A stretch of 64,000 nt of DNA from Actinomycetota bacterium (GTDB lineage Bacteria > Actinomycetota > Aquicultoria > Aquicultorales > Aquicultoraceae), in assembly GCA_018333515.1 (NCBI GenBank), contig JAGXSZ010000030.1, positions 188,501-252,500 of the forward strand. The letters run 5' to 3'. Position numbers and translations under genes: made by a program. Positions 1-64,000 of this stretch are shown piece by piece (position 1 is the stretch's first letter; each line of letters begins with the position of its first letter). Under the pieces are notes generated by a model. It saw nothing but the letters and a program-made list of their open reading frames with translations. It ran no database searches and was not told where the DNA came from.

Positions 1-348
1 GGAGAGCTGGAGTCCTTCGACCAGTTCCTGCACGAAGACGTCATCGTGCACGCCCCAGCAGGACTCTCTACTGTCGGCCTGCAGAACGAGAGGAACTCCT
101 GGCGCAAAGCCAGAGACGCCATGCCGGACATCCATCACGAGTTCCTTGAGGTGGTGGCCGATGGCCCGGTGGTGGCAGCTCGTTGCGTCGTTACCGGTAC
201 CTTGCGCGGTGCGTACGGCACGTTCTCGGCGCAAGGCCGATCCTTCAGGGTGGACCAGGCACTATTCGCACACGTTCGAGACGGCAAGATTGACGAGTTG
301 TGGGAGATCGTTGATACCGACAATCTCCGCGAGCAGCTCGCAGAGTAG
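1..348 (+). CDS. SnoaL-like / ester-cyclase-fold protein, 5' partial
   Basis: The reading frame is open from base 1 and ends at TAG 346-348, so the start lies before the window; about 115 residues are visible. The text (DQFLHEDVIVHAPAG near the start, then GTFSAQGRSFRVDQALFAHV and DGKIDELWEIVDT) fits the NTF2/SnoaL-like fold, in which a cone-shaped barrel binds small hydrophobic ligands; members include polyketide cyclases and many of unknown role. The Gly-Lys-Ile-x-Glu-x-Trp strand near the C-terminus is typical of this family. An attC site follows 22 bases downstream, so this is the cargo of an integron cassette. The substrate cannot be named from sequence. Confidence 0.72.
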   Translation, partial: GELESFDQFLHEDVIVHAPAGLSTVGLQNERNSWRKARDAMPDIHHEFLEVVADGPVVAARCVVTGTLRGAYGTFSAQGRSFRVDQALFAHVRDGKIDELWEIVDTDNLREQLAE

Positions 349-369
349 CCGCACTAGCACGTTGGCTCT

Positions 370-456
370 GGCTAACAAGCGCATCAACCCGACGCGCAGA
401 AGCGCTGGGATAGACTGGAATCGCTCGTCGCGCGGGTTATGCGCAACACGTTAGGC
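370..456 (+). other. attC recombination site 1
   Basis: The left end reads GGCTAAC (370-376, one base off RYYYAAC) and the right end GTTAGGC (450-456, a full GTTRRRY match). The arms pair as an imperfect palindrome: left AAGCGCATCAACCCGACGCG against right CGCGGGTTATGCGCAACACG, with the extra unpaired bases expected of a folded attC bottom strand. At 87 bp it is within the normal attC range. It follows the SnoaL-like gene and precedes the next small gene, as in a cassette array. Confidence 0.88.
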
Positions 457-473
457 TTACAAAGGGGAATTTT

Positions 474-689
474 ATGGCTGGCATGCTTCAAATAATCACG
501 TACTTACTTGCTTTTTACCTTGTAGTAAAAGGCCTAGAAATTTTACAAATTGCCTTGGCATCTAATCGAGAAAAACGTGGTGGCATTATTACGTTTGGAG
601 CGCTAGTTCTAATAGCCTGCATAATAGCTGCTGGAGGTTTCGTCAGTATGCAAGACCAGCAGGCGCAGTCATTAAGTAGTGATAGGTAG
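474..689 (+). CDS. small two-helix membrane protein (integron cassette cargo)
   Basis: A 71-residue protein starting at ATG 474 after a GGGGAA ribosome site. It has two hydrophobic stretches, residues about 5-28 (IITYLLAFYLVVKGLEILQI) and 38-56 (IITFGALVLIACIIAAGGFV), separated by a charged SNREKRGG turn, so a hairpin membrane protein is likely. It is bounded by attC sites 1 and 2 and is the only gene in its cassette. I do not recognise a family. Small membrane proteins are common cassette cargo, and no function can be assigned. Confidence 0.7.
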   Translation: MAGMLQIITYLLAFYLVVKGLEILQIALASNREKRGGIITFGALVLIACIIAAGGFVSMQDQQAQSLSSDR

Positions 690-694
690 AAACT

Positions 695-754
695 GCCTAA
701 CCCATCCATCAAGCGGGACGCGCTAAAGCGCGCCCCTTATGTCAAACGTTATGC
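695..754 (+). other. attC recombination site 2
   Basis: Left core GCCTAAC (695-701) matches RYYYAAC; right core GTTATGC (748-754) has one mismatch to GTTRRRY. The centre forms a hairpin GGGACGCGC/GCGCGCCCC around TAAA, and the flanks CATCAAG and CTTATG pair loosely. The 60-bp length is the classic short attC size. Confidence 0.88.
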
Positions 755-775
755 ACATTCTTTGGGGGAGTGGAA

Positions 776-1654
776 ATGGTAGATCGAGAAGACCTGATCA
801 TCCCTGTGTATCTGAACCAGCGAGTGGTGTTCGACCTCGTTGCCATGCTTCAGGGCGGGATAGCAGCCGTGACGCAGGTGTCCCAGACGCAGTCCGACTC
901 GAGTAGCGTGACCGGTGAGGTTTCCTCCACATTCGGGCTGAGTCAGGCGTTGTCTTCGCTGCTGCGCATTGACTTCTCGGGGAAAGCGGGAGGTGGGCTG
1001 GCGAACGAAACAGGCGAGACTCGCAGCGAACAGCGAATCCACACACCTGCTTCGCTGTTCATCGCTCTTCGTGCTCTGCTTCGGGAGAAGCACTTCATCA
1101 TCGAAGACGCAAGCGACGCGGCGTTCGCGCCGGGCGATATTGTTGAGTTCTCGGCTGTGCTGCAGCGGAACCCGCTGCTCGAGACCATCGATTCGTTTGT
1201 TGAGCTGGTCGACATGATGCAGGCATTCTCGCAGGGCGAGCCAAAGCAGAAGGGTGGCCAGTCCTCTGACCTGAACAAGATGAAGCGCCAGATGGAATCC
1301 TTCGTGAAGACGCTGAAGGGCAGCGACACGGTGGACCTCACAACAAGTCCCCTTCGGTCCTCTCACCGCGCCGTGATCACCCTGGAGCAGCAGTACCTGA
1401 ATGACCCATCGATGGCCGATCTTGTTGACGGCACGTTCCGTGTTGTCGGCAAGCTCACCAGAGTCGTTGCCGACACGGATGAGCCCATCAGCCTCAATCG
1501 GAAGTCGGCGATGGGTAAGCTTCCACCGTCGGCGCTTGCCGACATGAAGAAGGCCTTCGATAGTCCTGAACTTGGCGGCTTCTCTTTCCCGCCGCTAGAG
1601 TGGGAGATACCCGGCCCGGCAATACACGTAATGCCAATCGCAATCTTCGCTTAG
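776..1654 (+). CDS. DUF6414-like protein (integron cassette cargo)
   Basis: 292 residues starting at ATG 776, which sits five bases after GGGGGAG; the in-frame GTG at 770 overlaps that ribosome site and is less likely. The N-terminus (IIPVYLNQRVVFDLVAMLQGG) followed by a glycine/serine-rich strand, then THTP-like text (RIHTPASLFIALRALLREK) and FVELVDMMQAF, resembles the uncharacterised DUF6414 family as I remember it. No enzyme motif or membrane segment is visible. The gene lies between attC 2 and attC 3 as single cargo. DUF6414 proteins often occur in accessory islands; a role in defence would be a guess. Confidence 0.6.
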   Translation: MVDREDLIIPVYLNQRVVFDLVAMLQGGIAAVTQVSQTQSDSSSVTGEVSSTFGLSQALSSLLRIDFSGKAGGGLANETGETRSEQRIHTPASLFIALRALLREKHFIIEDASDAAFAPGDIVEFSAVLQRNPLLETIDSFVELVDMMQAFSQGEPKQKGGQSSDLNKMKRQMESFVKTLKGSDTVDLTTSPLRSSHRAVITLEQQYLNDPSMADLVDGTFRVVGKLTRVVADTDEPISLNRKSAMGKLPPSALADMKKAFDSPELGGFSFPPLEWEIPGPAIHVMPIAIFA

Positions 1655-1658
1655 TCGG

Positions 1659-1744
1659 GCATAACCCGCGGATCAACCCGGCACGCGCGTGGTTTTCGTA
1701 CTCTGTCAGCGTTGGCATGCGGGTTATCCGCAAGAACGTTATGT
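1659..1744 (+). other. attC recombination site 3
   Basis: Left core GCATAAC (1659-1665) and right core GTTATGT (1738-1744). The arms CCCGCGGATCAACCCGGCA and TGCGGGTTATCCGCAAG are complementary with the usual bulges. The 86-bp site begins only a few bases after the stop codon of the DUF6414-like gene. Confidence 0.86.
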
Positions 1745-1802
1745 AGGGATAATTAAACCTGAAAAATAATCGATTATGAGGGTTTGGGGACGTTGAGGGT
1801 TT

Positions 1803-1907
1803 GGGGACGTTGTTACGGGAGTTACGGATGTTTTCTTGTTTTAGGAGAACCTTTGCTATTGTACGATATTTTCAACTCGCAACCGTAGCAACCGTAGCAA
1901 CGTCCCC
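1803..1907. mobile_element. palindromic MITE-like element, copy A
   Basis: The ends are inverted repeats: GGGGACGTTGTTACGG at the left and a near complement, ending AGCAACGTCCCC, at the right. The interior (TTACGGAT ... CCTTTGCTATTGTACGAT ... AACTCGC) matches the copy at 3980-4074 closely enough to be the same element. Both ends stutter: a 17-bp unit is duplicated at 1778-1794/1795-1811, and AACCGTAGC is duplicated at the right. It has no coding capacity, so any transposition would be driven in trans (a RAYT or IS200-type transposase is an inference). It occupies a cassette that has no gene. Confidence 0.7.
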
Positions 1908-1954
1908 TACAACTGGAGCCGCACGGCGCGCAGGTTGTCCATCAGACGTTATGC
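1908..1954 (+). other. attC recombination site 4, left part damaged
   Basis: The right half is normal: GGCGCGCAGGTTGTCCATC followed by core GTTATGC (1948-1954). The left half is short (TACAACTGGAGCCGCACGG), its core looks altered, and it abuts the right end of the palindromic element. The site is about 47 bp, below the usual size. I infer that insertion of the element removed or replaced the start of this attC. Confidence 0.6.
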
Positions 1955-2019
1955 GGAAATAGATTTTATAGTTTGCCTAGTTGTGCTAATATGCACACAT
2001 TGTGGTAATATAGGAAATA

Positions 2020-2298
2020 ATGAAGCATATAAATTGGAATACGCAGAAAAGCCTAAAACTCAAGGAATTAAGGGGCGTCTGTTTCGAGGACATTGTTTAT
2101 TATATTGAAAAGGGTGGTTTGTTGGATGACTATCAACATCCTAATCAGAAAAGATATTCGGGACAACGGATAATGGCAATCGGGATAAATAATTATGCGT
2201 ATCTTGTACCTTATGTTGAGAATGAAGAGGAAATATTTCTAAAAACCATTATCCCCAGTAGAAAGGCAACAGAAATCTACTTTGGAGGAAGAGAATGA
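2020..2298 (+). CDS. BrnT/DUF4258-like toxin of a type II toxin-antitoxin pair
   Basis: 92 residues from ATG 2020 behind a weak AGGAA site. The pattern INWN...KLKELRGVCFEDIVYYIEKG, a central YLVPYVENEEEIFLKTIIPSRKAT and a final Y match the BrnT-type fold (RelE-like ribonuclease), where the S/A-R-K-A-T segment near the C-terminus is conserved. The antitoxin gene overlaps it by four bases (ATGA), the usual toxin-first order of this group. The segment is much richer in A+T than the housekeeping genes, consistent with transfer. It lies just after the damaged attC 4, so it may be cassette cargo. Toxicity is inferred from family. Confidence 0.72.
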   Translation: MKHINWNTQKSLKLKELRGVCFEDIVYYIEKGGLLDDYQHPNQKRYSGQRIMAIGINNYAYLVPYVENEEEIFLKTIIPSRKATEIYFGGRE

Positions 2299-2573
2299 AA
2301 ACTGATTTAACTAAAGAAGAACAGGAAATATTGGACAGTTTTGAAAAAGGCGAATGGGTTCCAGAAAAGGACCTTTCGAAAAGAAAATCAGAACTGATGA
2401 AGTACGCAAGAAGTACTTTAAAGAAAGATAAAAGATTAAACATAAGAATTTCCGAAAGAGACTTGAACGAACTGCAAAGAAAGGCAATAACGGAAGGGTT
2501 GCCTTATCAGACCTATGTTGCCAGTATAATTCATAAATTTCTAAACGGTAAGCTAAGAGAGGTAAAAGAATAG
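2295..2573 (+). CDS. CopG-type antitoxin partner
   Basis: 92 residues overlapping the toxin by ATGA. The N-terminal half is acidic (EEQEILDSFEKGEWVPEKDL) and would wrap the toxin. The C-terminal half (KRLNIRISERDLNELQRKAITEGLPYQTYVASIIHKFLNGKL) is a ribbon-helix-helix DNA-binding region of the CopG/Arc type: a beta strand LNIRIS followed by two helices. This is the standard partner of the BrnT/DUF4258-like toxins and would repress the pair's own promoter just before 2020. Confidence 0.78.
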   Translation: MKTDLTKEEQEILDSFEKGEWVPEKDLSKRKSELMKYARSTLKKDKRLNIRISERDLNELQRKAITEGLPYQTYVASIIHKFLNGKLREVKE

Positions 2574-2604
2574 CTACATCACAAATCAATCCAATGGACG
2601 GCAA

Positions 2605-2727
2605 ATCGCGCCACCCCTGGGCGACAAAAAAGATCAATATGCTGTGAGGGTATCTGGAAATTGGAGTGTGGTTTTCAAGTTTATTGACGGCGATGCCTAT
2701 ATCGTCGATTATGACGATTATCATTAA
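2605..2727 (+). pseudogene. higB: higB toxin remnant, 5' half missing
   Basis: No start codon and no N-terminal half exist, but the frame ending at TAA 2725-2727 reads PPLGDKKDQYAVRVSGNW, then SVVFKFIDGDAYIVDYDDYH. This is the C-terminal half of HigB, a RelE-family mRNA interferase, including the conserved W.(V/L).F.F..GDA..VDY.DYH ending. It lies 11 bases upstream of higA, the normal toxin-then-antitoxin order. The missing front (about 50 residues) is replaced by the end of the preceding toxin-antitoxin pair. The product should be inactive. Confidence 0.78.
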
Positions 2728-2738
2728 GAGGTAGTAAC

Positions 2739-3053
2739 ATGAAAACAATGACAAGACAACCAACGCACCCCGGAAAGATTATAAAAGAAGATTATTTAAA
2801 ACCGTTATCCTTGACCATAAACGAGTTAGCGTCGATTCTGGGTATCTCAAGAAAGACATTATCTAAGATTGTAAATGAAAGAAGTGCTGTTACTCCGAAT
2901 ATGGCACTTCGTTTATCTCGCGCGTTTGATACGACTCCTGAGTTTTGGCTTAATCTGCAGAGGAATTATGATTTGCGGCAGGCCGAGCATGCATCAAATG
3001 AATGGCAGAAGGTTAAACCGCTCTCTTCTCGATTGCTTCATTCACGTATTTAG
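2739..3053 (+). CDS. higA: HigA-family antitoxin (XRE repressor), orphaned
   Basis: 104 residues, ATG 2739 after AAGAGGTAGT. HPGKIIKEDYLKPLSLTINELASILGISRKTLSKIVNERSAVTPNMALRLSRAF is the helix-turn-helix of HigA, and the later YDLRQAEHASNEWQKVKPL is its signature C-terminus. Residues after KVKPL (SSRLLHSRI) are read-through into unrelated sequence, so the original stop has probably been lost. Its toxin gene is only a fragment, so the antitoxin is an orphan. It may still repress its own promoter. Confidence 0.85.
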   Translation: MKTMTRQPTHPGKIIKEDYLKPLSLTINELASILGISRKTLSKIVNERSAVTPNMALRLSRAFDTTPEFWLNLQRNYDLRQAEHASNEWQKVKPLSSRLLHSRI

Positions 3054-3140
3054 GATAGGGAAGCCCATGCCTTCCGACATTCATTCGCAACTCACCTATT
3101 GGAAGGCGGCCTGCGCTATCCGAAAGAATTTATGGAATCT
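3054..3140 (+). pseudogene. tyrosine recombinase (integrase) fragment with HxxR box
   Basis: In the frame starting at 3054 the DNA reads D-R-E-A-H-A-F-R-H-S-F-A-T-H-L-L-E-G-G. H-x-F-R-H-S-F-A-T-H-L-L-E is the conserved box II of tyrosine recombinases, closest in feel to integron integrases and XerC/D, and includes the catalytic H-x-x-R. Similarity stops soon after, and the box-II tyrosine partner (LGH...Y) is absent. A stop codon at 3051 lies in the same frame just upstream. It is therefore a scrap of at most about 30 codons between higA and a gene-poor stretch. From 3141 to 3402 I see no convincing gene. Confidence 0.6.
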
Positions 3141-3402
3141 CTAAACATAGTTAGACGCATTGAGGAGGCCGTGGTGGTAGGGGTCGTCCAGGAACAAGTC
3201 GATAGCCGGCCTGTGTCGGCAGTTGACCTGCCAAAGAGAGGGCGCCGCAAAGGAGACCCGAGGAGGAACGCTACCGGATCCGCACTGGGTTTGCTCCATC
3301 AACGGCTGTCTTCTTGTTCCACGAGCCATCTCACGGAAACCAGGGACTCGACGTCGAGAATTTTCTCAAGCCAGACAACCGCGATGAACACGGTGATGAT
3401 AC

Positions 3403-4239
3403 ATGCTGAGTAGTCTTCCTGTACGACCAGCCACGCCCGCCGATTTTCGAACCGTTACTTTCCTGATTCACATGACAATGGGAGAGTTCGCAAACTATCT
3501 ATTTGGCGCAGGCGACCCCGCAAAAGCACTCGGTGTCCTCACCCAACTCTTCACGCAACAACGGAACAGGCTCAGCTATCAATTTACCGATGTAGTTGAA
3601 GCAGACGATAAGGTCATTGGCGTATTGCTCAGTTATCCGGGCAGGATGATGAACCATCTAGGAATCTCAACGGGGAAGCAACTCTGGGAAATATATGGCG
3701 CGATTAAATTCATTCGCTTTGTGCGAAGGGCGCTACCGCTTGCCTTCGCACGAGAAGCGGGCGCCGATGAGTACTTCATCAACACACTGGCCGTGTTGCC
3801 TGATTTCCAAGGGCAAGGCATCGGGACTTACTTGATGTCTTACGCAGAGCACAAAGCGAGAAACATGAATTGCAATAAATGCGCGCTCAATGTTGAAGTG
3901 AGCAACCTGCGCGCCTGTCATCTCTATGAGCGCCTCGGGTATCGAATGGTGGAAACTGTCAAGTTTGATTGGGGTAGCAGGGGACGTTGTTACGGGAGTT
4001 ACGGATTTCCTTTTGCCTGGGAGAGCCTTTACTATTGTACAATTCCTTTAGCTCGCCACCGTAACAACGTCCCCCTTGCCCCTTGCCTACGCAAATTCGC
4101 CTACGAACAAATCATCGCCCGCGACAAAACCAGCCTAGATATCTTCTGGCTCAAAGACAAGAGCTTAGCCGACCTGGACAATCTACCCGAACCCGACGAG
4201 CTGGCGCTAGAAATCATCGAAAACCTTGAGGCCTGCTAA
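3403..4239 (+). CDS. GNAT-family N-acetyltransferase with an in-frame insertion and foreign tail
   Basis: ATG 3403. Residues 1-190 form a GNAT acetyltransferase: PATPADFRTVTFLI at the N-terminus, the acetyl-CoA loop FINTLAVLPDFQGQGIGTYLM (R/Q-x-x-G-x-G/A type) near residues 127-147, and NLRACHLYERLGYRMVETVKFD at the end. A native GNAT would stop about here. Instead the frame runs through a 95-bp palindromic element (3980-4074) and then through about 50 residues that match the C-terminus of type I DNA methyltransferase HsdM. The reading frame therefore looks like a three-part chimera of 278 residues. The acetyltransferase half appears intact; whether the fused protein is made or folds is unknown. 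The acetyl acceptor is unknown. Confidence 0.72.
   Translation: MLSSLPVRPATPADFRTVTFLIHMTMGEFANYLFGAGDPAKALGVLTQLFTQQRNRLSYQFTDVVEADDKVIGVLLSYPGRMMNHLGISTGKQLWEIYGAIKFIRFVRRALPLAFAREAGADEYFINTLAVLPDFQGQGIGTYLMSYAEHKARNMNCNKCALNVEVSNLRACHLYERLGYRMVETVKFDWGSRGRCYGSYGFPFAWESLYYCTIPLARHRNNVPLAPCLRKFAYEQIIARDKTSLDIFWLKDKSLADLDNLPEPDELALEIIENLEAC
3980..4074. mobile_element. palindromic MITE-like element, copy B (inside the GNAT frame)
   Basis: The left end GGGGACGTTGTTACGG and right end CCGTAACAACGTCCCC are perfect inverted repeats of 16 bp. The interior TTACGGAT, GAGCCTTTACTATTGTAC and TAGCTCGC segments parallel copy A at 1803-1907. It sits at the 3' end of the GNAT coding sequence and has no stop in that frame, so it extends the protein by about 32 residues. 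Confidence 0.78.
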
Positions 4240-4271
4240 ACAGCTTCAGGGAAATCATTGGTGCTATTTAA
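4090..4271 (+). pseudogene. hsdM: type I restriction-modification HsdM, C-terminal remnant
   Basis: The frame continuing from the GNAT gene reads KFAYEQIIARDKTSLDIFW, then LKDKSLADLDNLPEPDELALEIIENLEA. This is the characteristic end of N6-adenine methyltransferase subunits (RDK.SLDIFWLKD.SL.D.DNLP.PD...EI.E.LEAAL..FREI). After LEA the frame hits TAA, but one base over it continues LLNSFREIIGAI and stops at 4269-4271, so a one-base shift has broken it. Everything upstream in hsdM is gone, replaced by the GNAT gene and the palindromic element. Confidence 0.7.
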
Positions 4272-4576
4272 TCATAGTATTTAGTGGTCTTCAATGCTCT
4301 ACACCAACGTCTTTAATCGCAGAGCAGCTGGGGTTCGCAGCCCCGTCGATATGTTGTAAGATTAAATACGGTAGCTTTGGAGAGGATTATATGCCGATCA
4401 GTGTAAGACACAATAATAAAATAGCGTTTCATGTCAACAGCCACATCTAGCACTGATTATATCCGCAAGTTACGAATTTTAGCAGGCGTCTTATATGGAC
4501 ACAATCAATGAATTTGGAGTATTATACGGATCATTATATACATTATTAGGCAAACACGAAGACAAGTGGGGGAATG
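4272..4576. other. about 300 bp without a recognisable gene
   Basis: AT-rich sequence between the HsdM remnant and the DUF4062 gene. A 19-codon frame (4391-4450) has a GGAGAGG site before it but no known similarity. ATTAGGC at 4545-4551 resembles the right core of an attC, but I find no matching left half. No terminator or tRNA is visible. Confidence 0.45.
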
Positions 4577-5764
4577 ATGGCGGGACTCAGGGTGTTCGTT
4601 TCTTCGACCTGCTATGACTTGTCGGCGGTGCGTGGGCAGCTGCGGGTCTTTCTGCAGTCGCTTGGCCACGATCCTGTGATGAGTGATTTCAACGACGTGC
4701 TCTACGACCCTCGAGTCCACACGCATACGAGCTGCGTGGACGAAGTCGCGAGTTGCGACGTGGTCGTCCTCATCGTCGGCTCTCGATACGGTGGCAAGTC
4801 CTTCCCCGAAGCCCTTGCGACCATCGACTTCGAGCAGCTGCAATCCGAAAGCAAGAGCGTGGACGCCCTGAAGGACCTGGATGCGGCCTCTGTAACCCAG
4901 CTTGAGATTCTGAAGGCGGTCGAACAGGGTTTGCCCGTGTTCACGTTTGTCGACGAACGCGTCTGGCACGACCATGCTCTGTACGAGAAGAACAAGAACA
5001 AGCCAATCCTCTCAGAAATCACCTTCCCTTCGATCGAGAAGCCCGAGACCGCGAGGTTCATCTTCGAGTTCATCAATTTCCTGCGCCATCGAACTCGCAA
5101 TAACAGCGTCTTTCCGTTCGGAAAGGTCCAGGACATTGAGGAGACACTTCGTCGTCAGTGGTCCAGTCTGTTCCAGCGCCTGCTCAACGAGCAGAGACAG
5201 CGCGAGTCAGAGGCGAGACGCATCGACGTACTCACAGAACAGTTCGCGGACCTCAAGACTGCGATCCTCACTACGATTGGCTCCTCCAATGAGCGCGAAG
5301 TGGCGCGAGGTGTCGTACGGTTTCGCCGCCTCGTCGATTTCGTGCGGGCGCTGGGACTTCACGATGATTCGTTCGTGCTGCGTGAGCGTCACTCGTGGGA
5401 GGAGCTGCTTGAGCGGGCGGGAATCGTTGACGTGGTCGACGCAGAACGCCTTCATTGGGCGCGTCGCTCAAGCTCCCGGTCATTCGCGATGCAGCGCAGC
5501 AGGCTCTTCCTCCTAAAGGGCGATGAGACCTTCTACGAGGTTAGAGTCTCGATAGAACGCTTCAACGACCTGTCTTTGGACTGGGCAGCTTGGTGCGAGC
5601 TCGCACCTGATTCGCGCGCGGTAATCATAGACGCACTCTCTGAGATGGTCACGGGACCTGGCATCGCTCGGTACGTCAGAGAACCGTTCGGCCGGTACTT
5701 GGATTCCATCGAAAGAGACACGGTTCTCACGGAAATCGAGAACTCGGACGGAAGAGTTGTCTAA
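4577..5764 (+). CDS. DUF4062 domain protein (integron cassette cargo)
   Basis: 395 residues. ATG 4577 is chosen over the adjacent ATG 4574 because it leaves four bases after GGGGG. The first 150 residues carry the DUF4062 pattern: LRVFVSSTCYDLSAVRGQL, DVLYDPRVHTHTSCVDEVASCDVVVLIVGSRYGGK, TQLEILKAVEQGLPVFTFVDE. This is a Rossmann-like domain related to TIR/SLOG sensors and is often fused to STAND NTPases in anti-phage proteins. Here it is followed by a helical, charged region (QRQRESEARRIDVLTEQFADLKTAI) and an unknown C-terminal domain, with no NTPase motif. Its stop codon overlaps attC 5. Confidence 0.8.
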   Translation: MAGLRVFVSSTCYDLSAVRGQLRVFLQSLGHDPVMSDFNDVLYDPRVHTHTSCVDEVASCDVVVLIVGSRYGGKSFPEALATIDFEQLQSESKSVDALKDLDAASVTQLEILKAVEQGLPVFTFVDERVWHDHALYEKNKNKPILSEITFPSIEKPETARFIFEFINFLRHRTRNNSVFPFGKVQDIEETLRRQWSSLFQRLLNEQRQRESEARRIDVLTEQFADLKTAILTTIGSSNEREVARGVVRFRRLVDFVRALGLHDDSFVLRERHSWEELLERAGIVDVVDAERLHWARRSSSRSFAMQRSRLFLLKGDETFYEVRVSIERFNDLSLDWAAWCELAPDSRAVIIDALSEMVTGPGIARYVREPFGRYLDSIERDTVLTEIENSDGRVV

Positions 5765-5818
5765 CAAACGGATCAACCTGACTCGCTTCGCTCGCAGGTT
5801 ATCCGTCAGACGTTGGGC
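5759..5818 (+). other. attC recombination site 5
   Basis: Both cores are perfect: GTCTAAC (5759-5765) fits RYYYAAC and GTTGGGC (5812-5818) fits GTTRRRY. Arms AAACGGATCAACCTG and CAGGTTATCCGTCAGAC pair with one bulge, and the apex is CTCGCTTCGCTCG. It is 60 bp and overlaps the stop codon of the DUF4062 gene. Confidence 0.94.
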
Positions 5819-5836
5819 CTAAAAATGGGAGTAGCA

Positions 5837-6388
5837 ATGGCTTGGAACAATGAAAGTCAAATAGAATCGCGTAAGTATCGCTGTGGATACTGCGGCAATA
5901 TTGTTGCGACCGACAAGGGGTTCTTTGATAAGGACGGAAAATTCCTGGCCTATCCATGCCCTCACTGCAATAAACTATCATTTTTCGACGAGCCCGGTAA
6001 TAATCAGACGCCTGGTGTTGCTCCCGGCAATGATGTTGGTTACCTTCCAAAGGAATTGGAGGCCATCTACAACGAGGCGCGTCGTTGCGTTTCGGTTAAT
6101 GCCTTCACGGCAGCGGTACTCGCTTGTCGAAAGCTGCTCATGCATATAGCTGTGGAGCAGAAGGCTGAGCCAGGCAAAGCGTTCATCTTCTATGTAGAGT
6201 TCCTAGCAAACAACGGCTATGTCCCACCGAATGGAAAAGGTTGGGTAGATCACATTCGGAAGAAGGGAAACGAGGCAACTCATGAGATTGTTCTCATGTC
6301 GGCTGAAGACGCTCTTGAGCTTATCTCTTTTTCTGAGATGCTCCTGAAGTTTATCTACGAGTTTCCCGCCCGTGTCCCAACCAAGTAG
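5837..6388 (+). CDS. DUF4145 protein with N-terminal zinc ribbon (cassette cargo 1)
   Basis: 183 residues. ATG 5837 is chosen because GGGAG lies seven bases before it; ATG 5825 has no usable site. Two Cys pairs (CGYC and CPHC) form a zinc ribbon in the first 45 residues. The rest, KELEAIYNEARRCVSVNAFTAAVLACRKLL ... HIRKKGNEATHEI ... ISFSEMLLKFIYEFPARV, is the DUF4145 helical domain. As far as I recall DUF4145 is placed with HEPN folds, and the visible R-x-x-G-N-E-x-x-H could be the HEPN-type R...H motif. It is the only gene between attC 5 and attC 6. A second DUF4145 protein follows two cassettes later. Confidence 0.82.
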   Translation: MAWNNESQIESRKYRCGYCGNIVATDKGFFDKDGKFLAYPCPHCNKLSFFDEPGNNQTPGVAPGNDVGYLPKELEAIYNEARRCVSVNAFTAAVLACRKLLMHIAVEQKAEPGKAFIFYVEFLANNGYVPPNGKGWVDHIRKKGNEATHEIVLMSAEDALELISFSEMLLKFIYEFPARVPTK

Positions 6389-6394
6389 CGGCGG

Positions 6395-6461
6395 GCCCAA
6401 CAACGGGTTCCAGAGGACGTCGGCGCTAACGCGCCGCCACCCCTAAATCCGAGCGTTGGGC
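6395..6461 (+). other. attC recombination site 6
   Basis: Perfect cores GCCCAAC (6395-6401) and GTTGGGC (6455-6461). The arms include GGCGGC-type pairing around CGGCGCTAACGCGCCG, with AACGGGTT against AAATCCGAG as imperfect flanks. It starts seven bases after the DUF4145 stop codon. Confidence 0.93.
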
Positions 6462-6481
6462 AAATATAAAAGAGGTATTAA

Positions 6482-7996
6482 ATGGCGATCACTCTTAAAC
6501 GACAGATAGATGATGAGGAAAAGCAGATAATCCTTAAGCGACACGGGAGAAAATGTTTCGCCACAGGTCACGACATACCCGCAACGGAATCGGTTCACTT
6601 CGATCATATACGTGCGTTCGCGTTGGGCGGGGAAAGCGCACTTGATAACATTGCGCCAATGTGCGAGCACCACAATAAGGCAAAGGGAACACTGAGCCTT
6701 GGCGATTTTCGCATCAAGTTGCGGCTCGAGGATTTTTTTAAGCAGGGAGATCGGCTTACACTACGCCATCTTTTCGAATATCTGAAGAAAGAAGACGATA
6801 TTGCTTCCTTTGGAGACGCTGTGACAGTAACTGAGAGAGACGGGCACATATCGCTTCAATCGCACTCACACAACTCGACACACGATTTATGGACTTGCGA
6901 GAGAACTGGATGGAAGTATTTTTATGCAACACTCCCCGTTTCCGTGCTCAACAGTGACGATGATGAAAACCACCAGTTTGGGTTGCAGCCGCGCTTCCTT
7001 ATTTTCGACAAAGTTTTCGACCTTTACAGGCATTTTCAGATATACCCTGTCCTCCAGCCTTCAATCGGGCGTATTCACGATGATAATGTTCTCTTGTTTG
7101 ACGGTCAACACAAGGCGGCGGCTCTTCTGTGGAGTGGGCGTCGTTCATTCGAGTGCAAGATTTACATTCGTCCGGATGTCAGAATCTTGAACCAGACCAA
7201 TATCGCCGCACATGACAAATTCGCCCAAACACGGTTCTTTTCCTCAGTAATGATCCTCAAGCTGGGAAGTCAATTTGGAAAGGATTTTGAAGACTACAGG
7301 AAACTTGAGGATGGCACCATCAAGAGTGAGGTTGGTTTTTTAGATTATCTTGCAAAGATTCAGGATGCCGAATTGACTCGTGGCGAAAGGAACAAAAGAT
7401 TCCGAAGCTATCTTTATAATTCGATTCTTGAGGATACTGAAAACCTGGCTAAGCCCCTTGTATCTACAAGTAACCGAAGCTCAAGCTCTCAACCTATTAC
7501 TGTTGACATGCTTTCTAAATCATTATTTGCATGCTTTCTGTTTACCGATCCAGTCGAAGACAGCATGACATCTGATGCGTACAAGAGGGAATATGAGTTC
7601 CAGAACAACATTCGACTTTTGAATATTTTGTTCGGCATGGCACTTCACAACTGGAATCCAAAAGCTTTACGGGACGATACCGAGCAGCATCGATTAAACA
7701 GAATATTTTCCTCGAAGTCTATTATGGCTTGGTCTGAACTACTTCGTGATGCCGTATGTGCTAAACTTGATCTCGAAGATGCCGATGATCGTGCCAAACC
7801 ATTTTATCGCGAACTTTGCGAAGCTGATTTCCAAAAGATCAAAAAAATTGTCGAACGCCTCATCGGATGGCCCTTGTGGTTGTCACCGATGAACAGTGAT
7901 ATCGACACCCAGCTTGCCGGAAATAAGCGCACTTTGAAAGAGTGGTTTCGCAGCAAGGGGTTAACGACCGGATATCTGATGGGAGCAAATGAATAA
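6482..7996 (+). CDS. HNH nuclease fused to a ParB/DndB-like DGQH-motif region (cassette cargo)
   Basis: 504 residues from ATG 6482, after AAAGAGG. The N-terminus holds an HNH endonuclease: FDHI (H42), then LDNIAPMC (N56) and EHHNKAKG (H63-H64), with C25 and C61 as possible zinc ligands. About 150 residues on, LLFDGQHKAAALLWSGRRSFECKIYI (D207-G-Q-H-K211) matches the DGQHR/ParB-like motif of DndB and related proteins, which bind DNA or nucleotides. The long C-terminal part is helical and unrecognised. HNH plus DGQHR is a plausible DNA-targeting defence protein. It is a single-gene cassette between attC 6 and attC 7, and among the larger cassette genes. Confidence 0.7.
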   Translation: MAITLKRQIDDEEKQIILKRHGRKCFATGHDIPATESVHFDHIRAFALGGESALDNIAPMCEHHNKAKGTLSLGDFRIKLRLEDFFKQGDRLTLRHLFEYLKKEDDIASFGDAVTVTERDGHISLQSHSHNSTHDLWTCERTGWKYFYATLPVSVLNSDDDENHQFGLQPRFLIFDKVFDLYRHFQIYPVLQPSIGRIHDDNVLLFDGQHKAAALLWSGRRSFECKIYIRPDVRILNQTNIAAHDKFAQTRFFSSVMILKLGSQFGKDFEDYRKLEDGTIKSEVGFLDYLAKIQDAELTRGERNKRFRSYLYNSILEDTENLAKPLVSTSNRSSSSQPITVDMLSKSLFACFLFTDPVEDSMTSDAYKREYEFQNNIRLLNILFGMALHNWNPKALRDDTEQHRLNRIFSSKSIMAWSELLRDAVCAKLDLEDADDRAKPFYRELCEADFQKIKKIVERLIGWPLWLSPMNSDIDTQLAGNKRTLKEWFRSKGLTTGYLMGANE

Positions 7997-8000
7997 TAAT

Positions 8001-8072
8001 GCACAACAAGGCGCTGCACCGGACGGCAATTCCGCTGAGCTCCATTGCCGCCAGCGAGCTTCAGCGTTGGGC
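8001..8072 (+). other. attC recombination site 7
   Basis: Left core GCACAAC (8001-8007), one base off consensus; right core GTTGGGC (8066-8072), perfect. The central arms GGACGGCAATTCCG and ATTGCCGCCAGCG pair, and outer CAAGGCGCTG pairs with CAGCGAGCTT imperfectly. It begins shortly after the stop codon of the HNH gene. Confidence 0.9.
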
Positions 8073-8098
8073 GGCAACGCTATACCACAGAGGCTAAC

Positions 8099-8689
8099 AT
8101 GAAGAACGGTAATCAACTCCCTCTCGAACGGTGCCCTCATTGCGGCATCGCAAAACCGCGCTTGTCAAACGAATGGAACGGCACATCGACAGAACACGGA
8201 GGGGGTAATTCGCGGCGGTGGTTTCTGTACCACTGTGCTTCATGTGGTGGCATGGTTCTTACAGCTGCGTCTGCGAAAGTTAACAATTCTGATATATCGA
8301 ATATCTGGCCAAGTCCGTTTTCCGTCTCTGACACACTGCCGGTTCGCGCGCGTGAGTTTCTTACTCAGGCGGCAGCAAGCCTCCATGCTCCGGCGGGTGC
8401 TGTAATGCTGACTGCTAGTGCCGTCGATGCCATGCTAAAGGACAAAGGCTTCAAAGATGGCTCGTTGAATTCCCGTATTGATGCCGCTGCAACGGCGCAT
8501 CTCATAACGGACGAAATGGCTGCATGGGCGCATGAAATTCGCCTCGATGCTAACGATCAACGGCATGCAGACGAAGCGGCTGCACTACCAGAGGCCGCAG
8601 ACGCCGCAAAGGGAATTGAGTTTGCAAACGCCCTCGCGCAATTTCTTTATGTCTTGCCTGCGCGCGTTGAGAGGGGACGTAAGGCATGA
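8099..8689 (+). CDS. DUF4145 protein with N-terminal zinc ribbon (cassette cargo 2)
   Basis: 196 residues from ATG 8099, with GAGG about seven bases upstream. CPHC and CASC pairs in the first 60 residues form a zinc ribbon. The following helices (LPVRAREFLTQAAASLHAPAGAVMLTASAVDAMLKDKGF) and EIRLDANDQRHADEAAA give the DUF4145 fold, with R-x-x-A-N-D-x-x-H occupying the place of R-x-x-G-N-E-x-x-H in the paralogue at 5837-6388. The two are clearly diverged, so they were probably acquired independently rather than duplicated here. Last gene of the array. Confidence 0.8.
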   Translation: MKNGNQLPLERCPHCGIAKPRLSNEWNGTSTEHGGGNSRRWFLYHCASCGGMVLTAASAKVNNSDISNIWPSPFSVSDTLPVRAREFLTQAAASLHAPAGAVMLTASAVDAMLKDKGFKDGSLNSRIDAAATAHLITDEMAAWAHEIRLDANDQRHADEAAALPEAADAAKGIEFANALAQFLYVLPARVERGRKA

Positions 8690-8699
8690 GGAAGTACGC

Positions 8700-8776
8700 G
8701 CCCAACGAATCCATTCCAGCCCGTCAAAAAGCAGCGCTTTTTACCCTTCGCTGAACCCGACTTTTCGGCGGATTCC
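8700..8776 (+). other. attC recombination site 8, right core missing
   Basis: Left core GCCCAAC (8700-8706) is perfect and is followed by GAATCC; the right arm ends GGCGGATTC at 8776. The complement of the left arm predicts GGATTC followed by GTTGGGC, but the sequence continues CCTAGGGGG instead. The rest of the palindrome (AAAAAGC...GCTTTTT apex) is intact. The site was cut exactly before its conserved right core, marking the end of the array. Confidence 0.72.
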
Positions 8777-9000
8777 CTAGGGGGTCAGCGATGCGAGCCG
8801 TTCTCTTTGAGGGCGCACGGCGGCTGCTTTCGCACCTAGTTGCGGAAAAGACGGGAGGAAAGCATGCGCATCTGGGAATAGAGCAAAACAAACCTACCAC
8901 AACCCATCAAACCAACCTCAACACCTGGCAAAAAATGCAATTATACTGTCAAATAATGTTAATATATTTTACCAGGGTGCCGATAATAATGTTACCAAGA

Positions 9001-9070
9001 GATGCAGGCGAAAGCGGGATTTAACGGTGGCCAATCTTTAAGAAAAAGGTCTACCGCCCGGGCCTGCATC
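9001..9070 (+). ncRNA. possible structured RNA or terminator hairpin
   Basis: A perfect 9-bp outer stem GATGCAGGC/GCCTGCATC (9001-9009 with 9062-9070) encloses two further stems, CGGG/CCCG (9015-9018 with 9057-9060) and CGGT/ACCG (9025-9028 with 9053-9056), separated by one-sided internal loops. TTATTTTGTT follows. The shape could be a terminator or a small regulatory RNA. It matches no riboswitch I know. Flanking parts of 8777-9262 show no gene: a degenerate attC end on the left and unassigned sequence on the right. Confidence 0.4.
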
Positions 9071-9262
9071 TTATTTTGTTCTCCGGGCATTCAACAATTA
9101 TTTATGGGGCACACAACGCCCAAAGCAACCTTCACCTGAAACACATTGCGCCTAAACCCCAACGCACACATTGCCTCAAGCGTAATACGCCCGTGTCTAA
9201 GGCGTCCTTCAACCCAAGCATCCTAATACCAAAAGATTTCCTAATAAGCGCGTGTGACGATT

Positions 9263-11179
9263 TTACTTGCGGATATCGCGGGCGGCTTTGATCGAGATGG
9301 GGTTAGCGGGCGCGCTCTCGTTGCCCGCCTCATCGACCGAGGTGACTTTGTAGTAGTAGGCCGCGTTGCGTCTTAGCGGCATTACCGTAAAGGTGTTCTT
9401 AGTTATCGTGGCGCGGTTTATCCTGACGCACTTGCCCGATATCGTGGTCGAGCAGTAGATATTGTATCCGGCGACCTTGCCGGTCGCGGGCTTGTTCCAG
9501 GTTATCTCGACCGAGCGGGGTTTAATGTTGACCACGACTCCGGTCGGCGGCATCGGGCCGGCTGCAACATTTCCGTTGCCGATATCGAAGCCGTCGACGT
9601 TGACATCCCGGCCCCGCGATTTTGTGTTTTTATCGCCGGTCACCTCTATCCTTATCGTGTGATTGCCGGCGCTCAGGGATTCTTTATAGAAGACCGGTTG
9701 CTGGTAGTTGGTCGTCGGGTTGTAGAGGTCTACTTCTTTGACGAAGGCTCCATCGATGTATACTTTTGCTATGCCGCCCGAGTCGCCTGTCCGGGCGAAC
9801 CAGCATATCGACGCGCCGCTAAAGCGCATGGTCAGCGATGAGCCCGCCGCGGAGGCGCTCTTAAGGGTTCCGCCGCTCGCGCTTGCCGAAGCGATGCTCT
9901 GCCAGGAGCCGCTCGCGGCGATTTCGGGCGCGGTATCCTCGGCGGTTATCCGCTTTTGGACGGCCGCTTTGCGCAAATCGACCAGGCCGTAACCGAAGTA
10001 GTCGTCACGCCCCGGCGTTCCTAAGTCTTGTGTCGCGAGCAAAAGCGCGCGCTGGAGCTGGTCGGCGGTGTAGGTCGGGTTGCCGGCGGATATCAGAGCC
10101 GCCGCTCCGCAAATGACGGGTGCGGCCATCGATGTGCCGCCGGCATAGACATAGGTCGGGGTGCCGCCCTTATTGTAGGTGCTCAAGATGTCGACTCCCG
10201 GCGCCGCTATGTCTACATCGGGTCCGAAATTCGAGAAATACGCTCTCTTGTCATAGGAGTCGGTCGCCCCTACCGAGACGACACCGTCATAGCTTGCGGG
10301 GTAATATGTTTCGCTGGTTCCGGCATTGCCGGCGGACGCGACTACGAGGCAACCCTTTTTGCGCGCGTACTGGACGGCGTCATCGAGGACGAACGACCAG
10401 CCCGGCCCGCCGAGGCTGAGGTTGATTATTTTCGCGCCGTTGTCGGCGGCGTACACGATGCCTTTCGAGATTTGAAGGTCGGTCCCTTCACCGTCGCGGC
10501 CAAGGACTTTGATCGCGAGTATCTTCGCGCCAGGCGCGACACCGGCGATTCCGACCGCGTTGTTCGTCTCAGCGGCTATTATGCCCGCCACATGGGTGCC
10601 GTGAAAGTGGTCGTCCATGGGGTCGTTGTCGTTGTTGATGAAATCGTATCCTTTGATTACCTTGTTCGAAAGGTCTTCATGGTTGTAGTCGACGCCCGTG
10701 TCGATTACGGCGACGACGACCGGCGTCACGGGTACTTTATCCCAAAAGTCGGGGGCGCCGATTTTAGGCAGCGCCCACTGGAGGCTGAAGTATGGGTCGG
10801 TTGGCGAGTAAAGCGCCCTTCGAATGCGATTGGGCTCGGCGAATTCGACATAAGGCAGCGCGGCGTATTCTTGAGCGGCACGTTCGACGTCCGTACCCGC
10901 CGGCAGCACTATCTGGTGGATACCGTTGTAGCTGTGGGTCGTAAGCGATTGCGCCCGGAAGGATTTGTTGATGGCGGAAAGCGCCCGCGCGCCATAGGGC
11001 GGCTTCACTTTGACCAGGATTTCCCCGGGGGCGGTGGTTCGGCCCGAGGGCATAGACCCGGTCTGTTGTGACGCGACTGATTGCGGCTGTTCAATTGATG
11101 ATGCTATAGAGGGTGCCGTACCTGGGGTGATGAAAGCTGCGAGCATGACTGCGAAAAGAATGAATGCACGAAATCGCAT
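9263..11179 (-). CDS. secreted subtilisin-family serine protease (S8) with C-terminal FnIII domain
   Basis: 638 residues. A signal peptide is followed by an I9-like propeptide (about residues 52-120; ILVKVKPPYGARALSAINK). The catalytic triad is complete: D160 in VVAVIDTGVD, H193 in HGTHVAG, S350 in GGTSMAAP, with oxyanion N285 in ASAGNAG. After the protease domain come a jelly-roll-like region (SGSWQSIASAS ... GNHTIRIEVTG, about 415-540) and a fibronectin type III domain (about 545-630; VEITWNKPATGKVAGYNIY). It is probably exported and degrades extracellular protein. It stands alone, and the gap to thrS is not shared with another gene. Confidence 0.93.
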   Translation of the reverse strand: MRFRAFILFAVMLAAFITPGTAPSIASSIEQPQSVASQQTGSMPSGRTTAPGEILVKVKPPYGARALSAINKSFRAQSLTTHSYNGIHQIVLPAGTDVERAAQEYAALPYVEFAEPNRIRRALYSPTDPYFSLQWALPKIGAPDFWDKVPVTPVVVAVIDTGVDYNHEDLSNKVIKGYDFINNDNDPMDDHFHGTHVAGIIAAETNNAVGIAGVAPGAKILAIKVLGRDGEGTDLQISKGIVYAADNGAKIINLSLGGPGWSFVLDDAVQYARKKGCLVVASAGNAGTSETYYPASYDGVVSVGATDSYDKRAYFSNFGPDVDIAAPGVDILSTYNKGGTPTYVYAGGTSMAAPVICGAAALISAGNPTYTADQLQRALLLATQDLGTPGRDDYFGYGLVDLRKAAVQKRITAEDTAPEIAASGSWQSIASASASGGTLKSASAAGSSLTMRFSGASICWFARTGDSGGIAKVYIDGAFVKEVDLYNPTTNYQQPVFYKESLSAGNHTIRIEVTGDKNTKSRGRDVNVDGFDIGNGNVAAGPMPPTGVVVNIKPRSVEITWNKPATGKVAGYNIYCSTTISGKCVRINRATITKNTFTVMPLRRNAAYYYKVTSVDEAGNESAPANPISIKAARDIRK

Positions 11180-11515
11180 GTTGTCCTTTCCGAAGCCCTT
11201 AAAGGTCTATCGACCGCTTAAGGCGCGTCCTTTGAAAGACATCGGCAGGTAAGGGGGGTTACATGAGATGTTTTTGAGTACCGGAAAGCGGCTTCGACGG
11301 TGTGTTGGGTTCGGGCCATCGTCCCCGAGATTATGTGACGGCGCGAATCTTTGATAATATATTCGCGTCGCCCCTTTGCGTATTCTGGATTATGAAGACT
11401 TCTTTCTGTATGCTTGGATATGGAGCCGCAAAGCTTCAGGCAGGCCCGGATATTTCCGGGCGCTGGTTTGATTTATGCCCGCGTCGATACGCGTATTACG
11501 CCTTGGAGGGTTTCG
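11180..11515. promoter_or_regulatory. intergenic region between the divergent subtilase and thrS genes
   Basis: About 335 bp that must hold both promoters. Visible structures are CGCGAAT/ATTCGCG around a GATAATAT loop (11343-11369) and a perfect hairpin CCCGGA-TATT-TCCGGG at 11445-11460, neither followed by a T-run. No T-box core (GGTACCGCGG-like) is present, so thrS is not controlled that way here. No further gene is seen. Confidence 0.4.
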
Positions 11516-13462
11516 ATGGAAAAAATGAATGTGGTCTTGCCGGATGGTGCGAAAATCGAGCTGGATACGGGCGCGAACGTCTATGACCTCGCCGGGAAGA
11601 TAGGCGCGCGGCTCCAGAAGGCGGCGGTCGCCGCCATAGTCAACGATGAGACGGTCGACCTGGGTACCGGGCTCGCGGACGGCGACCGGGTCTCCATAAT
11701 CACCGAGAGCGGCGCCGAGGGCATCGATATAATGAGGCACAGCATGTCGCACGTTATGGCCCAGGCGGTGACGCGCCTTTATCCTAATGTAGCGCTCGGT
11801 ATCGGCCCGACCATCCAAGACGGCTTCTACTACGACTTGGACCTCGAAAAGCGCATCTCGGTAGATGACCTCCCCGCGATAGAGGCGGAGATGGCCAAGA
11901 TAATCTCCGAGGATTTGAATTTCGAGCGCCGGGAGATGAACAAAGACGACGCCAGGCGCGAATTTAGCGGGCAGCCATACAAGTTGGAGCTTATCGACGA
12001 AATCGCGGACGCGCACGTCTCCGTCTACAAAGACGGCGAGTTTCTCGACCTTTGCCGGGGGCCGCATGTGATGTCGACCGGAAGGCTTAAGGCGTTTAAG
12101 CTCCTCAGTGTAGCCGGGGCATATTGGAGAGGCGACGAGAAGCGCCCTATGCTCCAGCGAATATACGGGACGGCCTACTTTAACGAGAAGGAACTCAAGG
12201 CGCATCTCGCGCGGCTCGAAGAAGCCGAAAAACGCGACCACCGAAAGCTCGGTCGGGAACTCGACCTCTTTACCATCGACGACGAGTTCGGCGCGGGGTT
12301 GCCGCTTTGGCATCCCAAGGGCGCGATTCTGCGCAAAGTCATCGAGGATTTCTGGAAGAATGAGCATATCAAGCGAGGCTATGAGTTGATAGCGACGCCG
12401 CATATAGCCAAGGTCGACCTGTGGCGCACCAGCGGCCACTGGGATTTTTATCGCGAGAGCATGTTCTCGCCGATGGAGGTCGAGGGGACCGATTACGTCG
12501 TCAAACCGATGAACTGTCCGGGGCATATCAAGATATATAAGAGCCATACTAGGAGCTATCGTGAGCTGCCGATTAGGTGGGCGGAGCTGGGCACGGTCTA
12601 CCGTTTCGAGCGCTCCGGCGTCTTGCACGGGCTGCTCAGGGTGCGCGGGTTCACACAGGACGACGCGCATATCTTCTGCACGCCCGAGCAGATTGAGAGC
12701 GAGATACTCGATGTTATCGAGCTGATGAGCTTTATCTTAAAGGGCTTCGGGTTCGACGATTACGACGTCTACCTGTCGACCCAGCCGGAGAAGTCGGTCG
12801 GTCTCCAGGAGAACTGGGACAAAGCGACGAGCGCGTTGAGCGCGGCGCTTGAGAAGGCGGGTCTGGCGTACGAGATAGACCCGGGCGAAGGCGTCTTCTA
12901 CGGGCCGAAAATAGATGTCAAGATTCGCGACGCGATTGGTAGGTCTTGGCAATGCACGACGATACAGGTCGATTTCAACCTTCCGGAGCGGTTCGACCTC
13001 ACTTATGTCGGCGCCGACAACCAGGAACACCGGCCCATCATGATACATAGGGCGATTTTGGGGTCGCTGGAGCGGTTTATCGGTGTCTTAATCGAGCATT
13101 ACGCGGGAGCGTTTCCGGTTTGGGTCGCGCCCGAGCAGGTCGTCGTCTTACCCATCGCCGACCGCCATAACGAGTACGCGGAGGCGGTCGGCGGCAAGCT
13201 GCGAGAGGCCGGAGTGCGCGCCGGCGTGGACATACGCACCGAGTCGGTAAACAAGAAGATTCGCGACGCGCAGTTGCGGAAGACCCCGTATATGCTCGTC
13301 GTGGGCGACAAAGAAATTGAGAACGAGCAGGTAGCGATACGTGACCGCAGCGGAAATCGCGGCCCGGTAGCGCTTGCGGCCTTTGTCGAGGAGATAATTG
13401 CGGCAATCGAATCATTTTCGAGCGGGACAGAGGCGGCGGCCGCCGACGGGGGCGGCGCATAG
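11516..13462 (+). CDS. thrS: threonyl-tRNA synthetase
   Basis: 648 residues; charges tRNA-Thr. ATG 11516 is chosen because GGAGG lies seven bases upstream and translation then begins at the TGS domain (MEKMNVVLPDGAKIELDTG). Domains: TGS about 1-62, editing domain with H75-S-M-S-H79 about 65-225, class II catalytic core about 240-530 (motif MNCPGH, RFERSGVLHGLLRVRGFTQDDAHIFC, motif 3 MIHRAILGSLERFIGVLIEH), and anticodon-binding domain about 540-640. Full length and all key motifs are present. It is first in the translation gene group; infC starts about 390 bp later behind its own leader. Confidence 0.97.
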   Translation: MEKMNVVLPDGAKIELDTGANVYDLAGKIGARLQKAAVAAIVNDETVDLGTGLADGDRVSIITESGAEGIDIMRHSMSHVMAQAVTRLYPNVALGIGPTIQDGFYYDLDLEKRISVDDLPAIEAEMAKIISEDLNFERREMNKDDARREFSGQPYKLELIDEIADAHVSVYKDGEFLDLCRGPHVMSTGRLKAFKLLSVAGAYWRGDEKRPMLQRIYGTAYFNEKELKAHLARLEEAEKRDHRKLGRELDLFTIDDEFGAGLPLWHPKGAILRKVIEDFWKNEHIKRGYELIATPHIAKVDLWRTSGHWDFYRESMFSPMEVEGTDYVVKPMNCPGHIKIYKSHTRSYRELPIRWAELGTVYRFERSGVLHGLLRVRGFTQDDAHIFCTPEQIESEILDVIELMSFILKGFGFDDYDVYLSTQPEKSVGLQENWDKATSALSAALEKAGLAYEIDPGEGVFYGPKIDVKIRDAIGRSWQCTTIQVDFNLPERFDLTYVGADNQEHRPIMIHRAILGSLERFIGVLIEHYAGAFPVWVAPEQVVVLPIADRHNEYAEAVGGKLREAGVRAGVDIRTESVNKKIRDAQLRKTPYMLVVGDKEIENEQVAIRDRSGNRGPVALAAFVEEIIAAIESFSSGTEAAAADGGGA

Positions 13463-13851
13463 CCGGATAGCGTGTAACCTAAATTCATGCTGGACAAGCC
13501 ATACGGTCTCTGCGATAATTAGTAAGTTATTCGAGACACGCCACCATCTTCTTTGATTTCGCGGCAGTCTCGACGAGGTGCCCGGGTTTACCGGGGCGCC
13601 GGGGGCGGCAGGTATAACCTGAGACGCATCCTAAAATAGAAGATTGGAAGAAGAGGTGGGCCGGGGTTCCGGCCAAAAGTTGCTTCTCACCCTAAGATGC
13701 CTAAGAGCAATTAAAAGGGTTAAGGTGTACCACGTCAGGTGGGCGGCGACTGCTGTCCGCCTTTTTATTTTAAAAGGTTGCGCGAGTAGAGATTCATCGC
13801 AGGATTTATATGTACTGTTTTGTCGACATGGAATAGGGGAGGTGAAAGCGT
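13463..13851 (+). promoter_or_regulatory. infC-rpmI-rplT leader with attenuator
   Basis: About 390 untranslated bases between thrS and infC. A hairpin GGCCGG-GGTT-CCGGCC lies at 13659-13674. A strong intrinsic terminator follows at 13741-13766 (GGCGGC/GCTGTCCGCC stem, then CTTTTTATTTT), about 85 bases before the infC start. In Firmicutes an RNA in this position lets L20 protein end transcription early, and I infer the same kind of control here. The 5' hairpin could be the alternative antiterminator partner. No gene is visible in this stretch. Confidence 0.55.
13741..13766 (+). terminator. attenuator terminator in the infC leader
   Basis: GGGCGGCGACTGCTGTCCGC with C and T-rich run CTTTTTATTTT immediately after: a stem GGCGG/CCGCC plus loop ending in a U-tract. 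Confidence 0.6.
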
Positions 13852-14391
13852 ATCGCAACAGATGCACGCGTAAATGAGAGGATTCGCACTCCGAGGGTTC
13901 GGTTGATTTCAGAGGACGGAGAGCAGCTTGGCATAAAGCCTACGTCGGAGGCGCTGCAAATCGCTTATGATGCGGGATTGGATTTGGTCGAAGTAGCGCC
14001 ACAGGCCGACCCGCCGGTCTGTAGAATAATGGACTACGGTAAGTTCAAATACGAGCAGACCCAGAAGGCGAAGAAGGCGAGGAAGCATGCCGCTACCACT
14101 ATTATCAAGGAGATGAAGCTTCGACCGAAAATCGACAGCCACGATTTCGAAGTCAAAAAGAAACACGTGGCCAGGTTCTTGGAAGGCGGGGCGAAAGTCA
14201 AGGTCACGATTATGTTTAGGGGCCGGGAGATGGCCCACACCGACCTGGGCAGGAAACTTCTTGACAGGGTAGCGGACGACCTTAAAGATATGGCCAAAAT
14301 AGAGGCGTATCCTAAATTGGATGGCCGCAATATGATTATGGTATTGGCGCCGCTATTTAAGCCTCCGGTCTCGGAAGATTCTGAAGAGTAA
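13852..14391 (+). CDS. infC: translation initiation factor IF-3 (start codon ATC)
   Basis: 179 residues; keeps ribosomal subunits apart and checks start codons. The conserved N-terminus [20 protein letters not shown] lies upstream of the first TTG (13903). In frame, TGA 13843-13845 blocks any earlier start, so the only suitable codon is ATC 13852, nine bases after GGGGAGG; this gives [15 protein letters not shown]-3 genes are known for non-AUG starts (AUU in E. coli) that let IF-3 repress its own synthesis. C-terminal domain [32 protein letters not shown] is typical. It leads the operon infC-rpmI-rplT. Confidence 0.95.
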
Positions 14392-14566
14392 GAACCCGGA
14401 TGTTCACGATATATTCGCTCCGCATCATAGCTCCGGCAAATCAGTGCTTAAGAGAGTTGGGAGTTTGCGCGCAAAAAGCGCGACGATTAAATCGATTACT
14501 TTTGCCCGCGAGTAACTTGCGGTAAAACTGCTGTGAAAAGCGAGCAAGCTGGAAAGGAGTTACACT

Positions 14567-14761
14567 ATGCCGAAGATGAAGACCCACCGTGGAGCCGCGA
14601 AGCGCTTCAAGGTTACAGGTACGGGCAAGCTTGTCCATAAACACGCGTTCAAGAGCCATATTTTGACCAAGAAAAGCACTAAACGCAAGAGACAGCTCCG
14701 TAAAGACGGAGTGGTAGGACCGGCGAACGAGAAGAATCTTAAGATGATATTGGGAATATAA
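14567..14761 (+). CDS. rpmI: 50S ribosomal protein L35
   Basis: 64 residues, ATG 14567 after [40 protein letters not shown] and the basic tail match L35, a small rRNA-binding protein of the large subunit. It sits between infC and rplT, its universal place in bacteria. Confidence 0.97.
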
Positions 14762-14788
14762 AAGTTTTATTAAAGGAGTTGATTTCTG

Positions 14789-15148
14789 ATGCCAAGAACC
14801 AGAAACGCTAAGAGCACCAGAAAAAGGCATAAAAAGATACTCGAACTTGCAAAAGGGTATCGCGGAGCAAAAAGTAAGCAATTTAGGGCGGCGAACGAGC
14901 AGGTCTTGCACTCGCTATCTTATGCCTATAGGGACAGAAAAGCCAAGAAGCGCGATTTCCGCAAATTGTGGATAGCGCGAATCAACGCGGGCGCGAGGCT
15001 CAACGATCTTTCATATAGCCGCTTAATAAACGGCTTGAAACTCGCTGAGGTCGATATCGACAGGAAGGTCTTGGCCGACATGGCGCTGCACGACCCGGAG
15101 GCTTTTGCCGAGATTGCGATTATCGCCAAGGACAAGCTTACCGTTTAG
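14789..15148 (+). CDS. rplT: 50S ribosomal protein L20
   Basis: 119 residues, ATG 14789 after [73 protein letters not shown] is L20. L20 binds 23S rRNA early in assembly and in many bacteria also represses this operon through a leader RNA; the attenuator at 13741-13766 is the likely target here. It ends 20 bases before a T-box-like structure. Confidence 0.97.
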
Positions 15149-15166
15149 TCGCGATTTACGTCCGGT

Positions 15167-15239
15167 CTTGAGTCTCTGAATCAAGGTGGTACCGCGGGTC
15201 CTTTCTCGTCCTGGTAGAGGAGAAGGGCCCCATTTTTTT
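15167..15239 (+). promoter_or_regulatory. T-box antiterminator module before pheS, stem I not seen
   Basis: A short stem CTTGA/TCAAG (15167-15171 with 15181-15185) is followed by the T-box core AAGGTGGTACCGCGGG (15183-15198) and a terminator hairpin GGGTCCTTTCTCG/AGGAGAAGGGCCC (15196-15231) with seven T residues (15233-15239). This is how T-box RNAs sense uncharged tRNA, here presumably tRNA-Phe for pheST. The stem I with the specifier codon normally precedes by about 100 bases, but the rplT stop codon is only about 20 bases upstream. Confidence 0.75.
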
Positions 15240-15324
15240 GGTGATTAGCGGGATTTGTCGGCATCGGCATGCTCGGGGATTTCGCAACGCATATTATTAT
15301 ATTTTGGGAAGGTGATGTTGGGAG

Positions 15325-16371
15325 ATGGCGTCGAAAGCGGAATTAGATAATATTTACGAGCAGGCGAAGGGAGCCGTTGAAAGCGCCTCCGACTTGCGGG
15401 CACTGGACCAGGTAAGAGTCGAGTTCCTCGGCAAGAAAGGCCGGATAACGTCGGTCTTAAAGACGCTGGGACAGCTCCCCGCCGATGAGAGAAAGCTCGT
15501 CGGACAGGCCGCGAACGAAGTCCGCCGGCGTTTAGAGGGCGCCATCTCCGCGAAGCAGTCACAGCTTTCGCGAGCCGAGGTCGAGGAGCGATTGGCGACC
15601 GAGGCTGTCGACATAACCCTCCCCGGACGGAGGGCGGCGCACGGCAGCCAACATTTAATATCGCAGGTTATCAAAGAGATAACCGGTATCTTCATCGGTC
15701 TCGGCTACAAAGTCGCCGAAGGGCCGGAGGTGGAGATAGATTACTTTAACTTCAAAGCGCTCAACCAGCCGCCCGACCATCCGGCGCGTAGCCTGCAGGA
15801 CACATTCTATATCAAGAAAGAAAGCGTCCATCCCGCGGACGATGATATCTTGTTGCGGACGCACACCTCACCGGTGCAGATACGCGTGATGAAAGAGCAA
15901 GAGCCGCCGGTGTACATAATAGCGCCCGGCAAAGCGTTTCGCAGGGATGTCCCGGACCCGTCGCACCTGCCGATGTTCCATCAGGTCGAGGGTTTGGCGG
16001 TCGACGAGGGCATAACTTTCGGCGATTTAAAGGGGACGCTTGAGGCTTTTACCAAGCAGATGTTTGGTAAAAAGCGCAAGATAAGGTTGCGGCCGCACTT
16101 CTTCCCGTTTACCGAGCCCAGCGCCGAGGTCGACGTATCGTGCGCGGTCTGCGACGGCCGGGGCTGCCGGCTCTGCGGAAGCGGCTGGCTCGAGATACTC
16201 GGCGCGGGCATGGTCGACCCGAACGTGCTGACGGAGGTCGGTTACGACCCTGAAAAAGTCAGCGGTTTCGCTTTTGGCATGGGTGTCGAGCGCATCGCTC
16301 TGTTGATGCACGGCGTTCCCGACCTGCGGATGTTTATCGAAAACGACATGCGTTTTGTTAAGCAATTTTAG
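15325..16371 (+). CDS. pheS: phenylalanyl-tRNA synthetase, alpha subunit
   Basis: 348 residues, ATG 15325 after GTTGGGAG. N-terminal coiled coil, then the class II core: GPEVEIDYFNFKALNQPPDHPAR, FRRDVPDPSHLPMFHQVEG (motif 2), and GFAFGMGVERIALLMHGVPDLRMF (motif 3). The Cys-rich CAVCDGRGCRLCGSGW near residue 270 is common in bacterial PheS and may bind zinc. Pairs with pheT immediately downstream as the alpha2beta2 enzyme. Confidence 0.96.
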   Translation: MASKAELDNIYEQAKGAVESASDLRALDQVRVEFLGKKGRITSVLKTLGQLPADERKLVGQAANEVRRRLEGAISAKQSQLSRAEVEERLATEAVDITLPGRRAAHGSQHLISQVIKEITGIFIGLGYKVAEGPEVEIDYFNFKALNQPPDHPARSLQDTFYIKKESVHPADDDILLRTHTSPVQIRVMKEQEPPVYIIAPGKAFRRDVPDPSHLPMFHQVEGLAVDEGITFGDLKGTLEAFTKQMFGKKRKIRLRPHFFPFTEPSAEVDVSCAVCDGRGCRLCGSGWLEILGAGMVDPNVLTEVGYDPEKVSGFAFGMGVERIALLMHGVPDLRMFIENDMRFVKQF

Positions 16372-16414
16372 GATATTGTCAGCCGCGGGCTGTGGGCTGT
16401 AAGGAGGATTTCGG

Positions 16415-18823
16415 ATGCTGGTTCCACTAAGTTGGTTGAAAGAATATATAGACTTTGAACTCCCTGTGGACGAGCTGGCCGACCAGCTCAATTTGAGCGG
16501 GACGGCGGTCGAGAGCGTGCGATTCATGGGAAAAGGCCTGGATTATGTGCGCATCGGCCAATTGCTGGAGGTCGAGCCGCATCCCGACGCGGATAAGCTT
16601 AGCGTGACAAAGGTCGATATCGGACAGGCGGAGCCGCTACAGATAGTCTGCGGAGCCAAAAACATCAAACCGGGCGACAAGGTCCCGGTCGCGCTCGTCG
16701 GCGCGAAACTGCCGAACGGGATTGAGATAAAGGCCGCCAAACTAAGAGGCGTAATCTCTCAGGGGATGCTCTGCTCGCGGATTGAGCTGCGGTTGGGCAC
16801 CGATGCCGCCGGTATCTATATCTTGCCTGAGGATGTCGAGATCGGCGCGCTCTTTACCGAAGCGCTCGGTCTCGATGACGTCGTCGTCGACCTCGAGATA
16901 ACGCCGAACCGCCCGGATTGCCTGGCGATGATAGGGGTTGCGCGCGAGGTTCGGGCGATAACCGGAAACGAGCTTCGCAAGCCGGCTGTGAGCGTCAAAG
17001 AGGCCGCCGAGAAGGCTGAGGACGCCGCCGCCGTTGTCATCGATGACCTCGAGCTGTGTCCGCGGTACGCGGCGCGCATCATCAAAGGCGTCAAAGTCGG
17101 GTCGAGCCCGGCTTGGATGGAGCAGCGCCTGCAAAAAGCGGGGATGCGTCCGATAAACAATATCGTCGATATAACCAACCTGGTGATGCTCGAGACCGGG
17201 CAACCTTTGCACGCTTTCGACCTGAAGACGCTTAAAGAGGGCAAGATAATCGTGCGCCGGGCCAAGCCGGGCGAGAAGATCACGACGCTCGATGGCGTCG
17301 AGCGCGAGCTGGACCGGAACATGTTGGTCATCGCCGACGCAGAGGTGCCGGTCGCGCTGGCCGGTGTAATGGGCGGCGCCGAGACCGAGGTCACCGAGAC
17401 CACGGTCGATATTTTGCTGGAGTCGGCCTATTTCGAGCCCGATTCGATTATGCGAACGGCGCGCAAGATGGGTTTGCTCTCGGAGGCGTCCGCGCGCTTC
17501 GAGAAAGGCATCGACCCCAACGGCGCCGTATACGCGGCCGACCGCGCCGCGCAATTGATAGCCGAGTATGCCGGCGGCGAGGTGTCGGCCGGAGTCATCG
17601 ACGTTTATCCGAGTAAGATAGAGCCGAGGAAGCTGACGCTTCGCACCGCACGGGTAAACGGGATTCTCGGGACCGAACTCAACCTGCGGGAGATAACCGA
17701 TATCCTCGAAAGACTCGAGCTGACGGTCTCGGTCATCGATGGAACCGAAGATATGTCGGTGAGCGTACCGACATTCCGTCCCGACCTTGAGCGTGAGATA
17801 GATTTAATAGAAGAGGTCGCCCGTATTTTCGGCTTCAACAACATAGAGTCGACGTTGCCCGAGAGCAGCGGCAAGCAGGGAGGCTTGAGCCATCGCCAGA
17901 AGACTGTGGAGTCGATTAAGGACCGGCTTTTGGCGTCGGGCTTGTCGGAGATAATCACATACAGTTTAATAGACCCGCGTGAGGTCGACAAACTCCAGGT
18001 TCCCGACGGCGACCCGCTGCGTTGGTTTGTAAAATTAATGAACCCGCTCAGCGAGGAATTGTCGGTCTTGCGGACGACGCTCCTGGTCAACTTGCTCAAG
18101 GTGCTCAAATACAATATCAACCGCGAGCAATACGATGTCCAGGTCTTTGAAGTGGGCCACATATTCCGGCATGAAAACGGTAAAGAGATGCCGGATGAAG
18201 AGGCGATGCTCGGTATTGCCCTGACCGGCGCCCGGCAAGCCGATGAATGGCACAAAAAGGCGCGAAATATCGATTTCTTCGACCTTAAGGGAGCCGTCGA
18301 GGCGGTCTTGGACGAAATCGGCGTGACCGGTTGGTCGCTCCGTCAATTCACGCACCCGGCTCTTCACCCCGGCAAGAGCGCCGAGCTGCTCATCGGGGAC
18401 GAGCCCATCGGCTACCTTGGCGAAGTCCACCCGGATGTGCTGGCGGCGTTCGATATGCTCACCGCCTATGTGGGCGAGTTCAATATGGACAAACTGATAG
18501 ACAACGCGATAATCGGCAGGGAACTCACCGAGATACCCAAACACCCCGCGATAACGTTCGATATCGCGGTCCTCGTCGATGACGCGGTCGCGCAAGAAAG
18601 CCTGATAGAGCTTATCGAGGCCGAAGGCAAACCATTGCTTGAGCAGGCAAAGCTTTTCGACCTGTACACCGGCAAAGGGGTCCCCGACGGCAAGAAGAGT
18701 ATGGCGTATACGATGGTCTTCCGTGCTCCCGAGCGCACCCTCACCGATGAAGAGACACTCGATGCCCGCGACAGGATAATCGCGCGCCTCAACAAGGAAC
18801 TCGGCGCCGAGATTCGCATGTAG
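16415..18823 (+). CDS. pheT: phenylalanyl-tRNA synthetase, beta subunit
   Basis: 802 residues, ATG 16415 after GTAAGGAGG. Domain order is standard: tRNA-binding domain about 40-150, B3/B4 editing domain about 205-380, B5 about 405-475, core about 480-690, and the C-terminal anticodon-binding FDX-ACB domain about 705-800 (PKHPAITFDIAVLVDDAVAQESLIELIEA ... GKKSMAYTMVFRAPERTL). Full length. Forms an operon with pheS, 43 bases away. Confidence 0.96.
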   Translation: MLVPLSWLKEYIDFELPVDELADQLNLSGTAVESVRFMGKGLDYVRIGQLLEVEPHPDADKLSVTKVDIGQAEPLQIVCGAKNIKPGDKVPVALVGAKLPNGIEIKAAKLRGVISQGMLCSRIELRLGTDAAGIYILPEDVEIGALFTEALGLDDVVVDLEITPNRPDCLAMIGVAREVRAITGNELRKPAVSVKEAAEKAEDAAAVVIDDLELCPRYAARIIKGVKVGSSPAWMEQRLQKAGMRPINNIVDITNLVMLETGQPLHAFDLKTLKEGKIIVRRAKPGEKITTLDGVERELDRNMLVIADAEVPVALAGVMGGAETEVTETTVDILLESAYFEPDSIMRTARKMGLLSEASARFEKGIDPNGAVYAADRAAQLIAEYAGGEVSAGVIDVYPSKIEPRKLTLRTARVNGILGTELNLREITDILERLELTVSVIDGTEDMSVSVPTFRPDLEREIDLIEEVARIFGFNNIESTLPESSGKQGGLSHRQKTVESIKDRLLASGLSEIITYSLIDPREVDKLQVPDGDPLRWFVKLMNPLSEELSVLRTTLLVNLLKVLKYNINREQYDVQVFEVGHIFRHENGKEMPDEEAMLGIALTGARQADEWHKKARNIDFFDLKGAVEAVLDEIGVTGWSLRQFTHPALHPGKSAELLIGDEPIGYLGEVHPDVLAAFDMLTAYVGEFNMDKLIDNAIIGRELTEIPKHPAITFDIAVLVDDAVAQESLIELIEAEGKPLLEQAKLFDLYTGKGVPDGKKSMAYTMVFRAPERTLTDEETLDARDRIIARLNKELGAEIRM

Positions 18824-18887
18824 CGGGGTGAGCGGCGAAGTTGGTAGCTTTATTGAATTAACCCTACATCCGCTCCCATTTACACGG

Positions 18888-18893
18888 TATACT
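18888..18893 (+). promoter_or_regulatory. candidate -10 box of a leaderless transcript
   Basis: TATACT sits eight bases before the ATG at 18902, which has no ribosome site upstream. No clear -35 box is seen at the normal distance. If used, transcription would start at or within a base or two of the start codon. Confidence 0.35.
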
Positions 18894-18901
18894 TACAGAC
18901 A

Positions 18902-19936
18902 ATGCGTGCGTTGTTGCTCGCGGCCGGCCTCGGCGAGAGGCTGCGGCCGCTGACCCTCACAAAACCGAAGGCGCTTATGCCAATCGCAAACCGGCCGTCT
19001 ATCATCAGGCTGCTGGAGTCTGTGCAATCCCTGGAACTCGACGAGATATTTATCAACCTCCACTTTTTAAAGGATGATATTAAGGATGAAATAAGCGCGG
19101 GCACGCGCTGGAACTGTCCTATTCAGTACTCGTACGAGACGGAGCTTTTGGGGACCGCCGGCGCTATCCGCAAAATCGGCAAATTCCTCGCCGACGACCG
19201 GTTCGTCATAATCAACACCGATATAGTCACCGACATCGATTTACCAAGCGTCATTGAGGGTCACATAAAGACGGGAGCCAAAGCGACGCTGGTCTTGTCG
19301 AAGCAGGATGATATCGATTACGAGCAGATAGGCGTAAGCTCCGACGGGCGCATACTAATCGATAAGAAATCGGGCGACCTGATAACCAACGGGGTCTACA
19401 CCGGAATCGGGATATTCGAGCCCTCCGTTATCGAGATGATTCCGACGGGATACTCGAGTTTGCTCGAAGCGGTGCTCATACCCCTTGCCGACGAGGGCAC
19501 CCTCTACGCCCATTTCGCCGAGGGATATTGGATGGATATCGGCAAGGTCGATAGATATATCCAGGCCGGCCGGGATGTCATCTCCGGAAAGACGCGCTTG
19601 CCGATAGACGGGCGACTTATAGGCGATAATCTCTGGATAAACGAGTTTTCCGAAATCGACATGACCGTCAGGATAGAGGAGCCGGTGCTGATAGGAGAAG
19701 GGGTCGCCGTTGACAGGGGAACCCGCATCGGACCGAATGTGATAATCGGCGATGGGTGCCAAATCGGCGCCGGGGTGGAGATATCGAATAGTGTCATCTG
19801 GAACGATTGCCGCATAGGCGGGTCCTCGATCATCGAGCATTCGGTGATATCCAATAACGAGAAGATTGCCCCGAAACAAAAGGTCAAAAGGGTTATCGTC
19901 CACCGCGGGGTCGCCGAGCCGATTTTCAACATCTAA
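18902..19936 (+). CDS. sugar-1-phosphate nucleotidyltransferase with hexapeptide-repeat tail
   Basis: 344 residues. LLAAGLGERLRPLTLTKPKALMPIANRPSI is the nucleotidyltransferase signature that binds the sugar phosphate and NTP. The second half (about 235-330) carries left-handed beta-helix hexapeptides (VLIGEGVAVDRGTRIGPNVIIGDGCQIGAGVEISNSVI). The shape resembles GDP-mannose and glucose-1-phosphate pyrophosphorylases; the exact sugar cannot be named. No ribosome site precedes ATG 18902, and TATACT is directly upstream, so a leaderless message is possible. It stands alone between pheT and the arginine operon. Confidence 0.85.
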   Translation: MRALLLAAGLGERLRPLTLTKPKALMPIANRPSIIRLLESVQSLELDEIFINLHFLKDDIKDEISAGTRWNCPIQYSYETELLGTAGAIRKIGKFLADDRFVIINTDIVTDIDLPSVIEGHIKTGAKATLVLSKQDDIDYEQIGVSSDGRILIDKKSGDLITNGVYTGIGIFEPSVIEMIPTGYSSLLEAVLIPLADEGTLYAHFAEGYWMDIGKVDRYIQAGRDVISGKTRLPIDGRLIGDNLWINEFSEIDMTVRIEEPVLIGEGVAVDRGTRIGPNVIIGDGCQIGAGVEISNSVIWNDCRIGGSSIIEHSVISNNEKIAPKQKVKRVIVHRGVAEPIFNI

Positions 19937-20006
19937 CGTCGCCGTTGCACACCGATTGCGCCGGATTTTCTCCGCTAGCTTGTCTGCGAGCGATAAAATG
20001 CTTTCC

Positions 20007-20031
20007 CAACACCAACACCAACACCAACAAA
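20007..20031 (+). repeat. short tandem repeat CAACAC
   Basis: Just under four copies of a six-base unit (CAACAC) in the gap before argC. Too short and non-coding to suggest phase variation; noted as sequence decoration. Confidence 0.55.
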
Positions 20032-20099
20032 ATATGCTACCCGTCCAACACGAACAGCGATAAAACACGCTATATGTCCGGGGAATGTTAAACAATCAA

Positions 20100-20177
20100 C
20101 TAAAATTAGATAATTTTAGTATATAACATTTAATATATTGTATAAAACGTGCCGATTATGCTAATATACAGTATATT
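20100..20177 (+). promoter_or_regulatory. argC promoter with candidate ArgR operators
   Basis: Very AT-rich stretch. TTGTAT (20138-20143) and TAATAT (20162-20167), 18 bases apart, form a plausible promoter. A perfect palindrome AATATACAGTATATT (20163-20177) overlaps the -10 box, and CTAAAATTAGATAATTTTAG (20100-20119) is a second perfect inverted repeat. ArgR boxes are AT-rich palindromes near promoters, and argR lies in this operon. The match to the classic TGAATWWWWATTCA is poor, so binding is inferred. Confidence 0.45.
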
Positions 20178-20208
20178 AAATAAATTTCGAATTGATTTAG
20201 GAGCGGGC

Positions 20209-21261
20209 ATGGCGTTAAGAATTGGAATAATCGGGGCATCCGGATATACCGGGGCGGAATTGATGCGGATGGCCGCGCTCCACCCTGAGATGGAAATCAC
20301 TTACGTGACGGCGAACCAGTACGCGGATACCAAGGTGACGAGCGTCTACCCGCACCTTACGGGATTGGTCGACCTCACCTTCGAAGCTTACGATTTAGAG
20401 AGCGCCGGCAAGAGCGCCGACGCGTTCTTTCTCGCTTTGCCGCATGGGAAGGCCATGGAGGTCGCCCCGGAGTTCTTGACGGCGGGCTATGGCTATAAGG
20501 TCGTCGACTTGAGCGGCGATTTTCGTCTCTCGGACGCGTCGGTCTACGAGGCCTGGTACCAGACCGAGCACACCAACCCCGAGTTGATAGGCAGAGCGGT
20601 CTACGGGCTACCCGAACTCTTTGAGGAAAGTATCAAGGGCGCGGATTTTATCTCAAACCCGGGGTGTTATCCGACGGGCGCGCTTCTGGCGCTGGCGCCG
20701 TTGCTGAGGGCGAAGGCGGTGAAGACGAGCGGTATAATCGTCGATTCGCTGAGCGGTGTGTCGGGGGCGGGACGCGACGCGAAGCCCGGGACCCACTTCT
20801 GTAAAGTGGAGGGTAGCCTCACAGCTTACAAAGTAGGCGGCGTCCACCAGCATACGCCCGAGATGGAGCAGTATATGTCTCAGCTGGCGGGCGAGGAGAT
20901 GACGATATCGTTTACTCCGCATTTGATGCCTGTAAGCAGGGGTATTTTGACGACCGCCTACGCCGATGTCAACGGCAAAACCAGCCTGGGCGAGCTGTTC
21001 GAACTCTATCACTCATTCTATGCGGGCAAACCGTTTGTACACATACTTGCGGAGGGGCAATATCCCGAGACGAAGAATGTCGCGGGGTCGAACCATTGCC
21101 ACATCGGCTTGGCCCTCGATGAGCGAACCGGCAAGGTCATCGTCGTATCCGCCATCGACAACCTCGTAAAAGGGGCATCCGGCCAGGCGATACAGAACAT
21201 GAACATCCTGATGGGTTGGGACCAGCGGACGGGTCTGCGCCATGTCGGGTTGATGCCCTAA
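20209..21261 (+). CDS. argC: N-acetyl-gamma-glutamyl-phosphate reductase
   Basis: 350 residues. ATG 20209 is taken because AGGAG precedes it and translation then starts at ALRIGIIGASGYTGAELMRM, the NADP-binding GxxGxxG. The active-site Cys lies in SNPGCYPTG. Third step of arginine synthesis: reduces N-acetylglutamyl phosphate to the semialdehyde. First gene of argCJBDFRGH, downstream of AT-rich palindromes that may bind ArgR. Confidence 0.96.
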   Translation: MALRIGIIGASGYTGAELMRMAALHPEMEITYVTANQYADTKVTSVYPHLTGLVDLTFEAYDLESAGKSADAFFLALPHGKAMEVAPEFLTAGYGYKVVDLSGDFRLSDASVYEAWYQTEHTNPELIGRAVYGLPELFEESIKGADFISNPGCYPTGALLALAPLLRAKAVKTSGIIVDSLSGVSGAGRDAKPGTHFCKVEGSLTAYKVGGVHQHTPEMEQYMSQLAGEEMTISFTPHLMPVSRGILTTAYADVNGKTSLGELFELYHSFYAGKPFVHILAEGQYPETKNVAGSNHCHIGLALDERTGKVIVVSAIDNLVKGASGQAIQNMNILMGWDQRTGLRHVGLMP

Positions 21262-21358
21262 TCGGCAATCGAAAAACAGACGATGGCCGGCAGGCCGGGC
21301 TAATAGAATTTGGTAAACGACGAAACGTTAAGTATCTCGATTAAAAAGACGGGTCGAA

Positions 21359-22576
21359 ATGGATAAATCGAAAGAGTTTGAGATGAAAGAGATAAAAGGC
21401 GGGGTCACCGCGGCACAGGGTTTCAAGGCGTCCGGGGTCGCTTGCGGGATAAAGCAGAGCGGGAACCTGGATATGTCGCTTTTGGTCTCCGAGGGCGCAG
21501 CGAGCGCCGCCGCGGTCTTTACGACGAATAAGATGGCGGCGGCGCCGGTCCGCCTGAGCAAGAAACATCTGGCGGACGGACGCGCGCAGGCGGTTGTAAT
21601 AAACAGCGGAAACGCCAATGCTTGCACCGGAGACGGGGGATACGAAGACGCGATAAAGATGGCGCAGGTCGCGGGCGCGGCGCTCGGCATCGACCCGCGC
21701 GATATAGTGGTCTCCTCGACCGGTATCATCGGTGTTCCGATGCCTATGGACAAGGTAGAAGCGGGCATTAAGGACGGGGTGGCTGCGCTCAGCGCTGATG
21801 GCGGGGGTTGCGCCGCCGAGGCTATCATGACTACGGACACCTTTGTGAAAGAACACGCGGTATCGTTCGATTTCGACGGAATCGAGGTCAAGGTCGGAGG
21901 CATGGCTAAGGGGTCGGGCATGATAGCGCCGAATATGGCGACGATGCTCGCCGTTGTCACGACCGACGCGGCGGTCGCGCCCGAGCTGCTCAAGTCGATG
22001 CTGGTATCCGCGATAGACAAATCGTTCAACTCGATTACCGTCGACGGCGATACGAGCACCAACGATATGGTGGTGCTCGTCGCGAACGGCGCGAGCGGGG
22101 CCGGGGTGACCGCGGGCGACGAGGCCGTTTTTCAGGCCGCGCTCGATAAGGTCTGCGTCGAACTCGCCAAACTAATAGTCAGAGACGGCGAGGGCGCGAC
22201 GAAGTTTATCGAGATAGATGTGGTCGGGGCGGCCGGTGCCGGGGAAGCTAAAAAAGCGGCGATGGCGATAGCCAATTCAAACCTGGTCAAGACGGCGTTC
22301 TTCGGGCAAGACGCGAACTGGGGAAGAATCGTCGCGGCGGTCGGCTACTCGTCGGCGGAGGTCGACGCGTCGAAAGTAGATGTATACTACGGCGAGGAAA
22401 AACTCGTCGAAAACGGGCGGGTGGTAGCCTATGACGAAGCCAAAGTCGACGCCGCCATTAAAGCCAAGGACATAAAGGTCATAGTCGATCTGAAACTGGG
22501 TTCGGGGGCGGCGCGCGTATGGACCTGCGATTTCAGCTACGATTACGTAAAGATTAACGCGGAGTACCACACTTAG
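21359..22576 (+). CDS. argJ: glutamate N-acetyltransferase (ornithine acetyltransferase)
   Basis: 405 residues, ATG 21359. AQAVVINSGNANACTGDGGYEDA and KGSGMIAPNMATMLAVVTTDA are ArgJ signatures; the enzyme cleaves itself before the Thr of ATML to form the alpha and beta chains. It transfers acetyl groups from N-acetylornithine to glutamate, so the acetyl cycle is closed and argE is not needed. The visible motifs do not tell whether it also acts as ArgA. Confidence 0.96.
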   Translation: MDKSKEFEMKEIKGGVTAAQGFKASGVACGIKQSGNLDMSLLVSEGAASAAAVFTTNKMAAAPVRLSKKHLADGRAQAVVINSGNANACTGDGGYEDAIKMAQVAGAALGIDPRDIVVSSTGIIGVPMPMDKVEAGIKDGVAALSADGGGCAAEAIMTTDTFVKEHAVSFDFDGIEVKVGGMAKGSGMIAPNMATMLAVVTTDAAVAPELLKSMLVSAIDKSFNSITVDGDTSTNDMVVLVANGASGAGVTAGDEAVFQAALDKVCVELAKLIVRDGEGATKFIEIDVVGAAGAGEAKKAAMAIANSNLVKTAFFGQDANWGRIVAAVGYSSAEVDASKVDVYYGEEKLVENGRVVAYDEAKVDAAIKAKDIKVIVDLKLGSGAARVWTCDFSYDYVKINAEYHT

Positions 22577-22677
22577 GATTGCCGGTGGGACTGCCGGTTG
22601 TTGTGATTTAGGATTTTAGGGACGGGCGTCGGAAGCGGTCGGCGGATAGTCAACGATAAAAAAGGATTGATGACGAT

Positions 22678-23547
22678 ATGGTGCACATGGAAGAGGTAAT
22701 GGGAAAGGCGCAGATTCTCACCGAGGCGCTCCCCTATATCAAGGAGTATCACGGCAAGACCGTCGTTATTAAATACGGCGGGGCGGCGATGGAGCGGGCC
22801 GACTTAAAGGAGACCGTCGCCACCGATATCGTGCTGATGAAATATGTCGGCCTCAATCCGATTATCGTCCACGGCGGAGGCCCGGAGATATCGCGCCAGA
22901 TGAAAGCGATGGGCAAAGAGGCCACGTTCATAAACGGCCTTCGCGTGACCGACAAAGAGACGATGGACATCGTCAAGATGGTGCTGGTGGGCAAGATAAA
23001 CAAAGAGATAGTCTCGCTCATAAACCGGCACGGCGAACTTTCGGTCGGAGTCAGCGGCGACGACGGCAACCTCATCATGGCCAAGAAGAAAGCTACCGAT
23101 GGGTATGACCTGGGCTATGTCGGCGAGGTCACGAAGATAAACCGCAAGCTCCTTGAAAACCTGATAAACGACGATTTTATTCCGGTTGTGGCGACTGTCG
23201 GTGTCGGCGACGACGGTATGAGTTACAATATTAACGCCGACAAGGTGGCCGGCGAGATTGCCGCCGCGCTCAACGCCGATAAAATAATCTTCTTAACCGA
23301 TGTCGACGGGCTCTATGAGGATTTCGACGACAAGGATTCGCTCATATCCGAGCTGAGCATCGAGGAGTGCGAGCGCCGGTTGGCCGGGCGGGAGATAAAC
23401 CAGGGAATGATTCCCAAGGTAGAAGGCTGCGTTAACGCCGTACAATCCGGCGTGAAGCGGGCGCACATTTTGAATGGGACCACCCCGCATGCGCTGTTGC
23501 TCGAGATATTCACCGACGAGGGCGTCGGCACGATGATAACGAAATAG
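22678..23547 (+). CDS. argB: acetylglutamate kinase
   Basis: 289 residues, ATG 22678 (an alternative ATG is at 22687). VVIKYGGAAM, IVHGGGPEISRQMKAMGKEATFINGLRVT and GLYEDFDDKDSLISEL are ArgB. Phosphorylates N-acetylglutamate. The length and lack of an obvious N-terminal helix extension leave arginine feedback undecided from sequence alone. Confidence 0.96.
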   Translation: MVHMEEVMGKAQILTEALPYIKEYHGKTVVIKYGGAAMERADLKETVATDIVLMKYVGLNPIIVHGGGPEISRQMKAMGKEATFINGLRVTDKETMDIVKMVLVGKINKEIVSLINRHGELSVGVSGDDGNLIMAKKKATDGYDLGYVGEVTKINRKLLENLINDDFIPVVATVGVGDDGMSYNINADKVAGEIAAALNADKIIFLTDVDGLYEDFDDKDSLISELSIEECERRLAGREINQGMIPKVEGCVNAVQSGVKRAHILNGTTPHALLLEIFTDEGVGTMITK

Positions 23548-23634
23548 CGGTACTCGATTCGTCAAAGAATCGCACGTCAACGATGAGTCCGCAGGGTTCA
23601 ATAAAGATATTTGGAAAGAAGACAGAGGGCGATT

Positions 23635-24819
23635 ATGAAGTTGAGTGAACTCAAAGAATTAGACGACACATACCATATGCCGACCTACGCGCGCTTGCCG
23701 GTGACTTTCGTCAAGGGCCGCGGCGCCCGGCTCTGGGATGACAACGGCAAGGAATATTTCGATTTGCTCAGCGGCATCGGGGTCGTAAATGTCGGGCACT
23801 GCCATCCGGAGGTGACCGCCGCGGTCAAAGGCCAAGCCGAGTCGCTAATGCACGTTTCGAACCTCTTTTATACCCAGCCCCAACTCGAGCTGGCCAAAAA
23901 GCTTACGGAAATATCCTTCGGCGAGCGATGTTTCTTCGCGAATAGCGGGGCCGAGGCGAACGAGGGCGCGATAAAGTTGGCGCGCCGTTATGCGAAGCTC
24001 AAGGATAGCGACGCTTACGAGATAATCACGGCGCTTCGGTCGTTTCACGGGCGGACCATGAAGACCCTCGCCGCGACCGGACAACCCGATAAGCATAGGC
24101 CGTTTGAGCCGCTGCCGCCGGGCTTCAAACACGTGCCCCTCAACGATATAGAAGTCCTCACAGGAGCGGTCACGGAGAACACTTGCGCGATAATGCTCGA
24201 GGTAATCCAGGGTGAAGGCGGCGTCTACGAGTGTGACGCCGATTACTTGAAGCAGGTGCGCCGGCTCTGCGATGAGCGCGATATCCTGCTCATCTTCGAT
24301 GAAGTTCAGACCGGGATGGGCAGAACCGGCGCCATGTTCGCGTATCAGGGTGTCGGCGTCGAGCCGGATGTCATGACGCTCGCCAAGGGTATCGGGAGCG
24401 GTATGCCGGTCGGTGTGCTCGTGGCCAACGCGAAGGCGGGCTCATCGTTTAAGCCGGGCGAGCACGGCTCCACCTTCGGGGGCGGGCCGGTCGTCTGCGC
24501 GGCGGCGCTCGCGACGATCAAGGTAATCGAGGATGAAGGCCTGGTCGAGAATAGCCGCGAGATGGGCGCATACGTCAAGACCAAACTCGAGGCGATGAAA
24601 GCCAAGGGCGCCCCCATAAAAGAGATCCGGGGAGCGGGACTTATGCTCGCTATCGAACTCGACGGAGAGAGCGCGAAGGATATCGTTCTCGCCTTGCTCG
24701 ACAAGGGCGTTGTTGCAAATAATATAGGAAGTAATATAATTAGATTTTTACCGCCTCTATGCATCACAAGAGATGAAATCGACTATGCTTTCGGTGTAGT
24801 CGAGAGCCTGATGGTTTAG
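23635..24819 (+). CDS. argD: acetylornithine aminotransferase
   Basis: 394 residues, ATG 23635 after ACAGAGGG. PLP class III aminotransferase: DEVQTGMGRTG and the Lys in LAKGIGSGMPVG bind PLP, and SGAEANEGAIKLARRY is typical. Converts N-acetylglutamate semialdehyde to N-acetylornithine. Its stop codon overlaps the AGGAG site of argF, so the two are translated closely. Confidence 0.95.
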   Translation: MKLSELKELDDTYHMPTYARLPVTFVKGRGARLWDDNGKEYFDLLSGIGVVNVGHCHPEVTAAVKGQAESLMHVSNLFYTQPQLELAKKLTEISFGERCFFANSGAEANEGAIKLARRYAKLKDSDAYEIITALRSFHGRTMKTLAATGQPDKHRPFEPLPPGFKHVPLNDIEVLTGAVTENTCAIMLEVIQGEGGVYECDADYLKQVRRLCDERDILLIFDEVQTGMGRTGAMFAYQGVGVEPDVMTLAKGIGSGMPVGVLVANAKAGSSFKPGEHGSTFGGGPVVCAAALATIKVIEDEGLVENSREMGAYVKTKLEAMKAKGAPIKEIRGAGLMLAIELDGESAKDIVLALLDKGVVANNIGSNIIRFLPPLCITRDEIDYAFGVVESLMV

Positions 24820-24828
24820 GAGTTGCGT

Positions 24829-25761
24829 ATGGCGAGCTTAAAAGGCAGAAACATTCTATCGCTCACGAACTACTCGCAGGACGAGATATACGGGCTTTTG
24901 GCTAAGGCCATGGAGTTAAAACGTCGGCTTAAGAGCGGTCTGCCCCACCGCTACCTCGAAGGCAAGACTATTGCCATGATTTTTCATAAGCCGTCGAGCA
25001 GGACCCGCATCTCGTTCGAGACAGCCGCTTCGCATCTGGGCGTCCATCCGATTTTCATGCGCGACGAGGAGATACGGTTAGGGGTCCGCGAGCCTATCGG
25101 AGATATAGGACGGGTTCTCGACGGTTACGTCGACGCGGTGGTAATCAGAACCTTCGCCCAAAGCGATGTCGAAGAGCTGGCGGCAAAGACGGAGATACCG
25201 GTCATCAACGCTCTCACCGACGCGTATCATCCGATGCAGTCGCTCGCCGACTTGATGACGATTTTGGAGATCAAAGACCGTCTTACCGGTCTAAAACTCG
25301 CCTATATTGGGGATGGTAATAATGTAGCCCATTCACTCTTGGTCGTCGCCGGAAAATTGGGCATCAACATGACCATCGCGTGCCCCAAGGGATACGAGCC
25401 GGACGCCGGGGTCGTAGATTTTGCGAGAACTCAGATTCGAAACCTAAACCATAAGATAACGGTGACCGATGACCCGTTCGAGGCGGCGGACGATGCCGAC
25501 GTGATATATACCGACGTCTGGGCCAGCATGGGCCGGGAAGCCGAGCGCGAGGAGCGTATCGAGACATTCCGGCCATACCAGGTCAACAGCGAAATCATGG
25601 CGGAGGCCAAGCCGACGGCGATATTTATGCATTGCCTTCCGGCGCACCGCGGCGAGGAAGTCACCGACGAGGTTGTCGAAAGCGCGCAGTCGGTCGTCTT
25701 CCGGCAGTCGGAGAATCGGCTGCACACGGCAAAAGCGGCCCTGGTTTCAATCATTAAATAA
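24829..25761 (+). CDS. argF: ornithine carbamoyltransferase
   Basis: 310 residues. ATG 24829, six bases after AGGAG; the TTG at 24823 is less likely. Carbamoyl-phosphate motif SSRTRISFE, DAYHPMQSLADLMTI, and ornithine loop MHCLPAHRGEEV are present. Makes citrulline from ornithine and carbamoyl phosphate. Confidence 0.96.
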   Translation: MASLKGRNILSLTNYSQDEIYGLLAKAMELKRRLKSGLPHRYLEGKTIAMIFHKPSSRTRISFETAASHLGVHPIFMRDEEIRLGVREPIGDIGRVLDGYVDAVVIRTFAQSDVEELAAKTEIPVINALTDAYHPMQSLADLMTILEIKDRLTGLKLAYIGDGNNVAHSLLVVAGKLGINMTIACPKGYEPDAGVVDFARTQIRNLNHKITVTDDPFEAADDADVIYTDVWASMGREAEREERIETFRPYQVNSEIMAEAKPTAIFMHCLPAHRGEEVTDEVVESAQSVVFRQSENRLHTAKAALVSIIK

Positions 25762-25782
25762 TATCGGTTTGGGTGAGGTTTC

Positions 25783-26247
25783 GTGGGTTCGAGACAGAAT
25801 CGCTTCGATGCCATAAAGCAGGCGATAGAAGCCAAAGATATAGCGACACAGGAAGAACTCATCGCCGAGCTTGAGAAGCGCGGCTACGATGTGACACAGG
25901 CGACCGTTTCGCGGGATATAAGCGACCTGGGGTTGCTCAAAGTCAGGATATCGGGTGCCGGCGGGCCGGCGGGCAGACAAATATATTCGTTGCCGGAGAT
26001 AGAGCGCCTGCGGTCACTATTGAATGAATTCATAATAAAAATAGACAAGACCGAGAATATGATGGTCCTAAAGACCCATCCCGGAACGGCCCAGGCGGTC
26101 GCCGCGGCAATCGACGCGGTAAAGTGGCCGGATGTCCTGGGGACGGTCGGCGGGGATGACACCATTCTGGTTATAACGAGGACGCGCGCGGTCGCCGATT
26201 ATGTCGCCGGCAGAGTCGCCGCGCTCAGGGATGAGAAGGCGTTTTAG
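25783..26247 (+). CDS. argR: arginine repressor
   Basis: 154 residues with a GTG start at 25783. N-terminal winged helix (NRFDAIKQAIEAKDIATQEELIAELEKRGYDVTQATVSRDISDLGL) and C-terminal hexamerisation/arginine domain with GTVGGDDTILVI. Senses arginine and represses arg genes. Encoded inside the operon it would control, a common Firmicutes/Actinobacteria layout. Likely acts at the palindromes before argC. Confidence 0.95.
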   Translation: MGSRQNRFDAIKQAIEAKDIATQEELIAELEKRGYDVTQATVSRDISDLGLLKVRISGAGGPAGRQIYSLPEIERLRSLLNEFIIKIDKTENMMVLKTHPGTAQAVAAAIDAVKWPDVLGTVGGDDTILVITRTRAVADYVAGRVAALRDEKAF

Positions 26248-26370
26248 CGGAGTCGTCGAGCGTAGATTGCGGGAGGAGTTCACCGAAGGTGTTGCGGCAC
26301 CGGCGTGCCGGTTAAATAAAGAGTCCGTTGAAATCGAGTCGTTTAGAGTTTTAAAGTGAGGGATTTGCGC

Positions 26371-27591
26371 GTGGGACAAGTGGGAAGCTCAAGAGAGATA
26401 AAAGACCGGGTCGTGCTGGCCTATTCGGGGGGTCTCGATACCTCGGTTGCGATAAAGTGGCTCCATGAAAATTACGACCTGGAAGTCGTCGCGGTTGCTG
26501 TCGATGTCGGCCAGGGCGGAGACCTCGACGAGGTTCGCGACAAAGCGCTCAAAGTCGGCGCGGTCCATTCCGAGGTAGTCGACGCCAAGAAGACTTTCGC
26601 AACGAAATATATAGCGCCGGCGCTCAAGGCGAACGCGATGTACGAGCGGAAATACCCGCTGGCGACCGCGCTCTCGCGTCCGCTGATTGCGAAGATTCTG
26701 GTCGAAGTCGCCGAAGGAACGGGTGCCGTCTTCGCGGCGCACGGTTGCACCGGCAAGGGCAACGACCAGGTTCGCTTCGAGGTGACGATGCGCGCGCTCA
26801 GCCCCGACCTCACCATCATCGCTCCCGCCAGGGAATGGGATTTCACACGTGAGACCGCGATCGAATACGCGAAGCAACACCATATCCCGATACCGATAAC
26901 CAAGGCCAGCCCATATAGCATAGATGAAAACATCTGGGGCAAGTCTATCGAGTGCGGCATTCTGGAAGACCCGTGGATAGAGCCGCCGGCGGACGCGTTT
27001 ACCATGACCGCGGACCCGATGGATGCCCCCGATTCGCCGACCTATCTGGAGATAGAGTTCGAGGCCGGCGTACCGGTCGCCCTCGACGGCGAGAAGATGG
27101 ATTTGTTGACGCTAATCGGCAAGGTAAACCAAATTGCGGGCTCGAACGGCTTCGGGCGTATCGACAAAGTCGAGAACAGGCTGGTCGGCATCAAGTCCCG
27201 CGAGATTTACGAGGCCCCGGCCGCGCTCACGCTGACCATGGCGCATAGGGAACTCGAAGACATGACGCTCGAGCGCGACCTGGCGCATTATAAATATGGA
27301 ATAGAACTCAAATACGCGGAGATGATATATTACGGCCTCTGGTTCTCACCGCTCAGAGACGCGCTCGACGCGTTTATCGACGAGACGCAAAAAGTAGTCA
27401 ACGGGACGGTGCGCATGAAGCTCTATAAGGGGTCGTGCCGGGTAGCCGGGCGCAAGTCTCCCAACTCGCTCTACGATAAAGAGCTTGCGACCTATGAGGC
27501 GGGCGACACTTTCTCTCATCAGTCGGCCGCGGGCTTTAATAAGATATTCGGCCTGAGTTTGGAGACTTGGGGCAGGAAGTATAGGAAGTAA
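26371..27591 (+). CDS. argG: argininosuccinate synthase
   Basis: 406 residues from GTG 26371, chosen because GAGGG lies about eight bases upstream; an in-frame GTG at 26356 lacks such a site. P-loop [15 protein letters not shown] and [13 protein letters not shown] are diagnostic. Joins citrulline and aspartate using ATP. Followed after 15 bases by argH. Confidence 0.95.
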
Positions 27592-27606
27592 CCAAGGAGT
27601 ATAGCG

Positions 27607-29013
27607 ATGAAACTCTGGTCGGGCCGGTTCTCAAAGAGCACAGACAGCTTTGTCGACGAGTTTAACGCCTCGCTCCCTGTCGACAAGCATCTATATAAAC
27701 ATGACATAAAAGGGAGCATCGCGCACGCCAAGATGCTTGCCAAACAGGGCATTATCGCCGAGAAAGAAGCGGCGCAGATTGTCGATGGCCTGGAAGCGAT
27801 TCTCAGGGAAATCGAGGATGGCGTCTTTGAGTTCGACATAGCCGACGAGGACATCCATATGAGCATCGAGATGGCGCTCATCGAGAAAATCGGCTCCGTG
27901 GGCGGAAAGCTCCACACCGGACGCAGCCGAAACGACCAGGTCGCGCTCGACACGAGAATGTTTTTAAAGGATGCGATTGTCGAGGTAAATGCCGAAATCG
28001 CCGCGCTCCAAACCGAATTGACGGAAGTCGCAAAGCGTGAGATAGACGCTGTAATGCCCGGTTATACCCATATGCAGCGGGCGCAGCCGGTTTTGTTTTC
28101 GCACCACATGATGGCGTATTTCTGGATGCTGCGGCGTGATTTTACGCGGTTTAAAGCGTGCTTCAAGCATACCGACGTGATGCCGCTCGGCTCAGCCGCC
28201 CTCGCCGGGACGACTTACCCGATAGACATGGATTTCATAGCCGATGAGCTTGGCTTCAAGAAAGTAAGCAACAACAGCCTCGACGCGGTCTCGGACCGCG
28301 ATTTCATCATAGAGTTTCACGCGGCGTCTTCGATGCTGATGATGCATTTGAGCAGGTTCGCCGAGGAGCTTATAATCTGGTCGTCGACCGAATTCAGCTT
28401 CATCGAGCTGGACGATGCCTACACGACCGGAAGCAGCATTATGCCCCAGAAGAAAAACGCCGATGTGGCCGAGCTTATTCGCGGAAAGACCGGACGGGCT
28501 TACGGAAACCTGTTGCAGCTTTTGACGACGATGAAAGGCCTCCCGCTTGCCTATAATAAGGATATGCAAGAGGACAAGGAGGGTATGCTCGACTCGATAG
28601 CGACTGTGAAGAACAGCCTTATCGGCATGAAAGGCATGATTTCGACGATGAAGATACACTCCGAGGTCATGCGCCAAGCGGCTGAGGGCGGGTTTACCAA
28701 CGCTACTGAGCTTGCCGATTACATGGCCGCCAAAGGAGTGCCGTTTAGGGACGCCCATCATATAACCGGCGTGATGGTCAAGAAAGCCATAGAAGAGGGT
28801 TGCTGGCTCGTCGATTTCTCAATCGAAGAGTTTCAAGAGCAGAGCCCGCTTATCGAAGACGATGTCTACGAGGTCCTCAATATAGACAATGCCGTCAAGC
28901 GGCGCAATGTCCGCGGCGGCACCGCTCCCGAGCGGGTTCGTGAACAAATCGAAAAAGCCGCTAAGCTCCTTGAAAAAGAGGAGAAATGGCTGACGGAAAA
29001 AGCCCCTTCGTGA
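27607..29013 (+). CDS. argH: argininosuccinate lyase
   Basis: 468 residues, ATG 27607 after AAGGAG. LWSGRFSKSTD at the start and the fumarase/lyase signature GSSIMPQKKNAD near residue 280. Splits argininosuccinate to arginine and fumarate. Last gene of the operon; a T-rich run (29041-29048) without a GC stem follows, so the terminator is unclear. Confidence 0.96.
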   Translation: MKLWSGRFSKSTDSFVDEFNASLPVDKHLYKHDIKGSIAHAKMLAKQGIIAEKEAAQIVDGLEAILREIEDGVFEFDIADEDIHMSIEMALIEKIGSVGGKLHTGRSRNDQVALDTRMFLKDAIVEVNAEIAALQTELTEVAKREIDAVMPGYTHMQRAQPVLFSHHMMAYFWMLRRDFTRFKACFKHTDVMPLGSAALAGTTYPIDMDFIADELGFKKVSNNSLDAVSDRDFIIEFHAASSMLMMHLSRFAEELIIWSSTEFSFIELDDAYTTGSSIMPQKKNADVAELIRGKTGRAYGNLLQLLTTMKGLPLAYNKDMQEDKEGMLDSIATVKNSLIGMKGMISTMKIHSEVMRQAAEGGFTNATELADYMAAKGVPFRDAHHITGVMVKKAIEEGCWLVDFSIEEFQEQSPLIEDDVYEVLNIDNAVKRRNVRGGTAPERVREQIEKAAKLLEKEEKWLTEKAPS

Positions 29014-29121
29014 AATGGAAAAAATTCTCCACTAATTAATTTTTTTTGGTCAGATTGTTAATACAATCGTAATATTTACCGATGACCCTATTTGCGAATA
29101 TATTTTCTTAAGGGGTTTTTT

Positions 29122-30642
29122 GTGGATATTAGAGAACGCTGCAAGGGAAAACAGCCATTAGCGCTGAAATATCGGCTTCTGATTTTGCTTGTCGTCATGG
29201 TCTTGCCATTTGTCGGTTTCTCCATTTATAAAGCATTAGAAATCGACAAGCGCTATACCGAGGAAGCGCAACGGCAAAACATAAGCGTCGCCAAGGGCGT
29301 CGCGCACGAGGTCGACGAGTATATCGGAGCCACCGGCGATGTGCTGATATCGGTTGCCGAAAGCGACAATATCCGTAAACAGAACTTCACGGCGACCAAA
29401 CCATGGCTCGACCGGATTATCGCAAAGTACCCCTATTATCACCTTATCGCGTTTGTGGATGTCCTTGGCAACGTAAAAGTAGCTTCGGTCTCCGACGTTT
29501 GGTCGAAGAGCGAGGACGCCCAAAGACTGGCGAAAACCTTAAACGTCAGCGATACCGCATGCTATACACGCGGAGTAGTCGCCGGCGATATCGCCGTGGG
29601 CGATTTTATGTACAGCAGGATAACGGGCCTTCCGGTGGTTCATGTAACATATCCCGTTTACGACTTTTCAGGAGCGAGAATAGGCTTTATCGCCGCCGGC
29701 CTCGACCTCACTAAAATACAGAATAAAATACTCCTGACCGACTCAAAAGACGTTGTCATCAGCCTTATCGACGATAAAGGCGTCTATATCGCGAGAAGCC
29801 GGGAGCACAAGAAATGGGTAGGCACAACTATTTTCGGAGACGACCGTTTTAAGAAAATGCTCGGGAAAAAAGAAGGCCTGTATGATGCGGTATCAGCGGA
29901 CGGGACGATGCGGATGTTCGCGTTCGCTACCATGAAAAACGTTCCGTGGTATGCGCGGAGCGGTATCGATAAGGACGTCATCCACGAGAAGGTGATGAGA
30001 GACCTGGGCTATCATTTCGCGGTCTTTATCCCGCTGCTTCTCATAGCGATAGCCGGCTGGTTGTGGATAGGGCGAGATGTTAATAGGTTGCACAACCAGA
30101 CGGAACAGTTGACACTGCGGGACCCGCTGACGGGGCTTTGGAACCATAGAAAGCTCGCGCAGGACTTCGAACGCGAACTCAAATCCGCTAGACGAAACCG
30201 TCGCGAAGCCGCCTGTCTTATGGTCGATATCGACCACTTTAAGGCCTACAACGATAACAACGGACATCAAGCCGGAGACGAAGCGCTCTGTTCGGTTGCG
30301 AACATACTCTGTTGCGCGGTGCGCGAGACCGATTTTGTCTATCGATATGGCGGCGAGGAGTTTTGTGTCCTTCTTCCAGATACGGACAAGGCAGCGGCGA
30401 GCGTTTTGGCCGAGCGCGTTCGTTCTAATGTCGAGCAGACTCGATTTGAAGGCGAAGAGAGCCGGCCCTCCGGTTGCCTCACCGTTTCCATCGGTGTCGC
30501 GGCGTATCCATGCGACGCAATCTCGAAAGACAATCTGATAAGCTGCGCCGATAAATCCCTGTATACGGCCAAGAACGACGGGCGAAACAGGGTCGCCGTC
30601 AGGTGCGGATCGGCCACCTCAGACCTGCATCGGGTCGGTTAA
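29122..30642 (+). CDS. membrane diguanylate cyclase with extracellular Cache-like sensor
   Basis: 506 residues; GTG 29122 is used because AAGGGG precedes it. Helix about 18-38 (YRLLILLVVMVLPFVGF) and a second at about 305-325 (HFAVFIPLLLIAIAGWLWIG) enclose a periplasmic dCache-like sensor (about 45-300). The C-terminal GGDEF domain has the active motif RYGGEEF and the inhibitory I-site RETD five residues before it, so it should make c-di-GMP and be product-inhibited. Ligand unknown. Confidence 0.9.
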   Translation: MDIRERCKGKQPLALKYRLLILLVVMVLPFVGFSIYKALEIDKRYTEEAQRQNISVAKGVAHEVDEYIGATGDVLISVAESDNIRKQNFTATKPWLDRIIAKYPYYHLIAFVDVLGNVKVASVSDVWSKSEDAQRLAKTLNVSDTACYTRGVVAGDIAVGDFMYSRITGLPVVHVTYPVYDFSGARIGFIAAGLDLTKIQNKILLTDSKDVVISLIDDKGVYIARSREHKKWVGTTIFGDDRFKKMLGKKEGLYDAVSADGTMRMFAFATMKNVPWYARSGIDKDVIHEKVMRDLGYHFAVFIPLLLIAIAGWLWIGRDVNRLHNQTEQLTLRDPLTGLWNHRKLAQDFERELKSARRNRREAACLMVDIDHFKAYNDNNGHQAGDEALCSVANILCCAVRETDFVYRYGGEEFCVLLPDTDKAAASVLAERVRSNVEQTRFEGEESRPSGCLTVSIGVAAYPCDAISKDNLISCADKSLYTAKNDGRNRVAVRCGSATSDLHRVG

Positions 30643-30764
30643 CACAATTACAGCCGCACAGTTGTCATTGAATCCCTGTTTACCCTAGATACTCTATATG
30701 TTTTGCGATGCTGTAAATATTGTTAACCTGTTAAAGAGCCGACATAATGTATCATAATTACCAA

Positions 30765-30793
30765 TTGTAATATGAACAATAATCAGTTATTAT
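30765..30793 (+). promoter_or_regulatory. candidate promoter of the Sec-like tRNA
   Basis: TTGTAA (30765-30770), 17 bases, then TATTAT (30788-30793). The tRNA's first base is 30799, at a normal distance for transcription initiation. Confidence 0.5.
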
Positions 30794-30798
30794 ATAGC

Positions 30799-30892
30799 GG
30801 GGGCAATGGCGCTGGGCGCTCCGCGGGCTGCAAACCCGTTGGCTGACCTTAAAGCGGTTGGTGGAGGGTTCGAATCCCCCTTGCCCCCTCCA
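30799..30892 (+). tRNA. tRNA-Cys (GCA) with a selenocysteine-tRNA-like architecture
   Basis: 94 bases. An eight-base-pair acceptor stem (GGGGGCAA with TTGCCCCC) replaces the normal seven. T loop TTCGAAT sits on a stem GG-A-GGG/CCCCC with one bulged A. The anticodon arm GCGGG-CTGCAAA-CCCGT carries GCA, so it reads Cys codons. Between anticodon and T arms is a long variable arm, with GACC/GGTT among its pairs. The discriminator base is T, a cysteine identity element (tRNA-Sec has G), and CCA is encoded. Thus it is Sec-like in fold and Cys in identity. Rare minor tRNA-Cys of this type have been described. Confidence 0.85.
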
Positions 30893-30932
30893 TTGACGCA
30901 GGCTTAGCGGTTGCTATTCTAGGTATGATGAT

Positions 30933-31640
30933 ATGCCTTATAATGGAGGCATGAACCACCAAAACGCGAAGTTGCCGGCAATCGTAGTCGTCGCGAAGGT
31001 GCCGGCGCCGGGATTAGTAAAGACAAGACTCATCTCACCTCTTACACCGCGGCAATCCTGCGACCTTTATGCGCGCTTTCTTGAAGACACGATTAAAAAA
31101 GCCCTGAAAATACCGGAAGCCGCATTATTCCTTGCGCTAAACCTGCGCGAGCCGGGCTGTGGTTATAGCGACTTATATAGCTGCTTGACCATTCCAGACT
31201 CAATAACAATCGTTGACCAGGGGAGCGGAAGCCTGGGTGAGCGGCTTGCATACCTCAGCGAGCTGGTCTTCGCGCATGCTGATCGTCTCGTTTTCATAGG
31301 CGCCGATTCGCCGACGCTTCCCCTCGCATACATCGAAGCCGCGATAAGCGGCCTTCCGGCAAACGACCTGGTAATCGGCCCAAGCAACGATGGCGGCTAC
31401 TATTTGCTCGGTCTCGCCGGTCATTACCCAGTTCTGTTTGAAGGCGTCGACTGGTCGACGGATGCTGTTTTCGAGCAGACCTTAGAGCGGGCGGCGATAG
31501 CCCGTCTTACGGTAAAGGTGTTGCCGCGATGGTACGATATCGACGATGCCGAAGACCTTCTATTGCTCGAAAAAGAACTGAGCGAAGACCCCTCGGCCGC
31601 CCCAAGTACCGCCGCATTCCTAAAAAACAAGAGCCGGTAA
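30933..31640 (+). CDS. TIGR04282-type (DUF2064) glycosyltransferase
   Basis: 235 residues; ATG 30933 is used because GGAGG sits too close to ATG 30951, though that start is possible. VVAKVPAPGLVKTRL and FIGADSPTLPLAYI ... IGPSNDGGYYLLGL match the DUF2064/TIGR04282 family, a GT-A fold related to nucleotidyltransferases. Some members act in arsenosugar synthesis; the substrate here is unknown. Directly downstream of the Sec-like tRNA. Confidence 0.8.
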   Translation: MPYNGGMNHQNAKLPAIVVVAKVPAPGLVKTRLISPLTPRQSCDLYARFLEDTIKKALKIPEAALFLALNLREPGCGYSDLYSCLTIPDSITIVDQGSGSLGERLAYLSELVFAHADRLVFIGADSPTLPLAYIEAAISGLPANDLVIGPSNDGGYYLLGLAGHYPVLFEGVDWSTDAVFEQTLERAAIARLTVKVLPRWYDIDDAEDLLLLEKELSEDPSAAPSTAAFLKNKSR

Positions 31641-31761
31641 TACCGACTAGGATGTGTCGGAGATTGAAACACAGACTATCGGATTGCTGTCAGGCGCTTC
31701 TGAGGACTGTGTGCTAGACTCTTGTTATATTACAGATATTTTTCTACCAAGAGGTGGGGTT

Positions 31762-32049
31762 ATGGGAAATCAGGGTAACAATATCGAAGTGAGAATGCCG
31801 GATGACATGCAAGCCGGGGTATTTGCAAACAACATGGTGGTAAGCCACACAAAAGAGGAGTTTGTCCTCGATTTCATGTTTGTTGCCCCGCCGACGGGCA
31901 CCATAACCTCACGGGTTATAGTTACCCCTGGGCACATGAAGCGCATATTGGCGGCCTTCAAAGAGAATGTCTCCAAATACGAGAAGGTACATGGAAAAAT
32001 CGAAGCGGGTCCGGCGCCGAAGCAAAAGGTAGGCTTTCATCCCGAATAG
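31762..32049 (+). CDS. DUF3467 family protein
   Basis: 95 residues. ATG 31762 follows GAGGTGGGG. IEVRMPDDMQAGVFANNMVVSHTKEEFVLDFMFVAPPTGTITSRVIVTPGHMKRILAAFKENVSKYE is the compact DUF3467 fold, whose function is unknown. No membrane segment. Between a sugar transferase and the Sfum_1244-like gene. Confidence 0.85.
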   Translation: MGNQGNNIEVRMPDDMQAGVFANNMVVSHTKEEFVLDFMFVAPPTGTITSRVIVTPGHMKRILAAFKENVSKYEKVHGKIEAGPAPKQKVGFHPE

Positions 32050-32124
32050 ATAGCCGCCCTTAAGGGCGCATAGTATTGGCCAAGAACGATTAATGCGGGC
32101 AGCTGAATTTTGAGCAAGGAAGTA

Positions 32125-33192
32125 ATGGTGTCGAAAGAAGTCTTTAAAGAGGTTCTCGTTCAAGGCGTCGCCTACAATTGCGATGTCTCCGATTCGAGGT
32201 ACTGGGGATATTATTCGATTTGCGGGCTCTTGATGGGCTTGCGAACGATGTATATGTCGGCCAAGGGCATCGAGCCGTGGGGCAAGGTCGACCAGGCTGA
32301 GGTGACCGCGTGGATTCAGCGCAAAGAGGCGGCATGGGAAGCGCTCGAAGGGGAGGATTTCAGGGCGCTCCATATCAACGGGACGACGTTCGACCCGTTC
32401 GATGTCGCGTTCATCAACAGGGCGCTTCGGGAAGAAGGTCTCGTATATGGGGCAGGCTATGGGCTCTTCAAAAAGCCGAGCTTTTTTCTCGCTAAGCTCG
32501 ATGCTTCGAGTGTGATTCAGGGATGCAATGTCTACAGCGCCGGTAAAGAGCTGGCGCGAGACTTGTTCTGGTCGCCCGGCCAGATGCAGGGACGAGACAT
32601 TTTCTTGCGCTTTGAGCCGCTCAAGATGTTGCTGTGGGACAAGTATCAAGAAGCGCAGGCCAAGAATGACCGGACGCTTGAATATGCGTTTACCGAATAT
32701 GGTTTTACGCCCGGGTCGGCGCTCGACGGCGACTTTGAGGCGAGGTTCGACGAGCTTACGCGCGCGTATGCCGGAATAGTCCTCGACCATGAGATAGGAG
32801 AGTCGGTAGAGGACGTGCCCGAGTGGGGCGAGCTGCTTATGCAAGCCGATGATAAACAATCCGAGTTCTTTTTGCGGGCGGTCAAAGACCTGATAGCCGA
32901 TACCTCCGATTGCGGCCCGATAAAGCGGACGATAGACGAGAAGAAAAAGGGCGATTTGAGCTTTTGCATCGCACTGATAGACCGCTTTCGTCTCAAGATG
33001 TACCCGGAGCTACGCCAGGCGTTCGACATATTTACAGGCAATGAGGATTGGCTACTCATCGATGATGCGAGAAGAACCGTCTATGCGCGCATGTTGCGGT
33101 TGAGGGACGAACTCGTCGAGTCATATAGGGCGAGTAAAGACCAGGCTGCCTTCAAGAGCAAAATAGCGGAACTCCGGCTACGGTTAGGATAA
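32125..33192 (+). CDS. Sfum_1244-like uncharacterised protein
   Basis: 355 residues; ATG 32125 follows AAGGAAG, while TTG 32110 is weaker. The opening (GVAYNCDVSDSRYWGYYSICGLLMGLRTMY) resembles the Sfum_1244 family, whose members share N-C-D-x-S-D near the start. No catalytic motif or membrane helix is seen. Cytoplasmic, unknown function, with a GyrI-like remnant immediately downstream. Confidence 0.65.
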   Translation: MVSKEVFKEVLVQGVAYNCDVSDSRYWGYYSICGLLMGLRTMYMSAKGIEPWGKVDQAEVTAWIQRKEAAWEALEGEDFRALHINGTTFDPFDVAFINRALREEGLVYGAGYGLFKKPSFFLAKLDASSVIQGCNVYSAGKELARDLFWSPGQMQGRDIFLRFEPLKMLLWDKYQEAQAKNDRTLEYAFTEYGFTPGSALDGDFEARFDELTRAYAGIVLDHEIGESVEDVPEWGELLMQADDKQSEFFLRAVKDLIADTSDCGPIKRTIDEKKKGDLSFCIALIDRFRLKMYPELRQAFDIFTGNEDWLLIDDARRTVYARMLRLRDELVESYRASKDQAAFKSKIAELRLRLG

Positions 33193-33194
33193 TC

Positions 33195-33422
33195 GCGTCT
33201 ATCGACAAAGTGCGATTCGAGCGATACCATGAGGGGCTTTCCGCCCAGATAATGCATATCGGCCCCTATGCCGATGAGGGACCAACCGTACAGCGAATCC
33301 TCGATTTCATACGGGAGAACGGGTTTAAGCTCAGGGGAAAACACCACGAGATATACCTGAGTGACCCTAGAAGAACCGCCTCTGAAAAACTTAAGACGGT
33401 AATCCGCCAGCCGGTAGAATAG
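33195..33422 (+). pseudogene. GyrI-like domain protein, 5' truncated
   Basis: Only the C-terminal 70 or so residues remain: VRFERYHEGLSAQIMHIGPYADEGPTVQRIL, then FKLRGKHHEIYLSDPRRT and KTVIRQPVE. Full GyrI-like proteins of this group are about 200 residues long. The frame is open for only a few codons upstream and meets no start with a ribosome site; it begins at the stop of the preceding gene. Likely a remnant; a short standalone product from GTG 33210 cannot be excluded. Confidence 0.7.
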
Positions 33423-33560
33423 TTGGTCGCGATTCGTTTTTTTGGGTATCAATATAGATATACCGCCGATGTAGCGGTTCTATGCGGATCATAGGCCCCA
33501 CAGGAGCGCGATGATGGCGCGCACGGGCTATTAAGAACAATTGATCAAAGGGGTAGTGCT

Positions 33561-33947
33561 ATGAAGAGATACGCTGTACTGTTGAGTATTATGCTGATTG
33601 CGGGAGTTGTTGTACTGGCGGGTTGCGGAGGCTCGGGTACGACCACCGACACCACAGCTCCGGCTTTAAATACGACCGGCACGCAGGGAGAAGCGCAGAA
33701 GAGCGCAATGGTAACGATAGAGAACTTCGCTTTTGCGCCTCCGACGATCACGATTAAAAAGGGCGGCACGGTTACTTGGACGAATAAAGATTCTGTGGTG
33801 CACACCGCCACAGCGGATGGGGGCGATTTCGACACCGGCGATATCGCGCAAGACCAGAGCGCGACCCTCACGTTTGACAAGACAGGCATATTCTCTTACA
33901 TTTGCACGTACCATCCGAACATGAAAGGCACGGTTATCGTCGAGTAG
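33561..33947 (+). CDS. cupredoxin lipoprotein (plastocyanin/amicyanin type)
   Basis: 128 residues, ATG 33561 after AAAGGGG. Signal peptide ends at lipobox LAGC (Cys-lipid). The cupredoxin domain has ligands H in VVHTA and C-x-x-x-H-x-x-M in YICTYHPNM, the type 1 blue-copper set. Likely a small membrane-anchored electron carrier. The next gene may be its redox partner. Confidence 0.92.
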   Translation: MKRYAVLLSIMLIAGVVVLAGCGGSGTTTDTTAPALNTTGTQGEAQKSAMVTIENFAFAPPTITIKKGGTVTWTNKDSVVHTATADGGDFDTGDIAQDQSATLTFDKTGIFSYICTYHPNMKGTVIVE

Positions 33948-34007
33948 CAAGCAAGCGGGACGCCGCGACGCGGCATACTTGCACTATCGATATTAGAAAG
34001 GAGATTA

Positions 34008-34265
34008 GTGAGCATATTTGCCACCGTTCCGAGGTTTTATGGCAAAGGCATACACATTTGGTTAGGCCCTATGCTTCTTCTCTTGCTGACAACACAATTT
34101 ACGACCGGACTTTCAATGGCGAGAAACCCTGCGACCATATCCGCTCTGCATGGATTTCATACCTCCATCGGATACGTCCTGTTTGGGGTCGGGTTCGTTC
34201 ATGCCTATTATGGAATCGGGCTTAGGTTTTTCGGGTTCAAATACGCAAACAAGAAGAATTCTTAA
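34008..34265 (+). CDS. small three-helix membrane protein, possible b-type heme carrier
   Basis: 85 residues from GTG 34008, with AAAGGAG six bases upstream. Hydrophobic segments about 17-33 (IWLGPMLLLLLTTQF), 46-68 and 58-77 contain His in KGIHIW, HGFHTSIGY and VHAYYG, reminiscent of b-type cytochrome helices. Follows the cupredoxin by 60 bases. I do not recognise a named family; heme binding is inferred. Confidence 0.6.
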   Translation: MSIFATVPRFYGKGIHIWLGPMLLLLLTTQFTTGLSMARNPATISALHGFHTSIGYVLFGVGFVHAYYGIGLRFFGFKYANKKNS

Positions 34266-34494
34266 GACCAGCGCTTGCCTTTCCAGCGGCTTCGCTGGCT
34301 GCAGACAAGCCGACTCGTAACGGCTATCCTTTCCATAGAGACGGCATGCTCTATGTGGCCTTGCTAAATACTCGGTTAAACGGCATGGAGTAACCAAATA
34401 AGCGCCGTCTATTTTTGCGCTTACCTATTACATGAATTACTTATATACTGATACAAGCGTCACCTATACCTGCTCATATATTTAGGCGGTCACA
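34266..34494 (+). promoter_or_regulatory. hairpin-rich leader upstream of corA
   Basis: Three clean stems in 140 bases: CCAGCG/CGCTGG (34283-34298), CATAGAG/CTCTATG (34334-34355) and AAGCGC/GCGCTT (34400-34422). The last is only partly T-rich, with its T-run in the loop. No known magnesium riboswitch consensus (M-box) is recognised. The location suggests a possible cation-sensing leader. Confidence 0.4.
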
Positions 34495-35562
34495 ATGTCA
34501 AAGATTATCAAGAAGCGTTCGACGAAAGCGGGCCTTGAGCCCGGTTCGCTCATTCATATCGGGGAGCAGCGGGTCGAGGAGACCACCATCAGTATAATAT
34601 CGTATAGTGAGTCCTACTTCGAAGAACGGGTCTTAGCATCGGTAGATGAATGCTTTGATATAAAGGGACAGCCCTATGTCAACTGGATAAACATCGAAGG
34701 AATTCATCAGGTCGAGGTGCTGGAGCGACTCGGTGAATGTTTCGGCTTACACCCGCTGGTTCTCGAAGACATTCTCAATACCGACCAGCGCCCAAAAACG
34801 GAGGACTTCGGCGATTACGTCTACATCGTCCTCAAAATGCTCATCAGCGATGCCGACAACGAGGGGATAACGGCGGAACAGGTAAGTCTGATTCTTGGTG
34901 CAAATTTCGTCATCTCGTTTCAGGAGGGAATCGTCGGCGACCCCTTCAATTCGATACGTCGGCGACTCCGCAATGAAAAGTCCAAGATACGCAGGATGGG
35001 CGCGGACTATCTCGCCTACACCCTCATCGATTCGATTGTCGATAACTACTTCGCGATTCTCGAGGGTCTCGGTGAGCACATCGAAACGATAGAGGACGAG
35101 CTCATCACGCACCCCGAGCCCGCGACCTTAAATGAGCTACACTACTTGAAACGGGAGATGATTTTTTTGCGCCGCTCGGTTTGGCCTCTGCGTGAGGTGA
35201 TAAGCAGCCTCGAGCGCGGTGAAACGCCCCTGATAAAAGACTCGACTCGCATCTACCTTAAAGATGTTTACGACCACACTATCCAGGTGATAGAGACGAT
35301 AGAGACCTTCAGGGACATGCTCGCGGGAATGCTCGACATCTACCTCTCAAGCATCAGCAACAAGATGAACGAGGTGATGAAGGTGCTGACTATCATCGCT
35401 ACCATTTTCATCCCGCTCACCTTTATCGTCGGCATCTACGGCATGAACTTCGAATATATGCCGGAACTCGACGTGTGGTGGGCTTATCCGGTTGTGTGGG
35501 CCGTTATGCTGGTCGTCGCCCTGGTGATGGTGGTATATTTCAGGCGGCGCAGGTGGATGTAG
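34495..35562 (+). CDS. corA: magnesium/cobalt transporter CorA
   Basis: 355 residues, ATG 34495. Large cytoplasmic domain with long helices, then two membrane helices at the end; the signature YGMNFEYMPEL lies between them (Gly-Met-Asn ion filter). Pentameric divalent cation channel. Last residues RRRRW are basic, as is usual. Confidence 0.95.
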   Translation: MSKIIKKRSTKAGLEPGSLIHIGEQRVEETTISIISYSESYFEERVLASVDECFDIKGQPYVNWINIEGIHQVEVLERLGECFGLHPLVLEDILNTDQRPKTEDFGDYVYIVLKMLISDADNEGITAEQVSLILGANFVISFQEGIVGDPFNSIRRRLRNEKSKIRRMGADYLAYTLIDSIVDNYFAILEGLGEHIETIEDELITHPEPATLNELHYLKREMIFLRRSVWPLREVISSLERGETPLIKDSTRIYLKDVYDHTIQVIETIETFRDMLAGMLDIYLSSISNKMNEVMKVLTIIATIFIPLTFIVGIYGMNFEYMPELDVWWAYPVVWAVMLVVALVMVVYFRRRRWM

Positions 35563-35612
35563 CGCCTGTGGAAAGAAAGGGGTTGGGGGAGTATGAGGAT
35601 TGAGGAGTGACG

Positions 35613-36926
35613 ATGCCGTTTAGAAAACGACCTCGTGTCGTGATAGTCGGTGCCGGTTTCGGTGGGCTGTGGGTGGCGCGCACCTTAAAAGGCGCGGAGG
35701 TCGATGTAGTTCTCGTGGACCGGAATAATTTCCATACGTTCTTGCCGCTCCTTTACCAGGTGGCGTCGGCGGAACTCGAGCCGGAGCAGATAGGTTACCC
35801 GGTGCGCAGCATCTTGAGGAGTATGCGCAATATTGATTTTATGATGGCCGATGTTAAGCGCGTCAATTTGGATGACCGCATAGTCGAGACCGATGGCCCG
35901 AAAATCCCGTATGACTACCTGGTGCTCGCCATGGGCAGCGCGACGAACTTCTTCAATGTGCCCGGCGCGGAGAAGTTCGCGTACCAGCTCAAATCGCTCG
36001 AACACGCTGTTGAGCTGCGTAACCATATACTGTGCTGCTTCGAGCAAGCCGCGCACGTGAAGAGCGAAGCCAAACGCCGGCAGTTGCTCGCTTTTACGGT
36101 CGTTGGCGGCGGGGCGACCGGTTTGGAGTTCTCGGGCGCGGTTTCGGAGCTGATTCACGGGCCGCTCGCGCGTGACTTCCCGATGCTCGATTTTAAAGAT
36201 GCGAGCGTTGTTTTGCTGGAAGCTTCCGACCGGCTTCTCCCCGGAATGCCGGAACGACTCCAAAAGTATGCGTTGGCTCGTCTCGAGAAGATGGGGGTCG
36301 ATGTTCGCTTAAACGCCGCCGTGAGTGAGATTAGGGGTGCCACTATACGATTAAAGGGCGGAGACTCGATTAAGAGTGAGACTGTCGTGTGGACCGCCGG
36401 AGTCAGCGGCAACCCGCGGATACTTGCCTGGGGCCTTCCGACAACCGCCAACGGGCGGGTCGCGGTCGAGAAAACCCTTCACATTCCGGGCCGGCCCGAG
36501 GCTTACGTCATAGGCGACCTCGCATATTTCGAGGACGACGGCCGCCCGCTCCCGATGATAGCACCGGTCGCCATCCAGCAGGGAACGGCGGCGGCCTTAA
36601 ATATTCTCAAGCAAATCGAGGGAAAAGAGCCCCAGCCATTCCGGTACTTCGACAAAGGCGCGATGGCGACCATCGGGCGCAACTCGGCGGTCGTTCGCGT
36701 CGGCTCGCGGACCTTCACCGGCTTCTTCGCCTGGATAGTGTGGCTCTTTATCCATCTCCTTTATCTAATAGGGTTTAGAAACCGCCTCTTTGTCATGCTC
36801 AACTGGTCGTGGGACTATTTTCTGTTCGAGCGGGCTATCCGCCTTATCTTCCCGACGGATAGGGAATCGCGGTGCCGTGTCGCCGGCGAGACGGTCCTCG
36901 ATGGTCGGCGAGAAGCGGGCAGTTGA
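35613..36926 (+). CDS. ndh: type II NADH dehydrogenase (NDH-2)
   Basis: 437 residues. ATG 35613 follows GAGGAG; the GTG six bases earlier is less suitable. FAD site VVIVGAGFGGLWVARTL, NADH site FTVVGGGATGLEFSGAV, and a C-terminal amphipathic region (FFAWIVWLFIHLLYLIGF) for membrane attachment. Non-pumping electron entry to the quinone pool. Confidence 0.92.
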   Translation: MPFRKRPRVVIVGAGFGGLWVARTLKGAEVDVVLVDRNNFHTFLPLLYQVASAELEPEQIGYPVRSILRSMRNIDFMMADVKRVNLDDRIVETDGPKIPYDYLVLAMGSATNFFNVPGAEKFAYQLKSLEHAVELRNHILCCFEQAAHVKSEAKRRQLLAFTVVGGGATGLEFSGAVSELIHGPLARDFPMLDFKDASVVLLEASDRLLPGMPERLQKYALARLEKMGVDVRLNAAVSEIRGATIRLKGGDSIKSETVVWTAGVSGNPRILAWGLPTTANGRVAVEKTLHIPGRPEAYVIGDLAYFEDDGRPLPMIAPVAIQQGTAAALNILKQIEGKEPQPFRYFDKGAMATIGRNSAVVRVGSRTFTGFFAWIVWLFIHLLYLIGFRNRLFVMLNWSWDYFLFERAIRLIFPTDRESRCRVAGETVLDGRREAGS

Positions 36927-36977
36927 TGGTGTGTTGAGGGGTAGTTGGTTTAGGCGGTTTTTAAGCGGGGATAGGGA

Positions 36978-38741
36978 ATGGCGAATAAAGCGCAAGGGAG
37001 CGGCAATATAAGGAACGAAGATATCGCCCGGATTATGGAGGATATCGGAGATATGCTCGATATTTTGGGTGAGAACCGGTTTAGGGTGCGCGCGCATCGC
37101 AACGCGGCGCAAAGTATCAGGGGTTACACCCGACCGCTTTTCGAGGTATACGACGAGGGCGGCCCCGAAGCGCTGACCGCGATATCCGGTATCGGAGAAC
37201 ATACGGCGAAGCGTATCGAGCAGCTCCTCGTGACCGGCCAACTCCCTTATTACGAAGAGCTTAAGGCGAAGGTGCCGCCCGGCCTAATCGAGATGTTGAA
37301 TATTCCCGGCCTCGGACCGAAGAAAGCCAAGAAGATATATGATTCCCTCGGAATTAAAAGCCTGAAAGAGCTGGTCGGAGCCGTAGAAGAGCACAGGCTC
37401 GAGAGTCTGCCCGGCTTTGGCCGCAAGACTGAGGAGAATGTTCTTAGGGGCATCCGGCAGTTCGAGACGCTGCACGAGCGAATCCTTCTCTCGGAAGGAT
37501 ATCCGATTGCCCGTGAGATAGTCGACCGCCTGCGCGAACAGCAATTTGTCGAGCGCGCCGATACCGCCGGGAGTCTCAGGCGCATGCAAGAGACCATCGG
37601 CGATATCGACCTTCTCTGCGCAAGCGACGAGCCCGCGAGCGTCATGGAGTTCTTTGTTTCGATGCCGCAGGTAGCATATGTCCTCGCCAAAGGGGAGACC
37701 AAAAGCAGTGTTGTCGCGACAAACGGTCTCCAATTCGACCTGCGCGTGGTCGCGCCCGGGCAGTACGGGGCCGCTCTGCAGTATTTTACCGGCTCGAAAG
37801 AGCACAATGTACACCTGCGTCACATCGCTAAAGCCAGGGGTTTTAAGATAAACGAATACGGTGTCTTCGATGTCGAGACCGACGAGCGCCTGGCGGGGGC
37901 GACGGAGGAGGAGGTCTACGCCATCCTCGATATGGAGACACCGCCGCCGGTTATCCGTGAGAACAAGGGCGAGATAGAGGCGGCGGCCGAGCGACGCCTC
38001 CCCGACCTGGTGGAACTCGCCGACATCAAGGGCGACTTTCATATACATACCAAGTGGAGCGACGGTCTCAACAGCATCGAAGAGGTCATAGCGATGGCGC
38101 GGACCCTCGGTTATAAGTTCATCGTCATCTCCGACCATGCGGAGAAGCTGCGAATCGCGGGCGGCCTATCGGTAAGAGAGCTTGAGGAGCAGATGGAAGC
38201 CATCACGGCCCTCAACGAGGAACACGCCGACATCGAAATTCTTTGCGGCCTGGAGATGAACATCGACAACGACGGCGAGGTCGATTTCGGGGCGGCCGTT
38301 CTAGAAAAGCTCGATGTCGTCATCGGCTCGATACACGGGGGTTTTGCGCAGCCGAAGGAGAAGCTAACGACGCGCATGCTCAAGGCCTTGGAGAACCCCT
38401 ATATCAACATAATAGGGCACCCGACCGGGCGCGTACTCGGTCGGCGACCGCCTTATGAGATCGATATCCGGGCGGTCTTCGAAGCGGCGGCCCGGACCGG
38501 AACCTTTCTCGAGCTTAACTCGTATCCGAACCGCCTCGACCTAAAAGACGACCACTTGCGCGAGGCGAAAGATGTCTACGGCTGCATGTTTACGATAAAC
38601 ACCGACGCGCATGTCGCGGGCAACATGGCCCATATGGAGTACGGCGTGGCGACCGCCCAACGCGGCTGGCTTACAAAGCGGGACGTTCTCAACACCTATG
38701 AGGTCGCGGAGGTCAAGAAATTGCTGCGAAGGAAGAGGTAG
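36978..38741 (+). CDS. polX: DNA polymerase/3'-5' exonuclease PolX
   Basis: 587 residues, ATG 36978 after GGGGATAGGG. N-terminal helix-hairpin-helix and polymerase X region (LGENRFRVRAHRNAAQSIRGY ... GSLRRMQETIGDIDLLCAS, with the DID metal motif), and a C-terminal PHP domain (GDFHIHTKWSDG, SDHAEKLRIAGG, GSIHGGF, INTDAH). Family X repair polymerase with gap filling. Mpg, a base-excision glycosylase, follows 38 bases on. Confidence 0.95.
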   Translation: MANKAQGSGNIRNEDIARIMEDIGDMLDILGENRFRVRAHRNAAQSIRGYTRPLFEVYDEGGPEALTAISGIGEHTAKRIEQLLVTGQLPYYEELKAKVPPGLIEMLNIPGLGPKKAKKIYDSLGIKSLKELVGAVEEHRLESLPGFGRKTEENVLRGIRQFETLHERILLSEGYPIAREIVDRLREQQFVERADTAGSLRRMQETIGDIDLLCASDEPASVMEFFVSMPQVAYVLAKGETKSSVVATNGLQFDLRVVAPGQYGAALQYFTGSKEHNVHLRHIAKARGFKINEYGVFDVETDERLAGATEEEVYAILDMETPPPVIRENKGEIEAAAERRLPDLVELADIKGDFHIHTKWSDGLNSIEEVIAMARTLGYKFIVISDHAEKLRIAGGLSVRELEEQMEAITALNEEHADIEILCGLEMNIDNDGEVDFGAAVLEKLDVVIGSIHGGFAQPKEKLTTRMLKALENPYINIIGHPTGRVLGRRPPYEIDIRAVFEAAARTGTFLELNSYPNRLDLKDDHLREAKDVYGCMFTINTDAHVAGNMAHMEYGVATAQRGWLTKRDVLNTYEVAEVKKLLRRKR

Positions 38742-38778
38742 GGAGCCGAATTCTTGACTTATGCTATAATTCTTCTCG

Positions 38779-39387
38779 ATGTCCCTGAATATTCTCAACC
38801 ATCAACACCATAGGCCTTTGTCGGTCGGTTTTTACGAGCGCGACCCGGATAAAGTCGCCATCGACCTCATCGGACGAATAGTGGTCAGGCGAGCATCGGG
38901 GGCGATCATGGCCGGCCGCATAGTCGAAGTCGAGGCCTATTTTGGCGAAGGCGACCCCGCCAGCCACGCGTGCCGGGGCATGACGCCTAGGAACGCGATT
39001 ATGTTCGGGCGCGCCGGGATGGCTTACGTCTATCTAAATTATGGTGTTCACTGCCTTTTAAATGTAGTTACGGGTCTGGAGGGGCGCGCGGGCGCCGTAC
39101 TGATACGGGCGCTTGAGCCGGTCTCGGGTATCGAGGCTATGATGAAGAATCGACCGGTCAAACGAGCGGTCGACCTTACAAGCGGGCCGGGCAAGCTCAC
39201 CAAAGCTTTGGGCGTAGATTTGGCGGATAACGGGGTCGATATGACGGCTCGCGGAAGCCTGCTATATGTCGCGAATGGCGCGCAAGAGACACGCTCGATT
39301 ATATTGAGTCCCCGGATAGGCATTTCAAAAGGTGAAGAGATGTTGATGCGTTTCTGCGCCGAAGGAAGTCGGTTCGTCAGTAAGTAG
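38779..39387 (+). CDS. mpg: 3-methyladenine DNA glycosylase (Mpg/AAG family)
   Basis: 202 residues, ATG 38779. YERDPDKVAIDLIGRIVVRR, IVEVEAYFGEGDPASHACRGMTPRNAIMFGRAGMAYVYLNYGVHCLLNVVT and SGPGKLTKALGV are the AAG fold with the catalytic E in VEVEAY. Removes alkylated purines. Next to polX, so a small base-excision repair pair is likely. Confidence 0.93.
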   Translation: MSLNILNHQHHRPLSVGFYERDPDKVAIDLIGRIVVRRASGAIMAGRIVEVEAYFGEGDPASHACRGMTPRNAIMFGRAGMAYVYLNYGVHCLLNVVTGLEGRAGAVLIRALEPVSGIEAMMKNRPVKRAVDLTSGPGKLTKALGVDLADNGVDMTARGSLLYVANGAQETRSIILSPRIGISKGEEMLMRFCAEGSRFVSK

Positions 39388-39451
39388 TAGTCGAATTATC
39401 CTGTTCGTTGGGTGTTGGCATAGTGGCGGATGAGATTAATGGAGGATAAAG

Positions 39452-40402
39452 ATGAAGTTGCGTGAGATATACGAACTCGCTGTGGAGCTTGGCATGGAGT
39501 ACGACCCTCGCGGCAAGGCCGAGGTCGAAAAATCGCTCGCGAAGAAGAAGGAAACCTACGACGGGCTGAAGGACGACGAAAAAGAGTTCTTCGACACTGA
39601 CGCGCTCACCAATCCCTACGCCGACACCAGAATTCTAACTGGCGACCCGGAGGCCGAGATCGGCGGTATATTCACCGGTATCGATATGGAGGCGCAAGAG
39701 GTCGTCCTGGCGGACAGGCTTAGAGAAAAAGGCGAAAGCGTCGACCTGATTTTCGCGCACCACCCTGAAGGGAAAGCGCTCGCGGCGCTCGCCGAGGTGA
39801 TGGGAATGCAGGCGGATATCTGGGCTACGCTGGGCGTCCCGATCAATATCGGCGACGCGCTCATCGGCGAGAGGCTGACCGAGGTCCAGCGGGGGCTCAT
39901 GCCGATTAACCACAATCGGGCGGTCGACGCGGCGCGCCTGCTCGGGTTTTCGTTCATGTGCTGCCATACGCCGTGCGACAATCTCGTCACCGACTTCGTC
40001 CGGAACCATCTCGACGCCAAGGCTTCGGAGACCCTCGGCGACGTCGTCAAAGCCCTCAAGGAGATACCCGAGTACAAAGCGGCGGCCAAAGACAAAGCGG
40101 GCCCGAATATTCTCGTTGGCGACGCCGGGAAGCGTACCGGAAAGATAGTGGTGGACATGACCGGCGGCACCGAAGGCCCCGAGGAGGCGATGGGGAAGCT
40201 CGCCGACGCGGGTGTCGGGACGATTATCGGGATGCATTTCAGTGAGAAGCTCCGCAAGAAAGCAGGCAAAAGCCATATTAACTTAGTGGTAGCCGGCCAT
40301 ATCGCGAGCGACGCCATCGGCATGAACCTATTCCTCGATAAGCTCAAAGCAAAAGGCGTCAAAATAATCGCCGGAGCGGGTTTGGTCCGCGTCGAGCGAT
40401 AA
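39452..40402 (+). CDS. NIF3-like metal-binding protein
   Basis: 316 residues, ATG 39452 after ATGGAGG. FTGIDMEAQEVVLADRL, IFAHHPEGKAL (HH), and VVAGHIASDAIGMNLFLDKL resemble the NIF3/NGG1p-interacting factor family, which bind two metals; function is unsettled. The N-terminal 60 residues are an added charged segment. No neighbours give a function. Confidence 0.75.
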   Translation: MKLREIYELAVELGMEYDPRGKAEVEKSLAKKKETYDGLKDDEKEFFDTDALTNPYADTRILTGDPEAEIGGIFTGIDMEAQEVVLADRLREKGESVDLIFAHHPEGKALAALAEVMGMQADIWATLGVPINIGDALIGERLTEVQRGLMPINHNRAVDAARLLGFSFMCCHTPCDNLVTDFVRNHLDAKASETLGDVVKALKEIPEYKAAAKDKAGPNILVGDAGKRTGKIVVDMTGGTEGPEEAMGKLADAGVGTIIGMHFSEKLRKKAGKSHINLVVAGHIASDAIGMNLFLDKLKAKGVKIIAGAGLVRVER

Positions 40403-40475
40403 AAGGATGCGCCCGATTTGCGGGGTATAGCGATTAAACCATCCATGTCATTATACAAGTATCACCCTGCAATTG

Positions 40476-42833
40476 CTATTGAAGATGTCTTCGCGGTAGC
40501 GAGGGTATCCGGGTCCGGCCGTAGCTGTTGCCGCCACCGTTATCGCCCGTGTTTCCCGAGGGCTGTTCGGAAGTGACGGGTGCCGGGGCGGAAGCCGGTG
40601 TTTCAGGCTGGGGCGTGGCCGGCGCGGGTTGCGGCTTAGGGGATGGTTGAGGAGCGGGTTGCGGTTGATGGGACGGTTGATGGGACGGTTGGGGGATAGG
40701 CGCTGAAGATGGTTGCGCCACCGGCAATGACGGCGGCGCCGGCTGGTATGCCGTCTCTGGTTGGCTGATTATATTCGCGCCGTGCTCGGGCTTCGATTTT
40801 ATCGCAGGTTTTGGCCTCTTGGGCTTTGGCGCGTCAGGCTTGGATTGCCTGCCCGGCGTCACGGCTTGCAGACCTTTTTCATCTTCATCTTGTTCTTGCG
40901 CTTCTTGAAAGAAATTATCCTCGATTTCTTCTTTTTCCTCTTCGAGCAACGCCTTGGTCTTGCTAATCCAGGAAGCCGAATTGAAAGACCCGCCCTTGTC
41001 GCCTTTGCTCCAATCGGCTTTGGGGAAGTTGAGAACGGGTGTTCCTTTTACCATCGAACGCATGTGTTTCGCCCATATCGTTGCCGGAATGATGCCGCCA
41101 AAACCCCTGCGCCCATGGACATTGTACATCGATATCTGCGCTTCGGGATGACCCATCCAGACGGCGGTGACCAGGGTCGGCGTGTAGCCGACGAACCAGG
41201 CGTCGCGATAGAGTTGGTTGGTGCCGGTCTTGCCCGCCACCGGGCGGCCGATTCTCGCCCTGGTAGCGGTGCCGCGCTCGACGACGCCGCGGAGTATGTC
41301 GCTCGCCTGGTAGGCGGTGTTGCTATCCATCACTTTCTTGCCCTCGGGCTTTGCTTGCTTTATGACGGTGCCGTCGAAGTCGACTATTTTCGTTATGGCG
41401 ATAGGCTCTACGTGGACGCCGCCGTTTGCGAGTGTCCCATAGGCCGAGGCCATCTCAAGCGGCGAGACGCCGATGGTCAGGCCGCCAATACCGATCGACG
41501 GGTACGGGTCGAGCGGCGTTTTGATTCCCATTTTGGCGGCGGTCTTGACGATATTTTTCGCCCCCACCTTCATGGTCACGTTGGCGTAGACGGTGTTGAC
41601 GGAGTTGACCGAGCCGTCGCGCAGGGTCATCATGCCGCGGCCGCTTCCTTCGCAGTTGCGCACCTTCCACGGGGCGTCCTTGGGGTTTGGCGATATCTTA
41701 ATTACCTGCGGGGATGACGAATTGAAACGGTCGTTTGGGCCGTATCCTTGCTCGAGCGCGGTTACCAGCACGAACATCTTAAACGACGACCCCGGCTGGC
41801 GTTTACCTTGGACCGCGAGGTTGTATTTGACATCCTTGAAATCGCGACCGCCCACCATGGCTACGATGTATCCGTTTTGCGGGCAGATGGAGATGAGCGC
41901 CGCCTCCGGGTCTTTCTTGCGGTTAAGCGTCTTCGCTATCGCGTTTTCAGCGTTTTTTTGGGCTCGAATGTCCAGGGTCGTATAGACATGGAGCCCGCCG
42001 GTAAAGACCTTCTCCACTCCGTATTCTTGTATCAGCTCTTGCTTGACATGCTCGACGAAGTACGGCGCCAGGATGACCTCCTCTTTTTTCGGCACGAGCG
42101 TCACTTGTTCTGTCTTGGCCGCTTCCGCCTGTTCACTCGTGATAAAGCCGAGTTTCGCCATCCTGCTCAAGACGGCCGCTTGCCTGTAAAAGGCCTTATC
42201 AGGGTTGAAGTATGGCGAAAATTCCAGCGGCGACTTTGTAAGGCCCGCCAGAAGCGCCCCCTCGGCTATGGTCATCTCGCTCGCTTTTTTTCCGAAGAAG
42301 GCCTGCGCGGCCGCCTCGATACCATAGGCGCCCTGCCCGAAATAGATGGTGTTGAGGTAGGCTTCGAGAATCTCCTCTTTGGAGTATTTCTTCTCCAACC
42401 GGTATGAAAGGATGGCCTCTTTAAGCTTGCGGGCCAGCGTTTTATCTTTCTCCCCGAAAGTGTTCTTAATGTATTGCTGGGTTATTGTGCTTCCGCCCTC
42501 GACGATACGATGGCTCTTGATGTTGGCGAGGAGCGCGCGGGCGATACCGTGGTAGTCGACCCCGTTGTGGGAGTAGAACCGCTCATCCTCGATAGCGATG
42601 ATAGCATCCCGGATGTGTTTAGGAACCTCGTCCAGCGGAACGTCTTCACGGTTCTCGAAGTAGAGACGCGCCAGAATCGTGCCGTCGGCGGCGTGGATAT
42701 AGGAGCGCTGCGCGCCGCGTATTATCTTTTCGTCCTGGTCTTTAGCGAAGTCGCCCGCCGCGTCGGCGGCCGCGTTCGCCAGCGTGACTGTGATAAAAAA
42801 TCCTACCAGGGCTAATAGTATATAGCGCTTCAA
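40476..42833 (-). CDS. class A penicillin-binding protein (PBP1A)
   Basis: 785 residues. Signal anchor (residues 1-25, MKRYILLALVGFFITVTLAN), glycosyltransferase domain with EDERFYSHNGVDYHGIARA and GGSTITQQYIKN, and transpeptidase with SSFK in RQPGSSFKMF, SVN in GSVNSVN and KTGT in AGKTGTN. The C-terminal 120 residues are proline-rich, repeated PQP-like segments and may bind cell-wall partners. Builds and crosslinks peptidoglycan. Confidence 0.95.
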   Translation of the reverse strand: MKRYILLALVGFFITVTLANAAADAAGDFAKDQDEKIIRGAQRSYIHAADGTILARLYFENREDVPLDEVPKHIRDAIIAIEDERFYSHNGVDYHGIARALLANIKSHRIVEGGSTITQQYIKNTFGEKDKTLARKLKEAILSYRLEKKYSKEEILEAYLNTIYFGQGAYGIEAAAQAFFGKKASEMTIAEGALLAGLTKSPLEFSPYFNPDKAFYRQAAVLSRMAKLGFITSEQAEAAKTEQVTLVPKKEEVILAPYFVEHVKQELIQEYGVEKVFTGGLHVYTTLDIRAQKNAENAIAKTLNRKKDPEAALISICPQNGYIVAMVGGRDFKDVKYNLAVQGKRQPGSSFKMFVLVTALEQGYGPNDRFNSSSPQVIKISPNPKDAPWKVRNCEGSGRGMMTLRDGSVNSVNTVYANVTMKVGAKNIVKTAAKMGIKTPLDPYPSIGIGGLTIGVSPLEMASAYGTLANGGVHVEPIAITKIVDFDGTVIKQAKPEGKKVMDSNTAYQASDILRGVVERGTATRARIGRPVAGKTGTNQLYRDAWFVGYTPTLVTAVWMGHPEAQISMYNVHGRRGFGGIIPATIWAKHMRSMVKGTPVLNFPKADWSKGDKGGSFNSASWISKTKALLEEEKEEIEDNFFQEAQEQDEDEKGLQAVTPGRQSKPDAPKPKRPKPAIKSKPEHGANIISQPETAYQPAPPSLPVAQPSSAPIPQPSHQPSHQPQPAPQPSPKPQPAPATPQPETPASAPAPVTSEQPSGNTGDNGGGNSYGRTRIPSLPRRHLQ

Positions 42834-43118
42834 CTACCATCACTCTCTTCGCTCGTAAAGCGACGCGTTTTATTTAAACGCTATCTTTTTTTAATTACCC
42901 GAAACTCGCGACTTCAACTACCAAATGGGAAATAATTATAAAAGCCTGTCATGTCGGATAGGTTTGAAGAACAGTCCCCGGTTCGGCGGCCGATAATGAC
43001 CGTATGCGGCTGTGAGATTATGGGATTTGGTGAAAATAATGACGCGCAAGCAGGGAATAGAGTGTACAATAACATCCGTGCATGTTAAATCAAGAACTCT
43101 TTAGTTGGGAGAACCTCT

Positions 43119-45632
43119 TTGAACGTATCCGGAAAAGAAATCGAACTTCTCGCGCCGGCCGGCTCTAAGCGTGCGTTTTACGCGGCGCTTAACAGCGGGG
43201 CCGACGCTATATATTTAGGGGTCGACAAATTCAGCGCCCGCCGGCAGGCCGAGAACTTCAGCCTCGACGAACTGGATGATGTCGTGAGGGAAGCCCATCT
43301 CCAAGACGTCAAAATATACGTCGCCTTCAACACGATAATAGCCGACGGAGAATTCGATTCGGCGGTCGAGAGCCTGGCGCGCATCAACAACGCGGGGGTC
43401 GACTCGGTCATCGTCCAAGACTGGGGCGTATTTAAGCTGGTAAAAGAGTATTTCCCCGAACTTAAAATACACGCGAGCACCCAGATGAATACCCACAATC
43501 TCTCAATGGTCGAGATGCTCGAAGAAGCCGGCGCGTCACGAATCACGCTCGCTCGCGAGCTGTCAATCGACGAGATAAAGGAGATATGCGGGTCGACGAA
43601 CCTTGAGATTGAGACCTTTATCCACGGCGCCCTCTGTTTTTCGTATTCTGGGCAGTGTCTCTTTAGCAGCATGGTCGGCAACCGGAGCGGCAACCGCGGC
43701 ATGTGCCCTCAGGCGTGTCGCATGAGCTATAAGCTGCTCTCTGCCGGCAAAAAAGACGAGGTATGGCCGACGCCGGGGGACCATATTTTGAGCACCAAGG
43801 ACCTGGCCGGAATCGGCCTTATCCCCCAGCTCGCCCAGAGCGGTGTAAGCGCGCTTAAAATCGAGGGGCGGATGAAGTCGCCCGAGTATGTCGCGACGGT
43901 GGTGCGCGTATACAGGCATGCCATCGACAGATATCTCGCTGACCCCGATGGGTTCGAGGTCTCCGAAACCGAGATGGATGAGTTGCGCGAGGTCTTCAGC
44001 CGCGGTTTTACCGAAGGCTATTTTAAAAAGATAAAGGACGACGGGCTCATGAGCTACTTCAGGCCGAGCGACCGCGGTATCTTGCTCGGAAGGGTTACCT
44101 ATCTCGACGTTTATACTGCCAGGCTCGGCTTGCAGATAAATAGGGAACTCTGTGTCGGCGACGAGATAGAGGTTTGGGTGAGCCGGGGCGGCCGCGTGCG
44201 CAACAAAGTCGAAAAGCTCTTTGTCGACGACAAGCAGGTTGAGTGCGCCCCCGCGGGTTCTAAGGCGGTCATAATAATCGACGAGAAACGGCACAAGATA
44301 AATACGGGTGACCGGGTTTTCAGGGTCCACAACGAGCGGCTGATACAAGCCGCGCGCGCTGCGATAACCGGCGGCGGCACACACAAGACGCCTATCGAGC
44401 TGTCGGCGCGGGTCGAGATTGGTGAGCCGGTCGAGATTACCGCCCACGTCAGCGGGCGTCCAAACGACGCGGCCCGGGTCGTAAGTGATTTTAAGGCGGA
44501 AAAAGGCGAGCGGCGAACGCTAGCCGAAACCGATGTCATCGCGCAGCTTGACCGGCTGGGCAATACCGTCTATGAGGCTGTGGCGTGGGATATCAGGGTC
44601 GGCGAAGGCGTGATGGTGCCGTTGGGCCGGCTCAACGAACTTCGCCGGGATCTGATAGACGCGCTCGACGCGGTCAGGTTGCAGGCGCGGCCTCGCACGA
44701 AGGTCTCGGTCGGCAAAGCGCGGCGGCGTCTCCAAGAGGATATGGCGCCTGAAAAAGCGGTCGCGCGGCGCAAACCGGTTATTAGTGTCGATATAAGTAC
44801 GGTCAAGCAGGCCGTCAAGGCGGTCGAAAACGGGGCCGATTGGCTCTATCTTAAACCCGGTTTCACGCGGCAGGCCGGAGCGAGCATCGCGGAGGTCTCA
44901 AAAATCGCGGCGGCGCAAGGGGTACGTCTCGCATTGGCGAGCGGCAACATTCTCCACCAAGCCGAACTCGCCGCGTTTATGAAATACGCCCGGAGCAATA
45001 AAGCGATGCTCGACGCGTTGCTCGTCGACAATTTCGGCGTCAACCGGGAGGCCAAAGCGCTCGGTTTGCCGGTTTTTACGGATTATCATATCAACAATTT
45101 CAACACGCTGAGCGCCAGGCTTTTTCGCGATGACGGGGCCTCGAGGATATGCCTATCGGCCGAGCTGGCGCTGGAACAGATAAAGGATATCGCGGGCGCG
45201 GTCGATGTCGAGTTCGAGGCAATCGTCCATGGGTGGCTGGAGGTAATGACGACCGAACATTGCGTCGTCAGCGCGGGGAAAGAGAGTTGCTCGGCGTGCG
45301 AATCGCGCATGTTTTACATCGAGGACACCAAGGGCTTCCGGTTTCCGGTCGAACAGGACACCAGGTGCCGCTCGCACATCTATAATTCGCGTGAACTCTA
45401 TCTCTTGCCGAACGTAAAGGAGATAATCGATGCCGGCGTCGCATCGGTAAGGCTCGTTTTAGACCGTTACGAGCCGGAGCTTGTAGGCGTCGTTACCTCC
45501 GCGTATAGGGAGGCGGTCGATTTGATTCGCCACGATATCGACGATATATCCAAGGTCATAAGGCGGGCGGAGAAGTCGTTTCCGCGCGGGTTCGAGTCGA
45601 CGACCGGACACTACTTCAGGCCGGTTCAGTAG
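43119..45632 (+). CDS. U32 family peptidase (two-part)
   Basis: 837 residues with TTG start 43119, eight bases after GGGAG. N-terminal half ELLAPAGSKRAFYAALNSGADAIYLGVDKFSARRQAENF and CFSYSGQCLFSSMVGNRSGNRGMCPQACRMSY are U32 signatures with Cys that coordinate the Fe-S cluster in this family. The C-terminal half repeats a similar fold (SVDISTVKQAVKAVENGADWLYLKPGF). U32 relatives include RlhA/TrhP, which hydroxylate rRNA or tRNA, so RNA modification is possible. Confidence 0.9.
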   Translation: MNVSGKEIELLAPAGSKRAFYAALNSGADAIYLGVDKFSARRQAENFSLDELDDVVREAHLQDVKIYVAFNTIIADGEFDSAVESLARINNAGVDSVIVQDWGVFKLVKEYFPELKIHASTQMNTHNLSMVEMLEEAGASRITLARELSIDEIKEICGSTNLEIETFIHGALCFSYSGQCLFSSMVGNRSGNRGMCPQACRMSYKLLSAGKKDEVWPTPGDHILSTKDLAGIGLIPQLAQSGVSALKIEGRMKSPEYVATVVRVYRHAIDRYLADPDGFEVSETEMDELREVFSRGFTEGYFKKIKDDGLMSYFRPSDRGILLGRVTYLDVYTARLGLQINRELCVGDEIEVWVSRGGRVRNKVEKLFVDDKQVECAPAGSKAVIIIDEKRHKINTGDRVFRVHNERLIQAARAAITGGGTHKTPIELSARVEIGEPVEITAHVSGRPNDAARVVSDFKAEKGERRTLAETDVIAQLDRLGNTVYEAVAWDIRVGEGVMVPLGRLNELRRDLIDALDAVRLQARPRTKVSVGKARRRLQEDMAPEKAVARRKPVISVDISTVKQAVKAVENGADWLYLKPGFTRQAGASIAEVSKIAAAQGVRLALASGNILHQAELAAFMKYARSNKAMLDALLVDNFGVNREAKALGLPVFTDYHINNFNTLSARLFRDDGASRICLSAELALEQIKDIAGAVDVEFEAIVHGWLEVMTTEHCVVSAGKESCSACESRMFYIEDTKGFRFPVEQDTRCRSHIYNSRELYLLPNVKEIIDAGVASVRLVLDRYEPELVGVVTSAYREAVDLIRHDIDDISKVIRRAEKSFPRGFESTTGHYFRPVQ

Positions 45633-45788
45633 TCTCGGCGCCTTTCATAGGTTAAAACACGCCGTTCGTCCTACAATCGTTCCGCTTGCCGGAATAATAT
45701 ACCTACAGCCGCACTGGGATATTAAACTATAATTAATCCAAAACCATCTTCGGTTCCAGGGTTTTTAAAACAAAAGGAGATTTACCTG

Positions 45789-46094
45789 GTGATAGGTCAG
45801 CTAAGCAGTCAAGTCAGAATAGAGCTGTCGGAGAAGACCGGGGCGCGTAAGTGGAGCGTCGAGAAGGTCGAAAGCATAGTGGGGCAGCTCGGAGCCGAGC
45901 GCTGCGAGATCGCCTACCAGAGAAAGGTCGTCAAGCTCAGCGACCCGCTCGACCTCTATGAGTTTCTTTTAAAGATCGTTCCGGCCGCGCTCTCCGACCG
46001 GGAGCAAGCCCGCGTCTCTCGCCGCGAAAACCTGCTCCGTCTCGACGTCGGCGGATGGCGTTTCGAGACAAATACCGATTCGACCACCGGTTAA
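45789..46094 (+). CDS. unknown 101-residue protein
   Basis: GTG 45789 after AAAGGAGA. QLSSQVRIELSEKTGARKWSVEKVESIVGQLGAERCEIAYQRKVVKLSDPLDLYEFLLKIVP has no motif I know. No membrane segment or signal peptide. Its stop is 12 bases before the ornithine cyclodeaminase-like gene, which suggests cotranscription. Codon use matches neighbours, so it is likely real. Confidence 0.6.
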   Translation: MIGQLSSQVRIELSEKTGARKWSVEKVESIVGQLGAERCEIAYQRKVVKLSDPLDLYEFLLKIVPAALSDREQARVSRRENLLRLDVGGWRFETNTDSTTG

Positions 46095-46105
46095 GGGTTG
46101 GAAAG

Positions 46106-47074
46106 GTGAGTATAAAGACTAAATTGCTTACCGCATCGGATATCTCAAGCATAATGCGGATGAAAGATGTTCTTATCGCGGTCGAGACCGCGTTTCGCGA
46201 TTATGGAAGCGGCGTCGCGCAGATGCCGCCCAAACTCTATTTGACGCTAAGTCAATTCAACGGTGATTTTCGCGCGATGCCCGCCTACGTCGAGGGGTCG
46301 GCGGGGGTAAAGTGGGTAAGCGTCTATCCCGACAACCCGAAGATAGGGTTGCCGACCGTTATGGCGACTATCGTCTACAGCGACCCACAGACCGGTTTTC
46401 CGCTGGCCATTATGGACGCGACCGAGCTTACCAATTACCGGACCGGCGCGGCCGGCGGCGTTGCCGCGAAGTACTTGGCGCGGCCCGATTCGCGGACGCT
46501 CGGCCTTATCGGGGCGGGGGCGCAAGCGAGGACCCAGCTTCTCGCGGTGACGACCTTCTTCAGCTTTACAAAGGTCAAGATATGGAGCCCGGTCGGGGAG
46601 CAAATCGACGATTTAGCGGCGGAGTTTCCGGAGCTGCCTATCGAGCGGGCCTCTATCGACGAGGCCGCCGCGTGCGACATAGTCTCCACGACGACACCGG
46701 TGCGAGCGTTCATCATCGAGCGCGGCTGGGTCGGCGCCGGCGCGCACATCAACGCGATAGGCGCGGATGCGCCCGGCAAGCAAGAACTCGACCCCCAAAT
46801 CTTAAAGGACGCCAAGGTGGTCGTCGATGATGTGGCCCAGGCCAGGCATAGTGGAGAGATTAATATAGCACTAAGCGGCGGCCTTTTTCTAGAGAGCGAT
46901 ATCTACGCGACGCTCGGCGAGATAGTAGTCGGCGCGAAAAAGGGGCGGGAAGCCGACGAGATAACGGTCTTCGACTCGACCGGTCTCGCCATACAGGACA
47001 TCGCGACCGCGCGCATGCTCTTCGAAGTCGCCAAGCGTGAAGGCATCGGCTACGACTTCGATATGCCGGGGTAA
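46106..47074 (+). CDS. ornithine cyclodeaminase/alanine dehydrogenase-like (mu-crystallin family)
   Basis: 322 residues; GTG 46106 is chosen as the start before SIKTKLLTASDISSIMRMKDVLIAVETAFRDYG. KWVSVYPDNPKIGLPTVMATIVYSDPQTGFPLAIMDATELTNYRTGAAGGVAAKYLA and LGLIGAGAQARTQL (NAD-binding) are the family signatures. Members deaminate ornithine to proline or act on alanine and other amino acids; substrate unknown. The preceding 101-residue gene is likely cotranscribed. Confidence 0.88.
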   Translation: MSIKTKLLTASDISSIMRMKDVLIAVETAFRDYGSGVAQMPPKLYLTLSQFNGDFRAMPAYVEGSAGVKWVSVYPDNPKIGLPTVMATIVYSDPQTGFPLAIMDATELTNYRTGAAGGVAAKYLARPDSRTLGLIGAGAQARTQLLAVTTFFSFTKVKIWSPVGEQIDDLAAEFPELPIERASIDEAAACDIVSTTTPVRAFIIERGWVGAGAHINAIGADAPGKQELDPQILKDAKVVVDDVAQARHSGEINIALSGGLFLESDIYATLGEIVVGAKKGREADEITVFDSTGLAIQDIATARMLFEVAKREGIGYDFDMPG

Positions 47075-47224
47075 GCTCGCAGCCGCGTTGAGTTCATTTT
47101 TAGAGACGCGAATCCGCTAAGCAACGAACTAAACCTTCACAGATGATGTGCATGTGTATTTGACCACCCCGCGTCCTTCCTGGTAACGTTGGACGTAGCA
47201 CGCGAGGAGAATGGTGAGGCTATA

Positions 47225-48955
47225 GTGTTCGGCTGGACGGGAAAGATACTAAAAGTCGATTTGACGAGCGGCGCGGCGCACCGCGAGGATATCCCCGAAG
47301 AGATCTTATTGGAGTCTTTGGGCGGCAGGGGCCTGGGCGTGAGTTTTATGCGCGATTTTTACCGGCTCGACCCGTTCGACCCCGATATGCCGCTTATCTT
47401 CGCCGTAGGGCCGCTCTGCGGCACCTCTTCGCCGACATCGGCCAGGATGTCGGTCGTCTCACGAAGTCCCCTTACAGGGACGATTTACGACTCCTCCTGC
47501 GGCGGTCTTTTCGCGCACAAGCTAAAGGCCGCGGGGCTCGATGCCCTTATGATTACGGGCAAGAGCGACAGGCCGGCATATCTTAAGGTGATGGGCGAGG
47601 AATCGTCGGTCGCCGGCGCGTCGTCGCTATGGGGGTTCGATACTTTCGACACCATGACGGCCTTAATGGCGCACGGTAGCGTCGCGGCGATAGGCCCGGC
47701 GGGCGAAAACGGCGTGCTCTTCGCAAATATCATGGTCAATGCGGCAAACTCGGTGGGGCGCGGGGGGCTGGGAGCCGTCATGGGCGCCAAAAACCTCAAA
47801 GCGGTCGTGGTCGATGGGGGCGCGAAAACACTCGTAGCGGACGAGGCCGTTTTTAAGCAAGGCCGCGAGGATGTTATGCGCCTCTTTAAGGCATCGCCGA
47901 TAATCTTCGGCGAGTTCGGGATAAGCGAATTCGGCACGCCGGCTCTGGTCGACCTGATGAAGCAGCGCCGGATGACGCCGACCGCCAATTTCAGCAAGAC
48001 CTATTTCGAAGCGGCGAGCGATTACGCCGGCCCGGCGCTCAAGCGGACCTACCAGGCGAAGAAAGAGGGCTGCTTCGGCTGCCCGATACGGTGCAAGAAG
48101 GTCGACTCGTGCGGCAAAGCGCTCCCCGAATACGAGAGCGCGTCGCACTTCGGCGCGCTCAACAATAACAGCGACATCCACTCTATAGTCAAATCGAACG
48201 AACTCTGTAACGCGCTCGGCATGGATACGATAAGCATGGCGTCGACGATTGCCGCCTACGGTGAGGCCAAAGGCAGGTTCTTCGCGCCGGATGAGATAAT
48301 CGAGCTGGTCGAGAAGACGGCTCTGCGAGTAGGAGAGGGTGATGACTTGGCGCGCGGCTCGGCGAGGGTCTGCGCGTCGCTCGGGGCGCCGGAACTCTCG
48401 ATGTCGGTCAAAGGCTTGGAGCTGCCCGCCTATGACCCGCGCGGCGCCTACGGTATGGCGTTGGCTTACGCGACGAGCAATCGCGGCGGATGCCACCTGC
48501 GCGCGTATCCTATCGCCAACGAGATTCTGCGCAAACCCGTTGCTACCGACCGGTTTTCATTCTCGGGCAAAGCGCGCATCATCAAAATCGCCGAAGATAC
48601 GAATGCGGTAGCGGATTCGCTCCTTACCTGCAAGTTCGCAATTCTGGCGGCCTCGCTCGAAGAATACGCGCACATCCTGACCGGTGTCACAGGGGGAGAG
48701 TATTCGGCGCAGAGCCTGCTCAAGATAGGCGAGCGAATAGTAAAAGAAGAGCGGCGTTTCAACTGCGATAACGGCTTTTCGGCCAAGGACGACGTGCTTC
48801 CTAGGCGTTTCTTTACCGAAGCGGGGACATCCGGCGACGGCATAGAGATACCACCCATCGACGAGGCTCGTTTTATCGAGGAGCTTAAGAAATATTATAA
48901 AATGCGCGGCCTAGACGCCAACGGGTGTTTTGAACAGCAAGCAAAAGAAGCATAA
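47225..48955 (+). CDS. aldehyde ferredoxin oxidoreductase family (AOR)
   Basis: 576 residues. GTG 47225 after GGTGAGG gives MFGWTGKILKVDLTSG, the normal AOR start. SSCGGLFAHKLKAAG, GRGGLGAVMGAKNLKAVVVDG and the Fe-S cluster cysteines in EGCFGCPIRCKKV...CDNGF are characteristic. AOR carries a tungsten or molybdenum bis-pterin cofactor and a 4Fe-4S cluster and oxidises aldehydes with ferredoxin in anaerobes. Next to an aldolase-type protein. Confidence 0.9.
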   Translation: MFGWTGKILKVDLTSGAAHREDIPEEILLESLGGRGLGVSFMRDFYRLDPFDPDMPLIFAVGPLCGTSSPTSARMSVVSRSPLTGTIYDSSCGGLFAHKLKAAGLDALMITGKSDRPAYLKVMGEESSVAGASSLWGFDTFDTMTALMAHGSVAAIGPAGENGVLFANIMVNAANSVGRGGLGAVMGAKNLKAVVVDGGAKTLVADEAVFKQGREDVMRLFKASPIIFGEFGISEFGTPALVDLMKQRRMTPTANFSKTYFEAASDYAGPALKRTYQAKKEGCFGCPIRCKKVDSCGKALPEYESASHFGALNNNSDIHSIVKSNELCNALGMDTISMASTIAAYGEAKGRFFAPDEIIELVEKTALRVGEGDDLARGSARVCASLGAPELSMSVKGLELPAYDPRGAYGMALAYATSNRGGCHLRAYPIANEILRKPVATDRFSFSGKARIIKIAEDTNAVADSLLTCKFAILAASLEEYAHILTGVTGGEYSAQSLLKIGERIVKEERRFNCDNGFSAKDDVLPRRFFTEAGTSGDGIEIPPIDEARFIEELKKYYKMRGLDANGCFEQQAKEA

Positions 48956-49046
48956 AGCAAGCACTAAAAAGAAACGGCAAGCACTAAACAACATACGCGA
49001 AATAGCAAGCCATAAGTGGTAAACCCTAAGAGGGAGAGGTTGATTC

Positions 49047-50219
49047 TTGCGCGACCAAATCGAAAAATACGCCAACAAACTGATCAAAGACGGCTTGGCA
49101 ATGCCCAGGTCGATACGCTTTTACGCGCTCGACGACGAGTTCATAGTTTCAAAAGACGACGACTGGAAACCGGTTTTCGAGGCAGTCCTAGATGAAATCA
49201 GCGTCGTCGGCCTGCTTTTGGCCGCGCCCACGTTGCCGTTTGCCGATTATCTAATCGCGCGTTCGCCTGAGAGAGATTCGCGCATTTATCCGAAAGATAG
49301 CGAGGTCAAGACCTTTCTCCACGATATCCCGTTTATCAGGAGAAGCGCAATTGGCGAGGAGGGCGATTTAGCCGAGGCTATCGCGGCGATTTTGCGCGAG
49401 CGAAAGGGCCTCATAATCGAGGGCGTCGGCTTTGTCGCCACCGGCACCGTCACCCTTGAGCAGGCATATATCACGTACTCATCGATATTTCACGCGACCT
49501 TCATCAAGTATTTGCTGGAACTATTAGAGCACGGGTGGCGCCTTTCGGGCGAGCGAGAGGCTCTTGAGCGATTCAAGAACGACTGGTTGCGGCCGCCCGA
49601 TGTCGAAAAACTTTCGTTTCGCGCCGGCCCGCTTGCCGCTCGTTCCGAAATAATAGAGGAGATATGCGCTGTCGGTCGCTACACCGTCGAGAGCGGCCTC
49701 GTCGACTCGTTCTTCGGCAACATCAGCCTCGTCGACGACGGCATCATCCATATCTCGCAGACCGGCGCGTCCCTGGACGAACTCGAAGGATTGATCGACC
49801 CGGTCCCGATGGACAATTCTTCGACCTACGGGATTACCGCATCGTCTGAACTCCCTGTTCACCGGCGCATATATGAGACTTCGAGCTATGCGACCATTAT
49901 CCACGGTCACCCCAAGTTCTCGGTTATCATGTCGATGCTCTGCGCAAAGCGCGCGGCCTGCGATATCGTCGATTGCGGCAAGAACTGCCCGGAGACAAGG
50001 TTCATCGACGGCGTTCCAATCGTCTCCGGCGAAATAGGCGCGGGTGGAATAGGTAAAACGGTACCGCCGGTCGTTAAGGGGCATGGGCGGGCGCTCGTCT
50101 ATGGCCATGGGCTGTTTTGCGCGGGCGCTGATGATTTTAAGGAAGCTTTTAGTCGGCTTGTTCAAGTGGAAAACCTCTGTCGCCGGCGCTATTTCGAGAT
50201 GCTCGCCGCCAACCCTTAG
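49047..50219 (+). CDS. tandem class II aldolase/adducin protein
   Basis: 390 residues, TTG/ATG region near 49047 with AGGGAGAGG before it. The C-terminal half (about 200-385) contains ICAVGRYTVESGLVDSFFGNISLVDDGIIHISQTGAS and IIHGHPKFSVIM (metal His pair), class II aldolase. The N-terminal half has a similar GVGFVATGTVTLEQAYITYSSIFHATF fold but lacks the His pair, so it may be a degenerate copy. Possible role with AOR in aldehyde or sugar acid breakdown. Confidence 0.75.
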   Translation: MRDQIEKYANKLIKDGLAMPRSIRFYALDDEFIVSKDDDWKPVFEAVLDEISVVGLLLAAPTLPFADYLIARSPERDSRIYPKDSEVKTFLHDIPFIRRSAIGEEGDLAEAIAAILRERKGLIIEGVGFVATGTVTLEQAYITYSSIFHATFIKYLLELLEHGWRLSGEREALERFKNDWLRPPDVEKLSFRAGPLAARSEIIEEICAVGRYTVESGLVDSFFGNISLVDDGIIHISQTGASLDELEGLIDPVPMDNSSTYGITASSELPVHRRIYETSSYATIIHGHPKFSVIMSMLCAKRAACDIVDCGKNCPETRFIDGVPIVSGEIGAGGIGKTVPPVVKGHGRALVYGHGLFCAGADDFKEAFSRLVQVENLCRRRYFEMLAANP

Positions 50220-50257
50220 CTTACCGGATTCAAAGCGCGTATATCCGCAAGAGCCGA

Positions 50258-51808
50258 CTACAAAAGGTCGACCGACCTTTTCTTCTCCAGCTTGACCATA
50301 TCTTTCAGCTGGTAGTGGAGCCATTTGATGGAGTTGTTGCGCGTCACTATCTCTTTCATAATAGCGGAGCGCGTCGCTTTGTCGCGCTCGGACATAGTAA
50401 GCGCCTCGTAAAGCGCGTCCGCTGTCTCGTCGATATCGAACGGGTTTACGACCAGGCCGACCTCGCGCAACTCCTCGCCGGCGCCCGCGTTTTCCGACAG
50501 CACCAGCACGCCGTTTCGCTCGTTGACGACGGGCCCCTCTTTGGCCACCAGGTTCATCCCGTCATATATCGGGTTTACCAGCAACACGTCGTAGAGTTTG
50601 AGCGCGGCGACCGATTCCTCGTAGTTATCGTAGAGGCGCAGGTAGATAGGCGTCCAGTCGGCGGTCTTTAAGCGGCTGTTTATATCCTCGACCGCTTGCT
50701 CGATCTCGAGACGGTAATCGGTGTATTCCTTGATGTTCTCCCTGGTGGGGTAGAGAAGGGCGAGGAATTTTACTTGGCCCGCCAGCTCGGGGTGCTTTTC
50801 TAATAGCGTCTCGAACGCCCGGAAACCCCGGACTATGTTTTTCGAAAGGTCGCTCCTATCCGAGCGCATGATGAGTTTAAGGCCCGCGTAATCCTTTTCC
50901 ATTTGCGCTTGGTAGTCGTTGACGGTCCCGGTCTCGCTTAAGGTCCGCAGCGATTTGTGGTCGATAGAGATCGGGTAGGAGCGCACGTACACGTCGCGTC
51001 CTTGCCAACGGGCCGTCCGCCTTCGCCAGTTCACTCGACAGCCCAATAGCGTCCGGCAGCATAGCAAAAAGTTATTGGCATAGCGACGAGACTGAAACCC
51101 GAGAAGGTCGTTGCTGAGCATTCCTTCGAGCAACTCGACCCGGAATTGCCGTGGCAGGACGCTTAAATAGCCGGGTTCGGGCCACGGGATGTGGGTAAAG
51201 TGGAAGAGCAGGGGTTTATCGGTCATCTCGCGTATATGCTTCGCCGCTGTGTAGAGATGGTAGTCCTGGAGCATGATGATGGGGCGCTCATGTCCCCGGC
51301 ACGCATCCGCCGCGGCCTCCGCGAAGATCTTGTTAGCCGCGACGTAACCGTTACGCCAGGCGTCGTGAATCTCGCTCGTAATCGACGGGTTCTTCGCCAG
51401 GTCCCAAATATAATGTTGCACAAACCAGAGGAGCGGATTACTGATGATGTTGTAATATTGGTTGTACATCGACTCCGGTATGTCTATCAAGCGCAGGTGG
51501 TAGAGCGGGTTCTCTTTAGGGAAAGCCAACGTGGCCCGCTCTCGCGCCAGCGAGCGCTCCGCGTCGGTCATCGCCGCCGATATCCAGGTCGCATGAGTTT
51601 CTTTACTGACGGCGGTCATCGCCGTAACGAGTCCGCCGCCGCCTCGTTTGGCTTCAATCCCTCCCGTTTCATCGTAATCGAATTGAATGGGACCCCGATT
51701 TGAAACAAGGATTATCGACCTGTCGGCAAGGAGTTTTTTGAGACTTCGTATGCGAGCCTTTTCTTTGCTTTGCAACTTATACCACCACTTTGCTACATAG
51801 GCCAACAA
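50258..51808 (-). CDS. GT20 trehalose-6-phosphate synthase-like (OtsA type)
   Basis: About 516 residues; the start is not certain (TTG 51808 used). SIILVSNRGPIQFDYDETGGIEAKRGGGGLVTAM, LLFHFTHIPWPEPGYLSVLPRQFRVELLEGMLSNDLLGFQ and LVNPIYDGMNLVAKEGPV are GT20 motifs that bind the nucleotide sugar. It would make trehalose-6-phosphate (or a related glucosyl phosphate). No OtsB phosphatase is in the window. Adjacent to TreT and a GT4. Confidence 0.82.
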   Translation of the reverse strand: MLAYVAKWWYKLQSKEKARIRSLKKLLADRSIILVSNRGPIQFDYDETGGIEAKRGGGGLVTAMTAVSKETHATWISAAMTDAERSLARERATLAFPKENPLYHLRLIDIPESMYNQYYNIISNPLLWFVQHYIWDLAKNPSITSEIHDAWRNGYVAANKIFAEAAADACRGHERPIIMLQDYHLYTAAKHIREMTDKPLLFHFTHIPWPEPGYLSVLPRQFRVELLEGMLSNDLLGFQSRRYANNFLLCCRTLLGCRVNWRRRTARWQGRDVYVRSYPISIDHKSLRTLSETGTVNDYQAQMEKDYAGLKLIMRSDRSDLSKNIVRGFRAFETLLEKHPELAGQVKFLALLYPTRENIKEYTDYRLEIEQAVEDINSRLKTADWTPIYLRLYDNYEESVAALKLYDVLLVNPIYDGMNLVAKEGPVVNERNGVLVLSENAGAGEELREVGLVVNPFDIDETADALYEALTMSERDKATRSAIMKEIVTRNNSIKWLHYQLKDMVKLEKKRSVDLL

Positions 51809-51863
51809 GGGCTTGCCGGGTCTATTGTCTATTATATCAGAACGATCGATAGCCGGGCCCTGA

Positions 51864-53111
51864 TTACCCTATATGCAAGAACTTGAAGAGTTCCATATAG
51901 TCGGCGAGCTGGCGCGGGCTTAGAAAGTTCTTGCGGACATGCTCTCTGCCAAGTTTGCCCATTTCGGCTGATCTTTCCGGGTTTCTCAACAACTGCGCCA
52001 GCTTGTCGCCGCAATCCTCGGTGTCGCTGACGAGATAACCGTTGACGTCGTTGATTATCTGAAGCGGTATGCCCCCGACATCGCCGCCGATTACCGGTCG
52101 CTCCTTCCATAAGCCCTCGCTCACGACCAATCCGAAACCTTCACGGGTCGATTTCTGGATGATGACCTGCGAGGCGCGTTGGAATGCGTTGACCTCGAGA
52201 TTGCCGACTCCTTCGAGGTTTGAGAGCAAGAAGATATCGGGGTCGCCCGCGGCGTGGCGCGATGTCTTCTCGTAATAGTGGAATCCTTCCGGGTCATCGC
52301 TTGCCATCGAGGCTATCATTAGAAGCTGCAACCCGGGGAATTCTTTTTTGGCTATACGATAGGCGTCGATGACGCCGAGCGGGTCTTTCCAAGGGTCGAA
52401 CCTCGACACTTGTGTGGCGATAGGTCGATTCGGGTCTATATGATACCGGTTGAGGATGCTCCCTATAGTCTCCTCGTTGATATCCATGTTCTTTGAGCTT
52501 AGCGGGTCGATCGTCGGCGGCACGATGGCGATTTTGTCCATTTTAAAGCCGTCTTTTACATATTGCTCCATCGTGAAGACGGCCGCGTCGTATCGTTCGA
52601 TATATGGCTCGAGGAAACCCCAGACGCTTTGGCGCGCATCGGTCAGGTCGATGTGGCAGCGCCAAATCCATTTACCCGTTTTCTTACCCTGTTTTTCAAG
52701 GTACGAGAGCATGGCGGCCGGTTGGGGGTCGTGGACCATGATAACGTCATACTCGCCGCCGAAGAGTTCCGCGTTGTTGAGATTTTGTTTTAGGTAGGTC
52801 TCTATCATCTCGGGGGTGGCCATGAGTTCCATGCCTTGGAGGGCGTTATGGAAGAGCTTGGTCACCGTGAAGAAGTCTTCACTGCCGGGGATTACCTGCC
52901 AGTCCGCGTCGAGACCGACGTCTTTCATCAGCGGTATCAGCGTGTAAAGAAGCTCAGCGACGCCCCCGCCAAAAGCGGTCGAGCTTATATTGAGGATTCT
53001 GGCGCCCTTGAGGTCGCGGCCAAGCCCTCGAACCTTTTCGATTATCTCCTCGTCGACAATACCCTCATACTCTTGGAGCGATTTAGTACCTACAGGCACG
53101 GAAGTCAACAT
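51864..53111 (-). CDS. treT: trehalose synthase TreT (GT4)
   Basis: 415 residues, ATG 53111 after GAAGGAG on this strand. TAFGGGVAELLYTLIPLMKDVGLDADWQVI, VMVHDPQPAAMLSYLE, WRCHIDLTDARQSVWGFLEPYIERYDAAVFT and REGFGLVVSEGLWKERPVIGGDVGGIPLQI match TreT, which makes trehalose from NDP-glucose and glucose. With the GT20 gene this gives two routes to trehalose. Upstream of the GT20 gene on the same strand. Confidence 0.85.
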   Translation of the reverse strand: MLTSVPVGTKSLQEYEGIVDEEIIEKVRGLGRDLKGARILNISSTAFGGGVAELLYTLIPLMKDVGLDADWQVIPGSEDFFTVTKLFHNALQGMELMATPEMIETYLKQNLNNAELFGGEYDVIMVHDPQPAAMLSYLEKQGKKTGKWIWRCHIDLTDARQSVWGFLEPYIERYDAAVFTMEQYVKDGFKMDKIAIVPPTIDPLSSKNMDINEETIGSILNRYHIDPNRPIATQVSRFDPWKDPLGVIDAYRIAKKEFPGLQLLMIASMASDDPEGFHYYEKTSRHAAGDPDIFLLSNLEGVGNLEVNAFQRASQVIIQKSTREGFGLVVSEGLWKERPVIGGDVGGIPLQIINDVNGYLVSDTEDCGDKLAQLLRNPERSAEMGKLGREHVRKNFLSPRQLADYMELFKFLHIG

Positions 53112-53389
53112 GGTATCATTCTCCTTCTCGTTCGATTATTCCCATTTAATGTCGTAAAAATCTGTCTAAAGTTTCATGCCCCAAAAAGCACATAATACGC
53201 GACCTTCTTTAATTTTCAAAGCTCTTATGCATTTCGTATCAAAAATATCTAAAGTCCCTTTAGGCTTAGACGATATTTCTTCTAAACGTATCGGATTCTA
53301 TCACGGTATCTGAAGAACCAGATGCGACATAATCAAACAAAGTAGATTTGAAGCTTGGTCATATCACACATGAAAGAGGAGATGAAGTA

Positions 53390-54439
53390 ATGAAAATTGC
53401 GCAGATTGCACCGATTTGGTACGCGATACCCCCCAAAGGATACGGCGGCATAGAATATGTCGTTCACTGTATCACCAGGGGCCTCGTCGAAAAAGGCTAC
53501 GACGTCACGCTCTTCGCTTCGGGCGATTCTGAGACAAAAGCCAAGCTCATAAGCGCATACGACGTCGCGCCGAGTGAGCTTATCGGTCAGACATTCCCCG
53601 ACCTCGTCCACGTAATGCAGGCTTATTTGAAGTCGGACGAGTTCGACATCATCCATGACCACAGCGGGATAATAGGCCCTGTCATCGGGGCGTTTGCCGG
53701 TGTTCCGGTTATCCATACGCTCCATGGGCCGGCCACCGATGATGCCCGGAGTTTCTACGGTAAGCTCAAGGACCGCATTTATTTCAACGGTATCAGCGAT
53801 TTTCAAAGGGAGAGATTTGGCGACCTCAATTTTGTCGGCACGATATACAACGGTATCGAGGTCGATAAATACGAGTTCAATGACGAAAAGGAAGATTTTA
53901 TGTTTTTCCTCGGGCGCATGAATCCTGAGAAGGGGGCTCATGTCGCGTTAGAAGTGGCGAAGAAGACCGGCAAGAAGCTTGTTATGGTATCGAAGATGAC
54001 CGAGCCGCACGAGAAGGCTTACTTCGAGAAGGAAGTAAAGCACTTGCTTGCGCCAAACGTCGAACTCATGGGAGAAGTCGATACCGAAACAAAGATCGAA
54101 CTCTTCAAGAAGGCCGGCTGTTTCTTATTCCCGATACAGTGGCCGGAGCCGTTCGGGCTGGTAATGGCAGAAGCGATGTCTTGCGGAACACCAGTGTTAG
54201 CCGTCAATAACGGCTCGGTTCCCGAGATCATCGCTCACGGCAAGACCGGGTTTATCTGCGACACGACCGAAGATATGGTCGAGGCGCTCAAAAAGGTGGA
54301 TCAAATCCAGCCGGCCGATTGTCGTCGCCATGTCGAGGAGAATTTCAGCACCGCTCGTATGGTCGAGCGATATATCGAAGCCTACACGCGTATACTCGAA
54401 AAAGAAGGCAAGAGCGGCAAGGCGGTAAAAGCCGCTTAG
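53390..54439 (+). CDS. family 4 glycosyltransferase
   Basis: 349 residues, ATG 53390 after AGAGGAG. MKIAQIAPIWYAIPPKGYGGIEYVVHCITRGLVEKGYDVTLFASGDS and EPFGLVMAEAMSCGTPVLAVNNGSVPEII (GT4 E-x7-E) are clear. Acceptor not known; divergent from TreT and possibly part of the same osmolyte or envelope set. Confidence 0.85.
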   Translation: MKIAQIAPIWYAIPPKGYGGIEYVVHCITRGLVEKGYDVTLFASGDSETKAKLISAYDVAPSELIGQTFPDLVHVMQAYLKSDEFDIIHDHSGIIGPVIGAFAGVPVIHTLHGPATDDARSFYGKLKDRIYFNGISDFQRERFGDLNFVGTIYNGIEVDKYEFNDEKEDFMFFLGRMNPEKGAHVALEVAKKTGKKLVMVSKMTEPHEKAYFEKEVKHLLAPNVELMGEVDTETKIELFKKAGCFLFPIQWPEPFGLVMAEAMSCGTPVLAVNNGSVPEIIAHGKTGFICDTTEDMVEALKKVDQIQPADCRRHVEENFSTARMVERYIEAYTRILEKEGKSGKAVKAA

Positions 54440-54474
54440 ATCGGCAAGCGCTAAAAAGCATAGCAATTCGGTGC

Positions 54475-54503
54475 GAAAAGGCCGGGATAACCCCGGCCTT
54501 TTC
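54475..54503. terminator. intrinsic terminator of the GT4 gene
   Basis: Perfect 12-bp stem GAAAAGGCCGGG/CCCGGCCTTTTC around ATAAC, with T-rich right arm; works on both strands. Confidence 0.85.
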
Positions 54504-54551
54504 GTTGTCTCGCCGACAAAGACGTAATCGCGGTATTATTGACACCGCCGT

Positions 54552-54687
54552 CTAGTACTCCATCACGCGTTTTATGAGTTGTCATTCTGAGTGAAACGAA
54601 GAATCTCTAAAGCTTGAGATTGTTCGGTCGTTTTCAACTCCCTCAGAATGACGGATACTAGTCGATGTATCTGTGATGGAGTACTAG
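54552..54687. mobile_element. nested-palindrome MITE-like element
   Basis: Outer inverted repeats CTAGTACTCCATCAC (54552-54566) and its complement (54673-54687) enclose an inner pair GTCATTCTGAG/CTCAGAATGAC (54581-54591 with 54642-54652), followed by GAAACGAAGAATCTC. The inner motif resembles a common dispersed bacterial repeat. No coding capacity; about 136 bp. Confidence 0.65.
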
Positions 54688-55162
54688 TCTAGTGACCGCT
54701 ATAATGACATGCGCATAGTAGTCTAACGGTAATTGAGCTTTCAGTTGTCTAACAGAGCAAGCCGCAATGAATTTTAACTGCTCACGCGGCGGCGCTATTT
54801 CGCATAAGCGTTAACGAAATGCCGCTCAAGCGAGAACGCTCCTTTGAAGTGGCCTTTTTCCTGGGAGTCTCTATAATCGCTCGGTATGCAATCGCACTAT
54901 CTGCGGCAGTTCGTCTTATCCGACCGGAACTCAAGTTTTCCGGTTTTGCTTCAAGTGGTGCCGGTTATTTGTTATAAGATTAGAGAGTAACTCAAATGCG
55001 CAGGTATTCGGCTTGTTGGGCAAGCGCATACTGATATGGATAAGGTTTAAAGAGTCTTTTTGTGGGGTAGCTTAAACTTTAGTGCTTTTAGTTACCGCTT
55101 GTTGGTTATTGTGCGGCTTCAGAACAAAAATATTTTAGAACCACATAGGGGGCACCGCGTGT
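54688..55162. other. about 475 bp leader of the PocR-GAF gene, no gene seen
   Basis: Contains no convincing short gene or tRNA. The 3' end holds GTAGCTTAAACTTTAGTGCTTTTAGTTACC and a GGGGGCACCG site before ATG 55163; promoter elements cannot be placed. Confidence 0.4.
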
Positions 55163-58100
55163 ATGTCAGGTAACGATCGTAACTCCGTCCTCGAGCACAT
55201 GGCCTGTCTCGAGGAGTTCGAAGAACTACCGGCCGGTGAGAAAAAACCCGCCCTGGGCTTGCTTGATAATAAATTCTGGCAGCAACTTATTGACAACTAT
55301 GCCGCTGTCACCGATATGTCGATTGTGGTTGTCGCGAGTTCATATTCCATCGTCGCGTCGTCCGTAAATATACCGGAAGCCTTTATCGATACGGTTTTTC
55401 AAGGACATAAGCCGACCGCTGTCGATCTGTTGGCCAGACCGGACGCGGAAGCATATCTGCAGGCTCTTAAGTCTGAGACGAGGGTTGTATATCAGGGTGC
55501 ATTCGGTCTGTTTCGCGCTTGGCTTCCGATAAAGATGAATGATGTTATGGTAGGCGCGATGTGGCTTGGTTGTTCGACGGGCGAACACGGCGATGATGAC
55601 AGAATCGAGCCTGATTGTGCCGCAAACGGTTTAAACCCGGACCAAGTCAAGGATGCTTTAAGTAATGCCGGGTTTATGTCTATGAACGAGTTTATGGCTC
55701 AACTGAGTTTTATCGAGTTCAGTCTGGCTTCGGTGGCGCAAGGGCAGTTTTACCAGATGAAAAACATCAAAGCCGAGAAGCAAAATGTCTTTATCAATAT
55801 GATTCAAAATAGTTTTGAGGTCGACAAGAACCTCGAAACGGTTCTCTCAAACGTGCTCGACTCGATACTGGCGTTGCTCCAAGCGCATATCGGCATCATC
55901 ATGCTCAGCACTGAAGACGGAGAGTTCTACACCGAAACGGCCAGCCGGGGTTTTGCGGGTGACCACCCAATCGTCATCGACCGGCGCGGCGATGTAAGTG
56001 ACAGCCTTCAGGCTTGCCTCTCGGACGATGTGGTCGCGCGTGGTTACGGGTTTGAGGTAATAGAGCTTAAAGCAAACGGTGCGCGACTTGGAATTTTAGT
56101 ATTATATATACCGCGCGCGGTTTTGGATAAGCCGGAGAGCCGCAGAGTTCTCAACCTCGTTAAAGAGCATGTAAGTGCCGGCATCGTCCGAACGCGCGCC
56201 TATGACAAGATAAAGCGGCGCGACCTGTTGGCGAAAGCGAGTCTGATGCAGCTTGGCCGGGCTATGGGGAGCACACTAGACCCCAAACGCCTAACTCGTC
56301 AGATAACCCAGGCCGCAATGGCGGTTATGGAAGCCGAACTCTGCGATTTGCTCCTGATAAAAAATAATAACCTCGAGTTTCAGGTGGCGTCAGGGTTGAA
56401 CAAAATTCTTAAAGGTTACGGGAATGTACCGCTCAAATTCGACCCGGCCTCGAACATCATCAAAAAGGGGAGACCGTTTGTTATTCGCAATATACGCTCA
56501 AATAGCCGGTTTTATGAGCGTCCATGGCTGAACCGGGAGAAGTTCAAGTCATATGTCGGCGTCCCCATAAAACAGGACGATAAAGTAATCGGCGTTCTCG
56601 AGGTCTTCAGCCGGGCTCCTTCAAGATTCGAACACGACGATGTGCGATTGTTGCAGTCGTTGGCCGGCCCGGTGGCCGCGTCGCTTAGAAACTTAGAACT
56701 CTTCAATGAGACCACAAAAAAGGCCGAAGAGCTGAAAACGCTCCATGCGCATACGTTGCGCATTGTCGCCGAAAAAGATATATCGAAGACGATGAAAGAG
56801 ATAGTGGCGGCAGCCAAATCGGCCGCGGGTTCGCTAATGGCCGCGGCTGCCCTATACAACCCCGACACCAGCCATTTCGAGCATCGAACGACCAGTATCG
56901 ACCCGAGTTTGGGCGAGCGGGCGCTAACCGAGACACAAGGCAAAACGGCGTCTTATACCGAGAAGGCTTATGCGCGGATATTGCGGACGGGCAAACCGGT
57001 CCGTCTAGACGATATCACGCTACTGCGGGAGGTGGGAGAAAGGCCCGCCGACCGACCCCCTCGCGGGTTCCTGGGAGTACCCTTAGTAGGCCAGGATATG
57101 AAACCCTGCGGTGTCGTTATGGTCAGCTTCAAAAAGGACGGCACGCTATTTACCGGCGCCGACGAGGAAGTCATTACGACCTTGGCCAACCAGGCTTCCA
57201 TCGCGATTCAAAACGTCACGCTCTACCGTGATTTGAGCAGTAACGCCCGGGCGCTCGAGATCGCCAACAAAATAGGGCAGTTGATCATCTCGACGCTCGA
57301 GCTGAAAGAGGTCATCGAACAGATACTCAATTATACCTCGGCCCTGCTGGGGGTAGAGAGAGTCTGTGTCGCGCTTATAGACGAAAACAAGAGTTCGCGA
57401 TGTCTTGTCTACGAAGCCGGGTTGGACGCACACAATATTCAAGCCCAATTCGTTCGCACATTGACGACGCGAGCTATTGAACAAGGCGATATTTCGGTCG
57501 TCGGCTCTGATGAGCTGGAGTCGACGGCAAAAGAGCATTCCCTAAAGTTCGGGGATGAAGAAATCCGGCAGATTCTATCGGTGCCCCTCGTCATCTTCGG
57601 CAAAGAACTCGGCGCGATACACGCGTTTGAAACCGTTGAGCGTACCTTTACGGCCGAAGAATTGACGATAATGCGCTTCTTTAGCGTGCAAGCCGGAATC
57701 GCGATCGACAACGCGCGCCTCTATCGCCAGCTCGAATATAGGGCGAAAGGATTAAAGAGCCTATTTTCGATAAGCCAGAAACTAAACGCATCCCATGACA
57801 GCAAATATATCGAGAAATCGATAATCGACGCGGTCGCTGATTTTGCCGAGTCGAAATCGGTCTTCATAGCCCTTTACGACGAGTCAGAAGATCTCTTCGA
57901 GGTCTCGCAAAGCATTTTCGGCGGCGTCGAGCATTATCCCAACGAAAGGTTGGTCCTTGCCGAGCGCAGGCGAGCGATGATCTTTGAGGAGAGGGAACTC
58001 TTTTACATCTCCGACACCGCTGAAGACAGGGGATTGGTCTTAGGGGATGGCTTGATAGAAGAGTACTTCCCATCTTTTCTTGGTATCCCCCTAGTCGTGA

Positions 58101-60316
58101 AGGACAAGGTCTTAGGCATCCTTGGCATGTCGGCCGATAAAGCGGACAATGAGCAACAGTTCGAAGAGGACTTGGAGTTGTTGCAGATATTTGCCACACA
58201 GGCGGCTATCGCGATAGATAATTCGCTTCTGTATGAGGAGACGCAAGCAAGGGCCGAGAATCTCTCAACCGCGCTCGAGGTATCTGAAATCGTTACCAGC
58301 GAAATCGACCTGAATTCGATATTCGAGCGCATAGCCCAGGCGTTAGACAAGATGTTCAGTGTCGATAACGGGTGTATTTTTTTGAGCAATCGCGGCGCGG
58401 AAGAACTGGAGCCGGCGTATATCTGGGGTTTGCCGAATACCGCGTTCAAGGAGACCCACCTCTGCCTTACAAGCGATTACGCCATAGTGAGAGCGCTCCG
58501 TGAAAAACGCCAGATCACTATAGATGATTCGGGTAGCGACAGTTCCGGCGAGAACAAGTGCATCGATTTCGGCGGGGATTTCAGGTCGGCTGTGATTATT
58601 CCGCTCATCGTAAAAGGTAAATCGCTCGGAGTCATGAAACTCTTTTCTACAGAGAAGGACTACTTCACGCGGGAGCGGATCATGTCCATAACGTTGTTTA
58701 CGAACCAGTGCGCGATAGCTATTAGAAACAACCAGCTCTACGGGCGCGTTGTAGAGGAGGAGATAGCGCGGCGCGAGGCGGAGATATCCATCGAACTCCT
58801 CGAAGAGAAAGCGAAGAGTTCAGTTGTTATCGAGGGCACTACTGAAGGTATCTTCATGGTCGACGCGGACTTCAACATCGAGTTGTTCAACCCCGCGTTG
58901 GAGCGGATGACGGGCAAGAAAGCGCCACGGGTCATAGGAAAGAAGTGTTTCGATGTATTCAAAGATATCTTCGTCGAGGGAACGGTTTGCGAGCACTGTC
59001 CCATGATAACGGGGGAAGCATCGAAGCAGCTGAGCATCAAATCGAACATCCGACTTAAAAGCGGCGAGCTGCGTTATGTTCAAATAAGTCATTCGCTGAT
59101 AGAGCACGAAGGCAAGAGGGCGGCGATAGGCTCGGTGCGCGATATTACAAAAGACCATGAGTTGGAGGTATATCGCCATGACCTCAGGGTCGCGACCGAG
59201 GTGCAGAACAACTTGTTGCCGCGGACTAAACCTTATGTCAAAGGGCTCGATATCGGCTTTATCTGTAAACCGGCCAAACAAATCGGCGGGGACTATTTCG
59301 ACTTCATACCCCTCGGCAACGACAAGCTCGGTATCGCCATCGGGGATGTTGCGGGCAAAAGCCTACCCGCGGCGCTCCTGGTTTCGATGCATAAATATAT
59401 CCTGCGTTCGGCTGCGGCCAACACCGATTCGGTCATTTCGCCGCTCCGTGCGGTAAATCGGATACTGTGGGAGGATACCTCGCCCGAGGTCTTTGTTACG
59501 ACCATCTACGGGGTTTACAATTCGAAGACGTCGACGTTTGCATATGCTAACGCCGGCCATCTGCCGCCTCTTTTAGCCTCGAAAGGGGTGGTCGAATATC
59601 TCTGGGACCCGCAGACTCCGCTGGGAATACGCGAGAGCCTTTTCGTCGACCAAAAGCAAGTAGTGCTGGGAGCCGGTGATGTTCTGGTACTTCTGAGCGA
59701 TGGCGTAACCGATATACGCGACAAGCGCGGCGGGTGTTTCGGTTTAGACCGCTTGAAACGGCTTGTTAAGAAAAACGTGACCTTGGGTGCCCAAAGGCTT
59801 ACGGATTTGATCTACAGGCGAACCATCGCTTTTTCAGCGGGTGAGCTAAACGACGATTTCACGATAGTTGTTTTAAAGTCCACCGAGGAGGCGAAAGCGC
59901 CGGCTTTGAGCGAGTTCGTCGTGGCCAACAAGCCGGTCGCCGTCAACGATGTCAGGCGTTTCGTCGCGGAAGAACTGAAAAAAGCGGGCATGCCGCGAAT
60001 CGACACATCGGACGTGCTGGTCGCGGTCTGCGAGGCTGTGACCAACTCGGTTATGCATGGGCAGTCTCCGGATGGCGAGAATAACAATATTCGCGTTACA
60101 TGCGCCTTGGGGGACGATTGCTTTAAGATACGTATCGCCGATAACGGCATAGGCTACAATCCCAACCTTGCCGAGTGGCGGCCGCCGGATCTGATAAGGG
60201 ATAGGGGGAGAGGCATTTTCCTCATGCAAGAACTCGTCGACGACATCGACTTTATCGCCACCGACCGAGGGACGGCTGTCCAGTTGAGTAAGAAAATCGA
60301 ACTCAATGGTGAATAA
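55163..60316 (+). CDS. PocR-GAF(x6)-PAS-SpoIIE-HATPase signalling protein
   Basis: 1717 residues, ATG 55163. Order: PocR ligand domain about 30-190 (FWQQLIDNYAAVTDMSIVVVAS); GAF domains near 195-350, 360-520, 530-690, 700-860, 870-1030 and 1040-1200; PAS about 1215-1330 (EGTTEGIFMVDADFNIELFNPALERMTG); SpoIIE/PP2C phosphatase about 1340-1560 (DLRVATEVQNNLLPRTKPYVKGLDIG, IGGDYFDFIPLG, GHLPPLL); and RsbW-type HATPase about 1580-1715 (VLVAVCEAVTNSVMHG, DNGIGYNP, GRGIFLMQEL). Output is likely anti-sigma/partner-switching control. Six GAFs in one protein is a large array. Confidence 0.93.
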   Translation: MSGNDRNSVLEHMACLEEFEELPAGEKKPALGLLDNKFWQQLIDNYAAVTDMSIVVVASSYSIVASSVNIPEAFIDTVFQGHKPTAVDLLARPDAEAYLQALKSETRVVYQGAFGLFRAWLPIKMNDVMVGAMWLGCSTGEHGDDDRIEPDCAANGLNPDQVKDALSNAGFMSMNEFMAQLSFIEFSLASVAQGQFYQMKNIKAEKQNVFINMIQNSFEVDKNLETVLSNVLDSILALLQAHIGIIMLSTEDGEFYTETASRGFAGDHPIVIDRRGDVSDSLQACLSDDVVARGYGFEVIELKANGARLGILVLYIPRAVLDKPESRRVLNLVKEHVSAGIVRTRAYDKIKRRDLLAKASLMQLGRAMGSTLDPKRLTRQITQAAMAVMEAELCDLLLIKNNNLEFQVASGLNKILKGYGNVPLKFDPASNIIKKGRPFVIRNIRSNSRFYERPWLNREKFKSYVGVPIKQDDKVIGVLEVFSRAPSRFEHDDVRLLQSLAGPVAASLRNLELFNETTKKAEELKTLHAHTLRIVAEKDISKTMKEIVAAAKSAAGSLMAAAALYNPDTSHFEHRTTSIDPSLGERALTETQGKTASYTEKAYARILRTGKPVRLDDITLLREVGERPADRPPRGFLGVPLVGQDMKPCGVVMVSFKKDGTLFTGADEEVITTLANQASIAIQNVTLYRDLSSNARALEIANKIGQLIISTLELKEVIEQILNYTSALLGVERVCVALIDENKSSRCLVYEAGLDAHNIQAQFVRTLTTRAIEQGDISVVGSDELESTAKEHSLKFGDEEIRQILSVPLVIFGKELGAIHAFETVERTFTAEELTIMRFFSVQAGIAIDNARLYRQLEYRAKGLKSLFSISQKLNASHDSKYIEKSIIDAVADFAESKSVFIALYDESEDLFEVSQSIFGGVEHYPNERLVLAERRRAMIFEERELFYISDTAEDRGLVLGDGLIEEYFPSFLGIPLVVKDKVLGILGMSADKADNEQQFEEDLELLQIFATQAAIAIDNSLLYEETQARAENLSTALEVSEIVTSEIDLNSIFERIAQALDKMFSVDNGCIFLSNRGAEELEPAYIWGLPNTAFKETHLCLTSDYAIVRALREKRQITIDDSGSDSSGENKCIDFGGDFRSAVIIPLIVKGKSLGVMKLFSTEKDYFTRERIMSITLFTNQCAIAIRNNQLYGRVVEEEIARREAEISIELLEEKAKSSVVIEGTTEGIFMVDADFNIELFNPALERMTGKKAPRVIGKKCFDVFKDIFVEGTVCEHCPMITGEASKQLSIKSNIRLKSGELRYVQISHSLIEHEGKRAAIGSVRDITKDHELEVYRHDLRVATEVQNNLLPRTKPYVKGLDIGFICKPAKQIGGDYFDFIPLGNDKLGIAIGDVAGKSLPAALLVSMHKYILRSAAANTDSVISPLRAVNRILWEDTSPEVFVTTIYGVYNSKTSTFAYANAGHLPPLLASKGVVEYLWDPQTPLGIRESLFVDQKQVVLGAGDVLVLLSDGVTDIRDKRGGCFGLDRLKRLVKKNVTLGAQRLTDLIYRRTIAFSAGELNDDFTIVVLKSTEEAKAPALSEFVVANKPVAVNDVRRFVAEELKKAGMPRIDTSDVLVAVCEAVTNSVMHGQSPDGENNNIRVTCALGDDCFKIRIADNGIGYNPNLAEWRPPDLIRDRGRGIFLMQELVDDIDFIATDRGTAVQLSKKIELNGE

Positions 60317-60320
60317 GCGG

Positions 60321-61004
60321 TTACGCGAGCCTGTCCTTGATGAGCCGGATTATCTCACTTCTCATTCGCGGGCTTAACTCGTCCAGCGATAGTTCGACAT
60401 TGAACTTTATCTTCATGCCCTTGTCGTCCGCAACCGGTTCGAGGACTGTCGAAACCGGTATCGTCGGCATCTGTACCGGTACACTTTCGGGTAGAAGCGG
60501 TGTTTCGTTTAAGATAAAGCGATCGCTTGAGTTCTTCTCGATAAAATCGGCCGTGAGTAGCCAGTCTATCAGGACGGCTGCCTTTTCTTTGTTGAGATCG
60601 ACATCGGGAAGTTTCGCTTCGACGAGCATTCTTTGAACCAGCGAATCTTTATCGACTGCGCCCACCAGGCGTAAGAGTTCGCGTATGAATGAGCCGAACC
60701 ATGTTTCGGCGACTAGCGCCCGCAGCCGCTCCTGGGCGGAATAGTTCTCCCCGTCCGCGAAGTAGTTGATTATTCGCACCGCTTCTTTTGTGGGCCGGTA
60801 TTTATGGCCCTCTTTGATGAGCAGGCCGATATCGACTAAGAAGCGGTGGCATTTTGAAATCCGGTCGCTTTTGACCGGAGAGAGCGCTTTTATTTCTTCG
60901 ATTCTAACCGGATTCGCGCCGTCACCGCTTTTCTGAACATAGATCTTAACGAGCGAAAGCTGGTTTTGCGCCGAAACCTCGTTGGTCGGGAGCGAATATC
61001 TCAT
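60321..61004 (-). CDS. winged-helix-like protein, unknown
   Basis: 227 residues, ATG 61004. The front half (QLSLVKIYVQKSGDGANPVRIEEIKALSPVKSDRISKCHRFLVDIGLLIKEGHKYRPTKEAVRII) looks like a winged helix. The back (SPRMRSEIIRLIKDRLA) is helical. No known family. Converges with the PocR-GAF gene, four bases apart. Confidence 0.65.
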   Translation of the reverse strand: MRYSLPTNEVSAQNQLSLVKIYVQKSGDGANPVRIEEIKALSPVKSDRISKCHRFLVDIGLLIKEGHKYRPTKEAVRIINYFADGENYSAQERLRALVAETWFGSFIRELLRLVGAVDKDSLVQRMLVEAKLPDVDLNKEKAAVLIDWLLTADFIEKNSSDRFILNETPLLPESVPVQMPTIPVSTVLEPVADDKGMKIKFNVELSLDELSPRMRSEIIRLIKDRLA

Positions 61005-61172
61005 AATGACACCCGTCTTAGAGTAGCGTGCGCTAAATTAATAATAGCGTGTCGCGAATTTCTTACCCGCTATTATATCAAAGATAAACCGCGAAACGTC
61101 AATATTTAGTCGGTGCGCGGGCAAAAACATCGATCATCATGGCTATCGAACGCGTATCGAATGGTAGCTAGC

Positions 61173-61211
61173 CGGCAGAATAATAGTGCGCGCCATGGTT
61201 TAATGCGCAAC
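61173..61211 (+). repeat. 39-bp direct repeat, copy 1
   Basis: Starts CGGCAGAATAATAGTGCGCG and ends TTTAATGCGCAAC; identical in the copy at 61246-61284, 73 bases on. Contains GCGC-rich hairpin potential. Confidence 0.9.
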
Positions 61212-61245
61212 TTTAAAAGTAGGCGCGGCTAATCTGACGATGTCG

Positions 61246-61284
61246 CGGCAGAATAATAGTGCGCGCCATGGTTTAATGCGCAAC
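61246..61284 (+). repeat. 39-bp direct repeat, copy 2
   Basis: Identical to 61173-61211. Its end supplies the bases just upstream of the -10-like TATAAT (61295-61300) that precedes tRNA-Pro. Confidence 0.9.
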
Positions 61285-61294
61285 CGAGATTTGC

Positions 61295-61300
61295 TATAAT
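61295..61300 (+). promoter_or_regulatory. candidate -10 box of tRNA-Pro
   Basis: TATAAT about 19 bases before the tRNA. The -35 region TTTAAT (61272-61277) at 17-base spacing is weak and lies in the second repeat. Confidence 0.5.
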
Positions 61301-61318
61301 GTTGCTGCATTACATATA

Positions 61319-61392
61319 CGGGGCGTAGCGCAGTTTGGTAGCGCACACGGCTGGGGGTCGTGTGGTCGCAGGTTCAAATCCTGTCGCCCCGA
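61319..61392 (+). tRNA. tRNA-Pro (GGG)
   Basis: 74 bases. Acceptor stem CGGGGCG/CGCCCCG is perfect; D arm GCGCAGTTTGGTAGCGC; anticodon stem CACGG/TCGTG with loop CTGGGGG gives GGG; T arm CGCAGG-TTCAAAT-CCTG. No CCA is encoded (ACA follows). Confidence 0.95.
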
Positions 61393-61532
61393 CAAAGTTT
61401 GGGCCTTGTGAAACATGCTTTCGCAGGGCCTCTTCTTTCGTGGGGTAATTTTTTGGTCTTGGCTCGCGCAGCTATAGGCCATGGTAGTATGGGTATAAAT
61501 AACAGCAGAGCAGTTAAGCCCTGTATAAGCTA

Positions 61533-61561
61533 TTGACACGATACCCTACGGGGTATATGAT
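61533..61561 (+). promoter_or_regulatory. tus promoter with embedded CsoR/CstR-like palindrome
   Basis: -35 TTGACA (61533-61538), spacer of 17, -10 TATGAT (61556-61561). The palindrome ATACCCTACGGGGTAT (61541-61556) fills the spacer. Operators of CsoR/CstR regulators, which answer to copper or persulfide, are ATACCC-type palindromes. No such regulator lies in the window. Confidence 0.65.
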
Positions 61562-61656
61562 AAGATATCATAAGTATAGTTTTTGCGTATTCGACACCGG
61601 CTCGATAGAGGGCCAAGTCTTTGCGGCAACGTAGATTTAACCATGTGGAAGGAGCG

Positions 61657-62022
61657 ATGAGTATGAAGTTCGGCGTTTTGGTTCAGGAGGGTCCGTATCA
61701 GCACGAGTCTTCCGACAGCGCCTATCAGTTCGTCAAAGCCGCTATGGAAAAAGGGCACGAAATCGTAGGCGTCTTCTTTTATCACGACGGAGTTATCAAT
61801 GCCACGAAATTGACCGACCCCCAGCAGGATGACCGCAATGTCGTCAAAAGATGGTCCGGGCTGTCCGAAAAGGGCATCGACTTAATCGTCTGTATCGCCG
61901 CCGCGAAGCGCAGGGGTATCAACGACGACGTATTAGCCCCGGGCTTTAGGATATCGGGTCTCGGCCAATTGACGGAGATGGCTATCAATGCGGACAGGTT
62001 TGTCACATTTGGAGCTTCTTAG
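61657..62022 (+). CDS. tusD: sulfur relay protein TusD/DsrE-like
   Basis: 121 residues, ATG 61657 after GGAAGGAG. KFGVLVQEGPYQHESSDSAYQFVKAAMEKGHEIVGVFFYHDGVI and LIVCIAAAKRRGI carry the DsrE fold; Cys in VCIAAAKRRG matches the TusD sulfur-carrying Cys. First of a three-gene set. Confidence 0.85.
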   Translation: MSMKFGVLVQEGPYQHESSDSAYQFVKAAMEKGHEIVGVFFYHDGVINATKLTDPQQDDRNVVKRWSGLSEKGIDLIVCIAAAKRRGINDDVLAPGFRISGLGQLTEMAINADRFVTFGAS

Positions 62023-62043
62023 ACAGAAAGGATGGATAACCTC

Positions 62044-62409
62044 TTGAGCGATATGAGAAAGATCATGATTATGATGCGTAAAGCACCATACGGGACGATA
62101 TACTCATTTGAGGGCCTAGAATCGGTATTGATTATGGGCGCGTACGAGCAGGATATCACGATGATATTCATCGACGACGGCGTCTATTCGATAAAGAAGG
62201 GGATGGACACCTCAGCGGTAGGCATTAAAGATTTCTCGCCGACATTTAGGGTTCTTGAGATGTACGATATCGAGAAGCTCTATGTGGACAGGGAATCGAT
62301 GGAGGCCAGGGGCTTGACGGCGGATGACTTGATTGTCGGGGCCGAAGTGGTCGACACAGAGACCATAACCAAGCTTATGGAAGAGCAAGACGTGGTATTG
62401 CCGTTTTAG
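62044..62409 (+). CDS. tusC: sulfur relay protein TusC/DsrF-like
   Basis: 121 residues if TTG 62044 is used, which is 12 bases after AAAGGA; the ATG at 62032 overlaps that site. IMIMMRKAPYGTIYSFEGLESVLIMGAYEQDITMIFIDDGVYSIKKGMD is DsrF/TusC. Forms a heterotrimeric relay with TusD and TusB. Confidence 0.82.
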   Translation: MSDMRKIMIMMRKAPYGTIYSFEGLESVLIMGAYEQDITMIFIDDGVYSIKKGMDTSAVGIKDFSPTFRVLEMYDIEKLYVDRESMEARGLTADDLIVGAEVVDTETITKLMEEQDVVLPF

Positions 62410-62453
62410 TGACGGTTTTAAGTGTTAATTCTAGTCGGAGATGAGGAGGCACG

Positions 62454-62747
62454 ATGCTTCATTTAGTAAATAGGTCGCCATATGTTTCAACCAGCCTGGA
62501 CAGTTGCGTCAAATTCGCCAAGAAAGGCTCGCCGATTCTGCTCATAGAGGACGCGGTCTACGGAGCGATGGCGGGAACCGCGCTCGAGAAAAAGATGGAG
62601 TCCATCATGAAGGACTTTACTGTTTATGCTTTAAAAGAAGACCTTTTGGCGCGGGGCGTGGTTAACGTCATTGCCGGGATCAAAGAGGTAGACTACACCG
62701 GGTTTGTCGACCTTGTCGAAGAGCATAAACCGACGACCTGGACCTAG
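62454..62747 (+). CDS. tusB: sulfur relay protein TusB/DsrH-like
   Basis: 97 residues, ATG 62454 after GAGGAGG. MLHLVNRSPYVSTSLDSCVKFAKKGSPILLIEDAVYGAM is DsrH/TusB. Completes the set, convergent with the next gene. Likely handles persulfide for tRNA thiolation or sulfur metabolism. Confidence 0.85.
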   Translation: MLHLVNRSPYVSTSLDSCVKFAKKGSPILLIEDAVYGAMAGTALEKKMESIMKDFTVYALKEDLLARGVVNVIAGIKEVDYTGFVDLVEEHKPTTWT

Positions 62748-62750
62748 GTT

Positions 62751-64000
62751 TTATCGCCTTCGAAGAAGCGTGAGCACCAACTCGTCTATCTTGTCGAGGA
62801 TGTCCTTGAAGGGACCACCAAAGCTCTTCGTGTTTGAAAAAAGCTTTTCCCTCAAGGCCCGTATCTCGGGGTCGTCGCTTTTTAGCGGTGTGATATATCC
62901 TTGCCCGATAGCTCTTTCTTCAAGTTCGAGCAGCTTTTTGGCGTCGTCGGCAAAGGATAAGACTCGCGGGTAGGCTTCTTCGAGCGCGCTCCCAAGATGT
63001 ATATTATTCCCGGTCTCTTCCGCCACCAGCTCGGAGAGCGCTCGCAGCATGATAAAGAGCGTGCAATATTCGATGCCCCTGACACCGCGCCGCCACTGGA
63101 TAATCCAAGGGTTTCTCCAAAACCACAGACCGAGCTTCTCACCGAAACCTATGAGGTCGAGCGCGGTAGCCTCTAAGGCTTGGGCCGCGGTGACGGCTTT
63201 TGTGCTATCACCGGTGACAGGGGAGGGTGCGGCTTTGGCTTGGCCGCTCGGCGCGTGCTTTTTCGACAGCGGGCTTTTGCCTGCCCCGAGATATGAGAGC
63301 ATGTTAAGGAGGACGGCGTGCCCCAGGCTGTCGCCGGGTGTCTCGAAGTGGAGGTAGGATAAGAGCACTCTGCCGTCACCGTAGGTCGTCTCGATAACCG
63401 CCGGTTCGCCTTGGATGCGCGCCGGGTTCAAGTTGGTTCGGTACTCACGTTCATGTTTATCCCAGTCGACCGAAGGCTCGACCATCAGGTCGGCTACGTA
63501 TGAGCCGGCTTGCGCGCCCCCATAGCGCGCGAGGGTTTTGACGCGGGCGGTTTCCTCAACTGAGAACATGCCGGGCCACCAGGCGTAAAAAGAGCTTCCT
63601 TCAGCTATGCCGTCCCATATCGGGTGGTCTGACGCAAGCTCCCTAAGCTCGATTTTACCGCTAAAGCTCGGTACGCGCGCGTCCGTCGGTTTTCTGCCGA
63701 CCGGCGCGAGCGCCAGCCCGTTCTCATGCGCGAGCGCCAGCCCGGCGCCGCCGCAAAAACCGAGATAGGAACCGCCGTTACCGACAAAGCTGCGAATGCG
63801 CTCAACACCGTTTGCCTGAAGCGCTTTGATTTTATTGCTCGCCCAACCACCGGGAACGAATAGTATTTCATAGGAGTCGAGCGCGCCGTCCCTGATATCG
63901 GCGGCGGCCACAAGGTCGAAATCGGCGCCGGCCGCGCTCAACGTCTCGTAGGCGATAAGTCCCCAAAGAAACGATTCATCCCAGAAGAGTGCTGTCTTCG
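62751..64000 (-). CDS. BPL_N-type (glutamine amidotransferase-like) protein, 5' partial
   Basis: The frame runs to the window edge (KTALFWDESFLWG near it), so the start is outside; about 416 residues are seen. YEILFVPGGWASNKIKAL, SYLGFCGGAGLALAHENGL and VLLSYLHFETPGDS resemble the biotin-protein-ligase N-terminal GATase-like fold (BPL_N). The C-terminal 160 residues are helical and unfamiliar. Convergent with tusB. Confidence 0.75.
   Translation of the reverse strand, partial: KTALFWDESFLWGLIAYETLSAAGADFDLVAAADIRDGALDSYEILFVPGGWASNKIKALQANGVERIRSFVGNGGSYLGFCGGAGLALAHENGLALAPVGRKPTDARVPSFSGKIELRELASDHPIWDGIAEGSSFYAWWPGMFSVEETARVKTLARYGGAQAGSYVADLMVEPSVDWDKHEREYRTNLNPARIQGEPAVIETTYGDGRVLLSYLHFETPGDSLGHAVLLNMLSYLGAGKSPLSKKHAPSGQAKAAPSPVTGDSTKAVTAAQALEATALDLIGFGEKLGLWFWRNPWIIQWRRGVRGIEYCTLFIMLRALSELVAEETGNNIHLGSALEEAYPRVLSFADDAKKLLELEERAIGQGYITPLKSDDPEIRALREKLFSNTKSFGGPFKDILDKIDELVLTLLRRR

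Follow-up and report, generated by a model that had tools for sequence, protein, structure and literature searches.

What does a bacterium that has both an ordinary tRNA-Cys and a complete selenocysteine (Sec) system do with a further tRNA that is folded like a tRNA-Sec and carries the identity elements of cysteine? The question is raised by a gene at positions 30799-30892 (+ strand) of the window, by which we mean the whole stretch of 64,000 nucleotides analysed here (GCA_018333515.1, contig JAGXSZ010000030.1, positions 188,501 to 252,500). Sec-like tRNA-Cys encoded by selC* are also named tRNAReC, and their primary papers are reportedly those of Mukai (2017) and Vargas-Rodriguez (2018); the class is covered by the reviews PMC7609411 and PMC11415595. 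In the first of these (PMC7609411), selC* tRNA-Cys are described as Sec-like, with U73, a GCA or UCA anticodon and an 8/4 branch (acceptor pairs/T-stem pairs) with a bulged A, and as being followed in Syntrophobacterales and Desulfobacterales by a second SelB gene, SelB*. Here we confirm that the window gene is a genuine additional tRNA-Cys of Sec-like build, and we examine its relatives, its likely history and its probable function.

A tRNA-Cys with a Sec-like fold

In gene order the locus reads GGGGGCAA TGGCGCTGGGCGCTCC GCGGG CTGCAAA CCCGT TGGCTGACCTTAAAGCGGTTGGT GGAGGG TTCGAAT CCCCC TTGCCCCC T CCA, the terminal CCA being encoded. ARAGORN calls a tRNA-Cys (gca) at 30799-30892 (+), and the Rfam tRNA-Sec model (RF01852) matches 30799-30888 with 48.0 bits (gathering score 47; E 1.4e-6 over 64 kb), whereas the ordinary tRNA model reaches 29.6 bits. 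A normal (7/5) cloverleaf therefore fits worse and was rejected; a higher-scoring normal cloverleaf was one of the results that the sequence-only reading had named as refuting it. The acceptor stem has 8 bp, formed between GGGGGCAA (30799-30806) and TTGCCCCC; the D stem (GGCGC/GCGCT) has 5 bp and a 3-nt loop, TGG; and the variable arm is long, with a 6-bp stem. The anticodon GCA occupies 30829-30831 (tRNA position 32 in ARAGORN) within the loop CTGCAAA, at about 30827-30833, and the discriminator base U73 lies at 30889. The eight-pair acceptor stem, long variable arm, GCA anticodon and discriminator T proposed from the letters alone were thus recovered. The T arm, GG(A)GGG TTCGAAT CCCCC at approximately 30862-30879, does contain the proposed bulge, a single A, but the 3' strand between T loop and U73 measures 13 nt, which makes the tRNA 8/5 plus bulge, with five T-stem pairs and not the four (8/4) typical of the review. 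The minimum-energy fold of the strand is a long non-cloverleaf hairpin (z -1.96), which was set aside because covariation decides the structure. A promoter-like site, TTGTAA-17-TATTAT (30765-30793, +), ends 5 nt upstream of the first base of the tRNA; it is a consensus-scan match only (9 of 12 positions), from a scan that returned 3 sites of this kind where 0.7 were expected in the region, and it carries no evidence of function.

A DNA search gave matches in 16 of 60 genomes, its own included, and 16 matches representing full tRNA genes were aligned for covariation. GCA, the loop CTGCAAA and U73 are invariant across all 16 homologues, which lie within the phylum, and the anticodon arm is kept throughout. 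Standard pairs fill 97.5% of the pair cells in these sequences (99.2% in the acceptor helix), half of the pairs (14/28) have changed on both sides, none of 500 shuffles matched the observed covariation, and sliding the partners abolishes the signal; together these observations exclude chance. The exact pattern CTGCAAA N26-44 GTTCGANTCC, used for scanning, matches 15 of the 36 genomes from the class, with a different odd tRNA as the match in one case, and 30 genomes of a 396-genome sample of the phylum, a few of these being other tRNAs or chance matches.

Several other unusual genes were encountered in the same searches. One is an odd tRNA-Cys (L299:1999-2096; G031:C104) with GCA, an encoded CCA, a long variable arm and a Sec-like 6-bp D stem on an acceptor of ordinary length; another, from a different actinomycetotal family (L301:7746-7842; G319:C40), is a diverged tRNA-Cys of Sec-like build that adjoins a tRNA-Ser and a tRNA-Arg; and two similar pattern matches (L104 and L105, family f23) received no ARAGORN call.

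Host machinery and relation to known tRNAs

The host family is Candidatus Aquicultoraceae (Candidatus Aquicultoria, Actinomycetota), following the NCBI placement of its member Candidatus Aquicultor secundus, which is itself among the survey matches (L172 = G008). The sequence-only reading had suggested looking for selA, selB, selC and a normal tRNA-Cys elsewhere in the genome, and all were found: an ordinary tRNA-Cys at C30:180094, a single CysRS, and a complete selD(UGA)-selA-selB-selC(UCA) operon in which SelA adjoins SelB and the tRNA-Sec (UCA) lies directly downstream of the sole SelB. The window tRNA is therefore an extra one that replaces neither tRNA-Cys nor tRNA-Sec, and we discarded the idea that it substitutes for a missing copy of either. 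SelD, upstream in the operon, contains an in-frame TGA in the customary position, which is conserved in six further genomes. The predicted fold of a SECIS hairpin in selD was no better than shuffles, so a SECIS is not claimed for this gene. This UGA-containing selD, conserved across the family, lies at L226:11506-12498 (minus strand of C23 in the window genome); a plain ORF caller places its start too late, at MGPGDL. In the genome's own tRNA-Sec (L001:1497-1592) the eighth acceptor pair is a G:G mismatch, a trait common to the tRNA-Sec of the family.

With selC* tRNA-Cys (tRNAReC) the window tRNA shares the Sec-like fold with 8-bp acceptor and long variable arm, the bulged T-stem base (GG(A)GGG/CCCCC), the Cys identity given by U73 and GCA, and coexistence with a canonical Sec system (SelA, SelB, tRNA-Sec). 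These structural points support the membership in a reported minor class of Sec-like tRNA-Cys that had been suggested from the sequence. The window tRNA differs from the class as reviewed (PMC7609411) in its 8/5 T stem plus bulge as opposed to 8/4, in its host, Candidatus Aquicultoria, which lies outside the phyla named there, and from the selC*-selB* operon type in having no second SelB downstream and one SelB in the genome. Canonical bacterial tRNA-Sec (selC, RF01852) resembles it in the 8-bp acceptor, long variable arm and compact D loop; the window tRNA departs from it in GCA for UCA, U73 for G73 and a 5-bp D stem, and the genome has its own tRNA-Sec. The tRNA-Sec with GCA of Aeromonas salmonicida (PMC11415595) likewise joins a Sec-like body to a Cys anticodon, but it is a Sec tRNA that reads UGC with Sec, whereas the window tRNA has U73 and coexists with a tRNA-Sec, both of which suggest that it is charged with Cys. 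Allo-tRNAs (PMC7609411), described from the same kind of survey, also have an unusual acceptor branch of 12-13 bp but carry Ser identity elements in place of the Cys identity seen here.

An accessory gene at an exchanged locus

Three congeners have the same gene order and no tRNA at the site. The window differs from them over a segment (30627-31773) that holds the tRNA, a DUF2064 gene (30933-31640) and the start of a DUF3467 gene, between flanks of about 90% identical DNA. Within this segment the DUF2064 protein is 49-50% identical to those of the congeners, as opposed to 84-93% among the congeners themselves; the tRNA and the DUF2064 gene were thus gained or lost by allelic replacement, in either direction. 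The neighbours of the tRNA are not common to other genera, and this lack of conservation led us to dismiss any functional tie to the arginine or DUF2064 genes nearby.

Within Aquicultoraceae, six genomes carry a tRNA of the window type, all with the 13-nt strand and with no SelB* nearby. Four of the 11 sampled members (G002, G003, G004 and G006), close relatives, have a Sec system and lack the tRNA, which marks it as accessory. One genome, G009, has the tRNA in an assembly that contains neither the sel operon nor the adjacent tatC. The missing operon is probably an assembly gap and, with both operon and neighbouring tatC absent, G009 is no test of a tRNA without SelB; in a search run without a positive control, tatC was also absent from G010, which has selB.

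Branch length correlates with a second SelB

A pattern scan of the genome collection identified at least 118 named loci, and a covariance model built from relatives collected about 75 distinct genes among the matches listed. Besides Aquicultoraceae, these searches touched Candidatus Geothermocultor (L138 = G016) and Candidatus Subteraquimicrobium (L203 = G029), of the same class as the window genome, and Solincola (L122, L151, L167) and Geothermincola (L166), of other families of Actinomycetota. Among the matches listed, the T loop is separated from U73 by 12 (8/4) or 13 (8/5) bases, with no other spacing, and roughly two thirds of the collected family, Desulfotomaculum-group members included, are 8/5; the 8/4 form is therefore not needed for membership of selC*.

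What does follow branch length is the presence of SelB*. Among the matches listed, and counting related sequences that are not independent events, a same-strand SelB gene lies downstream of 20 of 24 distinct 8/4 genes and of none of the 38 distinct 8/5 genes whose downstream sequence extends for 1.5 kb or more. Counted by genome within the same listed matches, 11 of the 15 that carry an 8/4 gene have two SelBs, as against 0 of the 35 that carry an 8/5 gene, and 49 of the 50 named genomes with such a tRNA have at least one SelB. This clear correlation of branch length (8/4 versus 8/5) with SelB* is new from our survey, and the contrast between the two types ties such tRNAs to SelB-type factors. 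The distance from 8/4 tRNA to SelB is mostly about 10-150 nt, with 171-500 nt in relatives of Subteraquimicrobium and 1.0-1.5 kb in Desulfacinum and relatives. In a possible twenty-first case (L114), the genome encodes a second SelB, and its coordinates fit a position 1.3 kb downstream if the contig is identical.

In a tree of 69 SelB proteins, 17 SelBs that neighbour these tRNAs form one clan (support 100/100), apart from 52 ordinary SelBs, with members from 'deltaproteobacteria' and Actinomycetota (G011, G013, G016, G027 and G029 of the class, and G037). Clade-specific changes such as L43 to P, V149 to F, A243 to G and D273 to N distinguish them, and since they retain the GTPase motifs as well as the conserved Asp and Arg (D185 and R241 in the SelB of the window genome), SelB* is probably a working elongation factor. 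Two of the 20 SelB* genes, both from relatives of Subteraquimicrobium, have decayed: that of G014 (L234:2786-5200) is split over two frames with much of its GTPase domain gone, and that of G025 (L237:297-700) is a C-terminal remnant only, each beside an intact 8/4 tRNA.

History of the window lineage

The window genome contains no second SelB, and neither SelB nor SelB* remnants were found beside the window gene. In a tree built without most of the T arm, the Aquicultoraceae tRNAs group among 8/4 genes, with supports that are moderate because few sites are usable; a proteobacterial 8/5 gene (L140), from a genome with one SelB, also falls among 8/4 genes in this tree. The window gene accordingly appears to derive from the type linked to SelB*, with SelB* lost and a fifth T-stem pair present; the most economical history starts from a tRNA paired with SelB* and involves loss of SelB* and gain of the fifth pair. 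That pair brings the branch to 13 pairs, the length in ordinary tRNA-Sec, and in one genome (G007) the T arm, GTGGG/CCCAC, is identical to that of the family's tRNA-Sec. Taken together, this suggests that the window lineage switched to the ordinary SelB and shares it with Sec-tRNA. We would extend this only tentatively, and at somewhat less than even confidence, to a general rule in which branch length (12 or 13 pairs) decides the carrier, 8/4 tRNAs using SelB* and 8/5 tRNAs the ordinary SelB; the window lineage would then be a naturally occurring switch, in which, after loss of SelB* and with the gain of a T-stem pair, a single SelB serves Sec-tRNA and Cys-tRNA alike.

A probable role in cysteine insertion at UGA

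As a tRNAReC, the window tRNA is probably charged by CysRS, delivered by SelB and used to insert Cys at UGA in place of Sec. In favour are its fold and identity bases, the complete Sec machinery with a UGA-containing selD alongside a separate normal tRNA-Cys, a tRNA-Sec and one CysRS, and the association of such tRNAs with SelB-type factors in the survey. Under this proposal, CysRS would recognise U73 and GCA and load cysteine onto the tRNA, and the long acceptor branch and long variable arm would steer the Cys-tRNA to SelB and away from EF-Tu; with the dedicated SelB* lost and the T stem at five pairs, the SelB in question is predicted to be that of tRNA-Sec. At a UGA with a downstream SECIS hairpin, Cys would be inserted instead of Sec, which may provide a backup when selenium or Sec-tRNA is scarce. 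A GCA anticodon has no normal pairing with UGA, which counts against UGA reading, as do, against the proposal as a whole, the four Aquicultoraceae with a Sec system and no such tRNA and the G009 assembly with the tRNA and no sel operon. For a Desulfotomaculum nigrificans member of the class, delivery by SelB and not EF-Tu, with UGA decoded as Cys, has been reported (PMC11415595). The earlier view that the role of these tRNAs is not settled thus gives way for that member, and stands for the native hosts.

Among the alternatives, an ordinary minor tRNA-Cys, charged by CysRS, carried by EF-Tu and reading UGC/UGU as a normal isoacceptor, fares best and is still unlikely. GCA and U73, as the usual Cys identity elements, would fit such a tRNA, but the genome already has a normal tRNA-Cys, the Sec-like 8-bp acceptor is conserved and covarying, presence of the tRNA tracks SelB, with many relatives adjoining SelB*, and the relative that was tested does not use EF-Tu (PMC11415595). 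It is less probable again that the gene is a relic of SelB* loss, either unused or retained as a regulatory RNA. Orphan copies do exist, as the intact tRNAs beside a decayed (G014) and a nearly vanished SelB* (G025) indicate, and congeners lack the gene; set against this, six genomes of the window's family preserve all stems together with the anticodon loop and U73, and their T stem shows the gain of a pair in place of decay. Very improbable is a role in which SelB and a SECIS direct Sec or Cys to selected UGC/UGU codons, a kind of recoding known elsewhere from the tRNA-Sec with GCA of Aeromonas salmonicida (PMC11415595), since although GCA pairs with these codons, U73 and GCA favour CysRS over SerRS, the genome retains a standard tRNA-Sec (UCA) and a selD with UGA, and targeted Cys at Cys codons would bring no obvious gain.

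The window tRNA thus belongs to a known, rare kind, selC*/tRNAReC; what is new relative to the reviews is its Candidatus Aquicultoria host and the link between tRNA shape and SelB*. The survey places presumed Cys-for-Sec recoding tRNAs in deep Actinomycetota, in Candidatus Aquicultoria, Geothermincola/Solincola and relatives, and offers a simple rule, branch length versus a second SelB, that is testable with purified components. Cases in which the tRNA has outlived the adjacent SelB* would provide natural before-and-after pairs for studying how elongation factors choose their tRNAs.
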